The translations under genes and the position numbers were made by a program. A stretch of 60,619 nucleotides of DNA from Parcubacteria bacterium C7867-006 (GTDB lineage: Bacteria; Patescibacteriota; Minisyncoccia; Phycocordibacterales; DATDWN01), in the NCBI GenBank assembly GCA_001189155.1, contig LFCP01000001.1, positions 87,160 to 147,778 on the forward strand, read 5' to 3'. The notes under the pieces are model-generated. The model was given only the letters and a program-made list of their open reading frames with translations. It searched no databases and was not told the DNA's origin. Of this stretch, positions 1 through 60,619 are shown piece after piece. The first letter of the stretch is position 1. The number at the start of each line of letters is the position of its first letter.

Positions 1-450
1 CATCAAGGATTAATAACTGACAGTGCTATTACTGTTCCTGTAGGCAATGTTGTTGAAGAAGATAGAAAGTTAATTGAACATTGTAAAGAAGCTCTTTATT
101 TGGGAATAAAAGCAGCAAGAGGAGGTGCTCACATAGGAGATATCGGCGAAGCTATAGGTTCTTTTGCTAGAGGTTTGGGTTACGGCTTATCAGAAGGCTT
201 AGCCGGACACGGTGTTGGTTATAAAGTTCATGAAGATCCGTTTGTTCCAAATGAGGGAAAGAGAGGAACTGGTGAACTTCTACGGCCGGGAATGGTTATT
301 GCTATAGAACCTATGCTGACTTTGGGCACCGATAAAATAGTCTTAGCTAAAGACGGTTATACATATAAAACTGCTGATGGTAAAAACTCTGCCCATTTTG
401 AACACACAATAGCGATTACAGATGGTGATCCAATAATATTAACAAAATAA
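1..450 (+). CDS. map: Methionine aminopeptidase, C-terminal part
   Basis: Type I methionine aminopeptidase removes the initiator Met from new proteins in the cytoplasm using two metal ions. The frame is open from base 1 and its start lies outside the window. The visible part begins with HQGLITDSAITVPVG, followed by the family's GHGVG segment (about residues 65-70) with the metal-site region, the EPM motif near the middle and a FEHT segment near the end. These carry conserved metal-binding positions of the pita-bread fold. It ends with TAA 11 bases before ndk on the same strand, so the two are probably co-transcribed. Nothing looks broken; it is only cut by the window edge. Confidence 0.93.
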   Translation, partial: HQGLITDSAITVPVGNVVEEDRKLIEHCKEALYLGIKAARGGAHIGDIGEAIGSFARGLGYGLSEGLAGHGVGYKVHEDPFVPNEGKRGTGELLRPGMVIAIEPMLTLGTDKIVLAKDGYTYKTADGKNSAHFEHTIAITDGDPIILTK

Positions 451-461
451 TAAATATTTAT

Positions 462-1064
462 ATGCACCCTAAAGAAGAAAGAACACTTATCGTCATAAAA
501 CCAGATGGAGTTCAGAGAACTTTAATAGGGGAGATTATAAAGAGATATGAAAGAGTGGGACTAAAATTGGTTGCTATAAAAATGTTGGTTCCAACTGATG
601 AGCATATTGAAAAACACTATACTCTTGATCCTGACTGGAGACGAGTAACTGGAGAAAAAACTATTGCTAGTTATATTAAAAAAGGTGAAACTCCGTGGAC
701 CACAGATCCACTTGAGGTAACTAATGTAGTTTTAAAAAACCTGAAAACTTTTATGACCTCCGGTCCTGTGATAGCTATGATTTGGGAAGGTGCTCATGCT
801 GTTGAGATAGGTAGAAAGATTACTGGTGGTACAGAACCAAGGTCTTCTGATGTTGGAACTATCAGAGGAGATTTTGTTTTAGATTCTTATATGATGTCTG
901 ACGGTGATAAAAGAGCTGTTAGGAATCTTGTTCATGCCTCCGGTTCTCCAAAAGAAGCTGAAATGGAAATAGCTCATTGGTTTAATAAAGATGAAATTGT
1001 CGAGTATAGACTTATTCAAGAACAAATCCTATATGATGTTAATTTAGACGGTATTTTAGAATAA
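462..1064 (+). CDS. ndk: Nucleoside diphosphate kinase with internal insertion
   Basis: It transfers the gamma phosphate from ATP to nucleoside diphosphates through a phosphohistidine. The N-terminus (TLIVIKPDGVQR) and the FMTSGP and GTIRGDF blocks are typical, and the catalytic His is H158 in RNLVHASGS. At 200 residues it is longer than the usual 140-150. About 30 extra residues sit between the KHYTLD block (about residue 55) and FMTSGP (about residue 97), and there is a short C-terminal extension. The usual HASDS is HASGS here. Similar long forms are expected in some archaea and CPR bacteria (family knowledge, not checked). It follows map by 11 bases. Confidence 0.93.
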   Translation: MHPKEERTLIVIKPDGVQRTLIGEIIKRYERVGLKLVAIKMLVPTDEHIEKHYTLDPDWRRVTGEKTIASYIKKGETPWTTDPLEVTNVVLKNLKTFMTSGPVIAMIWEGAHAVEIGRKITGGTEPRSSDVGTIRGDFVLDSYMMSDGDKRAVRNLVHASGSPKEAEMEIAHWFNKDEIVEYRLIQEQILYDVNLDGILE

Positions 1065-1163
1065 TAAGGCAATTTTAAGGATTATCGGTTTCAGTTTAAA
1101 ACTCCAACCCAATTTTAGATTCTTGCAAGTTCCACCTAAATAATTCAGAGTTATAATGATTTC

Positions 1164-1313
1164 AGGGTCACTCATGATATTTTCCTCCTAAATAATATTC
1201 AGGGAGCCTTATATCTTTGTGCCACGATGAGCCTAATTTATTTTTTGGTTCTGACGAGCCCATATGCGGGCACCCACCTACTTTTTCAGTAGGGAAATAT
1301 CGTCTGTGATCCT
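1164..1313 (+). ncRNA. ssrS: 6S RNA
   Basis: 6S RNA mimics an open promoter and sequesters housekeeping RNA polymerase. The 308-nt gap after ndk folds as 6S should. The closing stem pairs 1164-1171 with 1306-1313 (8 bp) and 1175-1182 with 1295-1302 (8 bp), separated by a 3x3 internal loop. Between them are a GAGCC...GTGCCAC...GAGCC segment resembling the 5' side of known 6S, a GCGGGCACCCACC stretch as in proteobacterial 6S, and a 3'-side hairpin CCTACT/AGTAGG (1277-1293) at the position of the E. coli CCTTGAACC hairpin. An intrinsic terminator follows directly. No ORF fits the gap. Identification is by structure and remembered motifs. Confidence 0.8.
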
Positions 1314-1314
1314 A

Positions 1315-1350
1315 CTAAAATCCCAAATCTAGGTTTGGGATTTTAGTTTG
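1315..1350 (+). terminator. Intrinsic terminator after 6S RNA
   Basis: A perfect 13-bp stem (1315-1327 with 1334-1346) has a 6-nt loop and is followed by TTTG. It ends the 6S transcript and separates it from the membrane-protein gene that begins at 1373. Confidence 0.8.
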
Positions 1351-1372
1351 TATGAAAATAAGTTAGAATAAT

Positions 1373-1768
1373 ATGATGATAGAAAAAAGATTATTCAAGA
1401 GAATGTTTGTGTTGTTGATTGTTGTTGCCGTTCTGTCTGTTATCGATAGGAATCTTTATTTGACTTGGAATTTTTGGTGGTTTGATAAAATGATGCATTT
1501 TATAGCTGGAATTTCAGTTGGTATGGCCGTTATTCTAACAATGATGTATTTTCAAAAATTTTTAGATAATAAATTAAAAATGTTATTTTTTTCTATTATT
1601 GGAGTTCTTATAGTCGGTCTTTTGTGGGAGTTATTTGAGCTTTATTTTGGAATTACTTTTCTATCAGATGGATTAGCATATTACAAAGACACAATAACCG
1701 ATTTATCTATGGATACAATAGGTGGAATTCTTGGAACAATTTATTCATATAGATTTATTAAAAAATAG
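1373..1768 (+). CDS. Four-helix membrane protein, DUF2238/YjdF-like
   Basis: A 131-residue integral membrane protein with about four hydrophobic segments (near residues 9-25, 39-60, 70-88 and 113-128). It has the pattern D-x-MMHF...G, then LLWELFEL, then DTITDLSMDTIGG. This order of buried HF, WE..E and D...D...G residues is that of DUF2238 (YjdF) proteins, whose function is unknown. The stop codon touches the ATG of the next gene (1769), so the two are translationally coupled. Expression is probably from the gap after the 6S terminator. The family call is by motif only. Confidence 0.7.
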   Translation: MMIEKRLFKRMFVLLIVVAVLSVIDRNLYLTWNFWWFDKMMHFIAGISVGMAVILTMMYFQKFLDNKLKMLFFSIIGVLIVGLLWELFELYFGITFLSDGLAYYKDTITDLSMDTIGGILGTIYSYRFIKK

Positions 1769-3142
1769 ATGGATGAGTTACAGATAACATTTTGGGGAGG
1801 GGTCGGTACTGTTACAGGTGCCAATTTTCTTTTGGAGTCTTCAAAGACAAAAATATTAGTTGATTGTGGGTTACTGCAGGGGACAACCGAAGCATATGAA
1901 GAAAATAAAAAATCTTTTCCTTATGATGTGAAATCAGTCGGCTATTTGTTTGTTACTCATGCACATATGGATCACATAGGTAGGGTTTGTAAGCTGGTAA
2001 AGGAGGGTTTTGTTGGTGTTATATACTCGACTCCTGAAACAAAAGAGCTGGCTAGTGTGATGCTTATCGATGCTCTGAAAGTTATGGATATGAATTCTAA
2101 AAATGGGGAAGAAGAGAGTGTAGAGGTCCCACTTTACAGTATAGATGATTACAAAAAAACTTTTGAATTATGGAAGACTGTCTCTTATCACACAGAAACA
2201 AAGATAGGGGATGATTTTTCTGTGTATTTAAAAGATGCTGGTCACATACTAGGCTCATCAATGTATGAATTTAAGTATAAAGGTAAGAAAATTGTTTTTA
2301 CCGGAGATTCAGGGAATTCTCCTGCTCCATTATTAAAAGATACTGAAGTTATAAATGATGCAGATTATATGGTTGTTGATAGTGTTTATGGTGATAGAAA
2401 TCATGAGTCGAAGGAAGAAAGAGATCAGAGATTTAGACAGATTGTTACAGAAACAATTAAAAATAATGGAGCTCTGGTCATCCCCGCTTTTTCTCTTGAG
2501 AGAACTCAGGTTGTTTTGTATGAATTAAATAATCTTATTGAAGACAAAAAAATACCATCAGTTCCAGTTTTTCTAGATTCTCCATTAGGTCAAAAAGTTA
2601 CAGATATATATTCTAGATTTACAAAAGATTTTAATGCTGAGGTAGAGGGGGAGATTAGAGGAGGAGACAATATTTTTAAGTTTCCCAAACTAGTTATTAC
2701 TCATGGTTCTCGTGATTCACAAGAAATAAAAAATACTCCAAATCCAAAAATAATAATAGCAGGTTCCGGTATGTCAGCTGGTGGTAGGGTACAGTGGCAC
2801 GAAGCAGAGTTTCTTCCAGATCCTCAAAGTACCATATTGCTTATGGGTTATCAGGCTATTGGAACATTGGGCAGAGAAATACAAAACAAACCAAAAGAAG
2901 TGGAAATAAAGGGTCAGACAGTGTCAATAAAAGCTAGAATAGAAATGATTTCAGGATATTCATCTCACAAAGATTCTGATGGAATAGTGGCTATGGTAGA
3001 AAATACAGCAAAAACTCTTAAAAAAGTTTTTGTGGTGATGGGTGAACCAAAGTCTTCAACATTCCTTGCGCAAAGACTTCGTGATGAATTGGACGTGGAT
3101 GCAATATATCCAGAACGAGGGAGGGCTTATAATCTGGGATAA
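1769..3142 (+). CDS. Metallo-beta-lactamase fold beta-CASP ribonuclease
   Basis: A predicted RNA-processing nuclease of the CPSF/YSH1-like (RNA specificity domain) group. The N-terminal metallo-beta-lactamase fold has the HAHMDHIG zinc motif near residue 65, the second-metal His in AGHILGS (near 158) and the Asp in FTGDSG (near 178). The beta-CASP domain follows (about 240-360), with SAGGRVQWH. The RMMBL-type C-terminus has ISGYSSHKDSDG with its conserved His. Its 457 residues are normal for the family. It starts at the base after the preceding stop and ends at a strong bidirectional terminator. The RNA substrate cannot be told from sequence. Confidence 0.88.
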   Translation: MDELQITFWGGVGTVTGANFLLESSKTKILVDCGLLQGTTEAYEENKKSFPYDVKSVGYLFVTHAHMDHIGRVCKLVKEGFVGVIYSTPETKELASVMLIDALKVMDMNSKNGEEESVEVPLYSIDDYKKTFELWKTVSYHTETKIGDDFSVYLKDAGHILGSSMYEFKYKGKKIVFTGDSGNSPAPLLKDTEVINDADYMVVDSVYGDRNHESKEERDQRFRQIVTETIKNNGALVIPAFSLERTQVVLYELNNLIEDKKIPSVPVFLDSPLGQKVTDIYSRFTKDFNAEVEGEIRGGDNIFKFPKLVITHGSRDSQEIKNTPNPKIIIAGSGMSAGGRVQWHEAEFLPDPQSTILLMGYQAIGTLGREIQNKPKEVEIKGQTVSIKARIEMISGYSSHKDSDGIVAMVENTAKTLKKVFVVMGEPKSSTFLAQRLRDELDVDAIYPERGRAYNLG

Positions 3143-3176
3143 AACATAAAACCGCCATATGGCGGTTTTATGTTTT
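3141..3176. terminator. Bidirectional terminator between beta-CASP gene and rplT
   Basis: A perfect 18+18 inverted repeat lies between convergent genes. It is A-rich on one flank and T-rich on the other, so it can end transcripts from both sides. It overlaps the last bases of both coding regions. Confidence 0.85.
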
Positions 3177-3519
3177 ATTTTGCTAAGGCTACTACTTTTT
3201 TGAATGTTTCAGGGCTCTCAGTCGCTAGTGTTGCAAGAATCTTTCTGTCTAATAGGATTCCTTTCTTCTTTAGTCCTCCCATAACTTTACTGTATGAAGT
3301 CCCCATTTCCTTTAGAGCGTATGAGATTTTTACGTTCCACATATTTCGAGCATCACCCTTTTTATCTTTTCGATGAGCGAATGCAGAAGCACCTGCGTGG
3401 AAGATAGCTTCCTGTGCCTGACGCTCCTTTGTTGATCTGCCATTTCTAAAACCTTTTACTCGTCTTAGAATATTTCGTCTTGATTTTAGGGCGTTAACTC
3501 CTTTCTTTACTCTTGTCAT
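3175..3519 (-). CDS. rplT: Ribosomal protein L20
   Basis: L20 is an early-assembly 23S rRNA-binding protein of the large subunit. The 114-residue product has the conserved basic N-terminus (RRNILRRVKGFRNGRS), then AFAHRKDKKGDARNMWNVKI and a C-terminal part ending in AK. The length is typical. It is the last gene of infC-rpmI-rplT, 19 bases after rpmI. In other bacteria L20 represses this operon by binding its mRNA; no such site was identified here. Confidence 0.97.
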   Translation of the reverse strand: MTRVKKGVNALKSRRNILRRVKGFRNGRSTKERQAQEAIFHAGASAFAHRKDKKGDARNMWNVKISYALKEMGTSYSKVMGGLKKKGILLDRKILATLATESPETFKKVVALAK

Positions 3520-3538
3520 GGTAGTTTATTAAAATTAA

Positions 3539-3721
3539 TTATAGGAAACGAGCCTTATCTTTGTTGCTGATATTGAAAACAACATCTCTGTTTGAGGCAA
3601 GCTGAGCTCTTCGAGACTCCTTTGCTCTAAAATGATTTCGGCCAGCTCCACGAGCTTTTATCTTGCCATTTTTACTGACTTTTAGTCTCTTTGTGAAGCT
3701 CTTGTTTGTTTTTGTTGTCAT
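3539..3721 (-). CDS. rpmI: Ribosomal protein L35
   Basis: A small basic large-subunit protein of 60 residues with the family pattern KTNKSFTKRLKVSKNGKIK, then RAGRNHF-like and AKESRRAQL segments and a C-terminus ending in KARFL. It sits between infC and rplT in the conserved order, with 4 bases to infC. Confidence 0.96.
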   Translation of the reverse strand: MTTKTNKSFTKRLKVSKNGKIKARGAGRNHFRAKESRRAQLASNRDVVFNISNKDKARFL

Positions 3722-3725
3722 ATTT

Positions 3726-4232
3726 TTAAGCTTTTTCTATTATTACACTCAGTCCTTTTGGAGACTTTTTGGCAGGGTCGGCGATTTTGTATTCCTCTGT
3801 TATGAGTTTTAAAACTCTAGCCATCCTTTCCTCTAGAAACTTCATATCCATATACTTAGTTCTACCGGGTAGAAATAGGTCTATTTTTATTCGATTTCCT
3901 TCTTTTAGCCACTCTGAAGCCTTTTTAGCTTTGAGTTCAAGATCGTGCTCTCCGGTACCCACTTTTACCTGTATATTCTTTATTTCTACAGTGTGAGCTT
4001 TGGCTTTTGCCACCTTTAGCTTCTTGTTTTCAGCATACTGAAATTTACCATAATCCATGATTTTTGCAACTGGAGGGACGGCTTTTGGTGAAATCTCAAT
4101 AAGGTCTAGTCCTGCTTCTCGAGCCTTGTCCAAAGCTTCTTTAAAGGAGATTACCCCTAAATTTTCTCCATCTTCCATAATTACACGGAGTTCTGGGGCT
4201 GTTATTTGGTTATTTATCCTTACGTGTGAAAT
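3726..4232 (-). CDS. infC: Translation initiation factor IF-3, probable AUU start
   Basis: IF-3 binds the 30S subunit and checks start codons. The conserved body (LGVISFKEALDKA, IMDYGKFQYAENKK, the basic linker, then KIDLFLPGRTKYMDMKF) is present. The only in-frame ATG (4178) would remove the conserved start RINNQITAPELRV. That segment is encoded upstream without any ATG, GTG or TTG, down to an in-frame TAA at 4248-4250. The best start is an ATT at 4230-4232, giving 168 residues; another ATT lies at 4245-4247. AUU is the known start of infC in E. coli and many bacteria, where IF-3 represses its own synthesis. The gene identity is certain, the exact start inferred. Confidence 0.92.
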   Translation of the reverse strand: MSHVRINNQITAPELRVIMEDGENLGVISFKEALDKAREAGLDLIEISPKAVPPVAKIMDYGKFQYAENKKLKVAKAKAHTVEIKNIQVKVGTGEHDLELKAKKASEWLKEGNRIKIDLFLPGRTKYMDMKFLEERMARVLKLITEEYKIADPAKKSPKGLSVIIEKA

Positions 4233-4265
4233 ATTGAGTAAGTTAATTTATAATTAGGCCCATAA

Positions 4266-4293
4266 AATATAGCATATTTATGGGTTTTTGCAA
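4266..4293 (-). promoter_or_regulatory. Promoter of infC-rpmI-rplT
   Basis: On the minus strand a TTGCAA -35 (4293-4288) and a TATATT -10 (4271-4266) are separated by 16 bases. The predicted start leaves a leader of roughly 25-30 nt before the ATT start of infC. The spacer and -10 also form an inverted repeat (CCCATAAAT...ATTTATGGG-like), which on the plus strand is followed by TTTTT and may act as a terminator. Confidence 0.55.
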
Positions 4294-4301
4294 GGTTTTT
4301 G

Positions 4302-4940
4302 CTACTGGATTTGTACAGTTTTTACTATTGATTTAAATATCTCCTCTGCCATTTGTCTATTTATAACTCCAGGAACCGCTAGAGCACGTTCCATATTTTC
4401 TATGTCTATTGCTCCGGAGAAGATGGTGATAAAGTCATTAATTATTACCAATGTTTTATTATCTGATACTGATAGGTAGTATATTACATGACCACATCCT
4501 TCTGCCCCCTCAAATATGCTGTAGCCTTTTAAATTTCCAAAATTCACTTCTTCTATAAAACCAGGAGAGGGAACAATTGTATTATTTACAAAATTTTCTT
4601 CAGGTATGTATGGACTTTCTGTTTTCATGGAGTCCACCAAGTTTTTTGAAACTAAGTGCATCGTTACATTAAAGTCAGTTAGAGTATTTATTGTTGTTGT
4701 AGCTTCTCCCTTGAAATCGCAGAAGTCGTGATGAGTAAAAGGAACTTCGTGATGAATATTTATGGAAGCATTATTTCCTTTTGTGGTTAGAATCTTCGGG
4801 TATTTAAAAGATATTCCTAAATTAGTATTTCTGTAACTGGAAATATTTGGATCAACAGGAACTGTATTATTTTTTTTATAATACCAGTAACCACTCATCA
4901 CAAGTAAAAGTATTAGAATTAGTACAATTATTTTTTTCAT
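4302..4940 (-). CDS. Membrane-anchored exported protein, unknown
   Basis: I do not recognise the family. The likely start is the ATG at 4940, giving 212 residues that begin MKKIIVLILILLLVMSGYWYY, a single N-terminal membrane anchor. An ATG 54 bases upstream would add a polar tail before the anchor and looks less likely. The outer part contains YRNTNLGISFKYP, a pattern common to PsbP-like exported proteins of this group, and two Cys in short contexts. The gene at 17059 has the same layout (anchor, then YGFVFSLP). It stands alone between the infC promoter and a divergent gene at 5047. Confidence 0.6.
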   Translation of the reverse strand: MKKIIVLILILLLVMSGYWYYKKNNTVPVDPNISSYRNTNLGISFKYPKILTTKGNNASINIHHEVPFTHHDFCDFKGEATTTINTLTDFNVTMHLVSKNLVDSMKTESPYIPEENFVNNTIVPSPGFIEEVNFGNLKGYSIFEGAEGCGHVIYYLSVSDNKTLVIINDFITIFSGAIDIENMERALAVPGVINRQMAEEIFKSIVKTVQIQ

Positions 4941-5046
4941 ATCTATTTTGAAACTAAGTATATCACAATGATAAAACATTGTTTTTGTATTCACGCAAGT
5001 ATATAATTATTAAATCAGTAACGACTATTATTAATTAATTTTTTAT

Positions 5047-5610
5047 ATGAATAAAAATATATTGTGGGTTACATTAGCCGTCGTCGTAGTGGTTTTAATC
5101 GTTTGGATGGCCAGTTTATCTGGAGAAAAAGATGTGATTAACATTGAAACACCTGATGTTACAGATCAGTCTACTAACACTACAGGGGTAAAAACTACAA
5201 CAGGTTCAAAGTCAGTTAGCACAATAAAAACTCAAACATTTACAAACATTTTACCAAAAGTTGGGAATTATCAGTGTGATTACGAAGCTGTAACTCCAAC
5301 AACACGAACAACAAACACTATTTATCTTTCTGATGGAAAGATGAGGGGAGAGTTTAGAACAACTACAGCCAATGGTTCAATTGCAAATATTATGGTTTAT
5401 GATGGAACATATCTTTATACATGGGTAGAGGGGCAGAGTGTTGGAACAGCTTCTCAACCAAAGTCTTTGTCTGATTTTCCATCTATTATTCCGAAAGATT
5501 TGGTTGCATCACAAAGTCTTGGTTCTGGTCTAAACAATGCAAGTTGGAGTTGTCATCCTTGGTCAAAGGTTTCAAGTATGTTACAGAAACCATCTTATCT
5601 AAAAATTTAG
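5047..5610 (+). CDS. Membrane-anchored exported protein, unknown
   Basis: A 187-residue protein with one N-terminal membrane helix (about residues 5-23), a Thr/Ser-rich linker (35-70) and an outer domain with regularly spaced aromatic residues and two Cys (near 77 and 168). The pattern YQCDYEA...NTIYLSDGKMRGEFR suggests a beta-rich lipid- or ligand-binding fold, but no family is recognised. It is 9 bases ahead of a DUF975-like membrane protein and probably shares its transcript. Confidence 0.65.
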   Translation: MNKNILWVTLAVVVVVLIVWMASLSGEKDVINIETPDVTDQSTNTTGVKTTTGSKSVSTIKTQTFTNILPKVGNYQCDYEAVTPTTRTTNTIYLSDGKMRGEFRTTTANGSIANIMVYDGTYLYTWVEGQSVGTASQPKSLSDFPSIIPKDLVASQSLGSGLNNASWSCHPWSKVSSMLQKPSYLKI

Positions 5611-5619
5611 TCTAAATAT

Positions 5620-6219
5620 ATGAAAACAGAAAATTCTGTATTGATGAGTCAAGCTAGAGAATCGTTAAAAGGCAAGTGGGGAATAGCAATAGGAGGCTTT
5701 GTTATTTATGTTGTTTTTACTATAGCTTTACAAGAAATACCTAAAGTCGGCTCACTTTTAGGTTTTCTAGTATCAGGTTCTCTCGCGCTCGGTATAAGTA
5801 TGTTTTCTTTGACTATCTCTAGAAATCAAGAGATAAAGTTAAAGAAAATATTTGAGGGTTTTAATGAGTTCGGGAATGCACTGGGTGCACGGTTCTTCAT
5901 TACGTTATTTACTATTCTTTGGTCACTTCTTCTTATAATTCCAGGTATTATAGCGGCTCTATCTTATTCAATGACATATTTTATTATGGCCGATGATAGT
6001 TCAATAGGTCCATTGGACGCTATTAGAAAGAGTAAGCAAATGATGAGTGGATATAAGTGGAAATTATTTACTCTATATTTAAGATTTTTAGGTTGGGCTA
6101 TTTTGTGCATTCTTACTTTCGGTATAGGTTTTTTGTGGTTAACACCTTATATGGGAGTAACTGGTGCAAAGTTTTATGATGATTTAAGAAATAATTCCGC
6201 ACCGGCAGTTGTATCATAG
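5620..6219 (+). CDS. DUF975-like integral membrane protein
   Basis: A 199-residue membrane protein with four to five hydrophobic segments (near 22-40, 45-65, 92-120 and 148-175). The opening LMSQARESLKGKWGIAI, the central LIIPGIIAALSYSMTYFIMADD and the AIRKSKQMMSGYKWKLF stretch match the DUF975/glycerophosphoryl-diesterase membrane-domain group, whose function is not established. It ends at a strong bidirectional terminator opposite ssrA. Confidence 0.75.
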   Translation: MKTENSVLMSQARESLKGKWGIAIGGFVIYVVFTIALQEIPKVGSLLGFLVSGSLALGISMFSLTISRNQEIKLKKIFEGFNEFGNALGARFFITLFTILWSLLLIIPGIIAALSYSMTYFIMADDSSIGPLDAIRKSKQMMSGYKWKLFTLYLRFLGWAILCILTFGIGFLWLTPYMGVTGAKFYDDLRNNSAPAVVS

Positions 6220-6230
6220 TGAGACAGTAC

Positions 6231-6269
6231 ATAAGACAAAAGCACCCTTAATGGGTGCTTTTGTCTTAT
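6231..6269. terminator. Bidirectional terminator between DUF975-like gene and ssrA
   Basis: Perfect 17-bp stem (6231-6247 with 6253-6269), 5-nt loop, T-run on each strand. It terminates the membrane-protein gene on the plus strand and tmRNA on the minus strand. Confidence 0.88.
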
Positions 6270-6272
6270 TTG

Positions 6273-6669
6273 TGGAGAAGGGAGGAATCGAACCCCCGTG
6301 CAAATAAGTTTTGGCAATGTTTCTACATGACGTAGTTAGTTTAATTTTCTCAAATACAATTCTTTAAACCAACAAAATAAATTGTATTCCAGTTTTCTTT
6401 ATGTCAGAGCCGTCTCGAAACTAAAACGTTCTCAAGTCCGATGATATATCAACTATCTCCTGTAACAGACTTCGAGGAATAGCCGCCGCAATGGTTAGTT
6501 CTTAAAAGAATTAAGCAAAAGCGAGAGCGAATCCATTCCCCATAAATGGAGAAGGGATTGCTTTTGCAAAGGTGTTTTTAGCATCTATGCTTTGAAGCAG
6601 TTTTAAAAGTTACTTCAGCTTTGTCATGCACATTGTCAAAGGACTTACTTGTCTATGCCTGTCATCCCC
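6273..6669 (-). ncRNA. ssrA: Transfer-messenger RNA
   Basis: tmRNA rescues stalled ribosomes with SmpB. Read on the minus strand it opens GGGGATGACAGGCATAGACA and ends with a tRNA-like T-arm (GGGGG TTCGATT CCTCC) and acceptor CTTCTCC plus A; CCA is not encoded. The acceptor pairs 6 of 7 positions. The tag reading frame is 6582-6511: it starts at GCT, begins AKNTFAKAIP, ends GFALAFA and stops at TAA. At 23 residues it is longer than common tags and ends in ALAFA rather than ALAA. Pseudoknot-rich sequence fills the rest. It lies directly downstream of smpB on the same strand. Confidence 0.95.
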
Positions 6670-6712
6670 ATTCTATATTTTATTTTTATACAATACAGTA
6701 GGGAAGGGCAGG

Positions 6713-7156
6713 TTAACGATCAGATATTTCTCTTTTTATCTGTCTTAAAGAGTCTTCCTTTTTCAGAGTCTCTCTTTTATCAAATTTCTTTTTACCTTTA
6801 CCTACGCCTATATCTATCTTTAAAACTCTACCTTTATTATACACTGAAATAGGTACTATTGTCAACCCTTTTGTTTTTTCTATATTTCCAAGTTCTATTA
6901 TCTCTTTTTTGGTTAACAAGAGTTTGCGGGTTCTTCGAGGGCCGTAGTCTTTTGGTGCATTTTTTTCTTGGAATGGGGGTATAAAAGAGTTTATTAAAAA
7001 CGCTTCACTGCCTCTTATTGTAACGTATGAGCCATCAAGAGAGCCTTGGCCTTTTCGTAGTGATTTAACCTCAAAGCCAAAAAGCTCTATACCTGCAGTA
7101 TATTTATCTTTTATTTCATCATTAAAGTTGGCTTTTTTGTTCACTATTAAAGACAT
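6713..7156 (-). CDS. smpB: SsrA-binding protein SmpB
   Basis: SmpB binds the tRNA-like part of tmRNA and guides it into stalled ribosomes. The 147-residue product has the OB-fold motifs KYTAGIELFGFEVKSLR, GSLDGSYVTIRG and the C-terminal basic tail KGKKKFDKRETLKK. The length is typical. The gene is 43 bases upstream of ssrA, an economical pairing. Bases 6941-6991, roughly codons 55-72, recur as an exact inverted copy just upstream of ftsH (7199-7249). Confidence 0.97.
   Translation of the reverse strand: MSLIVNKKANFNDEIKDKYTAGIELFGFEVKSLRKGQGSLDGSYVTIRGSEAFLINSFIPPFQEKNAPKDYGPRRTRKLLLTKKEIIELGNIEKTKGLTIVPISVYNKGRVLKIDIGVGKGKKKFDKRETLKKEDSLRQIKREISDR
6941..6999 (-). repeat. Inverted repeat, copy inside smpB
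   Basis: The source copy of a repeat that recurs in opposite orientation at 7192-7249. 51 bases match exactly, and a further 7 match across a one-base indel. Here it is ordinary smpB coding sequence. Confidence 0.9.
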
Positions 7157-7191
7157 CTTGTGGCTAACTATATCATATTTTTAGCTTTTAT

Positions 7192-7249
7192 TTTAATAAA
7201 CTCTTTTATACCCCCATTCCAAGAAAAAAATGCACCAAAAGACTACGGC
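7192..7249 (+). repeat. Inverted repeat, copy at the 5' end of ftsH
   Basis: The second copy of the smpB segment, placed where the ftsH start region should be. The junction to native ftsH sequence falls at about 7250. It could be a template-switch duplication in the cell or an amplification/assembly chimera. Confidence 0.9.
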
Positions 7250-9096
7250 GTTATGTCTTATCTATACTCCTAGTATTTATAGTTCTTTCTTCTGTTTATT
7301 CTTTTATTTCAAATTCATCTTCAAATAAAACTGAACAGATTTCTATTTCACAGCTTTCTACTGATATAAAATCTGGAATTGTTAAGTCTGTAACTGTAAG
7401 AGGGGATGCACTAGATGTTGAATACAAAGATAATTTAAAGAAAATTTCTAAAAAGGAAGATGGTGAGGCCCTGTCACAGACTCTGGTTAATTACGGAGTT
7501 ACGAAGGAACAGATTTCTACAGTAAACATAAATATTAAAAATGAAAATGGAATTGGTTATTGGATTTTAAATCTTTCTCCAATTCTTTTCCCAATATTAT
7601 TTATAGCTATTTTTATTTGGTTTATAACTCGTCAGGTAAAGGGTGCTGGTATGCAAGCTCTTACATTTGGACAGTCAAAGGCAAGAATGATAGATCCAAA
7701 TGATCAGTCTCAAAGAGTTACATTCAAAGATGTTGCTGGTGCAAAAGAGGCAAAGGAAGAGTTGTCAGAGATTGTGGATTTTTTACGTAACCCTAAAAAG
7801 TTTCTAGATATAGGTGCTCGTATTCCAAAAGGTATTCTTCTTATGGGTGCTCCTGGAACAGGAAAAACTCTTTTAGCTAGAGCTGTTGCTGGTGAAGCTG
7901 GAGTAGCATTCTTTTCTATATCAGGTTCAGAGTTCGTTGAGATGTTTGTTGGTGTTGGAGCTTCTCGTGTAAGAGATTTGTTTTTAATGGCAAAGAAAAA
8001 TTCTCCAGCAATTATTTTTGTGGATGAAATCGATGCTGTTGGAAGAATTAGAGGAGTTGGTGCGGGCGGTGGAAATGATGAGAGGGAACAGACTTTAAAC
8101 CAAATTCTAGTTGAGATGGATGGTTTTGAACCAAACGAGAAAGTTATTGTAATGGCTGCAACAAACAGACCAGATGTTTTGGATCCTGCATTACTGCGAC
8201 CGGGAAGATTTGATCGAAGAGTTACTTTAGATTTACCTGATCGACAAGATAGAGAAGAAATACTAAAAGTTCATAGTACCAAAAAACCTTTTGCTGAAGA
8301 TGTAAATCTAAAAGTTATTGCAGAGAGAACCCCGGGTTTTTCTGGTGCAGATCTATATTCTCTTATGAACGAGGGAGCAATTTTGGCTGCGCGAGAAAAC
8401 AGAACAACTGTTGCTCAATATGATCTTATACGTTCAATTGAAAAAGTAATGTTAGGTCCAGAGAGAAAGAGTCATGTTTTATCAAAGAAAGAAAAAGAAA
8501 TAACCGCATATCACGAGGCTGGTCATGCACTACTCGCATCTCTTCTTCCTTATGCTGATCCAGTTCATAAAATATCTATTATTTCTAGAGGTCGTGCTGC
8601 TGGCTATGTTTTGCATTTGCCGATAGAAGATAGAAAATTACAATCAAAGAAAGAATTTTTAGATGATATTGCAGTATCTCTTGGTGGATATGTTACAGAA
8701 AAAATGATGTTCGGAGATTTAACTACTGGTCCATCAAATGATCTACAGGTTTCTACAGCATTAGCTAGGGATATGGTTACAAAATATGGAATGTCAGATA
8801 TGTTAGGCCCCGTAGCTCTTGAGGGTCAGGAGGGTAAGGCTTTGTTTGGTCGTGGGGTAGAAGAAAAATCTTTCTCAGAAAAAGTTTCTGCTGATATAGA
8901 TGCTGAAGTTTCTAGAATAATGAAAGAAGCACACGACAAAGCGGAGAGAACAATAACTGAAAACAAAAAGTTACTTGACGCTATTGCCGTATTACTTATG
9001 GAAAAAGAGACAATAGAGCGAGCTGATTTTGAAAATATCCTAGTAGCTCATGGAGTAGTTCCAAAAAAGAAACTAGATATTGAGCATCAGGTGTAG
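7201..9096 (+). CDS. ftsH: ATP-dependent zinc metalloprotease FtsH, abnormal 5' end
   Basis: A membrane-bound AAA+ protease for quality control. In this frame the first helix ([19 protein letters not shown]), an outer domain and the second helix ([20 protein letters not shown]) precede the AAA domain with GAPGTGKT, the SRH region and the protease motif YHEAGHA. The frame opens at 7201 after TAA TAA and has no ATG, GTG or TTG until ATG 7651, which would delete both helices. Bases 7192-7249 are an inverted copy of smpB, so the native start seems to have been replaced. ATT at 7216 would give a basic N-terminus ([11 protein letters not shown]) suited to membrane insertion. The gene identity is certain, the start unresolved. 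Confidence 0.9.
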
Positions 9097-9142
9097 GTAG
9101 GTTGTCTCATTTTAATAATTAGAGTAATATAGCCTACATGAT

Positions 9143-9216
9143 GCGCCTGTAGCTCAGTTGGTTAGAGCACAGAGCTTATACCTCTGGGGTCCCTGGTTCG
9201 AGTCCAGGCAGGCGCA
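9143..9216 (+). tRNA. tRNA-Ile(UAU)
   Basis: A full cloverleaf: acceptor GCGCCTG/CAGGCGC, D-arm GCTC...GAGC, anticodon stem CAGAG/CTCTG with loop CTTATAC (anticodon TAT), T-arm CCTGG TTCGAGT CCAGG, discriminator A. CCA is not encoded. It reads AUA directly, whereas most bacteria use a CAU tRNA modified to lysidine. Confidence 0.93.
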
Positions 9217-9285
9217 CAGAGTTTTCTTCTTGATTGGGAGTTCACATTTACGAGACCCTTTGAGGGCTTTTCCAATTATGAAACT

Positions 9286-11445
9286 TTATTCAAAATGAAT
9301 TTTTTCAGTTTGTTTTTTGAAATAATATTGTATAAGTGGATATTTTTTAAACTCGACATCTTCATCTACTAGTCGCAATGCTTCTGCTCTCGACGCTTCA
9401 ACCATTTTTATGTTTTTAATTGCTTCCATAGCAAGATCAGAAATACCCCATTGTTTTCTTCCGTATAATTCTCCAGCCCCTCTTTGTTGTAGATCAAATT
9501 CTGCTAACTCAAAGCCATTTTTAGCTGTGGTTAGTGCTTTTAATCTATCTTTTGTTTTAGGCCCGTTACTTTCCGGAATTACATAACAGTAAGCCTGATG
9601 ATTTGAGCGAATAACTCTGCCTCGTAGTTGATGTAACTGTGAAAGTCCAAATCTTTCCGCCCCTTCAACAATAATCATCGTTGCATTTGGAACATTTACA
9701 CCCACTTCAACAACAGAGGTTGCAACAAGTATTTTTGTCTTACCACTAGAAAACTTTTCCATTACTAACTCTTTTTCTGCTGGAGTCATTTTGCTATGGA
9801 GAATATCAATAGTGTATTCTTTAAATACTTCTTTTTTAAGTCTTTCTGCTTCAAGGGTTACAGATTTTGCTAAAACAGCTAACTCTTTAGTTGGATCCGG
9901 TTCATTTATGCGTGGACATATAACATATAGTTGTCTTCCATCTTTTAATTCAGCTCTAATTTCCTCATATGTTTTTGTTCGGTCAGTCGGCATTACAATT
10001 TTTGTAATAATAGGAAGTCGGCCGTGCGGCATTTGGTCTAGAACAGTTATATCCAAATCTCCGTATATTGTCAGAGCCAGAGTTCGAGGGATTGGAGTTG
10101 CCGTCATTGAGAGTAGGTGGGGGAGCATGTCGTTTTTTGTCGTGAGTTTCTGTCTCTGTAGTGTTCCAAAACGGTGTTGTTCATCTATAACAACAAAAGC
10201 TAGATGTTTAAAAGTTACAGTTTTTTGTATTAGAGCATGTGTTCCTATCAGTATTGGAACTTCACCATTTGACACCCATTTTAGTAACTGAGTTTTTGAA
10301 ATTTTTGTTGGTTTTGTTGGATCACTTTTGCTGGGAAAGATTTTACACTCGCTACCAGTAATGAGGCCTATTTTTATTGGTAGGTGTCTAAAGTAGCTAA
10401 TAAAGTTTTCATAATGTTGTTTTGCTAGAATTTCTGTAGGTACCATATATGCAGTCTGTAGATTTCCATAGTCTTTACCGTTTGGCCTAGCTTTTGTTAC
10501 TACGTATATGGTTGTGGCGGCTACGGCAGTTTTCCCTGAGCCAACATCTCCCTCTAATAGGCGAGACATTGGGTGACCCCGGCGAAAGTCAGAGGTAATG
10601 GATTTTATAGCTTCTAACTGTGAGCCTGTAGCTTCAAAAGGAAAACGTTTAACAAAATCTATAATATCTTTTTCGCTGGTTTGAATATTGAAACTACTTT
10701 TCTTTGCCCACAACTTTTTTTCTTTTTGTTTTTCTAGTTGTATAAAAAATATTTCTTGAAAGGCAAATCTCTTTCGTGCAGATAGGGCATCACTTTCGTT
10801 TTTTGGTGCATGAATCCAGATAAATGCAGTTTTAATCCCGGGTAGACTATATTTTTTCAAAATATCTTCTGGAATAGGGTCGGGGATAGAATCTAGAACC
10901 CCAGCAGAAAATATTTTTTGTATTGTGTGGTACATCCAGTATGAAGTCACACCTTTGCTTTCTGGGTAGACTGGATACATAGAATGTTCATCTCCCTCGG
11001 CTTTACCAAAAAGAGAGTCTCCAACTGCATTCGGAAGTTGGTTTATCATTTCTATTTTTGGATTACTCATATAGAGCTCTCCTTTTCTTTCTGTAACTTT
11101 TCCTTCGATTCTTACTAATGCACCTTCACGCATCATTTTTGCTATATATGGTTGATTAAACCAAACTAGTTTTATTTTTCCAGTTTCGTCTTCTACGACA
11201 GCCTCTGACATCGGGATTTTTTTGATGAAGGCTTTGCTTGTTTTTAGTCCAGATATTGTTCCAAATACAACAGACTCTGAGCCTTTTGAAAGATTTTCAA
11301 TATATGACACTTGGCTCGTGTCCCCGTATCTTGTAGGGAAGTGATAGAGTAGGTCTTCTATTGTATTGATACCCATTTTGCTCAGGGCCTTTTTTTGGAT
11401 TTCTGTTAGACGAAAATTGTCTTTGAGCGCAGAAACTGTGTTCAT
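9286..11445 (-). CDS. recG: ATP-dependent DNA helicase RecG
   Basis: RecG regresses stalled replication forks and processes recombination intermediates. The 719-residue product has the N-terminal wedge OB-fold (about 60-140), Walker A GDVGSGKT (near 300), the DEQHRFG box, the SMTATPIPRTLAL motif III and motif VI region QLRGRVIRSN. The C-terminal part ends with the RecG-type RGAGELYGRKQWG sequence. It is a little longer than typical (about 690) because of a spacer near residue 155. It has its own space: no gene runs directly into it on the minus strand. Confidence 0.96.
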   Translation of the reverse strand: MNTVSALKDNFRLTEIQKKALSKMGINTIEDLLYHFPTRYGDTSQVSYIENLSKGSESVVFGTISGLKTSKAFIKKIPMSEAVVEDETGKIKLVWFNQPYIAKMMREGALVRIEGKVTERKGELYMSNPKIEMINQLPNAVGDSLFGKAEGDEHSMYPVYPESKGVTSYWMYHTIQKIFSAGVLDSIPDPIPEDILKKYSLPGIKTAFIWIHAPKNESDALSARKRFAFQEIFFIQLEKQKEKKLWAKKSSFNIQTSEKDIIDFVKRFPFEATGSQLEAIKSITSDFRRGHPMSRLLEGDVGSGKTAVAATTIYVVTKARPNGKDYGNLQTAYMVPTEILAKQHYENFISYFRHLPIKIGLITGSECKIFPSKSDPTKPTKISKTQLLKWVSNGEVPILIGTHALIQKTVTFKHLAFVVIDEQHRFGTLQRQKLTTKNDMLPHLLSMTATPIPRTLALTIYGDLDITVLDQMPHGRLPIITKIVMPTDRTKTYEEIRAELKDGRQLYVICPRINEPDPTKELAVLAKSVTLEAERLKKEVFKEYTIDILHSKMTPAEKELVMEKFSSGKTKILVATSVVEVGVNVPNATMIIVEGAERFGLSQLHQLRGRVIRSNHQAYCYVIPESNGPKTKDRLKALTTAKNGFELAEFDLQQRGAGELYGRKQWGISDLAMEAIKNIKMVEASRAEALRLVDEDVEFKKYPLIQYYFKKQTEKIHFE

Positions 11446-11504
11446 CTGACTAGTTTATCATGATTGTGGGTATATAATGTATGGTAGAGACATGGGGGCT
11501 GCTT

Positions 11505-11771
11505 ATGATTCCTGATCAGTTTGCTCGACACATTCGGGTCAGAGCCTACTACCTTTCTCTGGAAAGGCAGAGGCTTGGGCTACCAAGCAATCCAGTTGCA
11601 GATTGGTGTCAGGCTGAAGCAGAATTCGGTCTCGCACCCAATCGGGTCTCAGAACTCGTGTCACGATTTCTGAGTTATCTGAAGTCCAGTGTCGTTTCTG
11701 CTCAGGTTCTGTACGATTCCCTGAGCGTACTGTTCCGGATTCCAGTCAGTTTCCAACCTCTGGCGATGTAG
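11505..11771 (+). CDS. Small DUF2934-like protein in a high-GC cassette
   Basis: An 88-residue protein beginning MIPDQFARHIRVRAYYLSLE. The block IRVRAYYLSLERQRLG...DWCQAEAEF resembles the short DUF2934 motif (IRxRAYxLWExxGxP...HWxxAExE), whose function is unknown. An ATG at 11481 is only two bases after a TATAAT box and would precede the predicted transcript start, so 11505, with a G-rich site 7-12 bases upstream, is preferred. The cassette is much more GC-rich (about 54 percent by eye) than its neighbours and has its own promoter and terminator, like the small genes at 16100 and 41170. Confidence 0.55.
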   Translation: MIPDQFARHIRVRAYYLSLERQRLGLPSNPVADWCQAEAEFGLAPNRVSELVSRFLSYLKSSVVSAQVLYDSLSVLFRIPVSFQPLAM

Positions 11772-11787
11772 CATCACGCCAGTCCCA

Positions 11788-11826
11788 GCCGGGCTTCGGT
11801 TCAACCGACGCCCGGCCTGTTTTTAA
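11788..11826 (+). terminator. Terminator of the small cassette
   Basis: A GCCGGGC/GCCCGGC stem (11788-11794 with 11810-11816), with inner GGTT/ACC pairing, is followed by CTGTTTTTAA. It closes the DUF2934-like cassette and faces the end of the malic enzyme gene. Confidence 0.75.
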
Positions 11827-11828
11827 TA

Positions 11829-12986
11829 TTATTTTTGAACTTTTTTAACTGCATTAGCCACAACTTTCGCCACTCTTTTGTCAAAAGGACTTGGAATTAT
11901 GTATTTTGGAGACAGTTCTTTTTTTGAAACTAGTTTGGCTATTGCTTCTGCAGATGCGAGTTTCATTTGTTCTGTTATTTGTTTTGCTCCACTGTCTAGT
12001 ACCCCACGGAAAATACCTGGAAAAACTAAGACATTGTTTATCTGGTTAGGGTAGTCACTCCTTCCTGTTCCAAAAACTTTTATTTTTGTTTTTTTAGCAT
12101 TTTCTATGCTTATTTCTGGATTTGGGTTTGCCATAGCTATGACTATTGGATCATTGGCCATAGTGTCTACCCATTCTGGTTTTAATACATTCGCAACAGA
12201 GACGCCGATAAATATATCCGCTCCAACTAACGCGTGTTCAAGTTGACCCGACACTCTTTTTAAATTTGTTTTTTCTGCTATGTGGACTTTGTGGGGGTTC
12301 ATTCCTTCTCGACCGTGATGGATTATTCCAATACTATCTACCATTATTATATTATGACCGACGAAACCATATTCCATTAACAGTTTTGTTATAGCTATAG
12401 CTGCTGAACCTGCACCATTTACAACTATTCGTACTTTTGTTTTGTCTTTTTTAACTATTTTTAAGGCGTTTATTATCGCTGCAAGAACTACAATAGCTGT
12501 ACCGTGCTGATCATCGTGCATAACTGGTATATCTAGTTCCTTTTTTAGTCTCTCTTCTATTTCAAAACATCTTGGGGCTGAAATATCTTCTAAGTTTATT
12601 CCACCAAAACCTGGGGCAATATTTTTTATTGTTTTTATGATTTCTTCTGTGTCTTGTGTGTCTAGACAAATAGGGTAGGCGTCTACATTTGCAAACTCTT
12701 TGAACAATACAGCTTTACCTTCCATAACAGGTAGTGCTCCATATGGTCCAATATTTCCAAGACCTAAAACAGCTGACCCGTCAGTAATAACAGTCACAGA
12801 GTTTGATTTTATTGAGTATTTTCTAGCTAATTTTTTGTCTTTTGCTAAAATCCTAGAAACTTCAGCTACTCCTGGTGTATAGACAGTTGATAGATCGTCT
12901 TTGTTTTTTATTTTTGATTTAGATTTTATTTCTAGTTTACCTTTGAGTCTTTTGTGAAGTTGTTCTGATTTTTTGTAGTAATTCAT
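11829..12986 (-). CDS. NAD(P)-dependent malic enzyme
   Basis: It oxidatively decarboxylates malate to pyruvate and CO2 in the cytoplasm. The 385-residue form is the short bacterial type. VYTPGVAEVSR lies near residue 35, the catalytic Lys region MEGKAVLFKEFA near 90, the metal-site motif DDQHGTA near 157 and the nucleotide-binding GAGSAAIA near 190. AMANPNPEI and GRSDYPNQINNVLVFPG follow, all as in the family. It is one base downstream of the cyclase gene on the same strand. In a reduced CPR genome this is one of few carbon-metabolism enzymes in view. Cofactor preference cannot be told from sequence by eye. Confidence 0.93.
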   Translation of the reverse strand: MNYYKKSEQLHKRLKGKLEIKSKSKIKNKDDLSTVYTPGVAEVSRILAKDKKLARKYSIKSNSVTVITDGSAVLGLGNIGPYGALPVMEGKAVLFKEFANVDAYPICLDTQDTEEIIKTIKNIAPGFGGINLEDISAPRCFEIEERLKKELDIPVMHDDQHGTAIVVLAAIINALKIVKKDKTKVRIVVNGAGSAAIAITKLLMEYGFVGHNIIMVDSIGIIHHGREGMNPHKVHIAEKTNLKRVSGQLEHALVGADIFIGVSVANVLKPEWVDTMANDPIVIAMANPNPEISIENAKKTKIKVFGTGRSDYPNQINNVLVFPGIFRGVLDSGAKQITEQMKLASAEAIAKLVSKKELSPKYIIPSPFDKRVAKVVANAVKKVQK

Positions 12987-12987
12987 T

Positions 12988-14886
12988 TTATTTTGATTTG
13001 AAGTCGTATATTCCTTGCCAATTTTCTGGAGGATTGTGTTCTAGATGCTCTATTCTGTCCAAGTAGGTTTTGCTTGGGATATCACCCAGTAGTACAGCTT
13101 GGTTAAACTTTTCTTTCGCATTTGCCCAGTTTGCATCCATATATTCTAGTCTGCCAACGTGAAAAAGTTCTAGAGCTTTTTCGTTGAAATTATCTGTGAT
13201 AAGTTCAAATATTTTTTTAGGTTCTTTTTTCCCTTTGACTCTTATTACATCCAACTCTCTAAAGATAAAATCTTTTGATTTGATATTGTTTATTATGTTT
13301 TCACTTACTGTACATTTTGTTCCGTAGAAATTATTTATTCCTTCTAGTCTTGATGCGAAATTAACTTCATCACCTATGATTGTGTAGTTGAATCTTTTTG
13401 ATGATCCCATATTCCCAACAATTACATCTCCTCTGTTTAGTCCTATTCTTATTCCAATAGGTGGGAGGTTTCTTTTTCCCCAATCTATATTAAGCTCTTC
13501 CAATTTTTCTAACATTTCAACTACAGCTTTACAGGCGTCATCAGTTTGGTTCGGGTTGTCTAATGGAGCGCCCCAGAAAGCCATAACAGCATCTCCTATA
13601 TATTTATCTACTAAACCGCCATGCTTCATTATAATATCCGTCATAGCTGTAAGGTATTCATTCATTAATTTAGTTAGTTCTTCCGGAGAGAGCCTCTCTG
13701 ATATGCTAGTGAATCCAGCAATATCAGAAAAGAGAATTGTTAGATTTTTTCTTTCGCCACCAAGAGATATTTTTTCAGGATGTTTAATTAGTTCATCAAT
13801 TACTTCTGGCATCAAATAGTATTGGAAAGTATTTTGAATAAACTTTTTTTCTTTTGATTCAAATATAAATTGATAAATAATTCCTATAATACATGTTGCT
13901 AGTAGTCCAACACTTACATATAGAGTAGGGAATAGTATTTTAAATGAAAACAGTGCTATACCAAAAACATTTACAACAATAGCGAGAAAAAGAAGGGATG
14001 GTATAAGAACAGTAAACCTTCTAACCTTATCAATTAAGATTAAAGCAATTAGATTTGTTACAGCAAAAATTATCAAAACAAAAGGTAATGATAGCGGCTG
14101 TCTAAAATTTCCAGTTAGTATTGTTTCTATAGTATTTGCGTGGACCTCAACACCAGGCATTAAACCAAAAGGAGTGTTAAACGTGTCGTGTAGATCGTTA
14201 GCTGTTGCTCCAATAAGAACAATAGCATTTTTAAAAACAGACTCCGGTATTTTGTCGTTAAGTAAATCTATAATTGGTATGGTTAAAAATGTTCCTTTTG
14301 GACCAGAGTAGTTTATATAAAAATTTTGAGGGATATTTTCTGATTTAGTTCCAGAAATTACTACCGGGAAGCTTTCAAAGTTATACTGTTTTGTCTCACT
14401 ACTTCTTACAATGCTATCTATATCTTGATTTACATTTGTAAAAGCTAATTTTACATAAGGTTTAAAAACGTCTAATGGTTCATCTGTTATTTTTTCTCTT
14501 GCTCCAAGTTGCACAGGCATAACAACAGCAGATGAGGTGTTTTTCAGTACGTTAATCAGACTACTATCGTCGCTATTTCCTAATCTAGATGGCTCACTTA
14601 AACTGACATCAAGACCTATTATTTTACTTCCTTTTATTTTTGATATTGCTCTGGCAAAAACTTCTCGTGGCCATGGCCAAGCTCCAACTTTGTTTATACT
14701 TTCACTGTCTATCGCCAGAATTACAATTTTTTTAGTAGGAGTTGATTTTGTGTAGAGCCTATCATTAATTTTATTTTGCCAAGAGTTTAGATTCCCAAAA
14801 TAGTATATAGTGGAAATAAATAAAAGAACTATTAAATATATCGACAATAAAGAAAAGTTTTTCTTTTGTATTTTTGATATGTTCAT
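12988..14886 (-). CDS. CHASE2-domain adenylate/guanylate cyclase
   Basis: A membrane sensor that makes a cyclic nucleotide. Residues about 15-30 are a membrane helix. An extracellular CHASE2 sensor domain follows (about 40-260, with AWPWPREVFARAI and VLIGATANDLHDTF). Three membrane helices lie at about 265-345. A class III cyclase domain (about 380-560) has FSDIAGFTSISE with metal-binding Asp and GDAVMAFWGAP. A short C-terminal stretch looks TPR-like. It lies 3 bases after the FecR/IPT protein, a known partnership for CHASE2 cyclases (family knowledge). Choice of ATP or GTP is not assigned. Confidence 0.9.
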   Translation of the reverse strand: MNISKIQKKNFSLLSIYLIVLLFISTIYYFGNLNSWQNKINDRLYTKSTPTKKIVILAIDSESINKVGAWPWPREVFARAISKIKGSKIIGLDVSLSEPSRLGNSDDSSLINVLKNTSSAVVMPVQLGAREKITDEPLDVFKPYVKLAFTNVNQDIDSIVRSSETKQYNFESFPVVISGTKSENIPQNFYINYSGPKGTFLTIPIIDLLNDKIPESVFKNAIVLIGATANDLHDTFNTPFGLMPGVEVHANTIETILTGNFRQPLSLPFVLIIFAVTNLIALILIDKVRRFTVLIPSLLFLAIVVNVFGIALFSFKILFPTLYVSVGLLATCIIGIIYQFIFESKEKKFIQNTFQYYLMPEVIDELIKHPEKISLGGERKNLTILFSDIAGFTSISERLSPEELTKLMNEYLTAMTDIIMKHGGLVDKYIGDAVMAFWGAPLDNPNQTDDACKAVVEMLEKLEELNIDWGKRNLPPIGIRIGLNRGDVIVGNMGSSKRFNYTIIGDEVNFASRLEGINNFYGTKCTVSENIINNIKSKDFIFRELDVIRVKGKKEPKKIFELITDNFNEKALELFHVGRLEYMDANWANAKEKFNQAVLLGDIPSKTYLDRIEHLEHNPPENWQGIYDFKSK

Positions 14887-14889
14887 GTT

Positions 14890-15999
14890 CTATTGTAGGG
14901 GAGCTGTATAGAATATTTGTGTTGTGGGTGCGGTTTCAACAACTGGAGCCTCGGTGATTGTTAGCTGGCTGGTTGCTCTAGAGAAATTGTTATTTAGGTC
15001 TATGATATAAACATCAAAAGTTCCTACTGGAAGACCTTCTGTCATTATTTGTATATTTGTTGGGCTAATTATTTTGTAATTAGTAATTGAATTTTTGCCT
15101 ATAACTATTGATTTAAGTCTTTGAAAACCATCTCCTTTTAGGGTAACTATTGTTCCAGCCCCATTATCAGCTGTAGTTGGGACTATATTCGTTATTACAA
15201 AAGGAGTTTGTGTTGGTGTTGTTACAGTTTGTGTTGTTGTTGGAGTTACAGTTGTTGGTATCGTCACTGTTGGTGTTGGGGTAGTTGTTTTTGGTGTTAT
15301 TGTTACAGGAGTTTTGTCCTCTGGATTGTTGTATATATACCAAGGCTCAGATTTGTCGGTAGTAGTTATTTTATAAATAGTTATTTTACCGAATTCATTT
15401 ACCGTCGCTTTTTCTCCAGCTTTTATTACAGTCTCACTTCCGGGAATAATTTCACCAGTTTTTGGATCTATAGCTGATAAATATATAGAACCTTCTGTAA
15501 CAACAATGGTTGTTATTCCGTTTCTATACCAAACCCCAAAAGAAGTTCCACGAACAGTCGCCACTGCATTTGAAGTTTTTACCTCATAGTACTCGCCAGA
15601 ATCAAAAACTTTTGCAAGTCTTGCCCAAACAGCACCAGAAACCAGAGCTATTTTAGTTTTTTTCTCTGATTTTGAATCATCAGAGATTGTTATTTCTGTA
15701 TTGTAGTCAATAAGAGTTTGGTGAGCAGATGAGGATTCAATTAAAGCTCTTCCAGCATTGCCAGTTTTTATTTTTGAGCCAACATTTGTTTTTGTTGATT
15801 CTTTTATTTCAGAAAATTCTGTTGAAGTTGCTTTTGTTATGGAAACGGTTGGTTCAAGGGGACTAACTGTTACAGGAAGTTCAGTTTCTGATGTAACTAC
15901 AATTTTAGCCGGCTCATTTTTCCCCATAGATTTCCAAATTCCTAGTGCTATTAGTATGCAAATAATAACAACTCCACCAACTATTAGATAATTTTTCAT
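14890..15999 (-). CDS. FecR-domain protein with IPT/TIG domain
   Basis: A 369-residue exported protein held by an N-terminal helix (residues 4-24). A FecR-type domain follows (about 75-205), with TGNAGRALIE, SGAVWARL and VATVRGTSFGVW. Then come a Thr/Pro-rich linker (about 225-268) and an IPT/TIG immunoglobulin-like domain (about 270-350). FecR domains sense or relay envelope signals and are often encoded beside CHASE2 cyclases, as here with a 3-base gap. It probably supplies the extracytoplasmic input for the cyclase. The codons of the linker create a low-complexity GT-rich stretch around 15210-15300. Confidence 0.83.
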   Translation of the reverse strand: MKNYLIVGGVVIICILIALGIWKSMGKNEPAKIVVTSETELPVTVSPLEPTVSITKATSTEFSEIKESTKTNVGSKIKTGNAGRALIESSSAHQTLIDYNTEITISDDSKSEKKTKIALVSGAVWARLAKVFDSGEYYEVKTSNAVATVRGTSFGVWYRNGITTIVVTEGSIYLSAIDPKTGEIIPGSETVIKAGEKATVNEFGKITIYKITTTDKSEPWYIYNNPEDKTPVTITPKTTTPTPTVTIPTTVTPTTTQTVTTPTQTPFVITNIVPTTADNGAGTIVTLKGDGFQRLKSIVIGKNSITNYKIISPTNIQIMTEGLPVGTFDVYIIDLNNNFSRATSQLTITEAPVVETAPTTQIFYTAPLQ

Positions 16000-16051
16000 G
16001 AGATAAATATATCACGTAAGAAGGGGATAATCTACGATTTTTGTATATCTA

Positions 16052-16079
16052 TTGACAATATATCTTTGTGTATTATAAT
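16052..16079 (+). promoter_or_regulatory. Consensus sigma-70 promoter for small ORF
   Basis: TTGACA (16052-16057), a 16-base spacer and TATAAT (16074-16079) make a perfect-hexamer housekeeping promoter. The start codon at 16100 follows with a GAGGTGA ribosome-binding site. Confidence 0.8.
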
Positions 16080-16099
16080 TCTCTACCAGAGAGGTGACC

Positions 16100-16267
16100 A
16101 TGCTTGACCGGCTTCTAGTTTTTTTGGGTCTGCGTCGAAAATGGTACTTCACAGACAAAGTACCAAGACAGCCTTGGTGGCGGAAAAAGAAGGTGGTCGG
16201 CAGGCCCTGGTGTTTTACAACAAGGTCTGCTGCAGAGGTGGAGAGTAGCTCTAGGGCTGTAAAGTAG
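16100..16267 (+). CDS. Small basic Trp-rich ORF in a high-GC cassette
   Basis: A 55-residue open frame starting MLDRLLVFLGLRRKWYFTD and rich in Arg, Lys and Trp. No family is recognised. Support comes from its setting: a perfect consensus promoter, a strong ribosome-binding site GAGGTGACC just before the ATG and a GC-rich hairpin right after the stop. Base composition (about 50 percent GC by eye) differs from the neighbours. It could be a small peptide gene or a non-coding RNA with a chance ORF. The same plan recurs at 11505 and 41170. Confidence 0.45.
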   Translation: MLDRLLVFLGLRRKWYFTDKVPRQPWWRKKKVVGRPWCFTTRSAAEVESSSRAVK

Positions 16268-16269
16268 GG

Positions 16270-16300
16270 GGGCGCGTGAATACATCCGCGCCTCTTGTCT
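16270..16300 (+). terminator. Terminator of small ORF cassette
   Basis: GGCGCG pairs with CGCGCC across a 10-nt loop (within 16270-16290) and is followed by TCTTGTCTT. The T-tract is imperfect. It sits immediately after the small ORF. Confidence 0.6.
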
Positions 16301-16578
16301 TATATATTATTATTTTTAAAACTTTTAACGATTGCCAGTATAGATAGAACTATGAGAACAGGGTAGATAAGGAATAAATCTATTCTGATATTACATTCTC
16401 CAGAACAAGTTATTTTTAATAAATTAAGCTCTTCGTATATTGCATATACCACCCATGCTACAGTTGCCCATAGTATAATTTTATTTTTGTTTTTGAAATA
16501 AATAAATCCAAATACTAAAGCAGGGATAAGGGCAAGATATGGATGGGGAATAAAAATTTCTCCTAAAAATTTAAACAT
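16300..16578 (-). CDS. Small integral membrane protein, unknown
   Basis: A 92-residue protein beginning MFKFLGEIFIPHPYLAL, with three hydrophobic segments (about residues 12-28, 35-48 and 66-82) and two Cys in a short loop (CSGEC) between the second and third. This start is preferred to an ATG 39 bases upstream because a TATAAT box lies at 16593-16588, within the longer frame, leaving only nine bases to the chosen ATG. No family is recognised. Confidence 0.6.
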   Translation of the reverse strand: MFKFLGEIFIPHPYLALIPALVFGFIYFKNKNKIILWATVAWVVYAIYEELNLLKITCSGECNIRIDLFLIYPVLIVLSILAIVKSFKNNNI

Positions 16579-16632
16579 AAGATATCTATTATATAAATAA
16601 TGGATATATTTTAACACAACTACTATTTGTTG

Positions 16633-16721
16633 CGGAGACGGACGGATTCGAACCGTCGGTGCCGTTTAAAGGGCACACCTCTTTAGCAAAGAGGCACGTT
16701 AGACCACTCTGACACGTCTCC
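16633..16721 (-). tRNA. tRNA-Ser(GCU)
   Basis: A class II tRNA with acceptor GGAGACG/CGTCTCC, anticodon stem CCTCT/AGAGG, loop TTGCTAA (anticodon GCT), long variable arm, T-arm GACGG TTCGAAT CCGTC and discriminator G. CCA is not encoded. It reads AGC and AGU. Confidence 0.95.
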
Positions 16722-16783
16722 AATATGGCCAGATTATCACAAATAGGCTTTTTTTAAAATGATATGTTATATTAGCCTTGATT

Positions 16784-16873
16784 GGAGAGATGGATGAGTG
16801 GCTTAAATCAACGGTTTACTAAACCGTCATACCTTAATTGGTATCGCGAGTTCGAATCTCGCTCTCTCCGCCA
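16784..16873 (+). tRNA. tRNA-Ser-like, anticodon ACT
   Basis: A class II tRNA with acceptor GGAGAGA/TCTCTCC, anticodon stem ACGGT/ACCGT, loop TTACTAA (anticodon ACT), variable arm ATACC/GGTAT, T-arm GCGAG TTCGAAT CTCGC, discriminator G and an encoded CCA. Position 34 is A, where the neighbouring functional tRNA-Ser has G. It may be a real AGU-reading tRNA, an inosine-modified one or a decaying copy. A structured element repeating its 3' end follows directly. Confidence 0.85.
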
Positions 16874-16895
16874 AAATTATTGAAAATAATTTTTT
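16873..16895 (+). terminator. Terminator after tRNA-Ser(ACT)
   Basis: A 9-bp AT stem (AAAATTATT/AATAATTTT) with a 3-nt loop and trailing Ts lies between the tRNA and the structured element. It starts at the final A of the encoded CCA. Confidence 0.6.
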
Positions 16896-17026
16896 GGGTG
16901 AGAGAGTAATGTCTGGGAGACATTACGTCGAGATTCGAAGCCTTGTGATAGTTTTTTATGAGTCTACGAAATAAAAAACAGAACAAGGGTACTGAAACTG
17001 TAAGTTTCGAATCTCGTTCTCTCCGC
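16896..17026 (+). ncRNA. tRNA-adjacent structured element A
   Basis: A 131-nt non-coding element of unknown type. Helices seen: P1 16900-16905/17018-17023; P2 hairpin 16907-16914/16918-16925; P3, a perfect 11 bp, 16929-16939/17006-17016; P4 16941-16945/16984-16988; P5 16951-16959/16971-16979; P6 16994-16999/17003-17008. The 3' strand of P3 plus P1 repeats the T-arm and acceptor end of the upstream tRNA with few changes, and the 5' strand of P3 is its antisense. The core from 16987 to 17010 is identical over 24 nt to element B. It ends in TTTTACTTTTT. It is listed as ncRNA because of its folding; expression is unproven. Confidence 0.6.
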
Positions 17027-17058
17027 TTTTACTTTTTAAAAAGTGGTATAATTACTGG

Positions 17059-17610
17059 GTGTTAAAAAATATCAAAATTGCAAATATTGTATCTGGAGTA
17101 ATTATCTTTTTGCTCATTATTTTTGCTATTTATTTTTCTTTATTTAAAAAACCAAACGGAGGTGGTGATGTAAAAACATCAACATCTACGCCAAGTGTTT
17201 CTACAAAACCAGTTCAATATAAAAATAATCAATACGGTTTTGTTTTTTCTCTTCCAGATAGTTGGAAGGGGTATACAATAGTTAATGACGAGTGGGATGG
17301 CTACAGTCTTTCTGGTGATATTTCACAGCAGGTAGTTACAGAAACCGGCCCTTTGATTTTTATTCGACATCCATCATGGACTGAAGATGTTCAGAGACAG
17401 GATGTCCCAATAATGGTTTTTACTATTGATCAATGGACTAAATTACAAAAAGAAGAGTTTCATATAGGGGCAGCTCCGGTTGGTCCGAGTGAGGTTGGGA
17501 GAAATTCTAAATATGTTTTTGCTATACCTGCTAGGTACAACTTCTCATTTTTAAAAGGTTTTGAAGAGGTTGAAGAAATTCTCCAAAACAAACCATTGAA
17601 AACTTTTTAG
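17059..17610 (+). CDS. Membrane-anchored PsbP-like exported protein, unknown
   Basis: A 183-residue protein starting at GTG with one N-terminal helix (about residues 10-28), a Ser/Thr linker and an outer domain that opens YKNNQYGFVFSLPDSWKGY. That opening is the usual beginning of PsbP/Mog1-like exported domains of unknown role. A TATAAT box at 17047-17052 lies six bases before the GTG, so the mRNA should be leaderless. The stop codon overlaps the end of the decayed comF on the other strand. Confidence 0.65.
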   Translation: MLKNIKIANIVSGVIIFLLIIFAIYFSLFKKPNGGGDVKTSTSTPSVSTKPVQYKNNQYGFVFSLPDSWKGYTIVNDEWDGYSLSGDISQQVVTETGPLIFIRHPSWTEDVQRQDVPIMVFTIDQWTKLQKEEFHIGAAPVGPSEVGRNSKYVFAIPARYNFSFLKGFEEVEEILQNKPLKTF

Positions 17611-18217
17611 TGTGCAATAGTAAAACCTAAAACCTTTTTAGTTCCTTTGTTTTGTAATTCTTTACGAGCCTCTCTCATTGTGCTTCCTGTTGTAACCACA
17701 TCATCAATTAAAATAATATATTTACCTCCAACTCTGTCGTCAGCTTCAAATGCATCTTAGGAGTCTCTTTTATTTTTTGAAACCATTGTGGTGCATAAAG
17801 TAAAGTGTGTTCTGTGTCATTTTCTATTATAGATTTGGCTATTAATTCACTCTGGTTATATTCACGTTCAATTTTTCTTTGATTAGTTATTGGTATTGGA
17901 ATCAGAAGAAACTCTGCATCATTGTCAAAAAGTAATATATCCGAAATTTCAGAAATTATTTCTTCATAGAGAAGTTTCCCAATATGTTCTAGTGGTAAAG
18001 TGTTTTCTTTATATTTTAATTCCCAGATAATAGCTTTAACTCTTTTGTCTTTATAGTGAAATAGGGCAGTAATCCAGTCTTCACCAATTACTTTAGGTGC
18101 TTTTGGCAGGTTATTTATTTTTTCAGGAGTTAGTTTTTTGACAATATCAAAATTACTTCTTTTCGGTATTATGTAGTCTAGTACAAAATTAAGAAAATCC
18201 CGTGTACTTTTCAACAT
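17607..18217 (-). pseudogene. comF: ComF-like phosphoribosyltransferase, frameshifted
   Basis: ComF proteins are PRTase-fold proteins needed for DNA uptake in competent bacteria. The N-terminal 150 residues read normally through LLIPIPITNQRKIEREYNQSELIAKSI and IKETPK, then the frame runs to a stop at 17708. The rest of the domain continues in another frame: AFEADDRVGGKYIILIDDVVTTGST, ending in TIAH with TAA at 17607-17609. The PRTase signature LIDDVVTTGS is thus intact but out of frame, and the usual Gln/Arg-rich block between the halves is missing, so a small deletion is likely. A sequencing error cannot be excluded. Confidence 0.75.
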
Positions 18218-18274
18218 ACATTTATTATATAGGCTATGCCTATGTTATACTATCCTTACAGGAATAAATTCTTT

Positions 18275-19390
18275 ATGGCTAATTTCTTTTCAAATTTATT
18301 TAACAAACAAAGCCCTAGTGTTATGGGTATAGATATCGGTTCTTCTTCTATAAAAATGGTTCAGATCAGTCGTAAAAATGGCCACGCTGTTTTGGAAACA
18401 TATGGAGAATTAGCTCTCGGTCCTTATACAGGTAAAGGAGTAGGGGAATCCACTAGTTTATCAGCCGAAAAAATCATTGAAGCTGTAAACGACATGTTGA
18501 AAGAGAAGGAGGTCAATATCACTACTCGTTCATGCGGTTTGGCTATACCATTTTCATCTAGTTTGATGGCTGTGATAGATATGCCTCTTGCCACAAAAAA
18601 ACAATTAGAACAAATGGTGCCTCTTGAGGCAAGAAAATACGTACCAGTTCCTATTTCAGAGGTAACTTTGGATTGGTACATAATCCCAAAAGATAAAAAT
18701 TCAGAGCCTTTACCAGATAATGACACATCTACTGTTGGCTCACAAAAACTAGAGGTCCTTATTGTGGCTCTTCATAACGACACAATAAATCGTTACAAAA
18801 ATATTGTTGCAAAGACAGGTCTAGATGCTGGATTTTTTGAGATAGAAATATTTAGCACAATACGATCGATTCTTGATGAAGAAGTCGAACCTATAATGAT
18901 AGTTGATATGGGAGCTAGTACTACAAAGCTATATATAGTAGAAAAGGGAATTTTGAGGTCGTCTCATATGATAGATAGAGGTTCACATAACATAACAGAT
19001 GAACTTTCAAAATCTCTTGGAATATCACTAGAGGATGCAGAGTATTTAAAAAGAGAAAAAGGTGTACTTGGCGAGATAAACGGTATTGCACTCAAAGAAG
19101 TAGCTACTTTTACACTAAACTATATTTTTTCAGAGGCTAGTCATGTAGTTATGGCTTATCAAAAGAAGTACAACAAAAATGTTGCTAAAATTATTTTGGT
19201 TGGTGGCGGAAGTGCATTGAAGGGAGTTGTTGATGTGGCAAAAGATTTGTTTCAAACTGAAGTTGTTGCAGGGGATCCATTTGCAAAAGTAGTTGCACCA
19301 GCTTTTCTAGAAAAAGTACTTCGTGATACTGGTCCAGAGTTTGCTGTTGCTGTCGGTGTTGCGCTGAGAAGACTTCAGGAGCTTGATTAA
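18275..19390 (+). CDS. pilM: Type IV pilus assembly protein PilM
   Basis: PilM is an actin-like ATPase fold protein on the inner face of the membrane that links PilB to the PilN/PilO complex. The 371-residue product has the PilM opening SVMGIDIGSSSIKMVQIS, the middle EARKYVPVPISEVTLDWYII and the second phosphate-loop region MIVDMGASTTKLYIVEKG. ILVGGGSALKG comes near the end. The start at 18275 has AGGAA eleven bases upstream; an ATG at 18236 would add 13 residues with no family match. It opens the pilus locus. Confidence 0.95.
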   Translation: MANFFSNLFNKQSPSVMGIDIGSSSIKMVQISRKNGHAVLETYGELALGPYTGKGVGESTSLSAEKIIEAVNDMLKEKEVNITTRSCGLAIPFSSSLMAVIDMPLATKKQLEQMVPLEARKYVPVPISEVTLDWYIIPKDKNSEPLPDNDTSTVGSQKLEVLIVALHNDTINRYKNIVAKTGLDAGFFEIEIFSTIRSILDEEVEPIMIVDMGASTTKLYIVEKGILRSSHMIDRGSHNITDELSKSLGISLEDAEYLKREKGVLGEINGIALKEVATFTLNYIFSEASHVVMAYQKKYNKNVAKIILVGGGSALKGVVDVAKDLFQTEVVAGDPFAKVVAPAFLEKVLRDTGPEFAVAVGVALRRLQELD

Positions 19391-19466
19391 AATTGATTGA
19401 GGTATAGTTTTGCACATATCAAACATAGTCTTTTATCTTTTGCTGTACTATAATTAGTTTTATAGT

Positions 19467-20090
19467 ATGGAACCTAAATTTCAGACATCGTTCATTCCTA
19501 AAAAACCAATAGTATCCGAGACTGGTACGAGTGTTGGTGTTGTAAGGGAAACTAATATTTTTTCTGTTGTAGCTACTATATTATTTATCGCTACTATTCT
19601 TGTTTCTGGTGGTCTTTTTGGCTATAAAATAATTTTACATAAACAAATAACAGCTGATGATCAACAGATAGATGCAGCTAAAGCAGCTTTGCAGGTGGAT
19701 AAGATAAAAGAACTCATAGATGCTAACAATAGAATAATAGCTTCTAAAAATTTATTGGATAAACATGTTGCTCTGTCTCAACTTTTGACTTTAATGCAAA
19801 GTCTAACTGTTCGAAGGATAAGACTTTTAGATTTAACTTATCTAAACAAATCAGGAATCGCTGTGTTGTCACTGAATGGTCAAGCTCAAAATTATAACGC
19901 TCTAGCTGAACAGTCTAGAATATTTAGTGAAAATGAGTATTTGAGTAACGACAAGTTTTCAGAATTTACACTTGAGGATAATGGTTATATAAGAGTTAAA
20001 TTTGAATCTACAGTGAATACAAGCTTAACTTCTTATAAAAGAGCTATAGAAGCATTGTCTCCATCAGAACCAATAACACCTAGTCAATAA
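19467..20090 (+). CDS. pilN: Type IV pilus assembly protein PilN-like
   Basis: A 207-residue protein with a cytoplasmic N-terminal tail (residues 1-30), one membrane helix (about 32-53) and an outer coiled-coil plus ferredoxin-like domain, as in PilN. The tail should bind PilM. Identity rests mainly on layout and position between pilM and pilO; sequence conservation in this family is low. A TATAAT box at about 19450 offers a local promoter in the 76-base gap after pilM. Confidence 0.78.
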   Translation: MEPKFQTSFIPKKPIVSETGTSVGVVRETNIFSVVATILFIATILVSGGLFGYKIILHKQITADDQQIDAAKAALQVDKIKELIDANNRIIASKNLLDKHVALSQLLTLMQSLTVRRIRLLDLTYLNKSGIAVLSLNGQAQNYNALAEQSRIFSENEYLSNDKFSEFTLEDNGYIRVKFESTVNTSLTSYKRAIEALSPSEPITPSQ

Positions 20091-20094
20091 AATT

Positions 20095-20655
20095 ATGAAA
20101 TTTTTCACACCATTAGCTGTAATATTAGTTTGTGTCGGTATGTATTTTTTGTACATATCACCAGTTTCTATGGAAGTAAAAGCTTTGGTGCAGAAAAAAA
20201 CTGAATTAGATGATGTTTTACAAAAGGTAAAAGATTTAACACAAAAAAGGGAAGAAGTATCTGGTGCTTATAACAGTATTTCTCAGGCTGATATAGATAA
20301 ATTAAATAAAGTTATTCCAGAGAGATTTGATTCAGTTGCTTTTGCAAATGATATAAGTACTGTAGCAACACAAAACTCTTTAACCTTTAAAGATTATAAG
20401 ATAAGTGATTCAGTACCAGAGAGTCAGGAATCTTCTGTTGAGCAAAAAGGCGTTACACCATTCAGAGTTTCAATTGTTTCTTTCAAGGTTACAGGCCAGT
20501 ATGCAGATTTTCTGAGATTTTTAAATAAAATAGAAACAAGCTTGAGGTTGATGGATGTTATAGGGCTAAAGGTCGAGCAGGATCCAAAGCAAGATAAAAA
20601 TAGTACGGCAACAATGCAATATACTTTAGAAATAAGTACTTATTCATTGAAATAA
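20095..20655 (+). CDS. pilO: Type IV pilus assembly protein PilO-like
   Basis: A 186-residue protein with an N-terminal membrane helix (residues 4-21), a coiled coil (about 30-65) and a C-terminal domain with the PilO-type order VSIVSFKVTGQYADFLRFLNKIETSLRLM. PilO pairs with PilN to align the motor with the secretin or cell surface. It lies four bases after pilN and one before the PilP-like gene. Confidence 0.82.
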   Translation: MKFFTPLAVILVCVGMYFLYISPVSMEVKALVQKKTELDDVLQKVKDLTQKREEVSGAYNSISQADIDKLNKVIPERFDSVAFANDISTVATQNSLTFKDYKISDSVPESQESSVEQKGVTPFRVSIVSFKVTGQYADFLRFLNKIETSLRLMDVIGLKVEQDPKQDKNSTATMQYTLEISTYSLK

Positions 20656-20656
20656 T

Positions 20657-21007
20657 ATGATTTCAGCACAATTACAAAAATTAATGATTATCGGCTTAAC
20701 TTTAGTTTTTTTGGTTTACATGATTCTGGGTCTTTATAACAGTGTCCCAGATCCAGATGTTTTAGCTGAAGTTTCTAGTTCAGAAAGTGCAAGCCAAGAT
20801 ATATTAACTCTAGTTGCAAATTTGAATCAGATATCTATTGATCAATCACTATTTTCTTCTCCTTTGTTTGTTAGTTTACAAGATACTTCAGCTGTAATTT
20901 CTCCAGAAGTACAAGGTCGACCCAATCCATTCTCTCCTATAGGTGTTGATATTGGAAATCAGGTTACCACTATAAATGCTCCAACAGGAAAAACTGGTTC
21001 AAATTAA
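20657..21007 (+). CDS. Small pilus protein, PilP-like
   Basis: A 116-residue protein with an N-terminal membrane helix (about 8-27) and a C-terminal GRPNPFSPIG, like the RxDPF motif of PilP. In PilP this segment interacts with neighbours in the alignment complex. No secretin or PilQ gene is visible. That fits a CPR cell envelope without a classical outer membrane. Assignment is by position and the short motif only. Confidence 0.6.
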   Translation: MISAQLQKLMIIGLTLVFLVYMILGLYNSVPDPDVLAEVSSSESASQDILTLVANLNQISIDQSLFSSPLFVSLQDTSAVISPEVQGRPNPFSPIGVDIGNQVTTINAPTGKTGSN

Positions 21008-21021
21008 AATAATATTAAATT

Positions 21022-22740
21022 ATGGATATACTTCAGATTCTGGTACAAAAAGGAATACTGCCTCAAAAAAAAGTCAGTAAAATAACTGATGATTCAGTTT
21101 CTTCTGGTGTAACTATAGAAGAGGCTTTAATCAAAAACGGTGTTTCTCCTCATGATATTTTGTTAGCAAAAGGAGAGTATTTTGATATTCCAACAAAAAA
21201 TATGAATGGTCAGGAGGTTTCAGAAAAAGTCCTGTACTACATTCCTGAAGACTCAGCTTCACATTATCGTTTTGTGCCTCTTGCAGTTACAAACGGTGTA
21301 CTTGAGGTTGGAATGGTTGATCCAGATGATATAGAGGCAAGGGATGCCTTGAATTTCATATCGTCAAAGATAGGAATGCCTTTTAAAATTTTTCTAATTT
21401 CAGAACCTGATTTCAATAAAATATTCTCTCAATATAAAGGACTTTCTGCTGAAGTTTCTAAAACACTTGGTGAACTTGAGGATGAATTAACTTTAGAAAC
21501 TACTAGAGCAGAGGAGAGAGCAAAGGCAGAAGTTGATACTGGAGCAGAGACAGAGATAGCCGAAGATGCACCGGTTACAAGAATCGTGGCTACTATTTTG
21601 AGATATGCTTCAGACGGTAATGCTTCAGATATTCACATTGAACCATGGAGAGAACAGGTTAAGGTTCGTTTTAGAGTTGATGGTGTTATGAATACAAGTC
21701 TAACTCTACCTTCAAAAGTTCATTCTGCTGTAGTGGCTAGAATAAAAATTCTAAGTGAGATGAGACTTGATGAAAAAAGAAAACCTCAAGATGGTCGTTT
21801 TACAACAAGAATAGAAGGGCGAAAAATAGATTTTCGTGTTTCTACTTTTCCTACTTATTTTGGAGAGAAAGTTGTGATGCGTCTTTTGGATCAAGAAAAG
21901 GGTATACGAACTTTGGAAGAGTTGGGTTTGAGTAAGAAAAATATAGATGTAATACGTGCTGCAATCAAAAGGCCATATGGACTGATTTTGATTTCTGGTC
22001 CAACGGGTTCAGGAAAAACTACTACACTATATTCAATGCTAAACGAGCTAGATAGAGAGCATCAAAACGTTCTATCACTGGAAGATCCTATTGAGTACAA
22101 CATTGAAGGAATTTCTCAATCTCAAGTTCAGGCAGAGATCGGTTATACATTTGCTTCAGGTTTGCGTACAACTTTGAGACAGGACCCAGATGTCATTATG
22201 GTGGGTGAGATTAGAGATAAAGAGACTGCTCAGCTAGCTATTCAGGCTGCTCTAACAGGACACTTGGTATTTTCAACAATCCACACCAATACCGCAGTCG
22301 GAGTTATTCCTAGACTTGTAGATATGGGTATAGATCCGTATCTTATTGCCCCAACACTTATTTTGGCTATCGCACAGAGATTGGCTCTAGGTCTCTGTCC
22401 TGAAGCGGGTGTTCCTATTCCAATAGAAGGAAGTATAAAAGTAATGATGGATAAGCAGTTTGAGGATTTGCCTGCAAAATATAAAAATGAGCTCGAGTTT
22501 ACAGATAAAGTGTATAAAGCAGGAGAGAGTGCTGATTGTCCAAATGGAACTAGAGGTAGAGTGGCTGTTATGGAGGTTATGGAAATGGATAAGGATTTAG
22601 AAAATCTTATATTAAAAAATCAAAATGAGATTGAGATTAGCAAGTTGGTAAGATCTAAAGGAATGATAACTATGAAGGAGGATGCATTAATAAAGGCTAT
22701 GCACAAGATAATTCCTTTCGAAGAAGCGAATATGTTATAA
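21022..22740 (+). CDS. pilB: Pilus assembly ATPase PilB (GspE family)
   Basis: The hexameric ATPase that drives pilus extension from the cytoplasm. The 572-residue product has the N-terminal GspE domains (residues 1-160) and the N2 domain with DIHIEPW. Walker A GPTGSGKTTT (near 328), the Asp box and the Walker B region QDPDVIMVGEIRD follow, then the His box TGHLVFSTIHTN. The C-terminal Cys-rich zinc site is reduced: only CPEAG and ADCPNGTRGR remain, so tetracysteine zinc binding may be lost. A TATAAT box overlaps its stop codon and probably serves the next gene. Confidence 0.95.
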   Translation: MDILQILVQKGILPQKKVSKITDDSVSSGVTIEEALIKNGVSPHDILLAKGEYFDIPTKNMNGQEVSEKVLYYIPEDSASHYRFVPLAVTNGVLEVGMVDPDDIEARDALNFISSKIGMPFKIFLISEPDFNKIFSQYKGLSAEVSKTLGELEDELTLETTRAEERAKAEVDTGAETEIAEDAPVTRIVATILRYASDGNASDIHIEPWREQVKVRFRVDGVMNTSLTLPSKVHSAVVARIKILSEMRLDEKRKPQDGRFTTRIEGRKIDFRVSTFPTYFGEKVVMRLLDQEKGIRTLEELGLSKKNIDVIRAAIKRPYGLILISGPTGSGKTTTLYSMLNELDREHQNVLSLEDPIEYNIEGISQSQVQAEIGYTFASGLRTTLRQDPDVIMVGEIRDKETAQLAIQAALTGHLVFSTIHTNTAVGVIPRLVDMGIDPYLIAPTLILAIAQRLALGLCPEAGVPIPIEGSIKVMMDKQFEDLPAKYKNELEFTDKVYKAGESADCPNGTRGRVAVMEVMEMDKDLENLILKNQNEIEISKLVRSKGMITMKEDALIKAMHKIIPFEEANML

Positions 22741-22748
22741 TTTTCCTC

Positions 22749-23141
22749 ATGAATACTGCGGATTCACAAATAAAAATACTATTGATTGATGACGATAAGT
22801 TTCTTTTAGATATGTATTCTCTAAAGTTTAAGAAATCTGGTTTAGAGATAGATACATCTTCTAGTAGTTCTGGGGCTTTAGAAAAAATAAAAGGGGATAA
22901 CAACTACGATATTGTCCTTCTAGACATAATTATGCCAGGAATGGATGGTTTGGAGCTTTTGAAAAAAATAAGAGATGAAAAGTTGTTGCCGTCAGCAGCA
23001 ATAATAATGCTTACAAATCAGGCTGACGATATTGAAAAAGCAAAAGAGCTAGGTGTTGATGGTTATATAATAAAAGCAACAACAATTCCGTCAGAGGTCG
23101 TCGAGCAGGTTTTGACAATTTACAAAAACAAACAAAAATAA
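22749..23141 (+). CDS. Single-domain response regulator
   Basis: A 130-residue CheY-like receiver with the acidic pair DDDK (residues about 12-15), the phosphoacceptor Asp in YDIVLLDIIMPGMDG, the Thr in MLTNQ and the Lys in YIIKA. No output domain is attached. It sits between pilB and pilT, so it may tune motor switching or twitching, as CheY/PilG-type proteins do; this is inference. A TATAAT at 22736-22741 gives a nearly leaderless transcript. The stop overlaps the pilT start by one base. Confidence 0.92.
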   Translation: MNTADSQIKILLIDDDKFLLDMYSLKFKKSGLEIDTSSSSSGALEKIKGDNNYDIVLLDIIMPGMDGLELLKKIRDEKLLPSAAIIMLTNQADDIEKAKELGVDGYIIKATTIPSEVVEQVLTIYKNKQK

Positions 23142-24208
23142 TGTCTACAGAATATAAAAAACAACTGGATAATCTTATCGCTATTTTGGTTAAAGAAGGG
23201 GCTTCAGATCTACATTTGGGTGAAGGGAGACTTCCTATAATAAGAGTTTCTGGAACATTGATACCGCTAACTAGTCATACTGCTCTTTCTAGGCAGGATA
23301 TTAAGGGTATATTAGATGAGATGATTGACGATCAGAAAAAAGAAATTTTTGTTGAAAAGAAGGCTGTTGATTTTGCTTATAACGATGATAATCAAGTCAG
23401 ATTCAGAGGTAATGCATTTTTTCAAATGGGTAAAATAAGCATAGCTCTGAGATTGATTCCAAAACACGTCAGAACTCTTGATGAATTAAAACTTCCACCA
23501 ATACTTTCAAGTTTTACTGGTAAAAAACAAGGATTCTTTCTTGTGGTGGGGCCTACTGGCCAAGGAAAAAGTACAACACTAGCTTCGATGATAGAAATTA
23601 TTAATCAGGAGCGCTTGGAACACATAGTAACAATAGAAGATCCAGTTGAGTATATTTTTGAATCAAAAAAATCAATTATAGACCAAAGAGAGATTTTAGA
23701 AGACACTCCGGATTTTCACACTGCTCTTCAGGGAACATTTAGACAAGATATAAATGTAATAATGATTGGAGAAATGCGTACTCCAGAGGACATTTCCACG
23801 GCTGTAACTGCGGCGGAAACTGGACACTTGGTGTTTTCAACTATGCATACTAACAACGCAGCACAAACAATAGATCGTATAATAGACTCTTTTGATACAA
23901 GACAACAAACTCAAATACGAACACAGCTTTCATCCAGCCTTCTTGGTATATTCTCACAACGTTTAATACCAAGAGTTTCTGGAGGACTTATTCCTACAGT
24001 AGAGTTGCTTATTAACAATAACGCTGTAGCAAATCTAATCAGGGAAAATAGAATTCATGAAATAAATTCAATAATTGAGACAAGTTCGGAACAAGGAATG
24101 ATTGATTCAAATAGGTATTTGGCTGATTTAGTTAAGTCTGGTGAAATTACAATTGAAAATGCTTATCTTCACACTCAAAATCAAAAAGGTTTAGATAGAA
24201 TGTTATAA
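23141..24208 (+). CDS. pilT: Pilus retraction ATPase PilT
   Basis: The hexameric ATPase that depolymerises pili. The 355-residue product has GASDLHLGEGRLP, Walker A GPTGQGKSTT (near 137), the Walker B region QDINVIMIGEMRT and the His box GHLVFSTMHTN. The C-terminal part has ANLIRENRIHEINSIIETSSEQGM, a recognisable AIRNLIRE-type motif. Length and motifs separate it from PilB. It overlaps the receiver gene by one base and is followed by pilC after four. Confidence 0.95.
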   Translation: MSTEYKKQLDNLIAILVKEGASDLHLGEGRLPIIRVSGTLIPLTSHTALSRQDIKGILDEMIDDQKKEIFVEKKAVDFAYNDDNQVRFRGNAFFQMGKISIALRLIPKHVRTLDELKLPPILSSFTGKKQGFFLVVGPTGQGKSTTLASMIEIINQERLEHIVTIEDPVEYIFESKKSIIDQREILEDTPDFHTALQGTFRQDINVIMIGEMRTPEDISTAVTAAETGHLVFSTMHTNNAAQTIDRIIDSFDTRQQTQIRTQLSSSLLGIFSQRLIPRVSGGLIPTVELLINNNAVANLIRENRIHEINSIIETSSEQGMIDSNRYLADLVKSGEITIENAYLHTQNQKGLDRML

Positions 24209-24212
24209 AATT

Positions 24213-25418
24213 ATGATTTTCTCATACAAAGCCATAAATAAAGAGGGAACAGTAACTCAAGGTACCGTTGAGGCTTTTAATGTTGATATTGCGATAAAAC
24301 AGTTACAGGCAACTGGTCTGGTCATTTCTGAGATTCATGGAGAAGAAGATAAAAACTTTAAAGTTCCAATACTTTCTATATTCAATAAAGTTTCCAATAA
24401 AGATGTTGTGATTATGTCTAGGCAGATTGCAACTCTTTTTTCTGCTCAAGTATCAGCTTTGAGAGTTTTTCGTTTACTTTCCGGACAAACAGATAACCCT
24501 CTTCTTAGAAAATATTTAACAACTATTGCAGATGATATTCAGGGTGGTAGTTCTATATCTATTGCTATATCAAAATTTCCAGATACATTTTCAAACTTTT
24601 ATATAAATATGGTTAAGTCTGGTGAAGAGTCTGGAAAGTTAGACGAAGTATTTAATTATCTCGCAGATTATTTGGATAGAACATATGAAGTCACATCTAA
24701 AGCAAGAAGCGCGTTGATTTATCCAGCCTTCGTTATTTTTACATTTTTTGCTGTTATGGTTTTAATGCTAACAGTTATTATCCCAAAGATTGCCATGATG
24801 ATAACTGATTCAGGACAAGATGTACCAATATATACAAAAATAGTGTTATTGATGAGTGGTTTGTTTGTGAATTATGGAATATTTTTAGCTGTAGGTCTCG
24901 TTATATTTGGTTTTATGGTTTGGAGATATTCTAGGACTACAGAGGGGGCAGTTTATATAGATAAAGTAAAATTAGAAGTTCCTTATATTGGGGACTTGTA
25001 TAAAAAATTATATCTTTCTCGTATTGCAGATAACTTAAATACTATGATTATTAGCGGTATTCCAATCCTAAAAGCACTAGAAATTACTTCATCTGTTGTT
25101 GATAACATAATGTATAGGGATATTCTTAATGACGCTTTAATTAAAGTGAAAGAGGGAACATCCCTATCAAACGCTCTCTCTCAGCACAAAGAAATTCCAA
25201 ACATTTTAACCCAAATGGTAAAAGTTGGTGAAGAAACTGGTGAGCTTGGAAATATATTAAAATCTCTTGCTAAGTTCTATCAGAGAGAGGTTACAACTGC
25301 GGTTGATACTCTGGTTGGGCTTATAGAGCCTGTTATGATTGTTCTTTTGGGTCTTGGTGTTGGAGTTCTTTTGGCAGCTGTTCTTATGCCTATATACAAT
25401 ATTGCTGCAGCTTCTTAG
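24213..25418 (+). CDS. pilC: Pilus inner-membrane platform protein PilC
   Basis: The membrane platform on which PilB and PilT act. The 401-residue product has two copies of the GspF domain: the first with SRQIATLFSAQVSALRVFR and MVKSGEESGKLDEVFNYLADY, the second with MVKVGEETGELGNILKSLAKFY. Three membrane helices lie near 167-195, 210-232 and 373-396. It closes the motor part of the operon before a strong new promoter for the pilins. Confidence 0.95.
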   Translation: MIFSYKAINKEGTVTQGTVEAFNVDIAIKQLQATGLVISEIHGEEDKNFKVPILSIFNKVSNKDVVIMSRQIATLFSAQVSALRVFRLLSGQTDNPLLRKYLTTIADDIQGGSSISIAISKFPDTFSNFYINMVKSGEESGKLDEVFNYLADYLDRTYEVTSKARSALIYPAFVIFTFFAVMVLMLTVIIPKIAMMITDSGQDVPIYTKIVLLMSGLFVNYGIFLAVGLVIFGFMVWRYSRTTEGAVYIDKVKLEVPYIGDLYKKLYLSRIADNLNTMIISGIPILKALEITSSVVDNIMYRDILNDALIKVKEGTSLSNALSQHKEIPNILTQMVKVGEETGELGNILKSLAKFYQREVTTAVDTLVGLIEPVMIVLLGLGVGVLLAAVLMPIYNIAAAS

Positions 25419-25464
25419 GGTCATATTATCCACAGGCTTGCTTTTAATCATTTAAATAGGCGCG

Positions 25465-25578
25465 TATAATATAGTTATTCGTTTTTTATAAAACGGTATT
25501 CTCTGAAAGGAGAGAGGTGGTCGAATAATAGAAATCGTATTATAATAAATTTAGTTAATAATTTTTAAAAATTTAATT
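25465..25578 (+). promoter_or_regulatory. Major pilin promoter and 5' leader
   Basis: A GCG-TATAAT -10 box at 25465-25470 has a weak TTTTAA -35 about 17 bases upstream. It is followed by a leader of about 100 nt with a GTTTT/AAAAC hairpin and a CTCT...AGAG stem around 25490-25520. Most other promoters here give almost no leader, so this structured leader may set stability or level of pilin mRNA. Confidence 0.6.
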
Positions 25579-26037
25579 ATGAAAAATAGATTAGAAAAAG
25601 GTTTTACACTTATTGAGTTGTTGGTTGTTATTGCGATCATCGGCATTCTTTCATCTGTTGTTTTGGCATCACTTAACACAGCTAGAGGAAAAGGTTCAAA
25701 TGCAGCCGTTAAAGCAAACCTAACTGGTATGAGAGCAGCAGCAGAGCTTTATTATGATGGAGCAGGAGCTGGTGATTATATCGGATTCTGTGCTACACAA
25801 ACAGCCGCTCTAGCAGCAGCAGCGTCAGCAGGAGGAGGTACAGCAGCAACAGCAACAAATGACTGTAACGAAACAGTTGCAGGTGACGCTTGGGCAGCAT
25901 ACTCTGTGTTGAAGGTTAGTGAGACAGTTGGTGCTACCACATATACAACATGGTGTGTTGACTCAACAGGAGCTTCAAAAGGTCAAACTTCAGGTAATGT
26001 AACTTCACTTGGTACAACTGGTACAGCTTGTCTATAA
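25579..26037 (+). CDS. Type IV major pilin
   Basis: A 152-residue prepilin. The class III leader MKNRLEKG is followed by the PilD cleavage site (G before F) and the hydrophobic helix [16 protein letters not shown], including Glu at mature position 5. The rest is Ala/Gly/Thr-rich, with Cys near both ends of the globular domain (CATQ, NDCNE, WCVD and a terminal TACL) that can form disulfides. It has its own promoter and leader upstream and a terminator downstream, consistent with high expression as the main subunit. Confidence 0.93.
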   Translation: MKNRLEKGFTLIELLVVIAIIGILSSVVLASLNTARGKGSNAAVKANLTGMRAAAELYYDGAGAGDYIGFCATQTAALAAAASAGGGTAATATNDCNETVAGDAWAAYSVLKVSETVGATTYTTWCVDSTGASKGQTSGNVTSLGTTGTACL

Positions 26038-26060
26038 TTCTAATCTTCTTTAGGATTGAA

Positions 26061-26089
26061 ACAAAAAACGGAGCAATCCGTTTTTTTGT
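26061..26089 (+). terminator. Terminator after major pilin
   Basis: ACAAAAAACGGA pairs with TCCGTTTTTTTGT across a GCAA loop. The T-tract is on the plus strand. It isolates the major pilin transcript from the second pilin. Confidence 0.8.
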
Positions 26090-26154
26090 GCATAAAAACA
26101 TTGTATTACAATATCCTATTGTATATAATTAAATACATAATATTTATCCAATTT

Positions 26155-26571
26155 ATGGCCACAAAATATAATAAAGGTTTTACACTTATTGAGCTTTTGG
26201 TTGTTGTTGCTATTGTTGGGCTACTTTCTGCTGTTGTTTTAGGACAATTGAGTACCGCAAGAAATAAAGGAAAGGATGCCTCAATTAAATCAACTATGAA
26301 TAGTGCACCAAGTGCCGCTCAATTGTATTACGATATCTATAATAATGGTCAATGGAATGGTGTATGCACGGCTAATAATGGTTTAAATAATATAGTAACC
26401 AAACTTGGTGAGATCACTACTGTTTATTGTAATGGTACGGGACAAAATGGTTGGATGATTTACGCTCAACTTAAAAGTCAAACAGGATATTGGTGTATGG
26501 ATTCTTTTGGAGGAAAAAAGTTTTGTGCTAGTACTCCTGCAGCTGGCTACACTTGTCCTGTTAGTTGTTAA
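26155..26571 (+). CDS. Type IV pilin, second copy
   Basis: A 138-residue prepilin starting at ATG 26155 with leader MATKYNKG and helix [16 protein letters not shown] (Glu at mature position 5). An upstream in-frame ATG (26056) would place 33 residues before the leader, which PilD substrates do not have, and it lies in the terminator of the first pilin. The helix and the [19 protein letters not shown] segment are close to the major pilin, so the pair probably arose by duplication. Four Cys in the C-terminal part suggest disulfides. It could be an alternative major pilin. Confidence 0.9.
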
Positions 26572-26594
26572 TAAAAGTATATTGTATATTTTTT

Positions 26595-27443
26595 ATGGAT
26601 CTAATATTTCTAATATTTATATTTATATTAGGTTTAATGGTTGGTAGTTTTTTGAATGTTATCGGTTTGAGATATAACAGCGGGCTATCTTTTACTTCTG
26701 GAAGGTCTAAATGTTTTAGTTGTAATACGGAGTTAAAATGGTATGAACTTGTTCCTGTTTTCAGTTTTATCTTTTCAAAAGGAAAGTGTAAAACTTGTGG
26801 TAGTCATATTTCTATACAATATCCAACAGTTGAAATTGTTACAGGTTTAATATTTGTACTTATAGCTTTAAGACAAATCTCTCTTTGGCCAATGTATGAG
26901 TCTTTGAGTAACGGGCTTATGTATTCAGTGCTTTTCTCAGTGTATTATGCCGTAGTTTTTAGTTTACTTTTAGTTATCGCAATTTATGATTTTCATCATA
27001 AAATTATTCCAAATAAATTAGTTTACACTTTTATATTTTTGAGTTTTATTAGATTTTTCATATTTGCTTATTGTAAACATTTTGTACTGAATAATCAGGA
27101 TATTCTTGATTTACTTGCTCCGTTTATATTATCTGCACCTTTTGCTTTATTATGGCTTGTTTCTTCTGGAAGATGGATGGGATTTGGTGACGCCAAACTA
27201 GTAGTTGGTATGGGGGCTTTTATGGGTCTTGTTCTTGGAACTAGTGCAGTAGTGCTTGCTTTTTGGTTAGGAGCATTATGGAGTATATTTGTGTTGATTA
27301 GAAGTAAAATGATGGGGAATATAGATGGTGTTAGTTTTGTCTCAGAAGTTCCTTTTGCCCCATTTTTGATATTAGCAACTATGATTATTTTCTTTAGTAA
27401 AATCGATGTTGTTGGGCTAGGTAATTTGTTAAGTTTACTATAA
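26595..27443 (+). CDS. pilD: Prepilin peptidase PilD
   Basis: A membrane aspartyl protease that cuts and methylates prepilins. From ATG 26595 the product is 282 residues. The first helix leads into [10 protein letters not shown], the cytoplasmic loop carries two zinc CxxC pairs (CFSC, CKTC), the first catalytic Asp is in [10 protein letters not shown] and the second is in GFGDAKL. About seven to eight helices follow the family plan. An ATG 30 bases upstream overlaps the second pilin and adds nothing conserved. Confidence 0.94.
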
Positions 27444-27445
27444 AA

Positions 27446-28072
27446 ATGATAAATAAATTTAAAAGTGGCTTTACTTTAATAGAAATAATCATTTCTGTAA
27501 GCATAATATCTGTTATTATGGCCACAGTTCTTTTTAATTACTCTTCTTTTAGTGATAAATTAGCTCTTTCATCTGCTGCTCAGGAAATTGCTGTTACCAT
27601 AAGACAAGCTCAGATTTTTGGTTTGTCAGTAAGAGGCTCAACCGCAATTCAAGGTCAGTTTACTTCTGGTTATGGAGTGTTTTTTGATATGAATTCAGAC
27701 ACTTCTAATTATTATCTGTTTATTGATAGAATCGATGTGCCTTTCGGAAACGGTTTTGTTGCGAATAAAAAATATGACGTTGTTAGTGGTTGTGGTAGTG
27801 CTAGCACAGAATGTATAGAACAGGGGAATATAAGAAATGGTGTTGTTATTTCAAATTTGTGTGATGGGACAAGTTGTCCACCTGTTGCAAACGTTAAACA
27901 AATGCACATTACATTTCTTCGACCAAATCCAGATGCAACTATTTATTTTACAGATGTATCTGGAAACATTCTTTCTGGCCCAGCAAATACAGGTAAAGTA
28001 GTTTTGACTTCTCTAAAAGGAAATACAATAAATGTTATTATAGAAAAGACTGGTCAGGTTTTGGTTCAATAA
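27446..28072 (+). CDS. Minor pilin, GspH/FimT-like
   Basis: A 208-residue pseudopilin with leader MINKFKSG, helix FTLIEIIISVSIISVI and Glu at mature position 5, followed by QEIAVTIRQAQIFGLS, the typical GspH/FimT continuation. The globular part has Cys pairs (SGCGSASTEC, LCDGTSCPP). Minor pilins prime assembly and sit at the pilus tip. It is two bases after pilD. Confidence 0.88.
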   Translation: MINKFKSGFTLIEIIISVSIISVIMATVLFNYSSFSDKLALSSAAQEIAVTIRQAQIFGLSVRGSTAIQGQFTSGYGVFFDMNSDTSNYYLFIDRIDVPFGNGFVANKKYDVVSGCGSASTECIEQGNIRNGVVISNLCDGTSCPPVANVKQMHITFLRPNPDATIYFTDVSGNILSGPANTGKVVLTSLKGNTINVIIEKTGQVLVQ

Positions 28073-28084
28073 ATAATCAATTAG

Positions 28085-28669
28085 ATGATAAAAACCATTA
28101 GAAAAAATAATAAAGGATTTACTTTGGTTGAACTTATGGTTTCTCTTTCTGTCTTTATTACAGTTATGGTTATAAGTACCGGATCTATTTTGAGTGTTAT
28201 TGATGCAAATCGTAAGTCACAAAGTTTAAGATCTGTGATGGATAATTTGAATTATACTTTGGAGTCGATGACAAGAAATATTCGTTTTGGGACAGCTTAT
28301 CACTGTGATATTACCCAAGGTATATCTTCTTCTCCTCTGGATTGTTCTGGGGGTGCTAGTTCAATGGCTGTTACATCTTCAGCTGGGACTCTTGTAACAT
28401 ATAGATTGGATAATGGCCGTATAGCTAGAGCTACTAATTGTGTTGGCGGGACTGTTGGTTGTACTGAATATTATATGACCGGTAGTGATGTTACTATTAC
28501 TGCAATGAATTTTTTTGTTTCTGGGTCGGCAACATACGGTGGTGGATCAAACCTATACCAACCAAGAGCTATTATAGTAATAAGTGGTTATGTTGGCTCG
28601 AAGCAGACATCACGATCAACTTTCACTATAGAAACAACAGTATCTCAAAGAATGTTTGATTCACAATAA
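28085..28669 (+). CDS. Minor pilin, PilW-like
   Basis: A 194-residue pseudopilin with leader MIKTIRKNNKG, helix FTLVELMVSLSVFITVM and Glu at position 5. LESMTRNIRFGTAYHCD follows, as in PilW/GspJ-type proteins that cap pili. Cys residues at CDITQ, LDCSG, NCVGG and GCTE may pair. It is the second of four consecutive minor pilins. Confidence 0.88.
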   Translation: MIKTIRKNNKGFTLVELMVSLSVFITVMVISTGSILSVIDANRKSQSLRSVMDNLNYTLESMTRNIRFGTAYHCDITQGISSSPLDCSGGASSMAVTSSAGTLVTYRLDNGRIARATNCVGGTVGCTEYYMTGSDVTITAMNFFVSGSATYGGGSNLYQPRAIIVISGYVGSKQTSRSTFTIETTVSQRMFDSQ

Positions 28670-28672
28670 ATT

Positions 28673-29224
28673 ATGAAATTAAAAATTAAAAAATATTCTA
28701 AAGGTTTTACATTAGTTGAGTCTCTTGTTGCTATTGGCATTTTATCTTTATCTATTGCCGCTACTTTCACAGCAGTACAGGCTGGATTAAAAACATCGAT
28801 CGCTGCAAAGGATCAGATTACTGCATTTTATCTTGCTCAGGAGGCTTTGGAATATGTAAAAAATATAAGAGACGAAAACGCTCTTCATGCATTAAATGGA
28901 ACAGCAACATGGTTAACAGGTTTATCTGCTATTTCAACAGATCCTTGTTATTTCGGTAAAATTTGTAGGATTGATGTTGGTCAATCATCTGTCTCGGAGT
29001 GTACTCTAGGAACTGGTACTTGCCCAAACCTAAATAAAGATAGCACCTCAGGTCTTTATGGTTATTCTTCTGGTACAACATGGTCTACAACTAGTTTTAA
29101 TAGAGAGATACAATTAACTAGTGTTAGTGCTGATTCAATAACTGTAACTATACGTGTGCGTTGGGTTTCTGGTGGATCAAATAAAACCTTTACTGTTAAT
29201 GGTTTAGTTTTCAATAGGCAATAA
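28673..29224 (+). CDS. Minor pilin, PilV/GspI-like
   Basis: A 183-residue pseudopilin with leader ending YSKG, helix FTLVESLVAIGILSLSIAA (Glu at position 5) and the PilV-like continuation AFYLAQEALEYVKNIRDENAL. It is part of the four-gene minor pilin set and is separated from its neighbours by 2-3 bases. The GspI-type member usually starts tip assembly (family knowledge). Confidence 0.88.
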   Translation: MKLKIKKYSKGFTLVESLVAIGILSLSIAATFTAVQAGLKTSIAAKDQITAFYLAQEALEYVKNIRDENALHALNGTATWLTGLSAISTDPCYFGKICRIDVGQSSVSECTLGTGTCPNLNKDSTSGLYGYSSGTTWSTTSFNREIQLTSVSADSITVTIRVRWVSGGSNKTFTVNGLVFNRQ

Positions 29225-29226
29225 AA

Positions 29227-30852
29227 ATGCAAAATAGAAAATTTAAAAAAATAAATAATAAAAGGGGAGTTACACTACTTATTGCTATTGTTGTTACATC
29301 AATGATGTTGATGGTTAGTTTTGTTGTAGCGAATGTTGCACTGAAGCAACTTGTTTTGGCTGATGCTGGTGTAGAGTCTCAGTATGCTTTTTATAACGCT
29401 GACAGTGGAGCAGATTGTGCTGTTTACTGGGATATAAAAAATAGTACCGTTAGCCAATTCGCTACATCTACAGCTGGAACTATAACTTGTGGAAGTAATA
29501 CTATTGGAGTTGGTAATCCTCAAACTGTTAGTACAGTACCTTCTGTTTCTGCTTTAATCGGTGGAGGGGGAAACTCAAATCCTACTAGTATATTTCAATT
29601 AGATTTTGCAAAAGGCTGTGCAATAGTTCGTGTCACAAAACAGAATAACGGGTACACAACAGTTGACTCTAGGGGTTATAATACTTGCAACACATCAGCA
29701 ATAAAAAGATACGAGAGAGGAATAACACTGACTTATGAGGGGAACAACAATTTAATTTATGGTTCATCTGGTAATGCTAGTAGTATAGGTCATATTCAGT
29801 TAAGTTCTACAGCATTATCATTTTCTGCGACAGCTGGAAATACACCTGCTGCACAAAATGTAACAATACAAAATACAGGTGTGGGTGCATATAGTTGGAC
29901 AGGGTCTGCAGACCAAAGTTGGTGTCATATTTCTCCAACTTCTGGAAGTATAAATGCCGGTTCATCAGCAACATTAAGTATTTCGGTTGATGCTATTGGA
30001 AGTGCTGGAACTTATAATTGTACGGTTACTATTACTTCTACAAATGCAGATAATAGCCCTCAAACAATTTCAGTTACATATACTGTTAGCACAGCATTTA
30101 CTTGTGCAAGTGGTGGAACAGTAACAACATCAGGTAATTATAAAATTCATACATTTACAGCAAGTGGAACATTTACAGTAACCTGTCCTGGAACAGTTGA
30201 ATATTTGATTGTTGGTGGTGGAGCTGGAGGAGCTGCTGGTACAAGTGGAGGTGGTGGAGGTGGTGGAGGTCAGGTTAAAAGCGGCTCAATTGCTGTTAGT
30301 GTGACTTCATACACAGTTACTCTTGGTAATGGTGGTGGAGGTGGTGGTAATTACGGATCAGCTGGCGGGGCATCTTCCTTCAATTCTATTTCATCTGCTG
30401 GCGGTAGTGGTGGTGCATACGATGACTTAAACGGAGTAAGTGGAACTATTGGTGGTGGAGGAGGAGCGTGGGCTGGTGGTGGAGGTAGTAATCCTGGTAC
30501 AGGTACAGTTTCTAGGGGTGGGTATGGTGATACAAATGCCGGAGGAGGAGGTGGTGGTGCTGGTGGTAATGGTGGTAATGGTGTAAACGCAAATCCTTAT
30601 GTTGGTGGAACTGGTGGAGCCGGCGTTTCTTCATCAATATCAGGTTCTAGTATTTGTTATGGCGGCGGCGGTGGTGGTTCAAGTTATAACAATAGTGGGC
30701 CAGCTTCCTGTGGAGGTGGAATTGGTGCCGCTAACGCTGGTAATGGAGCTGCAGGTACAGCTAATCGTGGCGGCGGCGGTGGTGCTGGACGTTTCGGTTC
30801 TGGTGGTGCAGGTGGTAAAGGCGTGGTAATTATTCGGTATATCTATCAATAA
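29227..30852 (+). CDS. PilX-like minor pilin with Ig-like and glycine-rich tip
   Basis: A 541-residue protein. The N-terminus RGVTLLIAIVVTSMMLMVSFVVANVALKQ... is PilX/GspK-like and lacks the usual Glu5. A pilin-like region runs to about 180. Residues about 195-295 form a BACON/Ig-like beta domain (LSFSATAGNTPAAQNVTIQN, SWCHISPTSG). From about 300 a HTFTASGTFTV...VEYLIVGGG lead-in precedes a roughly 200-residue Gly-rich domain with repeated GGGG runs, as in phage tail-fibre tips. The Gly codons make 30.2-30.8 kb GC-rich. It is probably the adhesive tip; the role is inferred. Confidence 0.82.
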   Translation: MQNRKFKKINNKRGVTLLIAIVVTSMMLMVSFVVANVALKQLVLADAGVESQYAFYNADSGADCAVYWDIKNSTVSQFATSTAGTITCGSNTIGVGNPQTVSTVPSVSALIGGGGNSNPTSIFQLDFAKGCAIVRVTKQNNGYTTVDSRGYNTCNTSAIKRYERGITLTYEGNNNLIYGSSGNASSIGHIQLSSTALSFSATAGNTPAAQNVTIQNTGVGAYSWTGSADQSWCHISPTSGSINAGSSATLSISVDAIGSAGTYNCTVTITSTNADNSPQTISVTYTVSTAFTCASGGTVTTSGNYKIHTFTASGTFTVTCPGTVEYLIVGGGAGGAAGTSGGGGGGGGQVKSGSIAVSVTSYTVTLGNGGGGGGNYGSAGGASSFNSISSAGGSGGAYDDLNGVSGTIGGGGGAWAGGGGSNPGTGTVSRGGYGDTNAGGGGGGAGGNGGNGVNANPYVGGTGGAGVSSSISGSSICYGGGGGGSSYNNSGPASCGGGIGAANAGNGAAGTANRGGGGGAGRFGSGGAGGKGVVIIRYIYQ

Positions 30853-30882
30853 CGTTTTTCTCTTTTTTGGTGTACAATCTGA

Positions 30883-32904
<2,022 letters not shown>

Positions 32905-32912
32905 ATACTACT

Positions 32913-33191
32913 ATGATCACAAAAGAAGACATAAAAAACCTAGCAGATCTTGCTCGTATTGAAATATCTGAGGCAGAGGCAGAAGGTCTAACATCACAAA
33001 TAGATTCTATTTTGGGTTATGTTGGGCAAATAAAGGACTCTACAGGGGATGTGGAAAGAGCTGTTCCTAAACTTAGAAATGTGATGAGGGATGACGTTGT
33101 GACACATACAGAAGAAGAATATACTGAGAAACTTTTGAACAACGCTCCATCTAGAGAAGGGAAATATCTAAAAGTTAAAAAAATTCTATGA
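32913..33191 (+). CDS. gatC: Asp/Glu-tRNA amidotransferase subunit C
   Basis: The small chaperone-like subunit of GatCAB, which converts Glu-tRNA(Gln) or Asp-tRNA(Asn) to the amide form. The 92-residue product has IKNLADLARIEISEAEAEGLTSQ, the mid-part VERAVPKLRNVMRDDV and the C-terminal APSREGKYLKVKKIL. It overlaps gatA by four bases (ATGA), so translation is coupled. gatB is not in view. Confidence 0.95.
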   Translation: MITKEDIKNLADLARIEISEAEAEGLTSQIDSILGYVGQIKDSTGDVERAVPKLRNVMRDDVVTHTEEEYTEKLLNNAPSREGKYLKVKKIL

Positions 33192-34612
33192 TAGATATTT
33201 CTAAACTAACAATTCAAAGTCTTAACAAACATCTAAAAGATGGTGATTTTTCTGTTAGAGAATTAGCTGAAGTTTATTTAGAAAATATTAAAAATAAAAA
33301 TCCTGATGTTAATGCTTATCTGGAAATTTATTCTGATGTTTTAGAACAAGCAGATGTTATTGATAAAAAAATAAAGGCGGGAGACATCAAACCTTTGTCT
33401 GGTTTACCCATTGCAATTAAAGATAATATTTTAATAGATGGTCGTGTTGCTACATCTGCTTCAAAAATTTTGAAAGGTTATGTTGCTCCATATGATGCTA
33501 CTGTAATAAAAAAACTAAAGGAACAGGATGTTTTGTTTTTGGGTAGAGCAAATATGGATGAGTTTGCTATGGGTGGTTCAACAGAGAACTCAGTTTTTGG
33601 TGTAACAAAAAATCCTATTGATTTATCTCGAGTTGCTGGCGGATCATCAGGGGGTTCTGTTGCAGCTGTTAGTATGGACGGGGCACTAGCTTCTCTCGGT
33701 TCTGATACTGGAGGGTCAGTTAGGCAACCTTCTTCTTTTTGTGGAGTGGTTGGTCTTAAACCTACATACGGAGGAGTCTCTAGATACGGTCTTATGGCTA
33801 TGGGTTCGTCTTTGGATGTTATTGGACCTATAACAAAAACAGTTACTGATTCAGAAATATTGTTTAACGCGATAAAAGGTCAAGATCCTATGGATAGTAC
33901 TACTTATGGAGAGGGTATTTATAGCCAAAGAGAAGTTAAGTCAAAAATGGTTGTCGGAGTCCCATATCATGTTCTGGAAAACGGTGGTCTTTCAGATAAA
34001 GTTAGAAAAAACTTCGATGAATCAATCGAAAAATTAAGAAGTTTGGGCTATGAAATAAAGGAGATAAAACTACCAAACATAGAATACTCTCTTGCTGTTT
34101 ATTATATTCTTATGCCAGCCGAAGTTTCTTCAAACCTAGCTCGTTTTGATGGTGTAAGATTTGGTCTTCATGTTGATGGAGATAATTTGTTGCAAGATTA
34201 TTTAAAAACAAAAGGTCAGGGTTTTGGTCAGGAAGTTAGAAGAAGAATTCTAATCGGAACATATGTTCTTTCTGCTGGATATGCTGATGCTTACTATAAT
34301 AAGGCGCTTGTGTTGAGACAAAAAATTAGTGAGGATTTTGAAAAAGCTTTTTCTGAAGTGGATATAATTGTAACTCCAACTACTCCAGGTCCTGCTTTTA
34401 AAATAGGGGAAAAAATAAACGACCCACTTTCTTTGTATCTAGAAGACGTATTTACTGTTCCTGCAAACATTGTTGGTATACCAGCAATATCTGTTCCAAG
34501 TGGCAGTGTTGAAGAGGAGGGAGTTTCTTTGCCTTTAGGTTTACAAATAATGGCCCCTCATAATTCTGAGAAAATATTGTTTGAGGTCGGAAAGAAACTT
34601 CTTAATGAATAG
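33188..34612 (+). CDS. gatA: Asp/Glu-tRNA amidotransferase subunit A
   Basis: The glutaminase subunit of GatCAB, of the amidase signature family. The 474-residue product shows the catalytic Lys in LPIAIKDNIL, the Gly/Ser stretch AGGSSGGSVAAV, the Ser nucleophile region DTGGSVRQPSSFCG and the later PTTPGPAF motif. The length is standard. It follows gatC with coupled translation. Its presence with gatC implies an indirect route for Gln- or Asn-tRNA in this organism. Confidence 0.97.
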   Translation: MIDISKLTIQSLNKHLKDGDFSVRELAEVYLENIKNKNPDVNAYLEIYSDVLEQADVIDKKIKAGDIKPLSGLPIAIKDNILIDGRVATSASKILKGYVAPYDATVIKKLKEQDVLFLGRANMDEFAMGGSTENSVFGVTKNPIDLSRVAGGSSGGSVAAVSMDGALASLGSDTGGSVRQPSSFCGVVGLKPTYGGVSRYGLMAMGSSLDVIGPITKTVTDSEILFNAIKGQDPMDSTTYGEGIYSQREVKSKMVVGVPYHVLENGGLSDKVRKNFDESIEKLRSLGYEIKEIKLPNIEYSLAVYYILMPAEVSSNLARFDGVRFGLHVDGDNLLQDYLKTKGQGFGQEVRRRILIGTYVLSAGYADAYYNKALVLRQKISEDFEKAFSEVDIIVTPTTPGPAFKIGEKINDPLSLYLEDVFTVPANIVGIPAISVPSGSVEEEGVSLPLGLQIMAPHNSEKILFEVGKKLLNE

Positions 34613-34663
34613 TTTTCCGCTTTTTAAATTAAGTTAATCTTTTTTCTGTTGTATAATATTCCT

Positions 34664-35590
34664 ATGGCGGATGAAAAGAAACCAGAAAGTTCGGGTGATC
34701 CAAAAGCAGCTGTTTTTGCAGAGATAGTTTCTCTGTTTTTGGTGCTCATGATAGTTCTATCTTTGGTTAACTCACTTTCAGCTAGGTGGAATATAAGAGG
34801 CCTTTTCTCTGGTGGAGTTGGTGGGTTAAATGCAAAAAGTATACTTTTATCTCATACTAGACCAATCTCATCTTTGTATAATCCTATCGGTGCACGGGTT
34901 ATTAGTTTAAATAAAACAGACGTTTATGACTCTCCTGGTGGAAGAAAAATAGGTTCACAAAAAGTTGGAGCAAGAGGGAAAATACTACAAGGCCCTGTTG
35001 ATATAAATGGAGAGAGATATTGGTATGTTGATTACGATTCAGGTCCAGATGGCTGGGTAAAAGAAAGTGATATTGCTTATCTAGAAACAGAACCAAATGT
35101 AATCGAGAGATTTATTGTATGGATTTGGTCCATATTGCCCTATGTTAAATGGGGGATAGTTATATTCTCAATACTAGTCTTCATTTATATTTTGTATTTA
35201 AATTCTAAAATTAGCCCAATACTTAAAAATCAAAGAGATCTTCTTTACCCAGTTACAGCTATTTCTGCAGAGAAAATTAATCCAAAATGGGAGAAAATTA
35301 TAAGCCATCTAGAATCTCTAAATGAAAATGATTGGAGAATAGCTATTATTGAAGCTGATATAATGCTCGGTGAACTATTAGAAAAATTATCTCTACCTGG
35401 TGATACTATCGGGGATAAACTTAAGGCTGTTGAGAAAAGTGATTTTACAACACTAGATGATGCATGGGAGGCACATAAAATAAGAAACCGTATAAGTCAT
35501 GATGGTCAAACTTTTATGATTAACCAGAGGGATGCTAGAGTCGTTATAGGTCTTTATGAGAAGGTTTTCAGGGAGTTCGAGGTTATATAG
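34664..35590 (+). CDS. Membrane protein with SH3 domain
   Basis: A 308-residue protein. A first helix (about 15-38) precedes an outer SH3-like domain (about 85-150: VISLNKTDVYDSPGG, ...YWYVDYDSGPDGWVKESDIAYLE). A second helix (about 163-185) and a cytoplasmic helical domain follow, with a HxxRNRISHDG motif near the end. That is a HEPN/DUF4145-like hint, not proven. The start is ATG 34664; a TTG 15 bases upstream overlaps the TATAAT box (34652-34657), so transcription should begin at or next to the ATG. It may link wall sensing to an internal partner. Confidence 0.75.
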   Translation: MADEKKPESSGDPKAAVFAEIVSLFLVLMIVLSLVNSLSARWNIRGLFSGGVGGLNAKSILLSHTRPISSLYNPIGARVISLNKTDVYDSPGGRKIGSQKVGARGKILQGPVDINGERYWYVDYDSGPDGWVKESDIAYLETEPNVIERFIVWIWSILPYVKWGIVIFSILVFIYILYLNSKISPILKNQRDLLYPVTAISAEKINPKWEKIISHLESLNENDWRIAIIEADIMLGELLEKLSLPGDTIGDKLKAVEKSDFTTLDDAWEAHKIRNRISHDGQTFMINQRDARVVIGLYEKVFREFEVI

Positions 35591-35607
35591 TGATTAAATG
35601 GGGGATC

Positions 35608-35634
35608 AGGTTTTTCTACAACTAAACCTTTTTC
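35608..35634 (+). terminator. Terminator of SH3 membrane protein gene
   Basis: AGGTTT (35608-35613) pairs with AAACCT (35624-35629) and TTTTC follows on the plus strand. It lies 18 bases after the stop codon. Confidence 0.65.
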
Positions 35635-35715
35635 GTCAAAAATTTTTGTCGCCTACCCGGCTCACGACCTAGTGTGCTTGCTGGGTGCCCGTTCTGCATT
35701 GCAAGTCCTGGTTCC
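35635..35715. other. tRNA-adjacent structured element D (partial)
   Basis: An 81-nt non-coding stretch beyond the terminator of the Met tRNA. On the plus strand it ends TTGCAAGTCCTGGTTCC, a 12-base exact copy of the T-loop and T-stem of the tRNA encoded on the opposite strand, so relative to that tRNA it is antisense. It also has a CAAAAATTTTTG palindrome, a CACGACCTAGTGTG hairpin and a CCC/GGG closing pair, in the same order as P6, P5 and P4 of elements A-C. The sense copy expected at the other end is missing, so this looks like a shortened or decayed member. Confidence 0.4.
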
Positions 35716-35724
35716 AATTTTTTA

Positions 35725-35758
35725 AAACAATAGAAACCCTTACGGGTTTCTATTGTTT
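35725..35758. terminator. Bidirectional terminator after the Met tRNA
   Basis: A 15-bp stem (35725-35739 with 35744-35758) with TTAC as loop on the plus strand. On the minus strand it follows the tRNA by six bases and is trailed by T-rich sequence. Confidence 0.8.
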
Positions 35759-35764
35759 AACTTG

Positions 35765-35835
35765 TTGCGGGACCAGGACTTGCACCTGGGTCTGCAGGTT
35801 ATGAGCCTACCGAGATACTGCTTCTCTATCCCGCT
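35765..35835 (-). tRNA. tRNA-Met(CAU), initiator-like
   Basis: Anticodon loop CTCATAA. The 5' A opposite A at 72 leaves the first pair open, then GCGGGA/TCCCGC pairs; the D-stem GAGA/TCTC has A11-T24. Both are initiator marks. The D-loop (AGCAGTA) is short and lacks the GG pair, the T-loop is TGCAAGT instead of TTCRANY, and the anticodon stem lacks three G-C pairs. It is 71 nt long and CCA is not encoded. Confidence 0.82.
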
Positions 35836-35926
35836 GGTGGCTATTCTACAACTGTTTTTCTCTATTTGCAAGTTATACAGATATTTTCTTTACCTTTGTC
35901 TGTATAAAATATAAAATTAACATACT

Positions 35927-37348
35927 ATGTATAAAAAATTATTTATTTTTAGTTTTTTCTTATTTATTTTTTCTTATTCTTCGGTATTTGCTATCGGGAC
36001 AATATCTTCTTTTACTGTTAGTAACACAACAGCATTTAGTAGTCAGTTGATATCTCTTTCGTGGAATGGAGCCGATGTCTCTGGTTATAGCCTCTCAGTA
36101 TCTTGTGCTTCTGGAGTAAAAGTTAAAAAAGAAGATGGCAGTTTATATCCTTGTGATACAAAACTAGCAACTTCTGGGTCCAGTGCAGACTCAATAGGTT
36201 TTTATCTTGTTAATATAAGCGGCTCAATTAAAAATATAAATTTCAAGCTATATCCAAATAGCACAGATGGTTCAGAAAATACTGCAGGGGTTCAGTCTCA
36301 AAGTGTAACAATATCTCCATCTGCATACCCGCTATCTTCTGTTACAGTCTCTGCAACAACCACAACATCAGGGGCTCCATTAACAGTAAATTGGACTGGT
36401 GTTGATTTGGACGGCGCAAATATAATACTAACTTGTACTGATGGTGTTTCTTTCTCATCTACATCTGGGGGAGCATCTTTGCCTTGTGGCACTTTGGCTT
36501 TTACTGATAAATTAGCCGGATCTGGAAGTGCAAGTCTTTATTTTAAAAACACAAACAATGACAACACGACAGTTTCATTGAGGGTTTTACCATATATTGG
36601 TGATGGAACATATGATTCAACACATTCCACAACAGTTTATTTCGATGTTGCGTCAGACAAGGTTTTACCTTTTCAGATATTATCTTTTTCTCCATCTCAA
36701 CCTAAAATAGCTTCTGGAGATACATTAACTTTAATCTGGTCAACAAAATACACTAATGGAGTAAATTTAAAGGCTGATTGTACAGACGGACTATCTTTTT
36801 CTCTATCAACAACTTCTGGTGGCCAGACAATAAACTGTGGAGCTTTGTTTACAGATACATATTTTGGGCCAAATTCTTCTACCGGTATTATTATAAATAA
36901 CTCATCAAAAGAAACAAAAACAGCATATATTAGTTTATTGGCTCAACTTCCAGGTGGTGGTTTTGATGGGATTAATTACAGAAAAATATTTGTTCAGGTT
37001 GCACCAAAAGGGGAGACGGTTATTTTTAATGGAACTACAAATAACTCAGTTTCCAATCAAACCACAAGTATAAATTCTTCTGTTTCTAATAGTGGTAAGT
37101 TAATAAGCCCTCGTAAAAAATTTACTAAAATTTTAGTATTTGGTGTAAAAAGTGATGATGTGTCAGCATTACAAGAGTTTCTTTATAAAAATGGTTACTA
37201 TCCAGAGGGGTTCATAACTGGTTATATGGGTTCACTCACAACTAAAGCTGTGAAGAAGTTTCAGGAAGCTATGGGTATCGCAAAACCAGGTCAGGCTGGG
37301 TATGGAAATGTGGGTCCCGCAACGAGAGCAAAATTGAATTCACTGTAG
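35927..37348 (+). CDS. Secreted protein with C-terminal peptidoglycan-binding domain
   Basis: A 473-residue exported protein with an N-terminal signal peptide (residues 1-22, KLFIFSFFLFIFSYSSVFA). Three similar beta-sandwich repeats follow (about 25-140, 140-240 and 250-360), each opening with a Phe/Val-Ser-x-S/T...I.L.W pattern and carrying a paired Cys (LSVSCASG...YPCDTK; ILTCTDG...LPCGTL; KADCTDG...INCGAL). A Ser/Asn linker and a C-terminal PG_binding_1 domain (about 405-473: DVSALQEFLYKNGYY, GSLTTKAVKKFQ) complete it. It is probably a wall-attached surface protein. Confidence 0.82.
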   Translation: MYKKLFIFSFFLFIFSYSSVFAIGTISSFTVSNTTAFSSQLISLSWNGADVSGYSLSVSCASGVKVKKEDGSLYPCDTKLATSGSSADSIGFYLVNISGSIKNINFKLYPNSTDGSENTAGVQSQSVTISPSAYPLSSVTVSATTTTSGAPLTVNWTGVDLDGANIILTCTDGVSFSSTSGGASLPCGTLAFTDKLAGSGSASLYFKNTNNDNTTVSLRVLPYIGDGTYDSTHSTTVYFDVASDKVLPFQILSFSPSQPKIASGDTLTLIWSTKYTNGVNLKADCTDGLSFSLSTTSGGQTINCGALFTDTYFGPNSSTGIIINNSSKETKTAYISLLAQLPGGGFDGINYRKIFVQVAPKGETVIFNGTTNNSVSNQTTSINSSVSNSGKLISPRKKFTKILVFGVKSDDVSALQEFLYKNGYYPEGFITGYMGSLTTKAVKKFQEAMGIAKPGQAGYGNVGPATRAKLNSL

Positions 37349-37354
37349 GCAATT

Positions 37355-37380
37355 CAAAAATCACCAATAGGTGGTTTTTG
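37355..37380. terminator. Bidirectional terminator
   Basis: CAAAAATCACC (37355-37365) pairs with GGTGGTTTTTG (37370-37380) with one G-T wobble and an AATA loop. It ends the peptidoglycan-binding gene on the plus strand and lies at the 3' side of element B on the minus strand. Confidence 0.78.
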
Positions 37381-37383
37381 AGT

Positions 37384-37518
37384 GCGCGACCGGCCGGAGT
37401 CTCGAAACTTACAGTTTCAGTACCCCAATTGGATATTTTGTTTCGCTAGCTCACAAAATATCGCAATCGGGCTTCGAGTCCGGACAAAAGCTCTCCCAGA
37501 GCTTTTTCCGTGTCACGC
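37384..37518 (-). ncRNA. tRNA-adjacent structured element B
   Basis: A 135-nt element read on the same strand as tRNA-Asp, 30 bases beyond it. Pairings (plus coordinates): P1 37512-37518/37384-37390; P2 37486-37494/37498-37506 with a three-base loop; P3 37473-37483/37394-37406 with a 2-nt bulge; P4 37464-37471/37423-37431; P5 37434-37441/37453-37460; P6 37404-37409/37413-37418. The last 15 bases repeat the tRNA-Asp 3' end (GGCCGGTCGCGC), and P3's other strand is the exact antisense of its T-arm (11 nt). The core is 24 nt identical to element A. No ORF or known RNA explains it. Confidence 0.6.
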
Positions 37519-37520
37519 AA

Positions 37521-37542
37521 AAATCCGCTATACAGCGGATTT
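37521..37542. terminator. Terminator after tRNA-Asp
   Basis: AAATCCGCT/AGCGGATTT perfect 9-bp stem with a 4-nt loop, five bases after the tRNA on the minus strand and followed there by TTTT. Confidence 0.8.
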
Positions 37543-37547
37543 ATTGG

Positions 37548-37621
37548 CGCGACCGGCCGGACTCGAACCGGTAACCTCTCCCGTGACAGGGGAGTGCTCT
37601 AACCAGTTGAGCTACGATCGC
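37548..37621 (-). tRNA. tRNA-Asp(GUC)
   Basis: Acceptor GCGATCG/CGGTCGC, D-arm GCTC...GAGC, anticodon stem CTCCC/GGGAG with loop CTGTCAC (GTC), T-arm ACCGG TTCGAGT CCGGC (four pairs plus one mismatch), discriminator G. CCA is not encoded. Its 3' end is repeated at the far side of element B. Confidence 0.95.
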
Positions 37622-37713
37622 ATCTGGTTAACAGGTAAAACTTTAGCAGATTTTTGAGGGTAAATCAATTACAGGTTTATTTTTAGGTTGTTTTCTGTTA
37701 TATTTCTCATATT

Positions 37714-37787
37714 GTCGGCGTAGCTCAGATGGTTAGAGCGTGGGACTCATAAGCCCAAGGTCGGAGGTTCGATTCCCCCCGCCGACA
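37714..37787 (+). tRNA. tRNA-Met(CAU), elongator type
   Basis: Acceptor GTCGGCG/CGCCGAC fully paired, D-arm GCTC AGATGGTTA GAGC, loop CTCATAA (CAT), T-loop TTCGATT, discriminator A, no encoded CCA. The anticodon stem has one A-G mismatch and the T-stem an A-C mismatch. A CAU tRNA could also be an Ile lysidine tRNA, but a UAU tRNA-Ile exists in this window, which favours Met. Confidence 0.88.
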
Positions 37788-37792
37788 CATTA

Positions 37793-38416
37793 ATGTTAGA
37801 ATCTTATACAAAAGAAGAGGTAAGGCTCTTTAAAAAGCTAAATACCCCAGCAAAGATTCAAGATTTTTTGAATAAACTACCTTTTAATTTTGAGAAAAAA
37901 GGGGAGACGTGCATGTCTCCCAGAATGGTTCTGGAGAAAAAAACTGCACACTGTATGGAAGGGGCACTATTTGGTGCAGCTATTCTTGAATATCATGGAC
38001 ATCAACCTTTAATACTAGATTTAAGATCAGCTAAAAAACCTTTTGATTTTGATCATGTAGTTGCAATATGGAATGAAGATGGTTTTTATGGAGCAATATC
38101 AAAGACAAATCATGGAGTTTTGCGATATAGAGAACCTGTATATAAAAGTATTCGTGAGTTGGTAATGTCATATTTTCATGAATACTTTTTAAATAGCACT
38201 GGTCTGAAAACTTTGAGAGAATATTCAGATCCTTTTGATTTGAATCATTTTAATAAAATAAATTGGCGGACATCGGAAAAAGATTTATTTGAGATTCCAA
38301 AATATTTAGACAAAACTACTCATCATCAGATTTTGACTAAAAAGCAAATAAAAAATTTGAGAAAGGCTGATAAGATAGAAATAGAGGTTGGTAAAATAGA
38401 AGAGTATAAAAAATAA
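37793..38416 (+). CDS. Transglutaminase-like cysteine protease-fold protein
   Basis: A 207-residue soluble protein. TAHCMEGALFGAAIL (Cys near residue 51) and FDFDHVVAIW (His near 85) have the spacing and context of the Cys and His of transglutaminase-like enzymes, and an Asn or Asp in the following strand could complete the triad. The substrate is unknown; relatives are peptidases, amidases or inactive. It begins six bases after tRNA-Met and ends 26 bases before tRNA-Thr, so it may share the tRNA transcript. Confidence 0.7.
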   Translation: MLESYTKEEVRLFKKLNTPAKIQDFLNKLPFNFEKKGETCMSPRMVLEKKTAHCMEGALFGAAILEYHGHQPLILDLRSAKKPFDFDHVVAIWNEDGFYGAISKTNHGVLRYREPVYKSIRELVMSYFHEYFLNSTGLKTLREYSDPFDLNHFNKINWRTSEKDLFEIPKYLDKTTHHQILTKKQIKNLRKADKIEIEVGKIEEYKK

Positions 38417-38441
38417 TTTTTGTGATATATTTGGTTCTATT

Positions 38442-38517
38442 GCCGTTGTAGCTCGGGTAGTAGAGCACCGTCTTGGTAAGACGGAGGTCATGGGTGCAAG
38501 TCCCATTAACGGCTCCA
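38442..38517 (+). tRNA. tRNA-Thr(GGU)
   Basis: Acceptor GCCGTTG/TAACGGC, D-arm GCTC GGGTAGTA GAGC, anticodon stem CCGTC/GACGG with loop TTGGTAA (GGT), T-arm ATGGG TGCAAGT CCCAT, discriminator T, CCA encoded. The T-loop has the same TGCAAGT variant as the initiator-like tRNA-Met. Confidence 0.94.
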
Positions 38518-38534
38518 TAATAGTATTTTTTTGA

Positions 38535-38546
38535 TATAATTATTAG
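38535..38546 (+). promoter_or_regulatory. Leaderless promoter of prfB
   Basis: TATAAT at 38535-38540 leaves six bases (TATTAG) before the GTG start. With normal -10 to start-site spacing the first transcribed base is the G of GTG. Confidence 0.65.
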
Positions 38547-39440
38547 GTGGACGACTCTAAAATTGCGTTAGAAAAAGAACAGTTAGATTTAGAAAACTCA
38601 ATGCTTGAGCCTGGTTTTTGGTTGAATAAAGAAAAAGCTCAAGCCACTATTCGTCGTATTCAGGAGTTAAAAAATGAAATTGCCGGGAATGGTAAATATG
38701 ACGCTGGTGATGCTGTGATGACTATATTTTCTGGGGCTGGAGGTGATGATGCAGAGGATTTTTCTGCAATGCTTTTGAATATGTATATGAAATTTTGTAA
38801 TAAACATAATTTTGGTATGACTGTTTTGCATGAGAATGAAAATGATCATGGCGGGTTTAGATATATAACAGTTGAGATTTCTGGGAAAAATGCATATGGG
38901 ACTTTGAAAAATGAGTCTGGTGTTCACAGGCTTGTTCGTATTTCGCCGTTTAATGCAAAGTCTCTTCGTCACACATCTTTTTCTATGGTTGAAGTTATAC
39001 CGAAGTTTGAGAAAGTTAAAGGTGGAGCAGATGATATTGAACTCAAAGATGAAGATTTGAAAGTAGAACTTTCTCGTTCTAGTGGCCCAGGTGGGCAGAA
39101 TGTAAACAAAAGAGAGACTGCAGTGCGTATTGTTCATATTCCAACAAACTTGTCTGCACAGTCTGATAATGAACGTTCTCAGGCGCAGAATAAAGAAAAA
39201 GCCCTTCAAATACTGAAAGGTAAAATATATAAAGCATTGGAAGATGAAAGAATTTCCAAAGAAAAAGGTATGTATATAAGTAAGACTACACAGATAGAGT
39301 GGGGAAATCAGATACGTTCATATGTTTTGCATCCGTATAAAATGGTTAAAGATCATAGAACAAATATTGAGACCAGCGATGTTGACGGTGTTTTAGATGG
39401 AGATTTAGATGAATTTATAGACGCAGAAAAGAAAATATAG
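38547..39440 (+). CDS. prfB: Peptide chain release factor 2
   Basis: RF2 recognises UGA and UAA and triggers peptide release. The 297-residue product has the GGQ loop in SSGPGGQNVNKRETAVRI, the conserved SGKNAYGTLKNESGVHRLVRISPF and the C-terminal LHPYKMVKDHRT. It is shorter than E. coli RF2 (365): domain 1 is cut to about 40 residues. The start is GTG 38547 directly after a TATAAT box, so no programmed frameshift site is present. RF2 supports UGA as a stop codon here. ftsE and ftsX follow on the same strand. Confidence 0.95.
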   Translation: MDDSKIALEKEQLDLENSMLEPGFWLNKEKAQATIRRIQELKNEIAGNGKYDAGDAVMTIFSGAGGDDAEDFSAMLLNMYMKFCNKHNFGMTVLHENENDHGGFRYITVEISGKNAYGTLKNESGVHRLVRISPFNAKSLRHTSFSMVEVIPKFEKVKGGADDIELKDEDLKVELSRSSGPGGQNVNKRETAVRIVHIPTNLSAQSDNERSQAQNKEKALQILKGKIYKALEDERISKEKGMYISKTTQIEWGNQIRSYVLHPYKMVKDHRTNIETSDVDGVLDGDLDEFIDAEKKI

Positions 39441-39497
39441 CTATATTTCTGCGTAATGTTTGCCTGCGGGTCGTAATAGGTTATAATAAAAACTGTA

Positions 39498-40178
39498 ATG
39501 ATACACTTTGATAAAGTTTCAAAAATATATACAGACAACTCTGTTGCTCTTGAGGACATATCGTTCTCTATAGAACCAAACGAGTTTGTCTCTATAGTTG
39601 GGCACTCTGGTGCTGGTAAAACTACTTTGCTAAAAATGTTTCTTGGAGAAGAAAAACCATCAAAAGGAAAAGTTTATTTTGAGTCTACAGATTTAGCTAC
39701 TCTTAAAAAAGATCAGTTAAACAATTTTCGCCGAAAGATAGGTGTGGTTTTCCAGGATTTCAGGTTACTGCCACATAAAAATGTTTATGAGAATATTGCT
39801 TTCGCTATGGAGGCAGCTGGAAAAACAGATGAGGAGATAGAGGCGGATGTTCCTCACGTTTTAGGTCTGGTTGATTTGGAGAAAAAAATATGGAACTTTC
39901 CTCATGAGTTATCAGGAGGGGAAAAACAAAGAGTTTCTATAGCTAGAGCTATTGTTAACCAGCCAGATGTTGTTATTGCAGACGAGCCAACAGGAAATCT
40001 AGATCCTCTTAATACATACGATATTGTTCAGATTTTGAAAAAGATAAATGATTTAGGAACAACTGTTATACTTACAACTCACAACAAAGGGGTCATAGAC
40101 TCTTTGAGAAAGAGAGTGATAACTATGGAGAATGGTCGCATAATACGTGACGACAAGGAAGGTAAATACGTTATATAA
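39498..40178 (+). CDS. ftsE: Cell division ATP-binding protein FtsE
   Basis: The ABC ATPase that works with FtsX to activate septal wall hydrolases. The 226-residue product has Walker A GHSGAGKTTL (near 36), Q-loop VFQDFRLLPHKNVYENI, signature LSGGEKQRVSIARA and Walker B VVIADEPTGNLDP. A TATAAT box lies ten bases before the ATG. It is followed after eight bases by ftsX, which has its own -10 box across the ftsE stop. Confidence 0.96.
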   Translation: MIHFDKVSKIYTDNSVALEDISFSIEPNEFVSIVGHSGAGKTTLLKMFLGEEKPSKGKVYFESTDLATLKKDQLNNFRRKIGVVFQDFRLLPHKNVYENIAFAMEAAGKTDEEIEADVPHVLGLVDLEKKIWNFPHELSGGEKQRVSIARAIVNQPDVVIADEPTGNLDPLNTYDIVQILKKINDLGTTVILTTHNKGVIDSLRKRVITMENGRIIRDDKEGKYVI

Positions 40179-40186
40179 TAAAAAAT

Positions 40187-41116
40187 ATGTTTTGGATAAA
40201 AGTAAAAAGAGTTGTGCGTGCTGGGTTCTTCAGTTTTTGGAGAAACGGTTTTGTGTCTCTATCATCTATTCTCGTAATGATAGTTACTCTTTTTGTTATA
40301 GGTTCTACTATATTTTCTGGAGTTATTCTTCGCTCTACTTTAGATCAAATTAAAGACAAGGTAGATATAAATGTTTATTTTGTTACTAGTGCAGATGAGA
40401 GTGATATTTTGGCAATGAAGAAAAAACTAGAACAACTTCCAGAGGTAAAACCTCCAGTAGTTTATGTTTCTAGAGAGGATGCATTGGCTGCTTTCAAAAA
40501 AAGACACGAGACTGATGAGTTTACACTACAAGCTTTGGATGAGTTGGGAGATAACCCACTTGGAGCAGCATTAAACATCAAAGCAAAAGATCCTTCTCAA
40601 TATGAAAGTATTGCTCAGTTTCTGCAGGGTAGAAGTGCTTTGTCTGCAGGAGGAACAACTATTATAGATAAAGTTAATTTTTATCAAAATAAAGAGGCGA
40701 TAGATAGACTTACAAAAATAATAAACTCAGCAAACAGTCTTGGTTTTATTCTGACAATACTACTTATTGCTATTTCAATATTAATTACATTTAACACTCT
40801 GAGATTAGTTATTTATATGTCTCGAGATGAGATTTCAGTTATGAAACTTGTTGGAGCATCAAATAGGTACATCAGAGGTCCATTTTTCATTGCAGGGGCC
40901 ATATACGGTTTCTTGTCGGCTATTATCACTCTTATTCTTTTTTATCCGATTACTCTTTGGTTGGGTAGCACAACAGAAAGTTTCTTTGTTGGTTTTAATG
41001 TATTTCACTATTACGCATCAAACTTCGGTGAGTTTTTCTTAATACTTGTTGGATCTGGTGTAGCACTAGGTTCAGTTTCTAGTTACCTTGCTGTTAGGAA
41101 ATATCTCAACGTATAG
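40187..41116 (+). CDS. ftsX: Cell division protein FtsX
   Basis: The membrane partner of FtsE. The 309-residue product has an N-terminal helix (about 21-45), an outer domain (about 50-185) with PPVVYVSREDALAAFKKRH and NPLGAALNIKAKD, then three C-terminal helices with ISVMKLVGASNRYIRGPF between the first two. This is the standard FtsX plan. TATAAT at 40174-40179 is seven bases before the ATG, suggesting an extra leaderless promoter inside the ftsE end. Confidence 0.95.
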   Translation: MFWIKVKRVVRAGFFSFWRNGFVSLSSILVMIVTLFVIGSTIFSGVILRSTLDQIKDKVDINVYFVTSADESDILAMKKKLEQLPEVKPPVVYVSREDALAAFKKRHETDEFTLQALDELGDNPLGAALNIKAKDPSQYESIAQFLQGRSALSAGGTTIIDKVNFYQNKEAIDRLTKIINSANSLGFILTILLIAISILITFNTLRLVIYMSRDEISVMKLVGASNRYIRGPFFIAGAIYGFLSAIITLILFYPITLWLGSTTESFFVGFNVFHYYASNFGEFFLILVGSGVALGSVSSYLAVRKYLNV

Positions 41117-41120
41117 CTTC

Positions 41121-41149
41121 TTGCATTAATTAATTTAAAAAGTTATAAA
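41121..41149 (+). promoter_or_regulatory. Promoter of the 45-residue cassette
   Basis: TTGCAT (41121-41126), a 17-base spacer and TATAAA (41144-41149) lie upstream of a small ORF with a strong CGGAGGG ribosome-binding site. Confidence 0.6.
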
Positions 41150-41169
41150 TAAATTCCGGAGGGTCTCCT

Positions 41170-41307
41170 ATGGGATTTACCCCTTACTACAAGTACGCTT
41201 TGGGCTGGACAGTTGATCCGGCTCCAAACGGAGGTGTGCGAATATTTCATTCACACATCGACGCTAAGACCAACAGTTTGAGGATCTTCCGGGGGGTTCT
41301 GTTGTAG
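41170..41307 (+). CDS. 45-residue ORF in a high-GC cassette
   Basis: A short open frame beginning MGFTPYYKYALGWTVDP, aromatic and Gly/Arg-rich, with no recognised family. Support: promoter at 41121-41149, a CGGAGGG site 8-14 bases ahead of the ATG, higher GC than neighbours and a GC-rich hairpin terminator downstream (41384-41417). About 75 untranslated bases lie between stop and terminator. It resembles the small cassettes at 11505 and 16100 in plan but not in sequence. It could instead be a small RNA. Confidence 0.45.
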   Translation: MGFTPYYKYALGWTVDPAPNGGVRIFHSHIDAKTNSLRIFRGVLL

Positions 41308-41383
41308 TCGCATCGGTTTTCAGGGGTAACGAGTATGTGAAGAACTTTTGCCCCAGAAAAAAATAGGGTAATGCGGATGGTGT

Positions 41384-41417
41384 AGCGGTTGGTAGCATAT
41401 GCTTCCGACCGCTTTTA
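41384..41417 (+). terminator. Terminator of the 45-residue cassette
   Basis: AGCGGTTGG (41384-41392) pairs with CCGACCGCT (41405-41413) with one wobble, has an inner AGCATATGCT palindrome and is followed by TTTTAG. Confidence 0.7.
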
Positions 41418-41429
41418 GTATTTATAAGG

Positions 41430-41590
41430 GTTTTTGTTGAGGGATTTGGACTTCGCCCTCCGAAATTTTTAATTCCGTCGAATTAAAAATTTCTAGGCAC
41501 CTGATTGGCGACAAGCACTGGTGTGCTCGTAGACCGTCAATCCGGTTCGAGTCCAGTCGCAAACCAATGGTTTGTTTCTGGCAACAAAAC
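41430..41590 (-). ncRNA. tRNA-adjacent-type structured element C
   Basis: A 161-nt element with the plan of A and B, read on the minus strand. Pairings: P1 41582-41590/41430-41439; P2 41560-41574; P3 41548-41554/41448-41455; P4 41538-41542/41503-41507; P5 41511-41518/41523-41530; P6, a perfect 14 bp, 41462-41475/41480-41493. P5 has a G-T wobble on the minus strand that becomes A-C on the plus strand, supporting this orientation. The plus strand carries GGTTCGAGTCCAGTCGC, a T-arm-like copy, but no matching tRNA is in the window. A less clear relative may lie at 41600-41700. Confidence 0.5.
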
Positions 41591-41756
41591 TGCTTTACAC
41601 TTTTTGCTGGCCGAGTCGAGCTAGAACCGTTGGCGGTCAAGCCCAGATTGGCGGATTTAGCTAGTCTTAGAATATCATATCTACGGGTCTCGAGCACCTT
41701 ATATTTTTCAAAAAGTGACAAAAGTGACACAGGAACGATACTTTCAACTGTCACCT

Positions 41757-42410
41757 TTAATCGTACACTGGAATTATGTATTCTGCCCTTGTTCTGCCTC
41801 CATCAAGAATAGTGTCATCAAACGAACAGACTGGTGGCAAAGCTTTTGCAGAGTACTCCAGTGTTTTATACAAGTATCCTAAAAACGTACCCGTATACCT
41901 GTAAAGAATAATGCATCGGGAAATTCTTTCATCTATAGCTCCAGGATAGACTCTCCAACGAGACATACAGGGGTATTTATCAATCCAATCATCAGCTATA
42001 TATCTGAGCCATTTCACTAACTCTTGTCGGGCAATAACATTGCCTTTTTGAGTCATTCTAGTTAGAGAAATGATAACTCTGTCTCTTATCTTTCTGTCTT
42101 TATCATCTTGAATAGCAATGAAAGTGTAGAGTTTTTCTTTGTACTTAGTGAGAATAATATCTACTTCATCTTGATTCTCATACTCTCTGATAGACTTCCT
42201 TTTATACCTTATCCATCGCTTCTGAAACTTCCTGTTTAAATGACAGGTGATCTGATCCCAGTCTATAGTGTCATACTCAGTTCTGACATTTTTATATGCA
42301 TATCTGTATACACATGGACAATACTGGTAGATCCAAGAACTACTAAAAGTTGGTGGGTCTTTCTCTTTCAGAACTCTATTGAGTGTTTTTATTCTAGAAT
42401 TAAAATTCAC
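41757..42410 (-). CDS. Unknown protein of the mobile element
   Basis: A 217-residue soluble protein, rich in Arg, Tyr and Ile, with four Cys and no helix long enough for a membrane. The C-terminal ERISRCIILYRYTGTFLGYLYKTLEYSAKALPP has a helix-turn-helix look, which could mean DNA binding, but I recognise no family. It is the last gene of the leftward group, nine bases after the small membrane protein gene. Confidence 0.6.
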   Translation of the reverse strand: MNFNSRIKTLNRVLKEKDPPTFSSSWIYQYCPCVYRYAYKNVRTEYDTIDWDQITCHLNRKFQKRWIRYKRKSIREYENQDEVDIILTKYKEKLYTFIAIQDDKDRKIRDRVIISLTRMTQKGNVIARQELVKWLRYIADDWIDKYPCMSRWRVYPGAIDERISRCIILYRYTGTFLGYLYKTLEYSAKALPPVCSFDDTILDGGRTRAEYIIPVYD

Positions 42411-42419
42411 ATATAAATT

Positions 42420-42827
42420 CTATCGTCTTACTCCATATTTGTGTATTCCAGTTTTATCCAAAATTATTCCTACTAGAAAATAACAGAACGGATAGAGAAT
42501 AATTGCACAAACAATTTCAAAATACTCACTTACAAATATATCTGAACCCTTTATTAATCCCACTACAAATAAAATACCAAAATAGAGATAGTTATATAAT
42601 ATGCTCCCCAACATTCCCCAACGACCCATAAGTGCTTGAGCAAGAGCTATAAGAAATACGACAATTAGTACGACGAGTATCACCGTCCAGTGTTCTATAA
42701 CAAACGACATGAAAATCTCCCACAACATTCGATATGCTTTTCTTGTCGCATCATCGAAAGTTTGAAGAATTTGAGGAATTAAAGCTTTAATAAAATCTGG
42801 TACGGCTTGTGTGGTCGTGGAGTTCAT
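42420..42827 (-). CDS. Small membrane protein of the mobile element
   Basis: A 135-residue protein with a polar, amphipathic N-terminus (TTQAVPDFIKALIPQILQTF) and three hydrophobic segments (about 42-68, 75-98 and 103-122). Its function is not recognised. The opening amphipathic helix followed by three helices would suit a holin- or channel-like protein, but this is only a resemblance. It sits between the helicase-nuclease and the unknown 217-residue protein. Confidence 0.6.
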   Translation of the reverse strand: MNSTTTQAVPDFIKALIPQILQTFDDATRKAYRMLWEIFMSFVIEHWTVILVVLIVVFLIALAQALMGRWGMLGSILYNYLYFGILFVVGLIKGSDIFVSEYFEIVCAIILYPFCYFLVGIILDKTGIHKYGVRR

Positions 42828-42839
42828 TTTTTTTGATAA

Positions 42840-45800
42840 CTAAGCAGAAATAATAGCCCTAAAAGGAAGTTCTAAAGTTTCGAGTAAATAACTTTCTGTC
42901 ACCGCCAACAATTTTCTTTGTTCCACACTGATAACTGCTTTTGAGACTCCAGGCTGAACAATGAAAATACTCAGACGAAGATCATATACCTCACTCATTT
43001 TTATTATTTTATCCATGTCACCCTTTGCACCTTTTTCAAATCGACTAATTTCCTGACCTGATCTTTTCAAGGGTTCTCTTCGTAAAAAATGAGAAAAGAA
43101 TCTATATGGATCTTCTTTCCAGTGGGCACTTCTTTGAGCTTGGCCGCAAACTTCATATAAATCACTAATACGACTACCTGGAGTAGTTTGTCCGGAATAC
43201 TTACAGTGATAAAGATTTACTTCAATATAATTTTGCTCACCTGCAGACTCGACTATACGTATAGCAACAACATCTGCCGCCTCACCCTTACCATCATCAT
43301 TAATAATTACATCAAAATTTTCATTTTTTAATTTCTCTATAACTTTATATTGAATGGAATCTTGGTCTTTACCTACTCCTTGAGATTCTTTCTTGATATC
43401 TACTCCTGTCCAATCCCAGACATCGATTTTCTCATCAGGAAAAGGAGCGGGGTTAGAATTAAGCTCGGTATATATATTGCCCTCAAGGGATGATCCATCA
43501 GCAAACCAAATAGTTGGAGGGTTAACATAAAGAAACATTTCTGCGTCTATTATCTTACTTCCCAAACGGACATTCGGAGAAACCATGCCTATTTTATTAA
43601 TTTTATAGACATTATTATCATTTTCTTTTTTTATAGTTAAAGTAAAGTCAATACTTTTTTGTTCAGAAGCGATAGAAAACTCTATGTCTCCAGATACACT
43701 TGGATTTTTAAGTTCAAGTTCGAGGAGGTGCATTTGTGCATAATCACCATCTCCAAAATCAAATTTACATTCATTTTCTGAAACCGAATAAACATTATGT
43801 GGCCAATCAATTCGTATGGGTACTTTGGCAGGTCGTGCAGAAACTGGCTTGGGTCTTAATGTTCCTTTTAGAATTTCATCTGTATCAATAGTTTCATCTA
43901 GTATTTTTTTACCTATAAAACTAAACCATTTAGCCAATTCCTCAACATTCACTACTCTTCGAGACCATATTCTACCTTTACGAGAACATCCAATTGAAAC
44001 TTTTTCACCTTTTTCATATCCCACACCGAAAATATTAGATTTTATAACATTGGTTTTTTGAGCTTCTGATATACCCGTACCTACATCCGAACCAGCGTGA
44101 CTGGTAAAACTAATCAAACGACCAAGTTGTTTCTTGAGTCCAACATTGTAGAGTTTTAATCTGTTGATTCCTGAGAGTGCTCTAAAGACTTTTGATTCGG
44201 TAATTAATTCTACGCTAGTGCCGCAGATAGCTTCTGCTAAAGACTGATAGTAACCTGCATTACTTGAACTATGTATAAAGAGTAATTTTTGAGCACTGTC
44301 CCAAAATAAAATGTATAGTTCCCAATCCCAATTGAAGACATCATTTACTTTAATCCAATCCACAGGAACTTTTTGAGCAGTAACAATAACAAGAGTGTTC
44401 TGCACTGGATTAACGCTATGATAGACTTTATCAAGTTTTTTGATACCCGAAATTCCTTTTTCAAAATTCTCTGGATGCCATGGACCACCATCTGTTTTAT
44501 AAATCGCGGTGCTTGTTGCTGGGTATATATTTCTTAACGGAACATCGTCTGGAAAATTAACGAAATCTTTTGCAAAATCTTGAAGTGACTGCTGCTGACC
44601 AATAGCTTGCTCACTACTTTCTTCTAACAATGCATTCCAATCGGAATCCTGTTCATAAAGTCTTTTTAATTCGTTTCGCACATCAAGGTCTGCGACATTC
44701 GCAATAAATGTAGCTTCTCCCAAATCAGATCTTGCTCGAGTAAATCGTCCGGCAAGTTGTAATGTGACTGCAAGACTTTTTCTAATATCGTGGAAAGCCG
44801 CTATTTTTAATTCAGGTAAATCAAAACCCTCACCTAACATGTCTACACATACAACAATTCTAGATTTACCAGATAGGATTGCCTGCTTTGCTTCTAAACG
44901 CTTTGCTTTCGATTTAATGCCTGTATGTATTTGAACGGGATTGAACTCTGGATATTTATCATAAATTTTAAAAACTTCTTCTGCCTTTGCAGTATTACCA
45001 ACTCGAGCCATAAGAATATGCTTAGGGTTGTCTTCTCTTAATTGAGCAATTGCTTTTTCAGCTATTGCAATATCGACCCTTGTTTCATCAAATTCGTTGA
45101 TCTGTTTGAAATGTATTTTTTTGAAATAGCCATTTTTTAAAGCCAAACGTAATGGATATTTAAAAATTATTTTGCCATCGACAATCAAATCATCATTTCG
45201 GAAAGGTGTAGCTGTAAATTGAAGTATCTTATTTCTTTTAAATTTTTCTTTGAGTGTACGCCATGTTTGGGCAGCAATATGGTGTGCTTCATCAATAAAT
45301 AAGTAAGGACAATGAACAGCCATCCTCTCTTGTAGATCTTGGGGAAGTTGACCTGCAATATGAATTGTTGTCACTATTACATTTGAAATATTAAAAATTT
45401 GGTCTAATTCTGCAATTGTCTGTGGTTTTGTTTTTAAAACTCCAACGTATGGATATTCAAATACATGAGGCACTACCCCTAATTCTTTCAATATACCAAG
45501 TGATCGAAATTTATTAGCTAACTGACTCCGAAGTGCATCAGTGGGCACAATGATAAGTACTTTGGTGCAAGATTTAGAAACTAGAGCAGAAAGCATAGTT
45601 TCCGTCTTACCTGTGCCTGTCGGCATTACAATAGTCGCTGGATCGTTACTTACAGTCCAATGTGAATGAATAGCATGAAGTGCTCCAATCTGAGGAGATC
45701 TTAGTCCCGTTACCCCCTTGTCGTTATTTTCCTCCTGATACGTAAAAGGTTTATCCCAAGAATTAATTACCACTGTCGGATCTGGAGTAACAGCTTTTGA

Positions 45801-46109
45801 TACATCGATCTGCGGGTGACTTAACCATTCTCCGTCATTCAGATTTGCCAATATTTCCATAGCGGGTTCTATTTCAAGCCTTATTATATTACTGAAATTG
45901 GGAAGATGTTTTTTTGTTGGACCAACCACTAAAATTGAGTTATTTTCTGGCTCATTTTCATTTTCTTTAATAAGAAAACCCTTAATACCATCCTTATTAT
46001 AAGGCATGGGCACAGTTTCTATTTCTTTTGATGGGAAAATACGTCGAGATACTGTATTCTCGTTTATTTTAAGATAGTTTACGTCTAATGGAGGAAGTTT
46101 TATTTTCAT
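42840..46109 (-). CDS. DEAH-box helicase with C-terminal nuclease-like domain
   Basis: A 1089-residue superfamily 2 protein. A unique N-terminal region (1-130) is followed by the helicase core: Walker A MPTGTGKTETM (near 165), DEAH (near 273), FTATPF and motif VI QLAGRFTRARSD (near 445). A long middle region follows (about 500-900). The C-terminal part (about 930-1060) has EAADVVAI and then IEVNLYHCKYSG, a D...ExxxxxxK arrangement like PD-(D/E)XK nucleases. The layout matches restriction or defence helicase-nucleases rather than replication helicases. It is likely an anti-phage cargo gene of the element; activity is inferred. Confidence 0.78.
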   Translation of the reverse strand: MKIKLPPLDVNYLKINENTVSRRIFPSKEIETVPMPYNKDGIKGFLIKENENEPENNSILVVGPTKKHLPNFSNIIRLEIEPAMEILANLNDGEWLSHPQIDVSKAVTPDPTVVINSWDKPFTYQEENNDKGVTGLRSPQIGALHAIHSHWTVSNDPATIVMPTGTGKTETMLSALVSKSCTKVLIIVPTDALRSQLANKFRSLGILKELGVVPHVFEYPYVGVLKTKPQTIAELDQIFNISNVIVTTIHIAGQLPQDLQERMAVHCPYLFIDEAHHIAAQTWRTLKEKFKRNKILQFTATPFRNDDLIVDGKIIFKYPLRLALKNGYFKKIHFKQINEFDETRVDIAIAEKAIAQLREDNPKHILMARVGNTAKAEEVFKIYDKYPEFNPVQIHTGIKSKAKRLEAKQAILSGKSRIVVCVDMLGEGFDLPELKIAAFHDIRKSLAVTLQLAGRFTRARSDLGEATFIANVADLDVRNELKRLYEQDSDWNALLEESSEQAIGQQQSLQDFAKDFVNFPDDVPLRNIYPATSTAIYKTDGGPWHPENFEKGISGIKKLDKVYHSVNPVQNTLVIVTAQKVPVDWIKVNDVFNWDWELYILFWDSAQKLLFIHSSSNAGYYQSLAEAICGTSVELITESKVFRALSGINRLKLYNVGLKKQLGRLISFTSHAGSDVGTGISEAQKTNVIKSNIFGVGYEKGEKVSIGCSRKGRIWSRRVVNVEELAKWFSFIGKKILDETIDTDEILKGTLRPKPVSARPAKVPIRIDWPHNVYSVSENECKFDFGDGDYAQMHLLELELKNPSVSGDIEFSIASEQKSIDFTLTIKKENDNNVYKINKIGMVSPNVRLGSKIIDAEMFLYVNPPTIWFADGSSLEGNIYTELNSNPAPFPDEKIDVWDWTGVDIKKESQGVGKDQDSIQYKVIEKLKNENFDVIINDDGKGEAADVVAIRIVESAGEQNYIEVNLYHCKYSGQTTPGSRISDLYEVCGQAQRSAHWKEDPYRFFSHFLRREPLKRSGQEISRFEKGAKGDMDKIIKMSEVYDLRLSIFIVQPGVSKAVISVEQRKLLAVTESYLLETLELPFRAIISA

Positions 46110-46191
46110 TATTTTGAAAAAACTCTACCATAAAAAATCAATATAATAAAGGTTTTTTGGTCTATTTGAGGATGGAACAAAAGTTATCCAC

Positions 46192-46219
46192 TTGACCCTT
46201 CCCAATAGCGCGCTACACT
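46192..46219 (+). promoter_or_regulatory. Sigma-70 promoter in the mobile element
   Basis: TTGACC (46192-46197), a 16-base spacer and TACACT (46214-46219). It reads toward a predicted hairpin-rich RNA and then the methyltransferase gene. Confidence 0.65.
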
Positions 46220-46224
46220 ATAGG

Positions 46225-46328
46225 TACTTGTAATAGCAAGAAACTAACTGGAACTAAAAGAGCACTTAAATGGCGTGAGTTGAGATCGGACAATTATCGA
46301 TCTCTCCTTGCTTGTTAAGTGTTTTTTG
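46225..46328 (+). ncRNA. Candidate small RNA or attenuator leader
   Basis: About 100 nt with no ORF between a good promoter and a T-run. A CTTG/CAAG hairpin lies near the start. The closing stem is CACTTAA (46263-46269) with TTAAGTG (46315-46321), enclosing an inner hairpin GAGATCG/CGATCTC (46282-46288/46298-46304), and TTTTTT (46322-46327) follows. This is an intrinsic terminator with a branched stem. It may be a stand-alone small RNA or an attenuator that limits expression of the packaging genes downstream. Confidence 0.5.
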
Positions 46329-46394
46329 TTTGCAACTAAAATGCGACCTATCTTGTGACCTAAATTGTTTTAACAGTTTTAACTTTAAAACAAC

Positions 46395-47675
46395 ATGACT
46401 AAATTAATATGGCGTTCCGAAAAACGGAGTGTTAAGTCTCTAAAAGCTTGGAAAAACAATCCAAGAAAAATTACCGAAGAAGCATTTGAGAAACTGAAGG
46501 ATCGTATCAAACAACGCGGTTTCCATGATGTAATCAAAATTGATACTGATGGTACTGTACTTTCTGGTAACCAGCGCAAGAAAGCATTGATTGAACTCGG
46601 CATCACAGAAGTTACTGTTCTCATTCCTAATCGCAAACTCACAAATGATGAAAGGGATAAAGTTGCACTAGAAAGTAACACTAACGATGGGACGTGGGAC
46701 TTTGAAGGTCTGAAATCTTTTGACCTAGACACTCTCACCGATATCGGTTTCGACAAAGACGAGTTATCAAATATCTGGACAGAAAATCTTGAAGCAAAAG
46801 ATGACAACTTTGACGTAGACAAAGAATTGGTGAAAATCACCAAACCTAAAACCAAACTCGGTGACTTAATTATCATGGGAGAACACAAGTTGTACTGCGG
46901 TGATTCTCTTGACCCTACGTCTCTCAAGAAACTGTTTGGTAAAGAGAAAGCGTCAATGATTTATTCTGACCCAGTCTACAATATCAAGATAAACTACAAC
47001 GGTGGAATTGGTGGAAGACAAAACTATGGTGGAAACGTAAACGACAATAGGACAGATATTGAGTACAAGGAGTTTTTGAGAAAAAGTATGATGAATGCTT
47101 TGTCTGTTTCTAAACCAGATACTCATATCTTCTACTGGTCAGATCAAATTTACATTGGATTCGTCCAAGAACTATATCGTGAACTTGGAATTGAAAACAA
47201 GCGAGTGTGTTTGTGGGTTAAAAATTCACAAAATCCTGTACCAAGTGTGGCATTCAATAAATGCTATGAACCATGCACATACGGTATCCGTGGCAAGCCT
47301 TTCATTACTAAAAAGATTCAGAATCTCAATGAGGTAATGAACAAAGAAATCACAACGGGAAACAACCTCATAACAGAAGCCTTAGACCACCTAGATTTGT
47401 GGTTTGTAAAACGACTATCTGGGAAAGAATATGAACACGCCACCAGTAAGCCACCCAAACTCCACGAAAAAGCAATTCGCAGGTGTACTAAACCAGGAGA
47501 CATCATACTCGACTCTTTCGCAGGATCATCAAGCACCATGATTTGTGCTGAACAGTTGAAGCGACGAGTATACGCAGTGGAACTGGAACCACGATTTTGT
47601 GACCTCGCTATCAGGCGATATGAGTTACTTACAGGAAAGAAAGCTAAGATAACCCGCCCATATGAAGAAGAATAA
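46395..47675 (+). CDS. ParB-domain DNA methyltransferase
   Basis: A 426-residue phage-type fusion. An N-terminal ParB/sulfiredoxin-like domain (about 12-95) has NNPRKI, VLSGNQRKKAL and a TVLIPNR-type end. A linker is followed by an amino-methyltransferase domain (about 155-420). Its motif IV is SDPVYNI instead of the usual DPPY, and its SAM-binding motif near the C-terminus is ILDSFAGSSSTMICAEQL. The order motif IV before motif I fits the beta class that methylates N4-C or N6-A. It is translationally coupled to the small terminase gene (14-base overlap) and could mark element DNA before packaging. Confidence 0.88.
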   Translation: MTKLIWRSEKRSVKSLKAWKNNPRKITEEAFEKLKDRIKQRGFHDVIKIDTDGTVLSGNQRKKALIELGITEVTVLIPNRKLTNDERDKVALESNTNDGTWDFEGLKSFDLDTLTDIGFDKDELSNIWTENLEAKDDNFDVDKELVKITKPKTKLGDLIIMGEHKLYCGDSLDPTSLKKLFGKEKASMIYSDPVYNIKINYNGGIGGRQNYGGNVNDNRTDIEYKEFLRKSMMNALSVSKPDTHIFYWSDQIYIGFVQELYRELGIENKRVCLWVKNSQNPVPSVAFNKCYEPCTYGIRGKPFITKKIQNLNEVMNKEITTGNNLITEALDHLDLWFVKRLSGKEYEHATSKPPKLHEKAIRRCTKPGDIILDSFAGSSSTMICAEQLKRRVYAVELEPRFCDLAIRRYELLTGKKAKITRPYEEE

Positions 47676-48063
47676 AATCAAAGACTCTTTCCTTGAACAG
47701 CTCCGTAAAATTCCCATAGTCCAAGTCGCATGTGAGAAGACGAATGTCTCTAGAAATAGTATCTATCGTTGGAGAAAAGAAGATCCGAAATTTCTGGGAG
47801 AAATGGAACTCGCCTTAGCTGAAGGTGAAGCCTTGGTTAATGACATGACTGAAAATCAACTCTTGTCGCTCATTAAGGATAAGAGTTGGAATGCCATTAG
47901 TTTTTGGCTAAAACACAGAAATCCAAAATTCAGAGAAAAGGTCGAGATTACAGCTAAACTGGAAAGTTCAAAAGAGACTCTATCTCCAGAACAAGAAGCT
48001 TTGTTGAAGAAAGCTCTACTTTTGGCTATGCCACCAAAAAACAATGACCAATCTAAATCCTGA
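47662..48063 (+). CDS. Phage terminase small subunit-like
   Basis: A 133-residue DNA-recognition subunit. The N-terminal helix-turn-helix reads IPIVQVACEKTNVSRNSIYRWRKEDPKF, followed by helical FLGEMELALAEGEALVNDMTENQLLSLIKDKSWNAISFWLKHR, as in small terminases of the phBC6A51 type. It overlaps the methyltransferase gene by 14 bases and the large terminase gene by 20. It should recognise the packaging site of the element or of a helper phage. Confidence 0.82.
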   Translation: MKKNKIKDSFLEQLRKIPIVQVACEKTNVSRNSIYRWRKEDPKFLGEMELALAEGEALVNDMTENQLLSLIKDKSWNAISFWLKHRNPKFREKVEITAKLESSKETLSPEQEALLKKALLLAMPPKNNDQSKS

Positions 48064-49579
48064 TGAGGAAAAGATCATTGAGAGGATGATAAAGGATAGA
48101 ACGTTTAGAGTAGCGATGGTACGTAAAAGCCATTACTGGTTTTTCCACTACTACTTTGGTCGTGACTATGTTAAATACCAAACGGCTGAGTATCAGAGAG
48201 AAATATTCCAACTGACGGAAGACTCTAATATACAGAACCTAGTCATCACAGCGTTTAGAGGAAGTGCTAAAAGTACCATTATAACTCTATCGTATATTAT
48301 CTGGTCGATTGTCGGAGAACAACAAAAGAAGTTTCCTTTGATTCTTGGAAAGACTCAACTCAAAGCTCAGAACCACTTAATGAATATTAAGAAGGAACTC
48401 GAGCAGAACGATGAACTCCGTCGTGACTTAGGACCCTTCAAAGAAGAGAGTAATCAATGGGGCGCTCAATCTCTCATATTGTTCCAATATGGAGCAAGAA
48501 TTTCTATTGGATCCGTTGAACAGAGTATTAGAGGCATACGACACAACCAACACAGACCTGATGTCATCGTCTGTGATGACTTGGAAGACTCTGAATCAGT
48601 AAAAACTCAGGAGAGTAGGGATAAACTGTTTGAGTGGCTTACAGGAGATGTATTACCTGCTGGAGACAAGGATACTCGAATGATTTTCATTGGTACACCT
48701 TTACACCAAGATTCTCTACTCATGCGACTTAAGGGTATATTTAAAGGTAGTGATTCAAAAAGTATATTCCGACAGTATCCGATAGTGGATGAAAATAACC
48801 TGCCGTTATGGCCTGGAAAGTTTCCTTACGAAGAAGATATAGAAATGGAAAAAGCTAAATGCTTTAATCTTTTAGCCTGGCAAAGAGAGTATTTACTTCA
48901 AACAGTAGAAAGAGAAGATCAAGTGATTCATAGAGAGTGGATACAGTACTATGACGTACTTCCACCTGATAATTTCCATACATATAGAGCGGTAGGTATT
49001 GATTTAGCTATATCACTCAAAGATAGTGCAGATTATACCGCTATGGTGCCTGCCCTTGTTCAAGGGCGAGGACAGAATTTGAGAATTTACATTTTACCTA
49101 ATGTGGTAAATAGAAGATTAACCTCTCTTGAAACTATTGAGCAAGCTAAATTGATGTCATCTGTACTAGGTAGACCTAGATTATTTGTTGAGACTAATGG
49201 ATATCAAGCATCAATTATTGAACATCTTAAAAAGGAAAACTGTAATGTAGTAGGTGTACGCTCTGTTGGTGACAAGTATGACAGATTAAGTGCTGTTAGT
49301 TTTCTAATAGAGAGTGGTCAGGTATTATTTCCTAAAACAGGAGCAGAACAACTGATTAATCAACTAACAGGTTTTGGATCTGAAAGACATGATGATTTAG
49401 CTGATGCTTTTTCTATGTTACTTTCCAAGGTTATTGAAAATAATCACAGATCAGTATCGTTCGGAGTATTTCCACCTAGAGATGACAGTGATTTGAATCA
49501 CTTGAGTAGTAGAGAGAAGCTGAACATCATTGAGAAGAGAAATGTCATACGAAATGGTCCAAGATGGGATGCCATTTGA
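48044..49579 (+). CDS. Phage terminase large subunit
   Basis: The ATP-driven DNA packaging motor and nuclease. The 511-residue product has Walker A FRGSAKST (near 71-78), Walker B VIVCDDLED (near 174-182) with the adjacent catalytic acid, and a C-terminal RNase H-like nuclease. The first nuclease Asp is in AVGIDLAI (near 320) and a later one is in HDDLADAFSML (near 467). All key residues appear intact. No portal gene follows; the next gene is on the other strand. Confidence 0.92.
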   Translation: MTNLNPDEEKIIERMIKDRTFRVAMVRKSHYWFFHYYFGRDYVKYQTAEYQREIFQLTEDSNIQNLVITAFRGSAKSTIITLSYIIWSIVGEQQKKFPLILGKTQLKAQNHLMNIKKELEQNDELRRDLGPFKEESNQWGAQSLILFQYGARISIGSVEQSIRGIRHNQHRPDVIVCDDLEDSESVKTQESRDKLFEWLTGDVLPAGDKDTRMIFIGTPLHQDSLLMRLKGIFKGSDSKSIFRQYPIVDENNLPLWPGKFPYEEDIEMEKAKCFNLLAWQREYLLQTVEREDQVIHREWIQYYDVLPPDNFHTYRAVGIDLAISLKDSADYTAMVPALVQGRGQNLRIYILPNVVNRRLTSLETIEQAKLMSSVLGRPRLFVETNGYQASIIEHLKKENCNVVGVRSVGDKYDRLSAVSFLIESGQVLFPKTGAEQLINQLTGFGSERHDDLADAFSMLLSKVIENNHRSVSFGVFPPRDDSDLNHLSSREKLNIIEKRNVIRNGPRWDAI

Positions 49580-50131
49580 TTATCTTCCTAGATCAACAAG
49601 AGCTGATTTTCCACCAAACATACTTCCGTTGTATTGGAATTGCAGTCCAGTAGCACCTTTCTTAATTTCAAATCCAACCCAGCCAGTTCTCTTACTTTGA
49701 GCTATAACAGAACCATCTAATCCAAATCCTGGATTTTCCATAGCTTTGTTTGTCACAGCAACCTGATAGCTATTCTTTTCCGCATCACGGATAAACATTT
49801 GACCTAAGGTTGTTACGTACTGTTGTGATGATCCAGTATTTTCTATTGTTACATTTAAATTAACCCATTCATTACCTTCTGCTGGTTTAGTATACTGACC
49901 ACCCTGTGAATATTCCACTTTGTTAACTGTCACAATTGAATTACCTAATTTAATTTGATCACCAACTTTAAATGTTGTACTTTTCTCAACTACTTTATTT
50001 GAAGTAGAAGTATTTTCTCCAACTTTTTGAGGAGAAGTGTTTCCATTTGATCCAATGACTGCTAAAACAATTACGACTATGCCCCAAAACCACCACTTTT
50101 TATAAAACTTCTTTTTAGTCTCTTTTTCCAT
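49580..50131 (-). CDS. Membrane-anchored DUF4352 protein
   Basis: A 183-residue protein with a short basic start (MEKETKKKFYKKWWFWG), one membrane helix (about 14-27), a Ser/Thr-rich linker and an immunoglobulin-like DUF4352 domain (about 55-180: FKVGDQIKLGNSIVTVNKVEY, NEWVNLNVTIENTG, MFIRDAEKN, GWVGFEIKKG). DUF4352 proteins are common surface proteins of Gram-positive bacteria and their phages; the role is unknown. It is divergent from the recombinase, with the structured non-coding region between. A surface change on the carrier cell, such as superinfection exclusion, is possible but unproven. Confidence 0.78.
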   Translation of the reverse strand: MEKETKKKFYKKWWFWGIVVIVLAVIGSNGNTSPQKVGENTSTSNKVVEKSTTFKVGDQIKLGNSIVTVNKVEYSQGGQYTKPAEGNEWVNLNVTIENTGSSQQYVTTLGQMFIRDAEKNSYQVAVTNKAMENPGFGLDGSVIAQSKRTGWVGFEIKKGATGLQFQYNGSMFGGKSALVDLGR

Positions 50132-50165
50132 TTAGATTAAATTAACTATTAATCTAGTGGTATAC

Positions 50166-50292
50166 AAAAAACCTACCACTAGGTGGCCCGAAGGCCCATA
50201 CCGGTTTCCCGATATGACGTCGTAAACGAGCCTAATGATAGGTTTTCTGTTTACGACGATTTGATGCCATGCCAGTGATTACTCACTGGTTT
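50166..50292. other. Structured non-coding region upstream of the recombinase
   Basis: The 327-base gap between the DUF4352 and recombinase genes has no credible ORF. It holds consecutive hairpins: CCACTAGGTGG, GGCC CGAA GGCC, CGG/CCG, a perfect 10-bp stem 50218-50227/50249-50258 whose loop contains CCTA...TAGG, and CCAGTGA/TCACTGG (50272-50278/50283-50289). AAAACCTA (50168-50175) can also pair with TAGGTTTT (50239-50246), competing with the local hairpin. The rest of the gap contains a CTGCATAGCTATGCAG palindrome near 50420. It could be a regulatory RNA, an att region or an origin. Confidence 0.5.
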
Positions 50293-50458
50293 AGGCACAC
50301 TTTGCTATTTAGTTGTTAATGAACATTATATTCCATTTTCCTCTCCATTCCAACCCTATCGCAGATCACTTATTTTGCTAAGACCTGACGCGAGTATGCG
50401 ACGAATCGGTAGTTCTGCATAGCTATGCAGGGATGGTGGTTCTGTCATTAATATACGT

Positions 50459-51781
50459 ATGGAAACACATATACAATCGACGGGATTAATAGGTAAAGAA
50501 GTAATTTTACCAACAGTAAAGATACGCTACGTTTTGTATGCTCGCAAAAGTACAGAATCTGACGAAAAGCAAATGTTGAGTATAGACTCACAAGTTAAAG
50601 AAATGCTAAATATCGCTGAACGAGAAAATTTAGAAATAATTGATATTCGTCGTGAATCTCATTCAGCTAAAGATTCAGGTCAGAGACCTGTGTTTAAAGA
50701 ATTATTAGAAGATATTAGACGAAAAAGATTTAACGGAATACTGACATGGGCACCTGATAGATTGAGTCGTAATGCTGGAGATTTAGGATCACTTGTAGAT
50801 TTGATGGATGAGAAACAATTACTTGAAATTCGTACATACGGGCAACATTTTCATAATTCACCGAATGAGAAGTTTTTGTTAATGATTTTATGTTCACAAG
50901 CAAAATTAGAAAATGATAACAAAAGTATTAATGTGAAAAGAGGTTTAAAAACTAGAGTGGAGATGGGACTCTGGCCATCTGTCGCCCCAACAGGATACTT
51001 AAACAGTAAAAATGTAGGAGAAAAAGGAGTAATCTATGTTGATCCGCAGAGAGCACCTATTATCAAGAAAATGTTTGAGAAAGTAGCATATGAAAAGTGG
51101 AGTGGAAGAAAGTTATATAACTGGCTGAAGTTTGATTTAAATCTCAAAACAGCAAGTGGAAACAAAAATCTGACACTGAGTAATGTTTACATGATTTTAC
51201 AAAATCACTTCTATTATGGAACCTATGAATACCCTAAAGAATCTGGGAACTGGTATCGAGGAAAACATGAACCGCTTATTACTAAAGAATTATTTGATCA
51301 GGTGCAGGAACAAATGACGAGATCTGTTATTAGAACAGAGAACAAAGAATTTGCTTTCACTAAACTAATGACGTGTGGACTATGTGGTTCAGGTATTACT
51401 CCTGATGAGAAGTTTAAGAAACAAAAAGATGGTAGTGTTCATAGACATGTTTACTATGGTTGTAATGGATCTAAAGATAGAGATTGCAAAGGTGGGTATA
51501 TAAATGAAATAGATCTCATCAAACAATTTGAAGAGTTAATGGAAACTATTAATATAGATGAGATAGGAATAAAGGAGAAGATTAAGAATGAGGTACAGAG
51601 ATTTAAGAAATTCAACCAGATAGTACTCAATTCGAAAGACAAGATAGAAGTTGGAGATATTGATATACGAAATTATTGTAAATATATATTGAGAAATGGA
51701 ACTGATGGAGAGAAAAGAGAACTGCTGGGATGTCTAAAAAGTAGAATTATATTGAAAGAAAAATTGATTAGCTTGGGATAA
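50459..51781 (+). CDS. Large serine recombinase / integrase
   Basis: A site-specific recombinase of the large serine family that should integrate and excise the element. The 440-residue product has the resolvase catalytic domain with Ser31 in YARKSTES, later TWAPDRLSRNAGDLG, then a recombinase domain (about 175-290, GYLNSKNVG...GRKLYNWLK). A zinc ribbon (about 300-345) has CGLCGSG and CNGSKDRDC. The C-terminal coiled coil is short. It ends four bases from the convergent multicopper oxidase gene. Large serine integrases use short, non-tRNA att sites; none was identified. Confidence 0.93.
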   Translation: METHIQSTGLIGKEVILPTVKIRYVLYARKSTESDEKQMLSIDSQVKEMLNIAERENLEIIDIRRESHSAKDSGQRPVFKELLEDIRRKRFNGILTWAPDRLSRNAGDLGSLVDLMDEKQLLEIRTYGQHFHNSPNEKFLLMILCSQAKLENDNKSINVKRGLKTRVEMGLWPSVAPTGYLNSKNVGEKGVIYVDPQRAPIIKKMFEKVAYEKWSGRKLYNWLKFDLNLKTASGNKNLTLSNVYMILQNHFYYGTYEYPKESGNWYRGKHEPLITKELFDQVQEQMTRSVIRTENKEFAFTKLMTCGLCGSGITPDEKFKKQKDGSVHRHVYYGCNGSKDRDCKGGYINEIDLIKQFEELMETINIDEIGIKEKIKNEVQRFKKFNQIVLNSKDKIEVGDIDIRNYCKYILRNGTDGEKRELLGCLKSRIILKEKLISLG

Positions 51782-51785
51782 ACAA

Positions 51786-53339
51786 TTATTCAACTTTAAA
51801 GCTAAACATCATTCCACTTTCAAGGTGTTCAGCAATATGACAGTGAGCCATCCAAGTACCAAGATTTTCCATGTTTACTATAATTTCAACAGTGTCACCC
51901 TTTTGAATCAGAGTTGTGTCTTTCCAAACCATATTTGTGTTTTTTACTCCATTAGTTGAAAGAATTAGAAATTTTTGCCCATGAATGTGGAAAGGGTGTT
52001 GCATAGGATGCATAGATTTTGGATCATTGAATATTTTTATTTTTACCTTATCACCGACTTTAAACTTCCAATCTATTTTTTCATTTTCTTTCTTTGTATC
52101 TTGATCAATAATTTTCCACTTTACAGTATTGGCATAGGACATACTGTTCATCATTGTCATATTATCTTCCCACTCTATTTTTTCGCTATCATTTCCACCC
52201 ATCATCATTCCACTGTTACTCATTGTGGTACCGTCTGGCATCATATGTGAACCTCCGCCCATACCTCCCATATCAATAGTGAAAGCAAGACTTTTATCAG
52301 CTTTCTTGTCAAAATACTGACGAAGTGGATCTATTGAACTTATAGTATCTTCGTTTGTACGAGCAACAAGGAAATAAGAAGTAGTAACAGGGCTAGAGAC
52401 AACTTTTATGTTACCCATGGTGTAGGTTTTGTTCGGAGTAGTGTGAAGTATCGGATAATTTCCATCTTTATCAAACCAAATCTCAACAACCGCTCTCTCT
52501 GAAGGTGCCAATAAAACACTGTCCACCCATTCTTCTCTCTCATACTTTCCATTATCACCACCTACTAGTTTCATACGAGTGTTTGGAATAGAAAAATTGA
52601 ATACGCGTGTATTAGCAGAATTTGTAACATAGAACCTGACTCGTTCTCCTTGTTTTATATTTAAGTTATATTTATCTGTTCCATTTACAAGCATTACATT
52701 TCCAAACCGTCCCATAAGCACATGGTCGGCAACTGAAGAGAAAGTGGCAACCTTTCCATTTTCAATTAAAATATCATCAAGAAAAAGTGTTTCCTCACGT
52801 TCTACTTCTGACCAATAGAATGGTTCAGGTGATGTAACTATGTAGTTACCATATAGACCAAGTTCTTGGGCATAATCTTCACGAACATGTGGGTGATACC
52901 AGTAAATACCCTCATCAGGGAATTTTATTTTGTAAGTAAAAGATTCTCCCACCCCCACTTCTTTCTGTGTCACATCTGGCACACCATCAAATTTATTATC
53001 TAGTCTTATTCCGTGTGAGTGAACTGTAGTTGGAACATCTGTATTGTTTGTGAAATTTATTGTAATTTCAGCACCTTTTTTGACTTTAATAATGGGGCCA
53101 GGAATAGTACCGTTGTATGCCAGCATTTTTACTTCACTTCCTGCAATTATTTTTTTGACAATACTAGCAGTCAGATCAAAAGTTTCACCATTTTTAAGTT
53201 CAACAATTTGGGATTCCGTTGCTTCTTGCACAGTGGAAATATTATTTGAAAATTGACCATTTGATTTTGTACTGAAATACCAAATACTCCCCAATGAAAC
53301 GGCTGAGATTATTATAATTGTGTATATTTTTTTATTCAT
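51786..53339 (-). CDS. Multicopper oxidase
   Basis: An exported copper enzyme, probably a cuprous or metal oxidase for copper tolerance. The 517-residue product has an N-terminal membrane anchor (about 5-22) and the four copper motifs: HSHG (107-110), YHPHVRED (149-), then HPFHIHG and HCHIAEHLESGMM near the C-terminus. A Met-rich insertion (MGGMGGGSHMMPDG, MSNSGMMMGG) before the last domain recalls the Met-rich region of CueO, which binds Cu(I). It overlaps the next gene upstream by eight bases. It is the last gene of the copper operon started by csoR. Confidence 0.93.
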   Translation of the reverse strand: MNKKIYTIIIISAVSLGSIWYFSTKSNGQFSNNISTVQEATESQIVELKNGETFDLTASIVKKIIAGSEVKMLAYNGTIPGPIIKVKKGAEITINFTNNTDVPTTVHSHGIRLDNKFDGVPDVTQKEVGVGESFTYKIKFPDEGIYWYHPHVREDYAQELGLYGNYIVTSPEPFYWSEVEREETLFLDDILIENGKVATFSSVADHVLMGRFGNVMLVNGTDKYNLNIKQGERVRFYVTNSANTRVFNFSIPNTRMKLVGGDNGKYEREEWVDSVLLAPSERAVVEIWFDKDGNYPILHTTPNKTYTMGNIKVVSSPVTTSYFLVARTNEDTISSIDPLRQYFDKKADKSLAFTIDMGGMGGGSHMMPDGTTMSNSGMMMGGNDSEKIEWEDNMTMMNSMSYANTVKWKIIDQDTKKENEKIDWKFKVGDKVKIKIFNDPKSMHPMQHPFHIHGQKFLILSTNGVKNTNMVWKDTTLIQKGDTVEIIVNMENLGTWMAHCHIAEHLESGMMFSFKVE

Positions 53340-53808
53340 ATCTTAATTCAATTTTATCTTTATCCTGCATAATATAATTTTCGTACTCTGTATTCTCTAT
53401 GCCATTTACAATCATTTTCATATTTGTTCCGAAAGATTTAATGTCTTTACCCCAAATATCAAAAAATTGTCCTAGGGTAAGATCTTCCTTTCGTACAATC
53501 CCACCAAACTCAAAATGAATAATGCCCATTTCATCATGAGTATGTACACCAGCCATTGCCATGTTCATATCATAACCAGGGAAACCTGCATATTTAGTAC
53601 CAATACCAATATTTGTAGGAATTTCTTGTTTTACACCTTTAACGTAAATAGAAAGCTCTGGATGCCAGTGCATTCCATTCCTAGAGATAATATCTGGATC
53701 ATTTTTTTGTAGACTATTTGACCACCACACTCCCAGAAGAAGTAAACCGACTACTACTATGATAATGATGTATATTTTTCTTGCACTGAATAAATTTGAA
53801 GTGTTCAT
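53332..53808 (-). CDS. His-rich membrane-anchored protein of the copper operon
   Basis: A 158-residue protein with one N-terminal helix (about 12-30) and an outer domain with clustered His: NGMHWHPELSIYVKG, GVHTHDEMGIIHFEF. HWH and HTH pairs followed by acidic residues look like metal ligands. I do not recognise a named family. Its place between the P1B ATPase and the multicopper oxidase, overlapping the latter by eight bases, suggests an extracytoplasmic copper-binding or delivery protein. Confidence 0.7.
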   Translation of the reverse strand: MNTSNLFSARKIYIIIIVVVGLLLLGVWWSNSLQKNDPDIISRNGMHWHPELSIYVKGVKQEIPTNIGIGTKYAGFPGYDMNMAMAGVHTHDEMGIIHFEFGGIVRKEDLTLGQFFDIWGKDIKSFGTNMKMIVNGIENTEYENYIMQDKDKIELRYE

Positions 53809-53812
53809 ATGT

Positions 53813-56044
53813 TTAAATTTTTATTAAATCTTTCTCAACTTGCTTTAATAGTACTGCATTTGTTGCAACTATAATTGAAGAAATGCTCATGAGTAGTGCC
53901 GCAAATTCTGGACGTAGCATAATACCAAAACTTGGATACAAAATTCCTCCAGCAATTGGTATGGCAAGAACATTGTATATTGACGCCCAAAAAAGATTCT
54001 GTTTCATTTTACGCACTGTTGCTTTACTCAATGTAATTGCTCGAAGTATGTCTAGAGGATCAGATTTCATAAGAACAACTTTTGCGGTTTCGATAGCCAC
54101 ATCTGTGCCTGCACCAATCGCGATACCCACATCAGCCTGAGCAAGAGCTGGGGCGTCGTTAACACCATCTCCTACCATTGCCGTAAATTTTCCTTCTTGT
54201 TGTAGTTTTTTCACATAACTCGCTTTATCTGCAGGCATTACTTCAGAGAACACTCTACCTATGCCAATTTGAGTTGCTACTTTTTCAGCTGTTGTTTTGT
54301 TGTCACCTGTAATCATTACAATTTCAATTCCTAAATCTTTCAAATTTTTAACAGCTTTTATCGAATTAGGTTTTATAGGATCCTGTGCTCCAATCACTGC
54401 CTTAACAGAACCATCAACAGCAAGAACCATAATAGTTTCTCCTCGTTCCAGAAACTCATTTATCTTTTTCTCTAAATCACCCAAAACAATATTACTCTCT
54501 TTCATTAACTTTATCGTGCCGATAAGCACATTTTTTCCTTCAACAACCGCTTTCACTCCGAGACCTGAAATATTTTCAAATTTCTCAACCGACTCTGGTA
54601 ATGTAAGACCTCGTTTTTTCATCTCATTGAGGACCGCCTCTGCCAACGGATGTGATGATTTTACTTCTACGGCACCGATTAACCTAAGGGCTTCATTTTC
54701 ATCATATCCATTTATCGTAGCTATGTCGGTCACTTTTGGTTTTCCTATAGTCAAAGTTCCTGTTTTATCTAAAACAATTGCTTGAATTTTTGAAACTTGT
54801 TCGAGAGTGGGGGCATCTTTTATTAAAATGTTGTGTTTTGCGCCCAAACCAGTGCCCACGGCCACTGCAGTCGGTGTAGCTAGTCCAAGCGCGTCAGGAC
54901 AAGCAATAACAATAGTAGCGATAGCAAAAGAAAGGGCTAATATAAGTGATGAACCGACTATAAAATACCAGATACCGAACACTAAAAGACCTGACCCTAC
55001 AGCAACAATAACCAAATATTTAGCAAACTTATCAGCAATTCTTTGTCCCGGTGCTTTTGAATTTTGCGCTTCTTCAACCATACGGACAATTCGAGCAAGA
55101 GCAGTATCCTTGCCGATTTTTGTTGCCTTGAATTTAACCGATCCAGTAGTGTTGATTGACCCACCGATTACCTGATCTCCGGTATTCTTAGTAGTAGGGA
55201 TTGACTCTCCGGTAACTAAGGATTCATCGATAGCAGTTTCTCCCTCAATGATCTCACCATCGACAGGAACCTTGTCTCCTGGCTTAAGAATGATAATGTC
55301 ACCCAGTTGTATATCAGAAGTTGAAACCATTATTTCCTTGCCGTCTTTAAAGATTCTGGCCTGAGGCGGTACGAGATTAAAAAGTGCCTGAAGGGCGTCC
55401 GTTGTGCCACGTCGAGACTTCATCTCCATCCAGTGGCCAAAAAGGACAAAAGTGATAAGCATGGCGGCCGCTTCATAGTATGAATCCGCGCTCCCGATCA
55501 AAGTAAGCAAAACGCTGAAACCATAGGCCGCCGTAATACCGACGGCGATGAGCACCGCCATATTCAGCATTTTATTTTTCAACGCAAAGTATGTTGAATA
55601 GAGGAAAATCCATCCGGAATATAAAAATACCGGTGTCGTTAGAATAAAAAGAAGCCACGGCAAAGGAATCGGGGATGGTAGATTAAGCTTCAAAAACTCG
55701 GTGCCTAGGGGTGAATACAAAATAATAGGGATCGTCAGTATCAAAGAGAAAAAGAACTTGTTTCTGATGTCTATCTCCATGAGGCGAGCCATCTCCCGTC
55801 CAGCCAACCCGGTATGATCCATACCCATAGTCATTGACATACTCATCTTAAATTTCTCCCAAAATCCCATTTTGGATGGATCACCCATTGTATGTCCAGT
55901 ATGAACACTGTGGTCTGTTTTTGCTTCAGTCTTAACAAGTCTCATGCCACACTTGGGGCATAAGCCGGGCACGTCTTGTTGCACCCCTGGATGCATAGGG
56001 CAAGTGTATATTTCTTGGTTGTGTTGATGATTATGTTCGTCCAT
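53813..56044 (-). CDS. P1B-type heavy-metal ATPase (copper exporter)
   Basis: A membrane pump for export of a heavy metal, probably copper. The 743-residue product has a His-rich N-terminus and a metal-binding YTCPMHP...CPKCGM segment (13-34) in place of a CxxC HMA domain. Eight helices, the actuator loop TGES (near 280), the phosphorylation site DKTGT (Asp426) and GDGVND follow. The intramembrane metal motif reads C-P-D (382-384) instead of CPC or CPH. Position between csoR and a multicopper oxidase supports copper. GC is higher in the 5' half (55.3-55.9 kb), hinting at transfer. Confidence 0.92.
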   Translation of the reverse strand: MDEHNHQHNQEIYTCPMHPGVQQDVPGLCPKCGMRLVKTEAKTDHSVHTGHTMGDPSKMGFWEKFKMSMSMTMGMDHTGLAGREMARLMEIDIRNKFFFSLILTIPIILYSPLGTEFLKLNLPSPIPLPWLLFILTTPVFLYSGWIFLYSTYFALKNKMLNMAVLIAVGITAAYGFSVLLTLIGSADSYYEAAAMLITFVLFGHWMEMKSRRGTTDALQALFNLVPPQARIFKDGKEIMVSTSDIQLGDIIILKPGDKVPVDGEIIEGETAIDESLVTGESIPTTKNTGDQVIGGSINTTGSVKFKATKIGKDTALARIVRMVEEAQNSKAPGQRIADKFAKYLVIVAVGSGLLVFGIWYFIVGSSLILALSFAIATIVIACPDALGLATPTAVAVGTGLGAKHNILIKDAPTLEQVSKIQAIVLDKTGTLTIGKPKVTDIATINGYDENEALRLIGAVEVKSSHPLAEAVLNEMKKRGLTLPESVEKFENISGLGVKAVVEGKNVLIGTIKLMKESNIVLGDLEKKINEFLERGETIMVLAVDGSVKAVIGAQDPIKPNSIKAVKNLKDLGIEIVMITGDNKTTAEKVATQIGIGRVFSEVMPADKASYVKKLQQEGKFTAMVGDGVNDAPALAQADVGIAIGAGTDVAIETAKVVLMKSDPLDILRAITLSKATVRKMKQNLFWASIYNVLAIPIAGGILYPSFGIMLRPEFAALLMSISSIIVATNAVLLKQVEKDLIKI

Positions 56045-56050
56045 ATTTTT

Positions 56051-56398
56051 TTAGAAAAGAAAGTAGACCGCCAAAGCAATACACCCAAATAACAGTCCTA
56101 TATCCCGATAAACTTCGTGAAATTCATCCTTACCAGAAACTATCAATACTCCTGCTAGATGTAGAGCCGCTAATGAAGCGACGATACCTGTAAAGTAACC
56201 GCTGAGAAGCCATGCACCGAGAATAAGATCACCGATTGCCGTAACAACCATAAAAGACTCCGCAGACGGCAAATGTTTGGAAAGCCAGCCCGGCAACATA
56301 TGAGTCCATTTGTCCTCGTCTTTTAGAATTAAAACCCCCGCCATAACAAAGGTTATTCCAAGACCGATTCTTAAAATGAGTATTGAAAGTTGTGCCAT
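56051..56398 (-). CDS. DoxX-like membrane protein
   Basis: A 115-residue protein with four hydrophobic segments (about 3-22, 42-65, 70-88 and 95-113). The opening LSILILRIGLGITFVMAGVLIL and the LILGAWLLSGYFTGIVASLAALHL block match the DoxX/DoxD-like group. These are membrane proteins of poorly known role, often near redox or metal genes. It lies one base after csoR and six bases before the ATPase gene, so it is part of the copper operon. Confidence 0.78.
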   Translation of the reverse strand: MAQLSILILRIGLGITFVMAGVLILKDEDKWTHMLPGWLSKHLPSAESFMVVTAIGDLILGAWLLSGYFTGIVASLAALHLAGVLIVSGKDEFHEVYRDIGLLFGCIALAVYFLF

Positions 56399-56399
56399 A

Positions 56400-56672
56400 T
56401 TATTTTTTTCTTTGGGCTAATGTATATACCTTCAGAATTTCCTCAATAGCTTTTTTCTCTTTGCCACCTTTAATCTGTTCAATGACATGAGTCGCCAAAT
56501 GATTCTGAAGTATCAAATTCTCAACGCCAGTAATGGCCTCCTTAATTGCACTCGATTGGGTGATTATATCGACACAATATTCCTCCTTATCAATCATTGA
56601 TTGAAGACCTCGGACTTGCCCCTCAACAATTTTGAGCCTCCGGATCGTTTTTGACTTAATATCTTTTCGCAT
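56400..56672 (-). CDS. csoR: CsoR-family metal-sensing repressor
   Basis: A DUF156-fold repressor that releases DNA when it binds metal. The 90-residue product has SKTIRRLKIVEGQVRGLQSMI, C33 in EEYCVDI and H58 and H62 in NHLATH. Copper CsoR usually has Cys-His-Cys; the third ligand here is His, so metal choice could differ. It is the first gene of the leftward copper operon, and its binding site lies in its own promoter, indicating autoregulation of csoR, the DoxX-like gene, the ATPase, the His-rich gene and the oxidase. Confidence 0.92.
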   Translation of the reverse strand: MRKDIKSKTIRRLKIVEGQVRGLQSMIDKEEYCVDIITQSSAIKEAITGVENLILQNHLATHVIEQIKGGKEKKAIEEILKVYTLAQRKK

Positions 56673-56680
56673 ATAAAAGC

Positions 56681-56709
56681 ATAATACCCCCTAGGGGTAT
56701 TAAAGTCAA
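56681..56709 (-). promoter_or_regulatory. CsoR operator inside the copper operon promoter
   Basis: On the minus strand TTGACT (56709-56704) and TATTAT (56686-56681) are 17 bases apart, and the spacer holds ATACCCCCTAGGGGTAT, a G-tract palindrome typical for CsoR/RcnR-type repressors. Repressor and polymerase cannot both bind. The start codon is nine bases from the -10 box, so the mRNA is nearly leaderless. Confidence 0.85.
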
Positions 56710-56728
56710 CCTCATAATGGAATTTAAA

Positions 56729-57262
56729 CTACACGATTTTCTTTCTTCGCAGAAACAAATACACAATGATGATGGCTGAATAGTTAAGTATCAAAAACCA
56801 TGGCGTTCCCCAAGAGAAGCCGTCAAATTTCCAACCGGAGAGTGGCCAAAGAAATGGCGTTGGATAAAATTGGTATGAATGTGTTGGAATATCTAAAAGG
56901 ATATGAATGAACCATCCGCCAAGCTCCCAGATCGGGCGACGAAATATAAGAAAAGTTATTCCAAAAACAATGAGAAAAATAATTGCGCTATGGCTAAAAC
57001 TATAAAGCATTGAGGCAAGATTGAAAATCGGCAAGGCATTCTGTGGCATCGGTTCAACTGCATCGGGTCTGGGAATGTCGGCTAAACTCATCCCGCCGAA
57101 AAGTAAATTTCCAAAGAGCCAAATAAAGGGGATGGTAAATGCAAACAAATCAGGGAAGACACCCCAAAATGCCGCCTGCCACAATTTAAGCGGTTTCTCT
57201 CGTTTCTTATTTGCTCCTTTATATGCGGCCCCTGCCCAGAGGCCATGCGCGAAAATATCCAT
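56729..57262 (-). CDS. Membrane-bound metal-dependent hydrolase-like protein
   Basis: A 177-residue membrane protein with about four helices. MDIFAHGLWAGAAYKG, VFPDLFAF and the late GWFIHILLDIPTHSYQFYPTP give the H...D...HxxxDxxTH pattern of YdjM/DUF457-type inner-membrane proteins. These have hydrolase-like metal residues but unproven activity. It is the last gene of a group with 57271 and 58238 (gaps of 8 and 10 bases). It may belong to a metal-stress membrane module, which is inferred from position only. Confidence 0.7.
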   Translation of the reverse strand: MDIFAHGLWAGAAYKGANKKREKPLKLWQAAFWGVFPDLFAFTIPFIWLFGNLLFGGMSLADIPRPDAVEPMPQNALPIFNLASMLYSFSHSAIIFLIVFGITFLIFRRPIWELGGWFIHILLDIPTHSYQFYPTPFLWPLSGWKFDGFSWGTPWFLILNYSAIIIVYLFLRRKKIV

Positions 57263-57270
57263 AAAATTAA

Positions 57271-58227
57271 TTAAGTTTTCTTTGTTTGCAAAAGCCCGCC
57301 TAGTGCTCCGCCCAATCCACCAAACAATACTCCTGTAGTAGCCGATAGTGCGCTGTAGTGGAAAGTTGGATCGATAAACTGGAGAGAAGCTACATAAATA
57401 ATCAGTCCTGATATAATACCACCAATGAACCCCTTAGCCGTATCGTTTTTTATAAATCTAGAATCAATCACAATGGCCAATGCTATTTCAGACAGAATCA
57501 ACACCCAGCTTGGAAAATAAGGGAAACTACCTGTCGCTCTACTTCCAAATACTACCCCGGCATCAGCGATGGTGCTTTGCAAAATGATAGAAAAAACAGC
57601 TACTAAAAAAGCGGGCGCCACGTGCGGTAACAATCGCTGGGAGTAGAAAAATACCCATGAAGTAATAAAAGCTGTCACCGCCGCTCCATAGAAACCGATA
57701 ACTGCAAACGGGCTAAAGGGGAAAAGCGGAGCTGTAATGATAAAAGTTAAATTGAGAAGTGACGCAAGTAGTATTGCTCCAAATATCTCCTTGGCCACCA
57801 TGTTTTCCCTCCTGTGCAACATGCGACTAATCAAAAATAGTGCGGTAATTGCAGAGAAAAAAAGCATAGCGTGAGGAGGACTCCAGACGATAAGAATGGA
57901 ATCAACAGATTCCTTACCTCGGAAGTAATGCCATATTTCGTCGAATGGTAGAGTGAGAGGGATTAACAAAAGTACAAAAAATATTTTCTTCCACACCACG
58001 TGTCTCTGCCTTTTCCACATCCAAAAACTTGAAACGATCATGAGTAGAACACCCCCGTGAATAAAAAGATGAGGTAAAACAAAAAAGCTGTCTCTACCAA
58101 TGGATACATGCCACCAAGCATCAAAACTGGCTCCAAAAGAAGTGAGTAACGCTCCGATTATTGCTATATGCAAAAAATCTATATGTTTATTTACTTTCGC
58201 TGTCAGGTGTTTGAGCACTGAATCCAT
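57271..58227 (-). CDS. Multi-helix membrane protein, unknown
   Basis: A 318-residue protein with about eight to nine hydrophobic segments and conserved-looking polar residues inside them (ASFDAWWHVSIGRDSF, FDEIWHYFRG, WSPPHAMLFF). His, Asp and Trp in membrane segments suggest metal or quinone contact. I do not recognise the family. It is flanked in one operon by a DUF457-type protein and the CNIG-motif protein. Its higher GC compared with the core suggests acquisition. Confidence 0.65.
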   Translation of the reverse strand: MDSVLKHLTAKVNKHIDFLHIAIIGALLTSFGASFDAWWHVSIGRDSFFVLPHLFIHGGVLLMIVSSFWMWKRQRHVVWKKIFFVLLLIPLTLPFDEIWHYFRGKESVDSILIVWSPPHAMLFFSAITALFLISRMLHRRENMVAKEIFGAILLASLLNLTFIITAPLFPFSPFAVIGFYGAAVTAFITSWVFFYSQRLLPHVAPAFLVAVFSIILQSTIADAGVVFGSRATGSFPYFPSWVLILSEIALAIVIDSRFIKNDTAKGFIGGIISGLIIYVASLQFIDPTFHYSALSATTGVLFGGLGGALGGLLQTKKT

Positions 58228-58237
58228 GGCGATTACA

Positions 58238-58621
58238 TTATATTACATAAGCAAGCAGTGATGCTACCAAACCAATCAGAATGGAATAGATGACAATTTG
58301 CCACGCTCTCCTGCGATCCTGCACTCTGAACTCCGCCTGCTGGACAGAGTCCGTTTTCCCGACATTTCCAAAATTAAAGAGCGATGCGAAACCAAAGTAT
58401 GCGCAGAAATGCATGTACGCTTGCAAAAAACCAGTTGCCGACATCATGGCGGGGAGGAAAAGCGCGAGCCGCCAGATAGACGGAATATCAAACCAAATAA
58501 ATAACGCCCAAAGCACAGCGGTCGCAATAAGTCCTATCCAGCCCGCTCGTTTTCTCATTTTGATTTCCTCGTCGCCTATATTGCAGACACCAGGGATATA
58601 TTGATTTTGTGTTTTTTCCAT
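58238..58621 (-). CDS. Small membrane protein with CNIG motif, unknown
   Basis: A 127-residue protein with three hydrophobic segments (about 27-45, 50-70 and 107-126). It has a conserved-looking VCNIGDEEIKMRKRAGWIG start and the motif FLQAYMHFCAYFGFASLFNFG in the second helix. I recall similar CNIG...HFCxxFG proteins from other phyla without known function. The Cys and His in both motifs could bind a metal. It heads the three-gene membrane group. Confidence 0.65.
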   Translation of the reverse strand: MEKTQNQYIPGVCNIGDEEIKMRKRAGWIGLIATAVLWALFIWFDIPSIWRLALFLPAMMSATGFLQAYMHFCAYFGFASLFNFGNVGKTDSVQQAEFRVQDRRRAWQIVIYSILIGLVASLLAYVI

Positions 58622-58636
58622 AGTGATTTTAGATTG

Positions 58637-59080
58637 TTAGTTTCTTAAATGAAGGGGTTTTGTTTTTGACATAATTGCTTGAGGATTCTTTTTCCACTCA
58701 TCACCCATGTCGGCATACAGTTCAAGCTCATTTCCATCCGGGTCAAGAATATAAATACTGTGTGTGATAGTGTGGTCACCCGTGCCAACGATTGTAACTT
58801 CTTTTTCCCTAAGTTCTTTCCAGACCTCTTCTATAGCCTCATGGCCGTCACCCATCTTAAAACCTATATGATAGAGTCCCGGTCCAATTACTTTTTCTGA
58901 CTTGATTTCACCGCCAACCTCTATAAGCAAAAGCTCATGATGTGTTCGCCCCGAGGAGAATGCGGCGGCAGGCCCTTCTCTAAATAATTCTTTAAACCCC
59001 AGTACGTCACGATAAAAATCAGCCGACCGTTTAAGGCTTCTTACATATAGAACGACATGTCCAAGTTCTTTAATTTGCAT
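58637..59080 (-). CDS. VOC-family (glyoxalase/dioxygenase fold) protein
   Basis: A 147-residue single-domain protein of the vicinal oxygen chelate superfamily. ELGHVVLYVRSLKRSADFYRDVLGF supplies the first metal His, HHELLLIEVGG and LYHIGFKM the central strands, and LDPDGNELELYAD the final Glu. Such proteins act as glyoxalases, extradiol dioxygenases or resistance proteins; the substrate is not predictable. It is in the same direction as the FMN reductase and ArsR genes and may be part of a detoxification set. Confidence 0.85.
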   Translation of the reverse strand: MQIKELGHVVLYVRSLKRSADFYRDVLGFKELFREGPAAAFSSGRTHHELLLIEVGGEIKSEKVIGPGLYHIGFKMGDGHEAIEEVWKELREKEVTIVGTGDHTITHSIYILDPDGNELELYADMGDEWKKNPQAIMSKTKPLHLRN

Positions 59081-59125
59081 TTGTTTTATTACTTATGAAC
59101 ATAGTGAGATGTAATTCATAAATTA

Positions 59126-59737
59126 TTATATACCTTGTGCTCGCGCCACCTTGAGCGCTCTTGCCCACCAGAGAAGGTCGTCAAAGAATATTTGCACGCG
59201 ATCTCCCATCATACCCTCATGGAGTGGCTTGAACATTTCGGGGCCTGTCGGTCCCTTGCCCATCATGGCCGCAAAGAATATATCGACAGGGATATGAATA
59301 GCGTTCCTGATAGGCGCCATTTGCAGTTCAACGGCTACTTGGCGAAGCTGTTCTACCGCACGCGCACCGAGGGCACTGCCATAGCTTACAAAGCCGACTG
59401 GCTTTCTATTCCATTCTGGATATAAAACATCCAAAGCATTTTTGAGAACCGCCGAATAGCCGTGATTATATTCGGGCGTTACGATAATAAACGCGTCTCC
59501 GTCGTTTATTATAGCCGCCCACTTTTTGACGACTTCGTTTGAATATTGGCCTTTGGCCATTGACGGCGACATCGAGTCGTCAAAAAACGGCATAGGGTAA
59601 TCGCGCAAATCCAGAAGCTCGACATCAACGCCCTCCAATTTTTTTGCTTCTTCAAAAATCCACTGCGCGGGCTTTTCGCTGAAACGACTTTGCCTTGTGC
59701 TACCAAGAATGATTTTAATTTTGATTGGTGTATTCAT
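59126..59737 (-). CDS. NADPH-dependent FMN reductase
   Basis: A 203-residue flavodoxin-like reductase. The FMN phosphate loop is IILGSTRQSRFSEKPAQW, followed by LLDLRDYPMPFFDD, the motif TPEYNHGYSAVLKNALD and GFVSYGSALGARAVEQLR. It may reduce quinones, azo compounds or metal ions; ArsH-like roles occur next to ArsR regulators but the sequence is not clearly ArsH. It is the gene after arsR on the minus strand. Confidence 0.9.
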   Translation of the reverse strand: MNTPIKIKIILGSTRQSRFSEKPAQWIFEEAKKLEGVDVELLDLRDYPMPFFDDSMSPSMAKGQYSNEVVKKWAAIINDGDAFIIVTPEYNHGYSAVLKNALDVLYPEWNRKPVGFVSYGSALGARAVEQLRQVAVELQMAPIRNAIHIPVDIFFAAMMGKGPTGPEMFKPLHEGMMGDRVQIFFDDLLWWARALKVARAQGI

Positions 59738-59777
59738 AGTATTTTTTGATTAATATTTTTAATAATTGATAATTAAT

Positions 59778-60071
59778 TTATGTATATTTTCTTCCCTTTT
59801 TTACCTGATCCGATAAATTTTTCAGAAGACCGACTAGATATTCTGTGTTAACCGAATAAAATACTTCTTGGCCATGTCGTTCATCAACAACAAATCCACT
59901 ACCTTTCAGAGTTTTTAAATGTTGCGAAATAGCAGGTTGAGAGAGTTTCACTATTTTTACCAACTCACCAACCGTCTTTCTGTCCTTAAGAAGGGCTTCG
60001 ATGATTTTGTAACGGTTTTTGTTTCCGATACCTTTTCCGAACTCATTAATTTGTTTACACAGATCTGTCAT
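59778..60071 (-). CDS. ArsR-family transcriptional regulator
   Basis: A 97-residue winged-helix repressor. GKGIGNKNRYKIIEALLKDRKTVGELVKIVKLSQPAISQHLKTLKGSGFVVDERHGQEVFYSV is the full ArsR DNA-binding fold, with helix-turn-helix at about 45-65. The usual ELCVCD metal motif in the recognition region is absent (VKIVKLS), so it may sense something other than arsenite or use other residues. It likely represses its own gene and the FMN reductase gene downstream through the palindrome at 60087-60096. Confidence 0.9.
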   Translation of the reverse strand: MTDLCKQINEFGKGIGNKNRYKIIEALLKDRKTVGELVKIVKLSQPAISQHLKTLKGSGFVVDERHGQEVFYSVNTEYLVGLLKNLSDQVKKGRKYT

Positions 60072-60078
60072 AGATATA

Positions 60079-60101
60079 AGTATATTAGCATATGCTTATT
60101 A
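60079..60101 (-). promoter_or_regulatory. Probable ArsR operator
   Basis: The palindrome AGCATATGCT (60087-60096) lies in AT-rich, partly symmetric sequence 16 bases upstream of the ArsR start and overlaps likely -10 sequence. This is the usual place for an autoregulatory ArsR site. Confidence 0.55.
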
Positions 60102-60134
60102 TAAAGTATACAAGGATATATATGAAGTTCTTAT

Positions 60135-60619
60135 TTACGCTTCAACATGCACTTTAATATCAGTACGTTCGTTTTTTAATTTGAGGAAAAGTATAGTAAA
60201 TGCTCCTAGAAACACGATAATTGATGCAACCAAGAAAACGTAGTCATAGGCACCTATTTGGGCTTTAAGTGACATAAGTCCAATGTATTTTTGAATATCA
60301 ACAGGATTGTGACTGTTGAGTTTACTGAAACTGTTGATAGTAAGGATGTTACTGGTAACTCTATTATTTAGTATTGTTGCAAAAATGGCTATACCGACTG
60401 CGCCAGAAATATTTCGTACTAACGCAAGAATAGATGAAGCGATACCAATCTCACTCTCAGGAACAACTGAAGCAATAATATTTGTACGCTGAGCCATGCC
60501 AAATCCAAGGCCAAATGCCATAACTGAAAGCGGAATAATAATATCTAAAGCAGTCGATCTCGGATCAAGACCTGTAAAAAGAAAGATGCCTATTGCTGCG
60601 ACAAGAGTACTTGCAAATA
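60135..60619 (-). CDS. MFS drug exporter (DHA2 type), C-terminal part
   Basis: The frame is open to the window edge, so the N-terminus is missing. The visible 161 residues hold about three helices. LSVMAFGLGFGMAQRTNIIASVVPESEIGIASSILALVRNISGAVGIAIF is the DHA2 (EmrB/QacA) segment before the last loop, followed by a polar loop and a final helix. It probably exports toxic organic compounds. It lies upstream of the arsR gene on the same strand, 63 bases away. Confidence 0.85.
   Translation of the reverse strand, partial: FASTLVAAIGIFLFTGLDPRSTALDIIIPLSVMAFGLGFGMAQRTNIIASVVPESEIGIASSILALVRNISGAVGIAIFATILNNRVTSNILTINSFSKLNSHNPVDIQKYIGLMSLKAQIGAYDYVFLVASIIVFLGAFTILFLKLKNERTDIKVHVEA

What the first reader, a model, noticed from the sequence alone, without database searches (positions are those of the whole stretch)
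16896..17026. New family of structured elements carrying sense and antisense copies of the adjacent tRNA end (copy A)
Seen: beyond tRNA-Ser(ACT) and its terminator lies a 131-nt unit with six helices. The 3' strands of P3 and P1 repeat the T-arm and acceptor end of that tRNA, and the 5' strand of P3 is the perfect 11-nt antisense. P4, P5 and P6 form an inner core. A similar unit follows tRNA-Asp (37384-37518) with a 24-nt identical core (16987-17010), yet its outer helices match tRNA-Asp instead. So the outer part tracks the neighbouring tRNA while the core is fixed. Known analogy: the E. coli tyrT repeats that include the last 19 bases of tRNA-Tyr. Inference: a mobile RNA element that enters tRNA 3' ends and rebuilds them, or a decoy/regulator that mimics or masks the tRNA end.
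Basis: partly seen in the sequence, partly recalled or inferred. Interest (0 to 1): 0.88.

Follow-up and report, generated by a model that had tools for sequence, protein, structure and literature searches.

The report
Guide-bearing elements that split tRNA genes
A previously unnamed family of small folded DNA/RNA elements sits next to, or inside, tRNA and other essential genes of a group of tiny bacteria; each tRNA-linked copy carries a short antisense 'address' matching its own tRNA and is accompanied by a whole copy of the gene it breaks, which suggests an unknown kind of address-guided mobile element.

Summary
Copy A (16896-17026) and copy B (37384-37518, minus strand) belong to a structured family with about 10 copies in this 674-kb genome. 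It was found in every sampled genome of the genus (12/12) and family (17/17). More than 109 further stretches carry the core pattern, with titles pointing to Paceibacteria-type Patescibacteria. Nothing in Rfam matches. P4 and P6 covary through all four Watson-Crick pairs across 172 non-redundant copies. Of 100 copies found by core pattern, 74 lie just 3' of a tRNA (29 anticodons). The antisense strand of P3 is a guide: 79/99 match their own tRNA over 9 nt (T54-62). Where the downstream 'sense' copy has drifted, the guide follows the tRNA (28:0, some positions alignment-dependent). Other geometries show displaced 5' gene fragments (tRNA, msrA, tmk), displaced 3' ends (rplK), and an rRNA-operon tRNA-Ile split by two elements while an intact tRNA-Ile gene sits in one element's loop. 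Insertion occurs in both orientations. No reverse transcriptase, IS110 recombinase or extra integrase is present in this genome. Best reading: a DNA-level mobile element that folds as a single strand and addresses its target by base pairing; the enzyme is unknown.

The parts
16784..16873 (+). tRNA-Ser(ACT), the intact host gene of copy A; T-loop to 3' end (sense copy 1) at 16851-16873
   Evidence: ARAGORN, Rfam RF00005
16872..16898 (+). terminator-like inverted repeat between tRNA and element (CCAAAATTATTGAAAATAATTTTTTGG)
   Evidence: sequence
16896..17026 (+). element copy A, type T1: complete tRNA - element - 3' fragment
   Evidence: (core 96.3 bits, E 3e-23)
16900..16905 (+). P1 5' strand, antisense to tRNA acceptor end (pairs with 17018-17023)
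16906..16926 (+). P2 hairpin with loop CTGGGAG that recurs in many copies
16929..16939 (+). guide: P3 5' strand, exact antisense of tRNA-Ser positions T54-64 (TTCGAATCTCG)
16941..16988 (+). P4/P5 core hairpin with GAG...CGAA apical loop
   Evidence: covariation in 172 copies
16987..17010 (+). 24-nt core shared with copy B (GGGTACTGAAACTGTAAGTTTCGA), including P6 (16994-16998 / 17004-17008)
17006..17026 (+). sense copy 2: displaced tRNA-Ser 3' end (T-loop to acceptor), 3' strand of P3 and P1
37545..37621 (-). tRNA-Asp(GTC), intact host gene of copy B; sense copy 1 at 37545-37567
37384..37518 (-). element copy B, type T1
   Evidence: (98.5 bits, E 7e-24)
37473..37484 (-). guide of copy B, antisense of tRNA-Asp TTCGAGTCCGG
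37384..37406 (-). sense copy 2 of tRNA-Asp 3' end, with the 2-nt insertion (GAG[AC]TCC) also seen in many other copies

Best explanation
A and B are members of a family of small (about 95-200 nt), probably non-autonomous mobile elements that act at DNA level as a folded single strand. SHOWN: a conserved fold (P2, P4/P5, P6); a 9-11 nt guide just 5' of the P4 hairpin, complementary to the tRNA T-loop/T-stem across the point TTC|RA where the gene is split; a displaced gene fragment abutting the element; an intact gene copy on the other side or inside the P5 loop; tandem copies; presence/absence differences between species; both orientations relative to the host gene. INFERRED: the folded strand, held by an unknown protein, pairs its guide with the same sequence in a target gene and is joined there. 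The insertion is tolerated because the unit brings, or duplicates, the part of the gene that would be lost. This works like the guide-to-cleavage-site pairing of IS200/IS605 single-strand transposons, but with a longer guide. Enzyme and chemistry are unknown.
For: 74/100 pattern-found copies have a same-strand tRNA within 250 nt upstream, against well under 1% by my own rough estimate from tRNA density. The guide matches its own tRNA over T54-62 in 79/99; mean 11.4 of 14 matches, against 9.2 (sd 0.11) when tRNAs are swapped. Where sense copy 2 differs from the tRNA, the guide agrees with the tRNA 28:0. P4/P6 covariation in 172 copies, with G-U 117 against A-C 50, favouring one folding strand. 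Mirror geometry with displaced 5' parts: tRNA-Arg L199 and L206, msrA, tmk and others. In this genome an rRNA-spacer tRNA-Ile is split by two elements, with the intact tRNA-Ile in one element's P5 loop. Tandem units (L046, L106, L133). At tRNA-Asp the element is in G000 and G009, a remnant in G004 whose guide matches G004's own changed T-arm, and none in G003, G006 or G010; at tRNA-Ser(ACT) it is present in G000 and absent in five species. Antisense insertions in 5S, tRNA-Ile and tRNA-Pro. IS608 guide logic: PMC5934647.
Against: No protein family recurs beside the elements except through synteny. No movement and no exact empty/occupied pair within one species was observed. The 'generic' GTGAG...CGCAAGACC copies show no clear guide. 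Core types are swapped between loci while the outer arms stay, which simple insertion does not explain. Classic IS200/IS605 insertion duplicates nothing.
Confidence: 0.5

Rival explanations
1. A cis- or trans-acting RNA of the host: the transcript uses the guide to mask, mature or degrade its own tRNA, and sense copy 2 sequesters the guide (a switch or decoy).
For: Guide complementarity to the host tRNA is kept even where sense copy 2 has decayed; strong RNA-type covariation; many loci keep an element over several species, e.g. tRNA-Asn and tRNA-Ser.
Against: No room for a promoter between tRNA terminator and element; absent from the same tRNAs in close relatives; does not explain copies in 5S rRNA, rplK, msrA or tmk, antisense copies, tandem arrays, or a tRNA gene inside the loop.
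Confidence: 0.17
2. Not mobile: old locus-specific partial duplications of tRNA ends with a structured core, kept similar within a genome by gene conversion and spread by natural transformation.
For: Outer arms follow the locus while cores are shared or swapped (tRNA-Asp G000/G009: outer 0.97, core 0.60); orthologous loci carry elements in several genera.
Against: Many unrelated targets, tandem copies, one gene split by two elements, both orientations.
Confidence: 0.17
3. Remnant attachment sites of site-specific integrative elements (tyrosine recombinase type), which use tRNA 3' ends and restore the gene.
For: Direct repeat of the tRNA 3' end from T-loop to discriminator, 18-28 nt; restored gene ends; some units carry a small ORF (L140).
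Against: Only one Phage_integrase gene in this genome and 0-2 in element-rich relatives; att remnants do not share a conserved covarying fold or carry an antisense guide; no match to phage or plasmid collections.
Confidence: 0.1
4. A new small self-splicing intron class.
For: Interrupts conserved sites in structured RNA genes and conserved codons; 5' end mostly GTGAG; guide spans the junction.
Against: The well-resolved cases have an intact gene copy alongside, so splicing is not relied on; several copies are antisense to the gene; no Rfam intron match.
Confidence: 0.06

Closest known systems
IS200/IS605 ends (IS608: guide sequences GL/GR 5' to hairpin bases pair with cleavage and target sites; PMC5934647)
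   Same: Guide directly 5' of a hairpin, complementary to the sequence at the element's 3' junction and to the target; folded single strand
   Different: Guide 9-11 nt instead of 4; target gene copies or displaced fragments present; complex conserved fold; no transposase seen next to copies
REP/BIME sequences mobilised by TnpA-REP (PMC8266576)
   Same: Short, numerous, palindromic, non-coding, patchy
   Different: REPs have no target-specific guide and no tRNA-end copies (from general knowledge)
rtT repeats at E. coli tyrT
   Same: Repeat includes the last bases of the adjacent tRNA
   Different: No Rfam match of A or B to that or any family; one locus in E. coli against dozens of targets here
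Integron attC sites (folded single-strand recombination sites, PMC2727003)
   Same: Single-strand hairpin that recreates a double-strand site; variable apical loop
   Different: No dedicated integron integrase seen; antisense arm matches a host gene; fold and conserved motifs different
IS110/IS1111 bridge or seek RNA
   Same: Structured RNA with target-complementary guides
   Different: IS110-family recombinase absent from 25 of 26 genomes searched
Group I introns in tRNA genes
   Same: Insert in conserved tRNA sites; guide spans the junction
   Different: No catalytic core, no Rfam match, spare gene copy present in the resolved cases

Membership tests
IS200/IS605 (single-strand transposon, mobilised in trans) | Hairpin with 5' guide that pairs with the cleavage site 3' of it | tested here: met
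   Guide 5' of P4 pairs with sense copy 2 after P6 and with the target tRNA; the length differs from IS608's 4 nt
IS200/IS605 (single-strand transposon, mobilised in trans) | Insertion without target duplication | tested here: not met
   Gene ends are duplicated around the well-resolved copies
IS200/IS605 (single-strand transposon, mobilised in trans) | Y1 HUH transposase in the genome | not tested
   The genome search cap reached; none recurs beside copies
IS110/bridge RNA | DEDD/IS110 recombinase in the genome | tested here: not met
   PF02371: 1 of 26 genomes, not G000
Group II intron / retroelement | Reverse transcriptase available in genomes with elements | tested here: not met
   RVT_1 absent from G000, G004, G005, G010, G265, G281, G307, all of which have elements
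Tyrosine-integrase integrative element | Direct repeat of the tRNA 3' end flanking the insert | tested here: met
   18-28 nt repeats
Tyrosine-integrase integrative element | Own integrase | tested here: not met
   One PF00589 gene in G000, no excess in element-rich genomes
Group I or other known intron | Match to a known catalytic core | tested here: not met
   Rfam at gathering and at E<=5 on the window, E<=1 on nine loci
Group I or other known intron | Gene interrupted without a spare copy | tested here: not met
   Intact copy beside or inside the element in the resolved cases
rtT RNA (tyrT repeat) | Sequence/structure match to its Rfam family | tested here: not met
   No hit
Integron attC | R/L box consensus and integron integrase | tested here: inconclusive
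   No dedicated integrase excess; box consensus not formally scanned

The most novel reading that the evidence does not exclude
A new class of guide-addressed mobile element that targets essential genes at tRNA T-loops and other conserved sites and spreads with its own rescue copy of the broken gene (alongside, or inside its P5 loop): a natural 'home-and-rescue' design, run by an enzyme not yet recognised.
Probability: 0.35. Interest if true: 0.95.

Novelty: categorically new. Interest (0 to 1): 0.84.

Why it matters
If right, there is a widespread, overlooked family of base-pair-addressed insertion elements in the Patescibacteria: the address is a short antisense strand that can be read off the sequence, and the mobilising enzyme awaits discovery. 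It would be a natural case of an element that breaks an essential gene while carrying the repair. If it instead proves to be a host RNA, it would be a new class of tRNA-directed antisense RNA with a dedicated copy for many individual tRNAs. Either way it explains why many tRNA genes of these bacteria are followed by partial copies of their own 3' end.

Tried and rejected
Rfam families: none; LOOT RNA at 50185-50297 is unrelated. Reverse transcriptase, tyrosine integrase and IS110 as helpers: not correlated. HTH/LAGLIDADG-like proteins near some elements (L048, L134): present in 11/17 family genomes but absent from this one. ORF clusters near elements: only syntenic neighbours. A guide in the generic GTGAG class: not found, although flanks pair better than mismatched flanks (mean -16.9 against -13.4). 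Phage and plasmid collections: no match. The IMG/VR pattern hit L267 lacks the fold and is chance. 'tRNA-Stop(tta)' beside copy L090 is a mis-called tRNA-Lys(TTT). Literature searches found no description.

Full report
1. The observation. Copy A (16896-17026, +) and copy B (37384-37518, -) follow tRNA-Ser(ACT) and tRNA-Asp, each after a terminator-like hairpin. Each ends in a copy of its tRNA's 3' end and contains the antisense of the T-loop/T-stem. Both fold much better than dinucleotide shuffles (z -4.6 and -5.9 on the stated strand; -6.6 and -5.9 on the other, so folding energy alone does not fix the strand). Rfam has no match.

2. The family in this genome. A pattern for the core gave 8 places in the 674-kb genome (0 for the reversed control). 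A covariance model from seven copies gave 9 places at E below 1e-9. They follow tRNA-Ser(ACT), Asp, Arg(CCT), Leu(TAG), Leu(CAA), Leu(TAA), Asn, Lys(TTT; mis-called by ARAGORN) and Gly(TCC), on the tRNA strand. In most of them the 3' end of the copy matches its own tRNA; the second, tandem copy at Leu(TAA) and the Gly(TCC) copy do not match clearly.

3. Distribution. The model hits 12/12 genomes of the genus and 17/17 of the family. In an even sample of 380 genomes of the phylum it hits only 8 genomes (this one and seven others), all of the same order. The pattern requires CGANTC after P6 and so favours tRNA-type copies, but not tRNA proximity: 74 of 100 with enough upstream sequence have a same-strand tRNA within 250 nt, mostly at one distance (anchor 80-146 nt), with 29 anticodons. 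Several of the remaining 26 are tRNAs that ARAGORN misses because of introns or splitting.

4. Structure. In 172 non-redundant copies aligned without structure, P4 and P6 keep 89-99% pairing through all four Watson-Crick pairs; P5 keeps 79-93%. G-U pairs (117) exceed A-C mismatches (50), which favours one folding strand, the + strand of A.

5. The guide. The strand just 5' of P4 is antisense to the tRNA from T54 on. Over 99 distinct T1 copies the identity per position is 0.91-1.00 for T54-62, then falls. The guide was picked by its T-loop-like end, so the match at T54-58 is partly built in; the variable positions (59, 62-67) carry the test: 4.55 of 7 match the own tRNA, against 2.44 (sd 0.12, maximum 2.93) with swapped tRNAs. 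Over all 14 positions the mean is 11.4, against 9.2 (sd 0.11, maximum 9.5) with swapped tRNAs. At positions 57-62 where sense copy 2 differs from the tRNA, the guide agrees with the tRNA 28 times and with sense copy 2 never. Some of these positions lie at a recurrent 2-nt insertion, where the ungapped alignment is uncertain, but clear substitutions (L207, L056, L097, L159, L189, L193) go the same way. A remnant at tRNA-Asp in G004 has the guide CGGGACTCGAA, matching G004's own T-arm, where G000 and G009 have CCGGACTCGAA. So the complementarity to the host tRNA, not merely to the hairpin partner, is what is kept.

6. Other geometries. T2: a displaced 5' part precedes the element and the intact gene follows. 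Examples are tRNA-Arg in L199 (44 nt identical, full tRNA 61 nt on) and L206 (91%), msrA in a tandem unit (L133), tmk (L083, differences synonymous: MLIGITGTDGAGKG) and a GH1-type gene (L132); rplK carries an element at its 3' end in three genera. Gene names here are my reading of the translations. In the T2 tRNA cases the sequence after P6 is sense-loop-antisense (L206 CGATTC...GAATCGAACCTG), again spanning GTT|CGA. T3: in this genome, in the rRNA operon spacer, an antisense-lying tRNA-Ile is split at two sites by two elements, while an intact tRNA-Ile sits in the P5 loop of one of them (16S nearby). L141 shows the same in another species. A 5S fragment is split twice with an intact 5S beyond (L122), and a tRNA-Ile is split by two elements in opposite orientation (L120).

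7. Interpretation. Shown: covarying fold, guide tracking, displaced fragments with an intact copy, several target kinds, both orientations, tandem units, patchy presence (tRNA-Asp and tRNA-Ser). Inferred: mobility, single-strand DNA as the acting form, and a helper protein. The closest working model is IS608, where guides 5' of hairpins pair with cleavage and target sites (PMC5934647). Membership is not claimed: target duplication is contrary to that family and no transposase was tested for. RVT_1, IS110 and extra integrases are excluded as general helpers in this genome.

8. Open problem. At tRNA-Asp, G000 and G009 share P1-P2-guide at 0.97 but have different core types (0.60); Ala, Leu(GAG) and Val show the same trend. 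The core seems exchangeable as a module. No explanation offered here accounts for that well.

Noticed in passing
50185-50297 (-): LOOT RNA (RF03000, 83 bits), a known orphan structured RNA; unrelated to the finding.
   Followed up: no
16784-16873 (+): tRNA-Ser with anticodon ACT (A34) beside the usual tRNA-Ser(GCT); the TTTACTAAA loop is seen in relatives' copies too. A34 is unusual for a bacterial tRNA-Ser.
   Followed up: partly
L024 1380-1960 (G000:C8): rRNA-operon tRNA-Ile split by two elements, with an intact tRNA-Ile gene inside the P5 loop of the second element.
   Followed up: yes
L012 (reverse, upstream of tRNA-Asn): Displaced tRNA-Asn 5' end ACATTCCGCGGTA followed by GTGAGCATGGG...CGCAAGAGCG: same 5' domain but a different core, with a tRNA-antisense stretch CCACTGAGCTAC; similar second core types in L030, L104, L182, L220.
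   Followed up: partly
L013 versus L098 (tRNA-Asp, G000/G009): Identical outer arms but different core types: apparent modular core swap.
   Followed up: partly
L048, L134, L148-L157: HTH proteins with a LAGLIDADG-like motif (LMLYLGEGD) are common in the family, some within 1 kb of elements.
   Followed up: partly
various MAG contigs, e.g. G265:C2:520, G307:C3:409, G011:C39:7331/7572, G007:C15:3427/3572: Many hits lie within a few hundred bases of contig ends, suggesting that elements break assemblies (repeats or strain variation). Not quantified.
   Followed up: no
L128 1447-2085: tRNA-Asn interrupted by what looks like an ordinary group I intron and flanked on both sides by elements of this family.
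   Followed up: no
L079, L081, L084: One copy follows a tmRNA gene (L079); two near-identical copies in G281 lie between long inverted repeats.
   Followed up: no
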